12,955 nucleotides of DNA, from the NCBI GenBank assembly GCA_016840465.1, contig JAEOSH010000057.1:1-12955 (forward strand). The letters run 5' to 3'. This DNA is from Candidatus Baldrarchaeum yapensis. GTDB taxonomy: Archaea; Asgardarchaeota; Baldrarchaeia; Baldrarchaeales; Baldrarchaeaceae. The notes under the pieces were generated by a model. That model had not been told where the DNA came from. It did not search any database and saw only the letters and a program-made list of their open reading frames with translations. Positions 1 through 12,955 of this stretch are shown here, in pieces. Within the stretch, counting starts at the first letter, position 1, and every line of letters starts with the position of its first letter. Both the position numbers and the translations under genes were made by a program.

Positions 1-812
1 GAATATACCCCGGAAAGAAGCACCCCTATGTTGAGTTTTTGGAAGAGGTGCGCAGAATTCTGATAGGCATGGGGTTCCAAGAAGCACGAGGCCCGTACGT
101 CGAACTCGAATTTTACAATTTCGACATGTTGTTTCAGGCGCAGGATCACCCCGCGAGAGAAATACATGACTCCTACCTGTTGAAGTACCCGATGTACGGC
201 GAAATAAGAAACCGAGAACTTCTCGAAAACGTCAGGCAGACCCATGAAAATGGATGGAAAACCGGATCTCGTGGATGGAGATACAAATGGTCCTTCGACC
301 TCGCGAGAAGACTCATCCTAAGGACTCAAACGACGGCCGTTAGCATGCGTTACCTTGTTGAACATAAGAGCCCTCCCATAAAGATGTTCTGCATAGACAG
401 GGTATTCCGACCGGATGTGCTTGATGCGACTCACAGCATGGAGTTCTGCCAGCTCGAAGGAATAATAGTTGATGAGGGGCTCTCGCTAAAGCATTTGCTT
501 GGAGCCCTCAGGGACATTATGAGAGAGCTCGGATTCAAGGAGATGAAATTTAAGCCCGGTTACTTCCCGTTCACTGAGCCGAGCGTCGAGTGTTTTGTCA
601 AACATCCCAAGTTAGGATGGATGGAGGTTGCAGGCTCCGGCCTTTTTAGGCCTGAGGTGCTAATACCACTGGGAATAGACTACCCGAGGGTGCAGGTACT
701 CGCATGGGGGATAGGAATAGAGCGTCTTGCAATGGTCGCGCTGAATATCGATGATATCAGGTATTTGCGAACACATGACCTGGAATGGTTAAGAAATAAG
801 GAGGTGATTTGA
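1..812 (+). CDS. pheS: Phenylalanyl-tRNA synthetase alpha subunit, 3' part (5' end outside window)
   Basis: This is the catalytic alpha subunit of the cytosolic alpha2-beta2 enzyme that charges tRNA-Phe. The frame is already open at base 3, where IYPGKKHPYVEF precedes the first in-window candidate start, so the gene begins upstream and about 270 C-terminal residues are visible. Class II synthetase signatures are present. One is GP.VE.EF.NFD..FQ.QDHPAR near the start. Motif 2 reads RVFRPDVLDATH followed by MEFCQLEG, where many homologues have His in place of this Cys. The phenylalanine-pocket stretch is FPFTEPSVE, and motif 3 is GIGIERLAM near the C terminus. The stop (TGA 810-812) directly abuts the pheT start, and the pheT Shine-Dalgarno site lies inside the last pheS codons, so the two are co-transcribed and probably translationally coupled. 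Identity is certain; only the N-terminal coiled-coil arm is missing. Confidence 0.97.
   Translation, partial: IYPGKKHPYVEFLEEVRRILIGMGFQEARGPYVELEFYNFDMLFQAQDHPAREIHDSYLLKYPMYGEIRNRELLENVRQTHENGWKTGSRGWRYKWSFDLARRLILRTQTTAVSMRYLVEHKSPPIKMFCIDRVFRPDVLDATHSMEFCQLEGIIVDEGLSLKHLLGALRDIMRELGFKEMKFKPGYFPFTEPSVECFVKHPKLGWMEVAGSGLFRPEVLIPLGIDYPRVQVLAWGIGIERLAMVALNIDDIRYLRTHDLEWLRNKEVI
800..808 (+). promoter_or_regulatory. Shine-Dalgarno site of pheT
   Basis: GGAGGTGAT is fully complementary to the usual archaeal 16S rRNA 3' end. It lies four bases before TTG at 813 and so supports this rare start codon. It is embedded in the last codons of pheS, which suggests coupling of subunit synthesis. Confidence 0.9.
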
Positions 813-2504
813 TTGCCGACAATACAGGTGTCCTATAAGGATTTATGTAATCTCATAGGAAAGTCTTTAAGTTTAGAGGAACTTGAGGACATAATCCTGC
901 TGGTGAAAGGAGAACTTGAGGATGCGACGCCGCAACCTGACGGAGATTACGAGCTAAGTATAGAGATAACGAGTGATAGACCCGATATGTTGTCAGCCGA
1001 GGGGCTTGCAAGAACAATAAAAGGCTTTCTCGAGATAGAACTCGGAATTCCAAAATATGAGGTTGCCCCGCCTAAGATTGTGGCTCGTGTTGATCGCTCA
1101 GTGCTCCCGGTGAGGCCATGCGTTGCATTTGCCGTTGTCAGAGGAATAAAATTCAACGATTACCTCATAAGACAGATAATGCAGCTTCAAGAGAAGCTTC
1201 ACGAGACTTACGGCCGAAAGCGAAGAAAGGTCTCCATAGGAATACATGACCTGGATAAGGTAAATCCCCCCTTCAAATACTTTGCTGAAGATCCTGATAA
1301 GATACGCTTCGTGCCGCTCGGGGAAACCAAGGAGATGAGCGGTAGGGAAATTCTGGAAAAACACCCCAAGGGTGTGACATACGGCCACATAATAAAGGAC
1401 TTCAACAGGTATCCTCTGATCATCGACAGAGACGGCAATGTGCTCTCAATGCCTCCGATAATAAACAGCATCGTCACACAAGTGACCGAACAAACACGTA
1501 ACCTTTTCATCGACGTTACTGGAACCGAATGGGACGCGGTACTCTATGCGCTCAATATAATCGTCACAAACCTCGCCGAGCGGGGAGGTAAAATAGAAGC
1601 GGTCCGCGTAGAGCATCCAGAGCGCTCCTTCGTGTCTCCTGACCTCTCCCTCAAGACTATGAATGTGAACATAGATTTCATAAACAAAATACTGGGGTAC
1701 CAGCTGGATGCTCCTCAGATAATAAGATGTCTAAAGAAGTGCCGATTAGACGCCGAACTTGTATCTGAGAATGAAATACGGGTCTATATACCCGCGTATC
1801 GGACCGATTTCCTGCATCCGGTCGATATCGCCGAGGAGGTGGCGATAGGTTTTGGTTATAACAGGATAGAACCAGAAACTCCACCAACTTTGACTTTTGG
1901 GAAGGAACTCGATGATGCAAAGTTCTGCAGAAAAATTCGTGATATTATGGTTGGGATGGGGTTCCAAGAGGTCTACTTCTATGTAATGTCGAGCGAGGAC
2001 ATACAGGTCCATAAAATGAACCTTCCTCGTCTCGAATTAGTGACAATTCTCAACCCTACATCTCAAGAATTCACCGTACTAAGGAGATGGCTATTACCCG
2101 GCTTATTGCTCATATTGAGCAGGAACTCCCATGTTCCACTACCACATAAAATATTTGAGGTCGGCGATGTTGTGGAGATAGATGAGAGTCTGGAGAACAA
2201 GACTAGGAACGTAAAACACGTGGCGGCGGTTATCAGCGATCATAGCACGAGTTATGAAGACATACAGGCAGTCGTGTACGCACTATTACGTTCGCTGGGA
2301 ATAGAGTTTAAGGTGCAAGCCTCTGAACATCCGAGTTTCATAAACGGCAGATGTGCAACAATACTGATCGGCGGAAAAGAAGCAGGGATCATGGGCGAAG
2401 TAAATCCGGAGGTTTTAATGAACTTTGGGATCGAAAACCCGACCACGGCATTTGAACTCGACATCGATGCGCTATTGGCATACTGGAAAGCAAATAAGAA
2501 GTAA
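813..2504 (+). CDS. pheT: Phenylalanyl-tRNA synthetase beta subunit (archaeal type)
   Basis: This is the non-catalytic beta subunit of PheRS, pairing with the upstream PheS in the alpha2-beta2 enzyme. At 563 residues it has the shorter archaeal/eukaryotic-type length, lacking the bacterial EMAP-like insertion and the C-terminal anticodon-binding B8 domain. Domains in order: B1 at about 1-90; a B3/B4 editing-type domain at about 100-260, with the family stretches RKRRKVSIGIHDLD and NLFIDVTGTE; B5 at about 275-350, ending in PAYRTDFLHPVDIAEEVA and GFGYN; and a B6/B7 class II-like core at about 355-555, beginning with a segment similar to PheS (GMGFQEVYF). Translation starts at TTG, chosen because it is directly behind an optimal Shine-Dalgarno site and immediately follows the pheS stop. 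It ends with TAA at 2502-2504, and the next gene is convergent. Confidence 0.97.
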   Translation: MPTIQVSYKDLCNLIGKSLSLEELEDIILLVKGELEDATPQPDGDYELSIEITSDRPDMLSAEGLARTIKGFLEIELGIPKYEVAPPKIVARVDRSVLPVRPCVAFAVVRGIKFNDYLIRQIMQLQEKLHETYGRKRRKVSIGIHDLDKVNPPFKYFAEDPDKIRFVPLGETKEMSGREILEKHPKGVTYGHIIKDFNRYPLIIDRDGNVLSMPPIINSIVTQVTEQTRNLFIDVTGTEWDAVLYALNIIVTNLAERGGKIEAVRVEHPERSFVSPDLSLKTMNVNIDFINKILGYQLDAPQIIRCLKKCRLDAELVSENEIRVYIPAYRTDFLHPVDIAEEVAIGFGYNRIEPETPPTLTFGKELDDAKFCRKIRDIMVGMGFQEVYFYVMSSEDIQVHKMNLPRLELVTILNPTSQEFTVLRRWLLPGLLLILSRNSHVPLPHKIFEVGDVVEIDESLENKTRNVKHVAAVISDHSTSYEDIQAVVYALLRSLGIEFKVQASEHPSFINGRCATILIGGKEAGIMGEVNPEVLMNFGIENPTTAFELDIDALLAYWKANKK

Positions 2505-2579
2505 ATACAAGAAACTCTTTCTTCAACATTCTTCCAGAAAAATAGGTGAATGAAATGTATTTGTTTTCTTATTGCTTAA

Positions 2580-2804
2580 TTACTTTCTCATGAACTGGCT
2601 GTATGCCAACTTTATGTCTGCGCCGGTGACCGTCTTTCTTCCGGCATGTGCAGCAATATCCTTGGCTCTTTTCGCGATTTCTACCGCGATGTCCTCGATA
2701 ATCTCTCTTAGAGCCTGCGCAGCTGATGCGCTAACTCGTCTTCCACCAGCGCGTCTCATTATCCTGTCGATTGGTGCGAGTGGAAGTTCGGCCTCCTTGG
2801 GCAT
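2580..2804 (-). CDS. Archaeal histone (HMf-type single histone fold)
   Basis: This is a small DNA-wrapping chromatin protein of 74 residues, a single histone fold (helix 1, long helix 2, helix 3) with no tails, as in HMfA/HMfB. Visible landmarks are ELPLAPIDRIMRRAG (helix 1 and loop), RVS at the first loop, a long central helix rich in I, A and E/K, and AGRKTVTGADIKLA at the second loop, whose Arg-Asp pair is the conserved structural salt bridge. The reading frame also has GTG at 2813, but ATG at 2804 is preferred because GGGGTGA (2810-2816) lies five bases before it, and because the product then starts as histones usually do. It is a monocistronic gene convergent with pheT. A TATA-like ATTAATAAAGG on the minus strand around 2877-2886 could be its promoter, but that is weak. 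Confidence 0.95.
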   Translation of the reverse strand: MPKEAELPLAPIDRIMRRAGGRRVSASAAQALREIIEDIAVEIAKRAKDIAAHAGRKTVTGADIKLAYSQFMRK

Positions 2805-2809
2805 AGCAT

Positions 2810-2816
2810 TCACCCC
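2810..2816 (-). promoter_or_regulatory. Shine-Dalgarno site deciding the histone start
   Basis: Minus strand GGGGTGA is five bases before ATG at 2804. It overlaps the alternative in-frame GTG (2813), which therefore cannot use it. Confidence 0.7.
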
Positions 2817-3239
2817 ATGACCTCACGCATTCTAACATTTGTTGCTTACACTCAAGATCGAAATGTGACCTCTTTCCTTTATTAATCTACCGCACAAGAT
2901 TAGCGATAGTAGCTATTTACTACACATACCATCAACCATGATGGGTAGAATGTACTACTAATGAGGCTCATGCATCTTAGTGACCTTTTATAGCTATCAT
3001 CAATCCGTTCCCATATCAATACTTCTTATTACTCCTAGTGTATAGTTTTGCTTGTTTGTAAGCATAATTATCCGACCATATGCATGATGTCATGTCATTT
3101 CTCGATTTTTTCATTATTATAATCTAATATTCAAAGATGCGAAAAATTTAATGTAGAATATACGTCAATTACAATTTTTTCCGTAATATTTAATATAGTC
3201 GTGCAATAAATCCATTAAGCTATCAATTGGTGAATCATT
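2817..3239. other. AT-rich spacer, no gene seen
   Basis: About 420 bases of AT-rich DNA, with stops in all frames and no tRNA-like or repeated structure that I can see. It must contain the histone promoter (minus) and, at its right end, a possible promoter for the short coding-like segment starting at 3240. I see TAATATTTAATATAG near 3184-3198, but many such AT runs occur here. Confidence 0.5.
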
Positions 3240-3308
3240 ATGTCATTAAGAAGGCATAAACCCCAAGTACCTTCTATTCGTAAACAAATCCATCATTATA
3301 ACTTGTGA
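3240..3308 (+). pseudogene. Possible 5' fragment of a decayed gene
   Basis: A 22-codon open stretch begins at ATG 3240 (MSLRRHKPQVPSIRKQ...) and ends at TGA 3306-3308. It has a good Shine-Dalgarno GGTGA (3229-3233) six bases upstream, which suggests that this was a real translation start. It stops exactly where the GC-rich structured block begins. Coding-like sequence on the same strand resumes after that block, so this may be the N-terminal remnant of the same broken gene. It could equally be a chance short ORF. Confidence 0.25.
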
Positions 3309-3563
3309 TAACAACCATGTGACGGAAGTCTTCCGGACTCCCGTGGGGATCTTCCACGAGCAATGAGGTTGTTAAACCGTTCTGACTCTCCGCCACTTTT
3401 GTTGCAATTGACGCGTGCGTGGCGGAGAGCCTTCCCGTCTCGGGGTCCATCGACGGGCTTTCGCGGGGAGCGGTGCTCCGTACATCCATCTGACCCCCTT
3501 CGCTCCGCCCTTTCGGGCCTCCCTCCCTCTCACCGTCCCTCCCACATCCCGGGCGGAGCCCGC
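3305..3563 (-). ncRNA. Candidate structured RNA, GC-rich, family unknown
   Basis: A sharply GC-rich block of about 260 bases inside AT-rich spacer. On the minus strand it can form several strong helices. An 11-bp perfect stem pairs 3419-3429 with 3386-3396, and G·U plus G-C pairs possible only on this strand extend it. A 6-bp stem pairs 3452-3457 with 3434-3439, and GGAGC/GCTCC pairs within 3467-3479. A 9-bp stem pairs 3551-3559 with 3502-3510, competing with a GCCC-GAAA-GGGC hairpin. An 8-bp stem pairs 3367-3374 with 3309-3316. A TATA-like CCTTATAAAG (3590-3581) lies about 25 bases before the predicted 5' end near 3563. I found no SRP RNA motifs (helix 8 GGAA loop plus AGCA, or UGUAAC) and no RNase P core (GAGGAAAGUCC with ACAGAA). 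It might instead be an inserted element, because coding-like fragments flank it. Confidence 0.5.
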
Positions 3564-3565
3564 TT

Positions 3566-4188
3566 AACACAACAGAAGTCCTTTATAAGGGTTTTGAGGT
3601 TGCAAAGGTGCATGAGGGCAGCAAATGCAACACTATACGTTTCTGCCTCAGCACAATGAAACATATTTCTGATGGAGGATATTACTACCGAAAGGAAGTT
3701 AACCCAAATTGTTACTTAGTTGTTGATAGAGGATAAGTATTGACATCTTGAATTCATAAACCCCGACTATAGCCGCGAATTTGCATTCACGGAGCCTAAT
3801 GGTCACACAGTAAAAAAGAATATCTATGAATACCATCCACGTGGGATATTTATTTGGTTACTGTAAAACTTTCCGGCCAGTATTACCGCTGGCATCCATA
3901 AAGGCTCGCATGGTAACTCCTCTAGCGATGGCCTTCTAACAGGCCAATATCAAGTATAACAGATGACATCACATTAATTAAGAAAATAATGCTTGAAAAT
4001 TCCGAAGATGTCCCCGTGACGGACAAATATGTGGCTACATGGAGGATTTTTGAAGTCGATAATGTTGTTAAGGATTAGAAGTAGTAAGTCTTGCCGCAAA
4101 AAAAGTATTGAGGAACATTGCCTTAAGAATTGAAATGGGAAAATCGTTCAAGGCGAGCGAGGAACAAATTAATATACTGATAAGCTAG
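3566..4188 (+). pseudogene. Decayed protein-coding gene, function unknown
   Basis: No intact ORF exists here, but successive frames look like protein. Frame pieces are: 3566-3736 (contains KGFEVAKVHEGSKCNTIRF and YYYRKEVNPNCYLVVDRG); 3744 to about 3860, in a different frame (HLEFINPDYSREFAF, KKNIYEYHPRGIFIW, then a stop); about 3864-3955, same frame (NFPASITAGIHKGSHG); about 3926-4078, shifted again (EDVPVTDKYVATWRIFEVD); and 4072-4188, shifted once more (SLAAKKVLRNIALRIEMG, ending at TAG). Frameshifts fall near 3735, 3940 and 4072, with internal stops. The pieces follow one another on one strand, as expected for a gene losing function or for sequencing errors. I recognise no domain. The 22-codon fragment at 3240 may be its start, separated from it by the GC-rich block. 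Confidence 0.4.
3581..3590 (-). promoter_or_regulatory. TATA-like box for the candidate RNA
   Basis: Minus strand CCTTATAAAG matches the archaeal TATA-box consensus and sits about 25 bases upstream of the GC-rich block. It could be coincidental, because the plus strand here reads as part of a decayed coding frame. Confidence 0.4.
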
Positions 4189-4273
4189 TCATCATTGACA
4201 ATCCTTCATTATGCAACTTTCACAAATGAGTTCCAGCGCTTCAATCAGAATCCATACTTTGGAGAGTAGCAAT

Positions 4274-5245
4274 ATGACACATTATGAAAATGTTGTCGTC
4301 ACCGGAGGTGCAGGCTTTTTAGGTAGTCATCTCGTTGACAAACTCATTTTTCGGGGATGCAACGTCACGGTGATCGATAACTTGAGTTCAGGCAAAATCG
4401 ATAATTTGAGAGTCTCGCTTACCAGCGGGCGCCTCAGAGTCGTCATACAGGATCTAAAAAACGTGAATGATGAGTGGATGGCTGAATTTAAAAACAAGGA
4501 CGTAGTGTTTCATTTCGCTGCGAATCCAGAAGTTAGGGTTTCGGTTACCGACCCGCAAATTCACTTTGAGGAGAACCTTCGGGTGACTTTCAACGTGTTA
4601 GAAGCTATGCGAAAATGTGATGTGCCCCTTATAGTGTTCGCCTCCACAAGTACTGTTTACGGGGATGCGAAGAAGATCCCAACACCGGAGGATTATCATC
4701 CTCTGGAGCCGATTTCGGTGTATGGTGCAGTGAAGCTTGCGTGTGAGGTACTAATACAGACGTATTCAAAGCTTTATGGCATCAGGGGATTAATCCTGAG
4801 ATATGCGAATATCATCGGTGCTCGATCAACGCATGGGGTTATAGTCGATTTCATAAGAAAATTGAGGCATAATCCGAAAGAGCTTGAGATTCTCGGAGAT
4901 GGAACACAACGCAAAAGTTATCTGCACGTAAGCGATGCCGTGGACGCCACACTACACGCGCTTGACGTATTTGTGGAGGGCAGCCTTCCATGTGACGTTT
5001 ATAATATTGGGAGTGAAGATTGGATTTCGGTGAGGGAGATCGCGGACATAATCGTAGAGGAGATAGGACTGGAAAATGTAAAGTATGTTTACAAGCCCAT
5101 GACTGCGGATGGAAGAGGATGGCCCGGCGACGTGAAGTTCATGTTGCTGGATATCAGCAAAATAAAAGGGACGGGGTGGAAGCCAAGACTTAACAGCAGG
5201 GATGCTGTAAGAAAAACTGTCAGAGAATTATTGGGGAAAGAATGA
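4274..5245 (+). CDS. NAD-dependent epimerase/dehydratase (UDP-glucose 4-epimerase-like)
   Basis: A cytosolic extended short-chain dehydrogenase acting on a nucleotide sugar, most like GalE-type UDP-hexose 4-epimerases, which supply sugars for glycans or S-layer glycosylation. At 323 residues it has the usual length. The N-terminal Rossmann motif is GGAGFLG (11-17). Asp35 in VIDNLSSG favours NAD. HFAANP (80-85) follows. The catalytic set is S124/T125/S126 with Y150-x3-K154 (STSTVYG, then SVYGAVK), followed by LRYANIIG and, later, GDGTQRKSYLHVSDAV. The frame is open back to ATG 4211, adding 21 residues, but the family starts just before the Rossmann strand, and GGAG (4261-4264) precedes ATG 4274, so I prefer the shorter form. 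It is a lone gene followed by T6 at 5247-5252. The exact substrate cannot be told from sequence. Confidence 0.92.
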   Translation: MTHYENVVVTGGAGFLGSHLVDKLIFRGCNVTVIDNLSSGKIDNLRVSLTSGRLRVVIQDLKNVNDEWMAEFKNKDVVFHFAANPEVRVSVTDPQIHFEENLRVTFNVLEAMRKCDVPLIVFASTSTVYGDAKKIPTPEDYHPLEPISVYGAVKLACEVLIQTYSKLYGIRGLILRYANIIGARSTHGVIVDFIRKLRHNPKELEILGDGTQRKSYLHVSDAVDATLHALDVFVEGSLPCDVYNIGSEDWISVREIADIIVEEIGLENVKYVYKPMTADGRGWPGDVKFMLLDISKIKGTGWKPRLNSRDAVRKTVRELLGKE

Positions 5246-5246
5246 A

Positions 5247-5252
5247 TTTTTT
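5247..5252 (+). terminator. T-run after the epimerase gene
   Basis: Six T residues begin one base after the stop codon. Such runs act as transcription stop signals in archaea. No clear hairpin precedes it. Confidence 0.4.
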
Positions 5253-5275
5253 GCTTACCGATACACCTTGACTCG

Positions 5276-5488
5276 TTATAAGTAACCCAGACTCCTGAGC
5301 CTTCTCTTTATCTCTTCCTCCTCTTCAGGAGAGTACACTTCTTCCTCCTCTTCCTCCTCTAGCACTTCATTAAGGACAAACTCCACAAACTCCTCGATGC
5401 TCTCGAAGCCACCACTCTCCTTTACGTGCTTTTTCAATCTCTCGTAGAGTTCTTTTTTTATGTAAATCGGAACTTTTTCCTCCGACAT
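5276..5488 (-). CDS. Ribbon-helix-helix-like small acidic protein (RHH2)
   Basis: A 70-residue protein, last gene of the sulfate-activation operon. The N terminus fits a ribbon-helix-helix fold: strand KVPIYIKK, helix ELYERLKKHVKE, a Gly turn (ESGGF), and helix SIEEFVEFVLNEVL. It then carries a run of seven Glu, a second acidic patch (SPEEEEEIKRR) and the ending LRSLGYL. The same ending (LKALGYL) and helix pattern occur in the first gene of the operon, so the two are paralogues. The acidic C-terminal half is unusual for a DNA-binding protein; a role as partner or antagonist of RHH1 is inference. The second of two adjacent ATGs is chosen (5488) because GGGGTG lies five bases before it. It starts 18 bases after the permease stop. 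Confidence 0.8.
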   Translation of the reverse strand: MSEEKVPIYIKKELYERLKKHVKESGGFESIEEFVEFVLNEVLEEEEEEEVYSPEEEEEIKRRLRSLGYL

Positions 5489-5506
5489 CATCCCACCCCT
5501 TTTCTA

Positions 5507-6262
5507 TTATAGCAACAGAATTATTCCCATCATGAAGAGTAGTGCGGAGAGTGTATAGAGTATGTAGCGGTCTGGAATTTTATGGTTTATGAAGAAACCC
5601 ATTGTAACACCGGGTATCGATCCCATCAAAAGCGTGAGAACCAAGAATATGTCGACATTTCCAATGATTGCATGTATGATTGCGGCCAATGACGTGACTA
5701 CAAAACTGTACACCATGTCGGTGCCTACAATCTTTCCGCCCTTCTTCATGAAGCGAAGAAGAACAAGAGCGAGAATCGTTCCACTTCCGACAGATGTGAA
5801 CACCACAACCACTCCTATTAGGAATCCTACAAATACGAAAAACACCCAGTTATACTCCTGAGCACGATATAATCGCTCTTTCTTGTCATTTCCTCTATAC
5901 AATCTGATTATATGAAGAGTAGAAGTTAAGATGAGTATCGACGAGAGCAAGTACCTTATAACAAGGTTCACAATGGTAGATTGCATTATGGTTCGTAGAA
6001 TCAACGCACTAATCACAATGGACGGTATTGTTCCCATCAAGAGGGGAGCCACTATTTTGAATTCGACCTTCCTAGACTTCATGTAAAGTGATGAGCCCAC
6101 CCCTCTTGTTATCGACATGTAAAGAAGATCAGATCCCACTGCGCGTATTGGGGGAACTCCTAGTAGCATGAGAGCGGGTGTAAGGACAGCACCTCCTCCC
6201 ATTCCGCTAAGTCCTATTAACATTCCAATTACGAAACCTAAAAGTATGATAAGAGGGTTCAT
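5507..6262 (-). CDS. TauE/SafE-family membrane permease
   Basis: An integral membrane protein of 251 residues, almost wholly hydrophobic, with about seven to eight membrane segments. The family's internal duplication is visible: GLSGMGGGAVLTPALMLLG with AVGSDL (about 17-45) is echoed by FTSVGSGTILALVLL with VGTDMV (about 155-184). TauE/SafE proteins move sulfite, sulfonates or related anions across the membrane. In this operon with ATP sulfurylase and APS kinase, transport of sulfate or another sulfur oxyanion is the natural inference, but neither direction nor substrate is shown by sequence. Its ATG at 6262 is preceded by GGTGA with a spacer of about six bases, and it lies 14 bases downstream of the apsK stop. 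Confidence 0.85.
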   Translation of the reverse strand: MNPLIILLGFVIGMLIGLSGMGGGAVLTPALMLLGVPPIRAVGSDLLYMSITRGVGSSLYMKSRKVEFKIVAPLLMGTIPSIVISALILRTIMQSTIVNLVIRYLLSSILILTSTLHIIRLYRGNDKKERLYRAQEYNWVFFVFVGFLIGVVVVFTSVGSGTILALVLLRFMKKGGKIVGTDMVYSFVVTSLAAIIHAIIGNVDIFLVLTLLMGSIPGVTMGFFINHKIPDRYILYTLSALLFMMGIILLL

Positions 6263-6276
6263 GAGTTTTCACCGGA

Positions 6277-6816
6277 TTATTGTAAGCAACCAAGTTTGCG
6301 GAGCGTCTCCAATATTTTCCTAGAACACTCCTCGGGGTTCTCATGTTCTGTATCTACGATAACTTCCGGTTTTTCAGGCTCCTCATAGACGTCCTGTATC
6401 CCAGTCATGTTCTTTATTTCCCCACTGAGTGCCTTCTTATACAGTCCTTTCGGATCCCTGCGTATGCACTCCTCTAAGCTACATTTTACATACACTTCCA
6501 CGAATTTTAACCCCTCCTGCTCGATTATTCTCCTTGCTTCCTCTCTTATGCTCCGATAAGGAGAAACAAAGGACGCTACCACCGCAACGCCATTTCTCGC
6601 TAATAGCTTGGAAACGTATGCAACTCTTCTGAGGTGTCTTTCCCTGTCCTCCCTGCTAAAGCCCGCCTCGGGACTAAGCCACTTTCTTACCTCGTCCCCA
6701 TCTAAAAGTTCAACCTTTAGCCCCATTTCCTTAAGATGTCGCTCAAGGTGTCGAGCAATAGTGGTCTTACCGGATCCAGGCAGTCCCGTTAGCCATACGA
6801 CAAACCCCTTCTCCAT
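6277..6816 (-). CDS. cysC: Adenylylsulfate (APS) kinase
   Basis: Phosphorylates adenosine 5'-phosphosulfate at the 3' position with ATP to give PAPS; cytosolic. The protein is 179 residues, a full-length single-domain enzyme. P-loop GLPGSGKTT is at 11-19. LDGDEVR (38-44) and GFSREDRERHLRRVA are APS-binding stretches, FVSPYR (83-88) holds the conserved Ser of the family, and KGLYKKA with a lid-like segment ending in GIQDVYEEP are further signatures. The start chosen is the second of two adjacent ATGs (6816), five bases after GGAGGTG (6822-6828). The upstream phosphodiesterase stop overlaps it as TGATG, so translation is coupled. The product of the neighbouring sat gene is its substrate; pulling APS onward overcomes the unfavourable sulfurylase equilibrium. 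Confidence 0.95.
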   Translation of the reverse strand: MEKGFVVWLTGLPGSGKTTIARHLERHLKEMGLKVELLDGDEVRKWLSPEAGFSREDRERHLRRVAYVSKLLARNGVAVVASFVSPYRSIREEARRIIEQEGLKFVEVYVKCSLEECIRRDPKGLYKKALSGEIKNMTGIQDVYEEPEKPEVIVDTEHENPEECSRKILETLRKLGCLQ

Positions 6817-8204
6817 CATAACACCTCCTCTATTACCCTCCCCTCCATTGTTGGTGGCACGGAGATCCCCATGAGTTTTAAAACCGTGGGCGCAATATCA
6901 AGGATATTCACATCCACCCTTCTACCGTTTAGGTTTCTACGAGGGTCAAAAAAGATGAAAATTCCATCATAGTCGTGCACCGCATCATCGGGTCCCGTGT
7001 CATTTTCCGGCAGATAAAGGGTATTATGACCTATTGTTCCGGCGGACCTCCAGTAAAGGTCATCAAAGTAGACCATTAGGTCCGGCGGCTCCCCCTTACA
7101 AACGGGGTATAATTCCTCGGGCTTAAAGACCTTAGTGTTCCACTTTTCGCCATTCGGTCCCCTTATATTCAGAATTTTCCGCTTCAGTTCCTCCCTAACG
7201 CGCTCATAGTCTTCCGGATCTACAACTCCACTCTTTTCTCTTCCCTTCACATTTATGAAAATCCTCGCATAGTACCCACCCCATCCCCATGCGATAGTAT
7301 TTTCCCAGTCGACATCCGCCTTTTCGAGATCTGTGACCTTTTCGGGCCGCTTCTTCAGCTTCAGGTACCCCTCCTTTATCAACCACTCATTTATGCAGAA
7401 AGCCCCCTTCATCCTCTTCGCACCATGATCTGATACCACAAAAACCACAGTGTCATCGTCTATCAGCGATAGTATTTCTCCCACTTCTCGGTCGAGGTAC
7501 TTGTAGTAGTCCCTGATCACGTTTTCGTACTTCGTCCCCGGCTGGTAGAGATGATGCTCCTTATCAAAGAACTTCCAGAAGGCGTGTTGTATCCTGTCGA
7601 GACCTATCTCGACAAACATGAAGAAATCCCAGGGCTTCTCTGTCAGAAGGTACTTTATCACCTTAAACCTCTTCTCCGTCATTTCATATATTTCCCTTAG
7701 CACGGCATCCCTATCTTCTCGCCTGAAGGGCACATCTATTATGTACTCGCCCACTAGCCGCTCTATCTCCTCCTTAAGTTCTGGCGGATACGTGTACTCC
7801 CTCTTAGTGTCAGGAGTCATGAGGCAGGAAATCAGCCATCCATTGACGCGAGGCGGCGGATATGTTGGTGGGACACCAACGAGACAGACCTTCCTTCCTC
7901 TCTCACCTATGTAGTCCCATATCTTTTTCACTTTTATCGACCGAGATGATGGTAGAGATATCTCCGTGTACGAGTACCTCTTCCTGTGCCTAAACCCATA
8001 GAGCCCCAATCTTCCTGGATTAACACTCGTAACCATGACTATCCACGCAGGTATCGTTATAGGAGGATCGCAGGATCTCAATTTTCCATATGCTCCCCTC
8101 TCTATCAGCTCCCTCAGGTTCGGGAGATCTTCCCTGAATTGCTCGAAGACAAGTTGCGGAGCTGCGGCATCTAACCCGATTATCAAAACTTTCCTTCCAT
8201 TCAA
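6816..8204 (-). CDS. Type I phosphodiesterase / nucleotide pyrophosphatase (alkaline phosphatase superfamily)
   Basis: A metal-dependent phosphoryl- or sulfuryl-transfer hydrolase of 462 residues. The two-zinc alkaline phosphatase superfamily ligands can be traced: Asp12 (GLDAAAP), nucleophile Thr50 in PPITIPAW followed by TSVNPG, Asp203 and His207 (LDRIQHAFW), Asp259-His260 (VVSDHG) and His410 (AVHDYDGIFI). The family C terminus is LDIAPTVLKLMGISVP. There is no signal peptide, so it is probably cytosolic. The substrate is unknown. Lying between sat and APS kinase, it might act on a nucleotide by-product or a sulfated/phosphodiester compound made with PAPS, which is inference. The frame is open to 8246, overlapping sat, but TTG 8204 is chosen because an optimal Shine-Dalgarno lies six bases upstream and the Rossmann-like strand starts right after it. 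Confidence 0.9.
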   Translation of the reverse strand: MNGRKVLIIGLDAAAPQLVFEQFREDLPNLRELIERGAYGKLRSCDPPITIPAWIVMVTSVNPGRLGLYGFRHRKRYSYTEISLPSSRSIKVKKIWDYIGERGRKVCLVGVPPTYPPPRVNGWLISCLMTPDTKREYTYPPELKEEIERLVGEYIIDVPFRREDRDAVLREIYEMTEKRFKVIKYLLTEKPWDFFMFVEIGLDRIQHAFWKFFDKEHHLYQPGTKYENVIRDYYKYLDREVGEILSLIDDDTVVFVVSDHGAKRMKGAFCINEWLIKEGYLKLKKRPEKVTDLEKADVDWENTIAWGWGGYYARIFINVKGREKSGVVDPEDYERVREELKRKILNIRGPNGEKWNTKVFKPEELYPVCKGEPPDLMVYFDDLYWRSAGTIGHNTLYLPENDTGPDDAVHDYDGIFIFFDPRRNLNGRRVDVNILDIAPTVLKLMGISVPPTMEGRVIEEVL

Positions 8205-8210
8205 GATATG

Positions 8211-8220
8211 AACCTCCTTT
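8211..8220 (-). promoter_or_regulatory. Shine-Dalgarno site deciding the phosphodiesterase start
   Basis: Minus strand AAAGGAGGTT sits between the sat stop (8224-8226) and TTG 8204 with a six-base spacer. It rules out the longer frame starting inside sat. Confidence 0.85.
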
Positions 8221-8223
8221 CGG

Positions 8224-9372
8224 TCACTCCACAAATGGGTTTTCAAATTGGAAAATAGCCTCCGCCACCTCAGGCCTCATGAACTCTGGTGGCGGCGTTT
8301 TGCCGCTCCTTATCATCTCCCTAATCTTTGTTCCACTAAACCGCAACCTAAAGGACTCATCATGAGGGCACACTCTCTCATTGACAATTGCACCACACTT
8401 TCTGCAGTAAAAGAACTCTCTGAAGAAGAGAGGGGTTATCCCCAGATCCGGAAACTCCTTGAATATTTCCTGTGCCTCGTAAGGACCGTAGTAGTTTCCA
8501 ACCCCCGCGTGATCACGCCCAACTATAAAGTGCGTACACCCAAAGTTCTTCCTCATGATCGCATGATGAATAGCCTCCCGGGGACCCGCATACCGCATCT
8601 CATAACGCACTATACTCAAAACCGCAGACTCCCGGGGGTAATAATTTCTAAGGAGAACCTCGTAGGCCGATAGTATAACATCGTCCCTAAAATCGCCGCG
8701 CTTTTTCCTACCTATAACCGGATTTATGAAAAGACCATCCACGAAAACGAGTGCTGACTTCTGAAGGTACTCATGACCAAGATGAGGAACATTTCTTGTC
8801 TGAAATCCAACTACGGTCTTCCATCCCCTCTCCCTGAACAGCACCCGCGTCTCAACCGGCCTTAATGTGTATCTTTCAAAGGGGTTCGGTGGATCATTAA
8901 TGAGATCAACTCTGCCGCCGATCAAGTATTTTCCCATGGAGAAAACCTTCGCAACACCGGGATGTGCGAGATCTGTTGTCTTAAACACGCATCTCGCAAA
9001 TCTTTCCTTGTCATATACGTAAATCTCCTCAACATGCAACACTGCAACTGGAATGTCTTCATAATACAGCATCACATCGTCACCGGGCTCTATTCTTGCC
9101 GCGGTTTTCTCATCAATGTCTAGCACTATCGGAATCGTCCACGGAAGATCATTTGGCAGACGCATGTCATCTAGAACGCTCAGAAACTCCTCTTCTAACA
9201 TGAAACCCTCAAGTGGACTGTATACACCGTAAGCTATGTTCTCGGCATCGAATGCCCTTCCCTGATCAATATTCAACCTTTCGAACTCGTCTACCTCCTC
9301 CAATATTCTCTCTCGCCTCTTGGACGCAAGCACCCTGTTGACAAGCCTACCTCCATGTGGCCTCGATATCAT
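8224..9372 (-). CDS. sat: Sulfate adenylyltransferase (ATP sulfurylase)
   Basis: Converts ATP and sulfate to APS and pyrophosphate (or the reverse); cytosolic. At 382 residues it is the homo-oligomeric prokaryotic Sat type, without a C-terminal kinase domain. Active-site motifs are QTRNVPHLGHE (about 191-201), GRDHAGVG (about 285-292) and FSGTKIREMIRSGKTPP (about 345-361). A four-ligand zinc-type site is visible in CRKCG and VCPHD (Cys about 323, 326, 335; His about 337), as known in several Sat enzymes. ATG 9372 is preferred over GTG 9381 because GGGGTG (9379-9384) is six bases upstream; this site shares its first base with the TAG stop of the preceding gene, so translation is coupled. The adjoining APS kinase points to PAPS formation rather than dissimilation: no apr or dsr genes are visible. 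Confidence 0.97.
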   Translation of the reverse strand: MISRPHGGRLVNRVLASKRRERILEEVDEFERLNIDQGRAFDAENIAYGVYSPLEGFMLEEEFLSVLDDMRLPNDLPWTIPIVLDIDEKTAARIEPGDDVMLYYEDIPVAVLHVEEIYVYDKERFARCVFKTTDLAHPGVAKVFSMGKYLIGGRVDLINDPPNPFERYTLRPVETRVLFRERGWKTVVGFQTRNVPHLGHEYLQKSALVFVDGLFINPVIGRKKRGDFRDDVILSAYEVLLRNYYPRESAVLSIVRYEMRYAGPREAIHHAIMRKNFGCTHFIVGRDHAGVGNYYGPYEAQEIFKEFPDLGITPLFFREFFYCRKCGAIVNERVCPHDESFRLRFSGTKIREMIRSGKTPPPEFMRPEVAEAIFQFENPFVE

Positions 9373-9383
9373 ATTACACACCC

Positions 9384-9617
9384 CTAAAGGTATCCAAGCG
9401 CCTTGAGTTTCTGCTTTATCCTCTCAACATCTTCCTCGGTAAACGGTTCGGAGGATCGCTCTGCCTCGTGCATCGCAACTATTTCCCTCAGAACATACGT
9501 CACATAATCGCTCACGCTCTTAAATCCCGTGTCTTTGATCAGATCCTTTATTCTCTCATAGAGAGATACTGGTATCGACACTGTTGTGTATTTTCTGCGT
9601 TGCTTCTCTTCATTCAC
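9384..9617 (-). CDS. Ribbon-helix-helix (CopG/MetJ-like) regulator, first gene of the sulfate-activation operon (RHH1)
   Basis: A 77-residue protein. The basic N terminus (EEKQRRKYTTVSIP) has the alternating pattern of an RHH DNA-contacting strand, followed by helix VSLYERIKDLIKDTG, then FKSVSDYVTYVLREIV, then a charged tail with TEEDVERIKQKLKALGYL. It is probably a dimeric transcription factor. As the operon's first gene with palindromic AT-rich DNA just upstream, autoregulation of the operon is a reasonable inference. The frame extends to TTG 9653, but GTG 9617 has AAGGGGAG (9626-9633) eight bases upstream and yields the compact RHH length. The extension would also run into the promoter side. 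It shares the LGYL ending with the last gene of the operon. Confidence 0.82.
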   Translation of the reverse strand: MNEEKQRRKYTTVSIPVSLYERIKDLIKDTGFKSVSDYVTYVLREIVAMHEAERSSEPFTEEDVERIKQKLKALGYL

Positions 9618-9659
9618 CTTGAAAACTCCCCTTGCCCGACCGTGTAATGCCAAATCGTC

Positions 9660-9720
9660 ATGGAACGGAATTAATTACTGATAATTATACAATAATTAAT
9701 TATATGTAATTAAATCTTTC
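9660..9720 (-). promoter_or_regulatory. AT-rich promoter/operator region of the six-gene operon
   Basis: This stretch is almost entirely A and T. It contains three TAATTA-centred elements: ATTAATTA at 9670-9677, the perfect 12-base palindrome ATAATTAATTAT at 9692-9703, and TAATTA at 9707-9712. Several overlapping TATA-like sequences make the actual box uncertain. Repeated palindromes next to an RHH gene are consistent with an operator. No other gene start uses this region. Confidence 0.5.
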
Positions 9721-9862
9721 CCCTCCTTGACACTCGGACAAAAACCTCTACTCGTTCAGTTGCTAATTCCGTAAAAGTTCTCATTACATCGATGGAAAAG
9801 TGAAATTCCACGAGCAACTTACATGCCGAATATGGAATTTGAAAAGAAGAAAGACATGCAAG
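9721..9862. other. Spacer between the operon promoter and tRNA-Gly
   Basis: No gene seen. The right end (9841-9858) is pyrimidine-rich on the minus strand, just past the tRNA 3' end, and probably stops tRNA transcription. Confidence 0.4.
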
Positions 9863-9940
9863 TGGTGCGGCCGCCGGGATTTGAACCCGGGTTACCGGCT
9901 CGGAAGGCCGGTGTCCTAGTCCAGGCTAGACGACGGCCGC
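9863..9940 (-). tRNA. tRNA-Gly, anticodon UCC
   Basis: The minus strand folds as a full cloverleaf. The acceptor stem GCGGCCG (9940-9934) pairs with CGGCCGC (9873-9867) and the discriminator base is A (9866). The anticodon stem is CCGGC/GCCGG with loop CTTCCGA, giving anticodon TCC (glycine, GGA codons). The T arm is CCGGG-TTCAAAT-CCCGG. The CCA end is encoded (9865-9863). No intron is present. A TATA-like AATTTTTAAA lies at 9981-9972, about 25 bases before an expected start and some 30 bases before the mature 5' end. Confidence 0.97.
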
Positions 9941-9966
9941 ATCATGTGCATAATTATTTCAAGGCA

Positions 9967-9988
9967 GTGAGTTTAAAAATTTACTCAC
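9967..9988 (-). promoter_or_regulatory. tRNA-Gly TATA box inside a small inverted repeat
   Basis: The TATA-like AATTTTTAAA (9981-9972) is flanked by GTGAGT (9967-9972) and ACTCAC (9983-9988), a 6-bp inverted repeat. Position relative to the tRNA fits an archaeal promoter; the meaning of the repeat is unknown. Confidence 0.45.
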
Positions 9989-10108
9989 ATGAACCATCCG
10001 GATCATTTGAACGTAGAAAACGAGTATCGCTACCGGATGACAACACCACATTTGGAGTTGTTCATCTTTTAGAGCCAGCCGACCAAGGTCTATTGCTAGT
10101 GGAAGGAT
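9989..10108. other. Spacer with further inverted repeats
   Basis: No gene seen. CATCCGG (9995-10001) pairs with CCGGATG (10033-10039), and ACAAC (10040-10044) with GTTGT (10057-10061). This is downstream of the candidate RNA on the minus strand and upstream of the tRNA promoter. Confidence 0.4.
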
Positions 10109-10137
10109 GAAAAATAAAAAATGCCCCTTCGAGGGGC
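10109..10137 (-). terminator. Hairpin plus T-run ending the candidate RNA
   Basis: On the minus strand GCCCCTCGAAGGGGC (10137-10123) is itself a hairpin, and is followed by ATTTTTTATTTTT, which resembles an intrinsic terminator. Its strand can alternatively pair with the 5' end of the RNA as P1. Confidence 0.65.
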
Positions 10138-10284
10138 AGAACTGATCCGCTACCTTCCGTGGCTCCTCAGGGCCCCAGCCCCTTGGAACCCCGGAAGTTC
10201 ACGGATCTTTGAGCCACCTCTCTGCAGAGTCCTCTCGGACCCTACAGTTTGGTGGCACCGTTCCGCCCCTCGAAGGGGCATTTA
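10109..10284 (-). ncRNA. Candidate orphan structured RNA: three-way junction closed by a long helix
   Basis: The minus strand folds into three helices. P1 closes the molecule: 10265-10282 pairs perfectly with 10120-10137 (18 bp), and extends outward by two A-U and inward by five pairs including one G·U (25 bp in all). P2 is GCCACC/GGUGGC (10256-10251 with 10218-10213), a 3x3 internal loop AAA/AGA, then 11 bp (10247-10237 with 10232-10222, two wobbles) capped by GAGA. P3 is GAUCCG/CGGAUC (10207-10202, 10149-10144), CUUCCG/CGGAAG (10197-10192, 10159-10154), GGUUCC/GGAGCC (10190-10185, 10166-10161) and AGGG/CCCU. The wobble pairs would be A·C mismatches on the other strand, so minus is the transcript. 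A TATA-like TTTATTA lies about 25 bases upstream and a T-rich run follows the last helix. It matches no RNA family I know; SRP and RNase P motifs are absent. No protein gene follows directly. Confidence 0.75.
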
Positions 10285-10300
10285 TTACTATAGTGCAGGG

Positions 10301-10314
10301 GTCTAATAAACTTT
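10301..10314 (-). promoter_or_regulatory. TATA-like box of the candidate RNA
   Basis: Minus strand AAAGTTTATTAGAC; the TTTATTA core (10310-10304) is about 25 bases before the first base of the closing helix (10282-10284), which is normal archaeal TATA-to-start spacing. Confidence 0.6.
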
Positions 10315-10440
10315 TGTATTACTCAACGACTAAGAGAACAAATTTTTATTTTTGTAAAAATGATGCTTGTCATATGCAAAAGTTTATGGTTAATAAATGT
10401 TGACGAAGAAAATTTCGCATGTAATAAAGGAGTAGTGCTG

Positions 10441-11484
10441 TCACGTTGATGCATATCCTCCGTATTTGAATTCTATTTCTCTGTTCAGTATCTGGCAGGC
10501 GAGTGTGGACTTCTGATAGGCTCTTTCCATCTCGATTTCACAATTCCGTCCATATAACGTAATTATGATTTTGTTTTCGAGGGGTTGCACAGATATTTCC
10601 TCTACATTTTGCTCTTGTGAGTAGTCCAAGGCATCGGATATTCTTAATAGTGCTGACAGTTTTACTATAGTGTCCTTGAATTCCTCCTGAAGTTTATTAT
10701 TCTCACGGGGGTCTCCCGCCTTTGTACGGTGATACAATGCGACCCATTTGATAATTTCCACATCTGATGAGGACAGCACTCCTTTTATCGTTTCTTTCTC
10801 CTTTTCTATTAGGTTAAAAGTATGGATGTGGTGATGTGCTTCATCCACTTGGACTCCTATATCGTGGAGGACGGACGCAAATATTAGATGTCTTAAGGTG
10901 TCCTCTTTCAAATCGAGTTGTGCTTTTAATCCGTCAAACAGCATAATTGAGAGTTCAGCAACTCTAGCCGCATGCTCTATGCCTCTTCCGTAGTTATACT
11001 TTTCAGCAAGCTGAAGCACCGTTTCTATTTCGCGAGATTGAGCGACTGATATGAGCCTCTCGAAGAGTTGCAGCGTTCTTTCCTGCTTCCAAGATTCAGG
11101 AAACAGCAAGATGTCCTTTGCCACCTCATCACACGCCTCTTCGAAACTCTTTTTTCCGAAAAGCATGAGGTATGCTGCGGCAATTGTTCTACTCCTGCCA
11201 ATTCCGCCGTGACAGTGTACAAGCACCTTCTTCTTGTTTCTTATTTTATCAGCAATCCACGAAACTATCTTATAGAGCTGTAGCAGGTTGGGGGCTCCAA
11301 AATCAGGCACTGGAGTATGGAGCACTTCGACTCCATGTTTTTTCCACAGTATTGGGTCATATGTGAGTTCATAGGGCTGCACTAGGATGATCACAGCATC
11401 GAATTCTTCCGAGAGGGATGGAATCTCGCGCTTGGATGGTTGAGGGGAAGTTGCAAGTTTACCCTTTATTATCCAGTTGCACAT
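10441..11484 (-). CDS. Dual-specificity phosphatase fused to a Ppx/GppA-like HD domain
   Basis: A 347-residue cytosolic two-domain protein. Residues about 1-150 are a cysteine-based dual-specificity/tyrosine phosphatase: the WIIKGKLATSPQP opening seen in archaeal members, general acid Asp61 (PVPDFGAP), and P-loop HCHGGIGRSR with Cys91 and Arg97. Residues about 165-345 are an HD-type domain like the C-terminal half of exopolyphosphatase/GppA: His171 (IEHAARVAELS), His207-Asp208 (ASVLHDIG), HHHIHTFNLI (about 217-226), ALYHR, and LLRISDALD. The usual Ppx/GppA N-terminal phosphatase fold is absent and replaced by the DSP domain. The substrate is unknown; a phosphoprotein, polyphosphate or nucleotide are possibilities. 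The frame opens at GTG 11502, but ATG 11484 has AAGGTGAT seven bases upstream. It is divergent from the next gene, 68 bases away. Confidence 0.85.
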   Translation of the reverse strand: MCNWIIKGKLATSPQPSKREIPSLSEEFDAVIILVQPYELTYDPILWKKHGVEVLHTPVPDFGAPNLLQLYKIVSWIADKIRNKKKVLVHCHGGIGRSRTIAAAYLMLFGKKSFEEACDEVAKDILLFPESWKQERTLQLFERLISVAQSREIETVLQLAEKYNYGRGIEHAARVAELSIMLFDGLKAQLDLKEDTLRHLIFASVLHDIGVQVDEAHHHIHTFNLIEKEKETIKGVLSSSDVEIIKWVALYHRTKAGDPRENNKLQEEFKDTIVKLSALLRISDALDYSQEQNVEEISVQPLENKIIITLYGRNCEIEMERAYQKSTLACQILNREIEFKYGGYAST

Positions 11485-11491
11485 TTGTATC

Positions 11492-11499
11492 ATCACCTT
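11492..11499 (-). promoter_or_regulatory. Shine-Dalgarno site deciding the DSP-HD start
   Basis: Minus strand AAGGTGAT lies seven bases before ATG 11484. The alternatives GTG 11502 and ATG 11493 overlap it or have no site upstream. Confidence 0.65.
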
Positions 11500-11552
11500 C
11501 ACTGTTAGGGGGTCTTAAACGTTGTAGGGCGCACGTTATATTGGGGATGAGG

Positions 11553-11834
11553 ATGAAATCTAAAACTGACGATTTAAGGGAGAAGGTTATGGCTGCGATT
11601 TCTACGTATAACAGGTACCATGGTGTCGAGGCTCATGCGAGGCTGCTCGAAATGCAAGAGGATTTGATAATTGTGGAAATATCTGGCAGTTTTTGCGCGA
11701 CGTGCGCGCCGGAGGAGTATCCGATCGATCTTCTTTGCGAGTTTATGGATCAGTTAGGGAGGGACGTTGTTTTGGAGTCGGTGGAAATAGACAATGAGGG
11801 AGGACGTGCGATTGCGAAGTATAGGGTTCTCTGA
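11553..11834 (+). CDS. Small NifU-like CxxC protein
   Basis: A 93-residue protein with helix 1 (about 6-22), strands VEAHARLLEMQ and LIIVEISGSF, then CATC (Cys48, Cys51), helix YPIDLLCEFMDQLG, and strand VVLESVEID. This order and the Cys pair at the end of the second strand resemble the NifU C-terminal/FSCA domain that holds or delivers Fe-S clusters, although the sequence after the Cys pair is not typical. I infer a metal-cluster or thiol role with limited confidence. The open frame extends back to 11418, but that part overlaps the divergent DSP-HD gene and is rejected. Of two close ATGs (11547 and 11553), the second has GGGG (11543-11546) at a usable distance. It ends four bases from the stop of the convergent P-loop gene. 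Confidence 0.65.
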   Translation: MKSKTDDLREKVMAAISTYNRYHGVEAHARLLEMQEDLIIVEISGSFCATCAPEEYPIDLLCEFMDQLGRDVVLESVEIDNEGGRAIAKYRVL

Positions 11835-11838
11835 AAAA

Positions 11839-12723
11839 TTAGCGGAGGTAGGTTTCGAGGATTTCTTCGAGGATCGGGAAGTAGTGTTTGGCAAGGGCAT
11901 TGCCGTTCTTCAGAAGAGAATGAGGTACGGGGCGCATATTGAATACTTTGGTGGGAGTCGACTCGGATGCTATCATGGAGAATGTGCATAGGTGGGGGTT
12001 GGGGTTTTTAAGGACAGCCTCGAAGAACTCTTTTGGTTCGTATGTCATTATATACGCGGGAGACACCGATATTACGACGGTTGCATGTCTCACTTCGTTG
12101 CAAGGGTACACGCTGTCGTTGAAGCTTTCTATCACTATGACATCCGGCTCGTATGTCACTAACTTGGAGAATGCGGATGATGTTGCAATAGAGTAGTATT
12201 TTTTGTGAAGTTTTAGGAATTCGTATTCGCTTTTGATAGTGATGAACCTGTCTTTCCCTATAATTTCTATTATGTCGGGTGTTGGCTTGAATAGCAGTTT
12301 CGACTGGCGGCAGTAGAAGACGTGCTCGGGTTTTTCATTCCAAAGTGAGAACCTTCCGGCGTAAAACCACGTGAAGGGGCTGGTAGTCACTAGGGTGCTT
12401 CTGGTATCCATCGGGTATTTAGCGAGGAATTCCATGTTTGGTATCGACATCAGCATATCTGCCGGGTTGATTGCTTCTATTGGTATGTTTCTTTCGGGTC
12501 CTTTGCTTTCACGCCAAAGTTCGAACGCATCTTGGGAGATTATATTCCTCATCCGGACGCATTGGAGGTAGTGGTCGTACTGCCACCAAATGCTGTGTGC
12601 AGAGAGCGGTTTAAACGGAATTACGGTTATTCCCTTGGACAGCAGAAATGCTATGAGCGTGCGACAGAATGTCGTCTTTCCCGAGTTTTCCGGGAGGGTT
12701 CCACAAATGAATACTGTTTTCAT
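11839..12723 (-). CDS. BioD/CobQ-like P-loop protein, function unknown
   Basis: A 294-residue soluble protein. The N terminus MKTVFICGTLPENSGKTT (Gly8 to Thr17) followed by a helix and VIPFKPLSAHS is the pattern of the dethiobiotin synthetase/CobQ/MinD group of P-loop proteins, which have a longer GT-x-x-x-N-x-GKT loop and a PFKP stretch. VIVIESFND (195-203) sits at the end of a strand, where that group has its second acidic motif. A WWQYDHYLQC segment and several Cys/His (Cys55, Cys138, Cys208) are notable. There is no glutamine amidotransferase domain and no recognisable BioD active site beyond the P-loop, so the reaction is unknown. The frame extends to 12807, but ATG 12723 is chosen: the P-loop strand starts there and GTGAT lies about six bases upstream. 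TTAATATTAAATG (about 12755-12743) may be its promoter. Confidence 0.75.
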   Translation of the reverse strand: MKTVFICGTLPENSGKTTFCRTLIAFLLSKGITVIPFKPLSAHSIWWQYDHYLQCVRMRNIISQDAFELWRESKGPERNIPIEAINPADMLMSIPNMEFLAKYPMDTRSTLVTTSPFTWFYAGRFSLWNEKPEHVFYCRQSKLLFKPTPDIIEIIGKDRFITIKSEYEFLKLHKKYYSIATSSAFSKLVTYEPDVIVIESFNDSVYPCNEVRHATVVISVSPAYIMTYEPKEFFEAVLKNPNPHLCTFSMIASESTPTKVFNMRPVPHSLLKNGNALAKHYFPILEEILETYLR

Positions 12724-12811
12724 CGAGACATCACACGCAGTTGCACATTTAATATTAACGTTCCCAGCAACTGGAGGCTGTTTCATAAATAAATTCAACA
12801 TAAACACTCAT

Positions 12812-12955
12812 GGCTAGGCATCGGCCCGGGGGCGTCGGTCGCTGGTCCGAACGGCGCTGTCCGTCTCTGCCCCCTCGGGCCTCATCCTTTCCGCATCACA
12901 CGCACGTCTTTCCGGTGGCGATCCGCTCCACGTTCAGCGCAAGCGACAGCCACTT
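12812..12955. other. GC-rich block at window edge with long inverted repeat; RNA gene or end of a CDS
   Basis: This is a sudden GC-rich stretch cut by the window end. 12823-12833 (GGCCCGGGGGC) pairs with 12869-12881 with a 2-nt bulge, giving an 11-bp helix around a 35-base loop. A TATA-like CATAAATAAA at 12784-12793 would place a plus-strand start near 12812. Alternatively, on the minus strand, 12955-12896 reads as an open C-terminal tail (KWLSLALNVERIATGKTCV, then TGA), followed by the hairpin. Neither reading is secure. I found no rRNA, SRP or RNase P signature. Confidence 0.35.

Follow-up and report, generated by a model that had tools for sequence, protein, structure and literature searches.

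A predicted three-way-junction RNA encoded between a tRNA gene and a phosphatase gene in an Asgard archaeon

The segment at 10109-10284 of the DNA studied here raises the question of whether it encodes a structured RNA in its own right, as originally predicted, or owes its symmetry to something else. The window (the whole stretch of 12,955 nt that was analyzed) belongs to a 2.27 Mb genome, 96% complete, of the Baldrarchaeota order (Asgard). This genome is the sole member of its family among the genomes compared, and its PheT is 60-61% identical to the PheT of three deposited MAGs labelled Baldrarchaeota or Odinarchaeota. The explanation that we favor, with a probability of roughly one half, is a stand-alone minus-strand gene that is restricted to a family-level lineage of this order and encodes a very stable structured RNA of ~165 nt, likely acting in trans as a ribonucleoprotein scaffold or decoy.

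Strength, anatomy and strand of the fold

The minus-strand sequence of 10109-10284 folds at -124 kcal/mol, compared with -64.5 ± 4.6 kcal/mol in dinucleotide shuffles (z -13). Against a background of 13,096 windows of 170 nt, drawn from 22 stretches (~275 kb) of the same genome, it lies at -8.9 SD after correction for G+C and is a clear extreme for the genome, the next unrelated windows reaching about -3.4 SD. The energy per nucleotide is -0.74 kcal/mol, versus -0.51 kcal/mol for the RNase P RNA and about -0.60 kcal/mol for the SRP RNA of the same genome (-190.6 kcal/mol over 319 nt for the latter). The predicted fold has an ensemble defect of 0.018 and is predicted to be unchanged at 70 °C. 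The G+C content of the RNA is 58%, compared with 40% and 29% in the flanks. The fold of the minus-strand RNA is real and far beyond chance.

The predicted RNA (10117-10284, minus strand; residue i = 10285 - window coordinate) takes the shape of a closed three-way junction, or Y, with a closing helix P1, an arm P2 and a four-segment arm P3. P1 pairs 10260-10283 with 10119-10142 (residues 2-25/143-166); the regular, three-armed architecture of the original prediction was borne out, but this helix has 24 bp, one of them G-U, and not 25 bp. P2 (10213-10256) consists of 6 bp (29-34/67-72), a 3x3 purine loop AAA/AGA, and the expected 11 bp (38-48/53-63) capped by a GAGA tetraloop (10236-10233). P3 (10144-10207) has the four segments anticipated for it, helices of 7, 6, 6 and 5 bp (78-84/135-141, 88-93/126-131, 95-100/119-124 and 103-107/112-116), which are interrupted by the loops GAA/GUA, G/A and AA/GA and closed by a UGGG end loop. 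The strands that join the three helices are 3, 5 and 1 nt long. A point beyond the original prediction is that each P1 strand is palindromic by itself: the 5' strand contains GCCCCUUCGAGGGGC, and the 3' strand forms a local hairpin, UGCCCCUCGAAGGGGCA, which is followed by a U-run and is therefore terminator-like.

The plus strand of the same interval also folds strongly (-100.5 kcal/mol, z -11). Because strong folds on both strands are expected for any inverted repeats, the assignment to the minus strand needs a separate argument. The difference in energy between the strands, 23.5 kcal/mol, falls in the top 2.8% of the genome windows and is only moderately unusual. Six of the 65 helix pairs are G-U (one in P1, two in P2 and three in P3), with A-C as their plus-strand counterparts, in keeping with the earlier claim that the wobbles of P1 and P2 fit the minus strand only. 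At the eight internal mismatches the minus strand has A-A, A-G or G-A, and the plus strand accordingly has two pyrimidines. Read on the minus strand, all 14 non-Watson-Crick oppositions are thus either G-U or between two purines, with no A-C and no pyrimidine-pyrimidine among them. A neutrally decaying palindrome should show both kinds of mismatch equally, and the two-sided odds of such a one-sided outcome are about 1 in 8,000 (2^-13) if each opposition is taken as independent and strand-neutral, or about 1 in 500 (2^-9) if each internal loop is counted once.

Promoter-like and terminator-like elements and the neighboring genes

We infer transcription of the unit from elements that bracket the fold. 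A candidate archaeal promoter, read from this single sequence, lies at 10304-10319 on the minus strand and combines a BRE-like ATACAAAA with a TATA-like GTTTATTA (10311-10304), which places the predicted start near 10281, at the first A's of P1. In the minus-strand sequence ATACAAAAGTTTATTA, the center of the TATA-like element is ~26 bp upstream of 10281, the normal distance that had been claimed for it. The T-run described after the fold corresponds to a U6AU5 tract at 10121-10110, a candidate terminator that follows the last P1 pairs. As single-sequence readings, the two elements would fit an independent unit. The promoter-like 14-mer at 10306-10319 is repeated in inverted orientation at 10374-10387, 54 nt away, and CAAAAGTTTAT was found nowhere else in the loci examined; the pair is a possible divergent promoter or operator pair.

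The unit stands, as originally described, between a tRNA gene and an unrelated protein gene. The tRNA-Gly(TCC), at 9940-9863, has its own candidate promoter, which makes the RNA unit separable from it; a near-perfect palindrome, GTGAGTTTAAAAATTTACTCAC, at 9967-9988 overlaps that promoter. The next gene upstream of the RNA (10441-11502) encodes a dual-specificity phosphatase (DSP) domain fused to an HD/Ppx-GppA-III-like domain, and a T5 tract between its stop codon and the RNA promoter could, judged from the sequence, be the end of the upstream mRNA. The neighbors of the unit all lie on one strand, the same as the RNA. Farther away, the minus strand of 5507-9381 carries a sulfate activation cluster with ATP sulfurylase, a type I phosphodiesterase, APS kinase and a TauE/SafE exporter, and 2505-4210 is a region of 1.7 kb without a convincing gene, in which a G+C-rich island near 3311-3500 folds at about -73 kcal/mol on the minus strand.

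Searches for relatives and rival explanations

On both strands, at gathering and at permissive thresholds, Rfam returned only the tRNA-Gly and otherwise chance matches, in agreement with the claim that the RNA belongs to no known family. A DNA search of 59 relatives gave short chance matches only. A covariance model found only the RNA itself and its own complement in 227 Asgard genomes, although distant homologues could escape a model built on a single sequence; the result was the same in the 59 genomes and in a small batch of five, in which three order-mates were searched again. The comparison with related archaeal genomes that the original prediction called for therefore came out empty for both DNA and covariance searches. 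Collections of phages, plasmids and viral contigs contained no match to the RNA. The phosphatase/HD protein has an orthologue of the same length (41% identity) in the order-mate genome G003, where it has neither a structured neighbor nor a tRNA nearby, and a search of deposited genome contigs with the phosphatase gave no match. We found no catalogue of Asgard structured RNAs in the literature on Asgard non-coding or small RNAs. Overall, the prediction of an orphan structured RNA gene holds for the structure, the strand preference, the placement of promoter- and terminator-like elements, the isolation and the missing Rfam match, while the gene itself is something that we infer.

A separate observation concerns the tip of P3. 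A 20-nt exact copy of it (TTCCAAGGGGCTGGGGCCCT) occurs in the same genome at contig 71:7859-7878 (E 0.001), in a small intergenic hairpin downstream of an AbrB-like/PIN-like gene pair whose domains were judged by eye. That hairpin is weak alone (z -1.5), contig 71 has no Rfam match, and, with up to one mismatch allowed, none of 118 other Asgard genomes contains the 18-nt core of the 20-mer. The shared 20-mer may be a common protein site or a product of chance.

Two rivals to a stand-alone RNA are serious. The main one, which we nevertheless consider improbable, is a relic with inverted repeats, MITE-like or otherwise, that ends in the P1 arms and is active or recognized as DNA, in a cruciform, and not as RNA. 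Terminal inverted repeats of 24-28 nt with palindromic arms, strong folding of both strands, a patchy distribution and raised G+C are what such a relic could leave behind. Yet the element is present in a single copy in the genome, no target-site duplication or direct repeat is visible in its flanks, so that it does not qualify as a MITE or insertion element, nothing similar occurs in the phage, plasmid and viral collections, and the one-sided mismatches favor the minus strand. An unlikely reading, too, is that the segment is a cis element between the phosphatase gene and the tRNA-Gly, a 3' untranslated or intergenic bidirectional terminator or stability element in which the P1 arms switch between local hairpins and the long helix. 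The palindromic P1 strands do allow both ends to fold local hairpins (about -11 to -12 kcal/mol) that score as terminator-like when read outward, and the common orientation of the neighbors suits this reading. With these hairpins enforced, however, the whole molecule reaches -101 kcal/mol, 23 kcal/mol worse than the long-helix form. The T5 tract separates the phosphatase stop codon from the RNA promoter, the order-mate orthologue lacks such a structure nearby, and archaeal termination can do without hairpins.

The remaining identities are far less probable. MAGs often miss rRNA genes, which weakens the main reason for placing the RNA, as a much diverged or expanded form, in a known family, first of all that of 5S rRNA: this family was singled out because no 5S gene was detected in the host assembly, RF00001 being unmatched in a 96%-complete genome although control archaea match. 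5S rRNA is likewise a closed three-way junction, and expanded forms occur in archaea (PMC7812874, PMC7530397). We regard this identity as very improbable, since even at E 10 neither strand matches RF00001, aligning the RNA locally with two archaeal 5S sequences gives no significant score (p 0.06-0.5), loops C and E are not recognizable, and expanded 5S rRNAs mostly retain their core (PMC7812874). The SRP and RNase P RNAs of the genome are located elsewhere, the only match to archaeal SRP RNA (RF01857) being C56:88422-88740 (E 2.7e-45) and the only match to archaeal RNase P RNA (RF00373) being C59:4328-4690 (E 6.3e-60). A short leaderless protein gene of 43 codons, with its ATG at 10281, is hardly credible: its frame does begin at the predicted transcription start, but a frame of this length can arise by chance at 58% G+C, it stops inside P3, and translation would be impeded by a fold that covers the unit from end to end. 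The use of RNA guides by an Asgard Argonaute (PMC11217426) suggested a guide precursor as a further candidate; nothing at this locus supports it.

Possible mode of action and comparison with known RNAs

The stand-alone RNA that we favor suggests a three-dimensional arrangement. Only 1 nt joins P1 to P3, and these two helices probably form an end-to-end stack, with P2, joined by 3 and 5 nt, as a side arm. The Lescoute-Westhof rules for three-way junctions predict the same stack and would have P2 bent along P3. In the third segment of P3, at equal depth, the tandem C-G pairs 99-120 and 100-119 could then serve as a docking site for the GAGA loop. The purine-rich symmetric internal loops may be protein or tertiary-contact sites. 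Since no long part of the RNA is left single-stranded for antisense pairing and no gene is obviously under its control in cis, it would most likely work in trans, as a ribonucleoprotein scaffold or decoy. The fuller picture, a new family of stand-alone Asgard structured RNA compacted by P2-P3 docking and forming the core of a novel ribonucleoprotein, is a tentative one. As an Asgard archaeon, the host is related to the ancestors of complex cells, and an RNA this stable without relatives would open a clear way into lineage-specific RNA biology close to where eukaryotes arose.

Among known systems, 5S rRNA (RF00001) shares the closed three-way junction with two long arms and is often a stand-alone gene in archaea, whereas this RNA has ~165 nt and lacks both a sequence or covariance match and a recognizable loop C or E. 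Archaeal SRP RNA also combines a long stacked helix with a side arm that carries a tetraloop, but this RNA has no S-domain motif and the genome has a separate SRP RNA. In retron ncRNA (msr-msd), inverted repeats likewise close an RNA with one short and one long arm; no retron family in Rfam matches the present RNA, and the host genome has no match to a reverse transcriptase (PF00078). As a functional analogy only, the RNA may be compared with VA RNA and EBER-type decoys, eukaryotic viral Pol III products that act in trans via protein binding and that resemble it in their ~160-170 nt, their high degree of pairing and their U-tract end.
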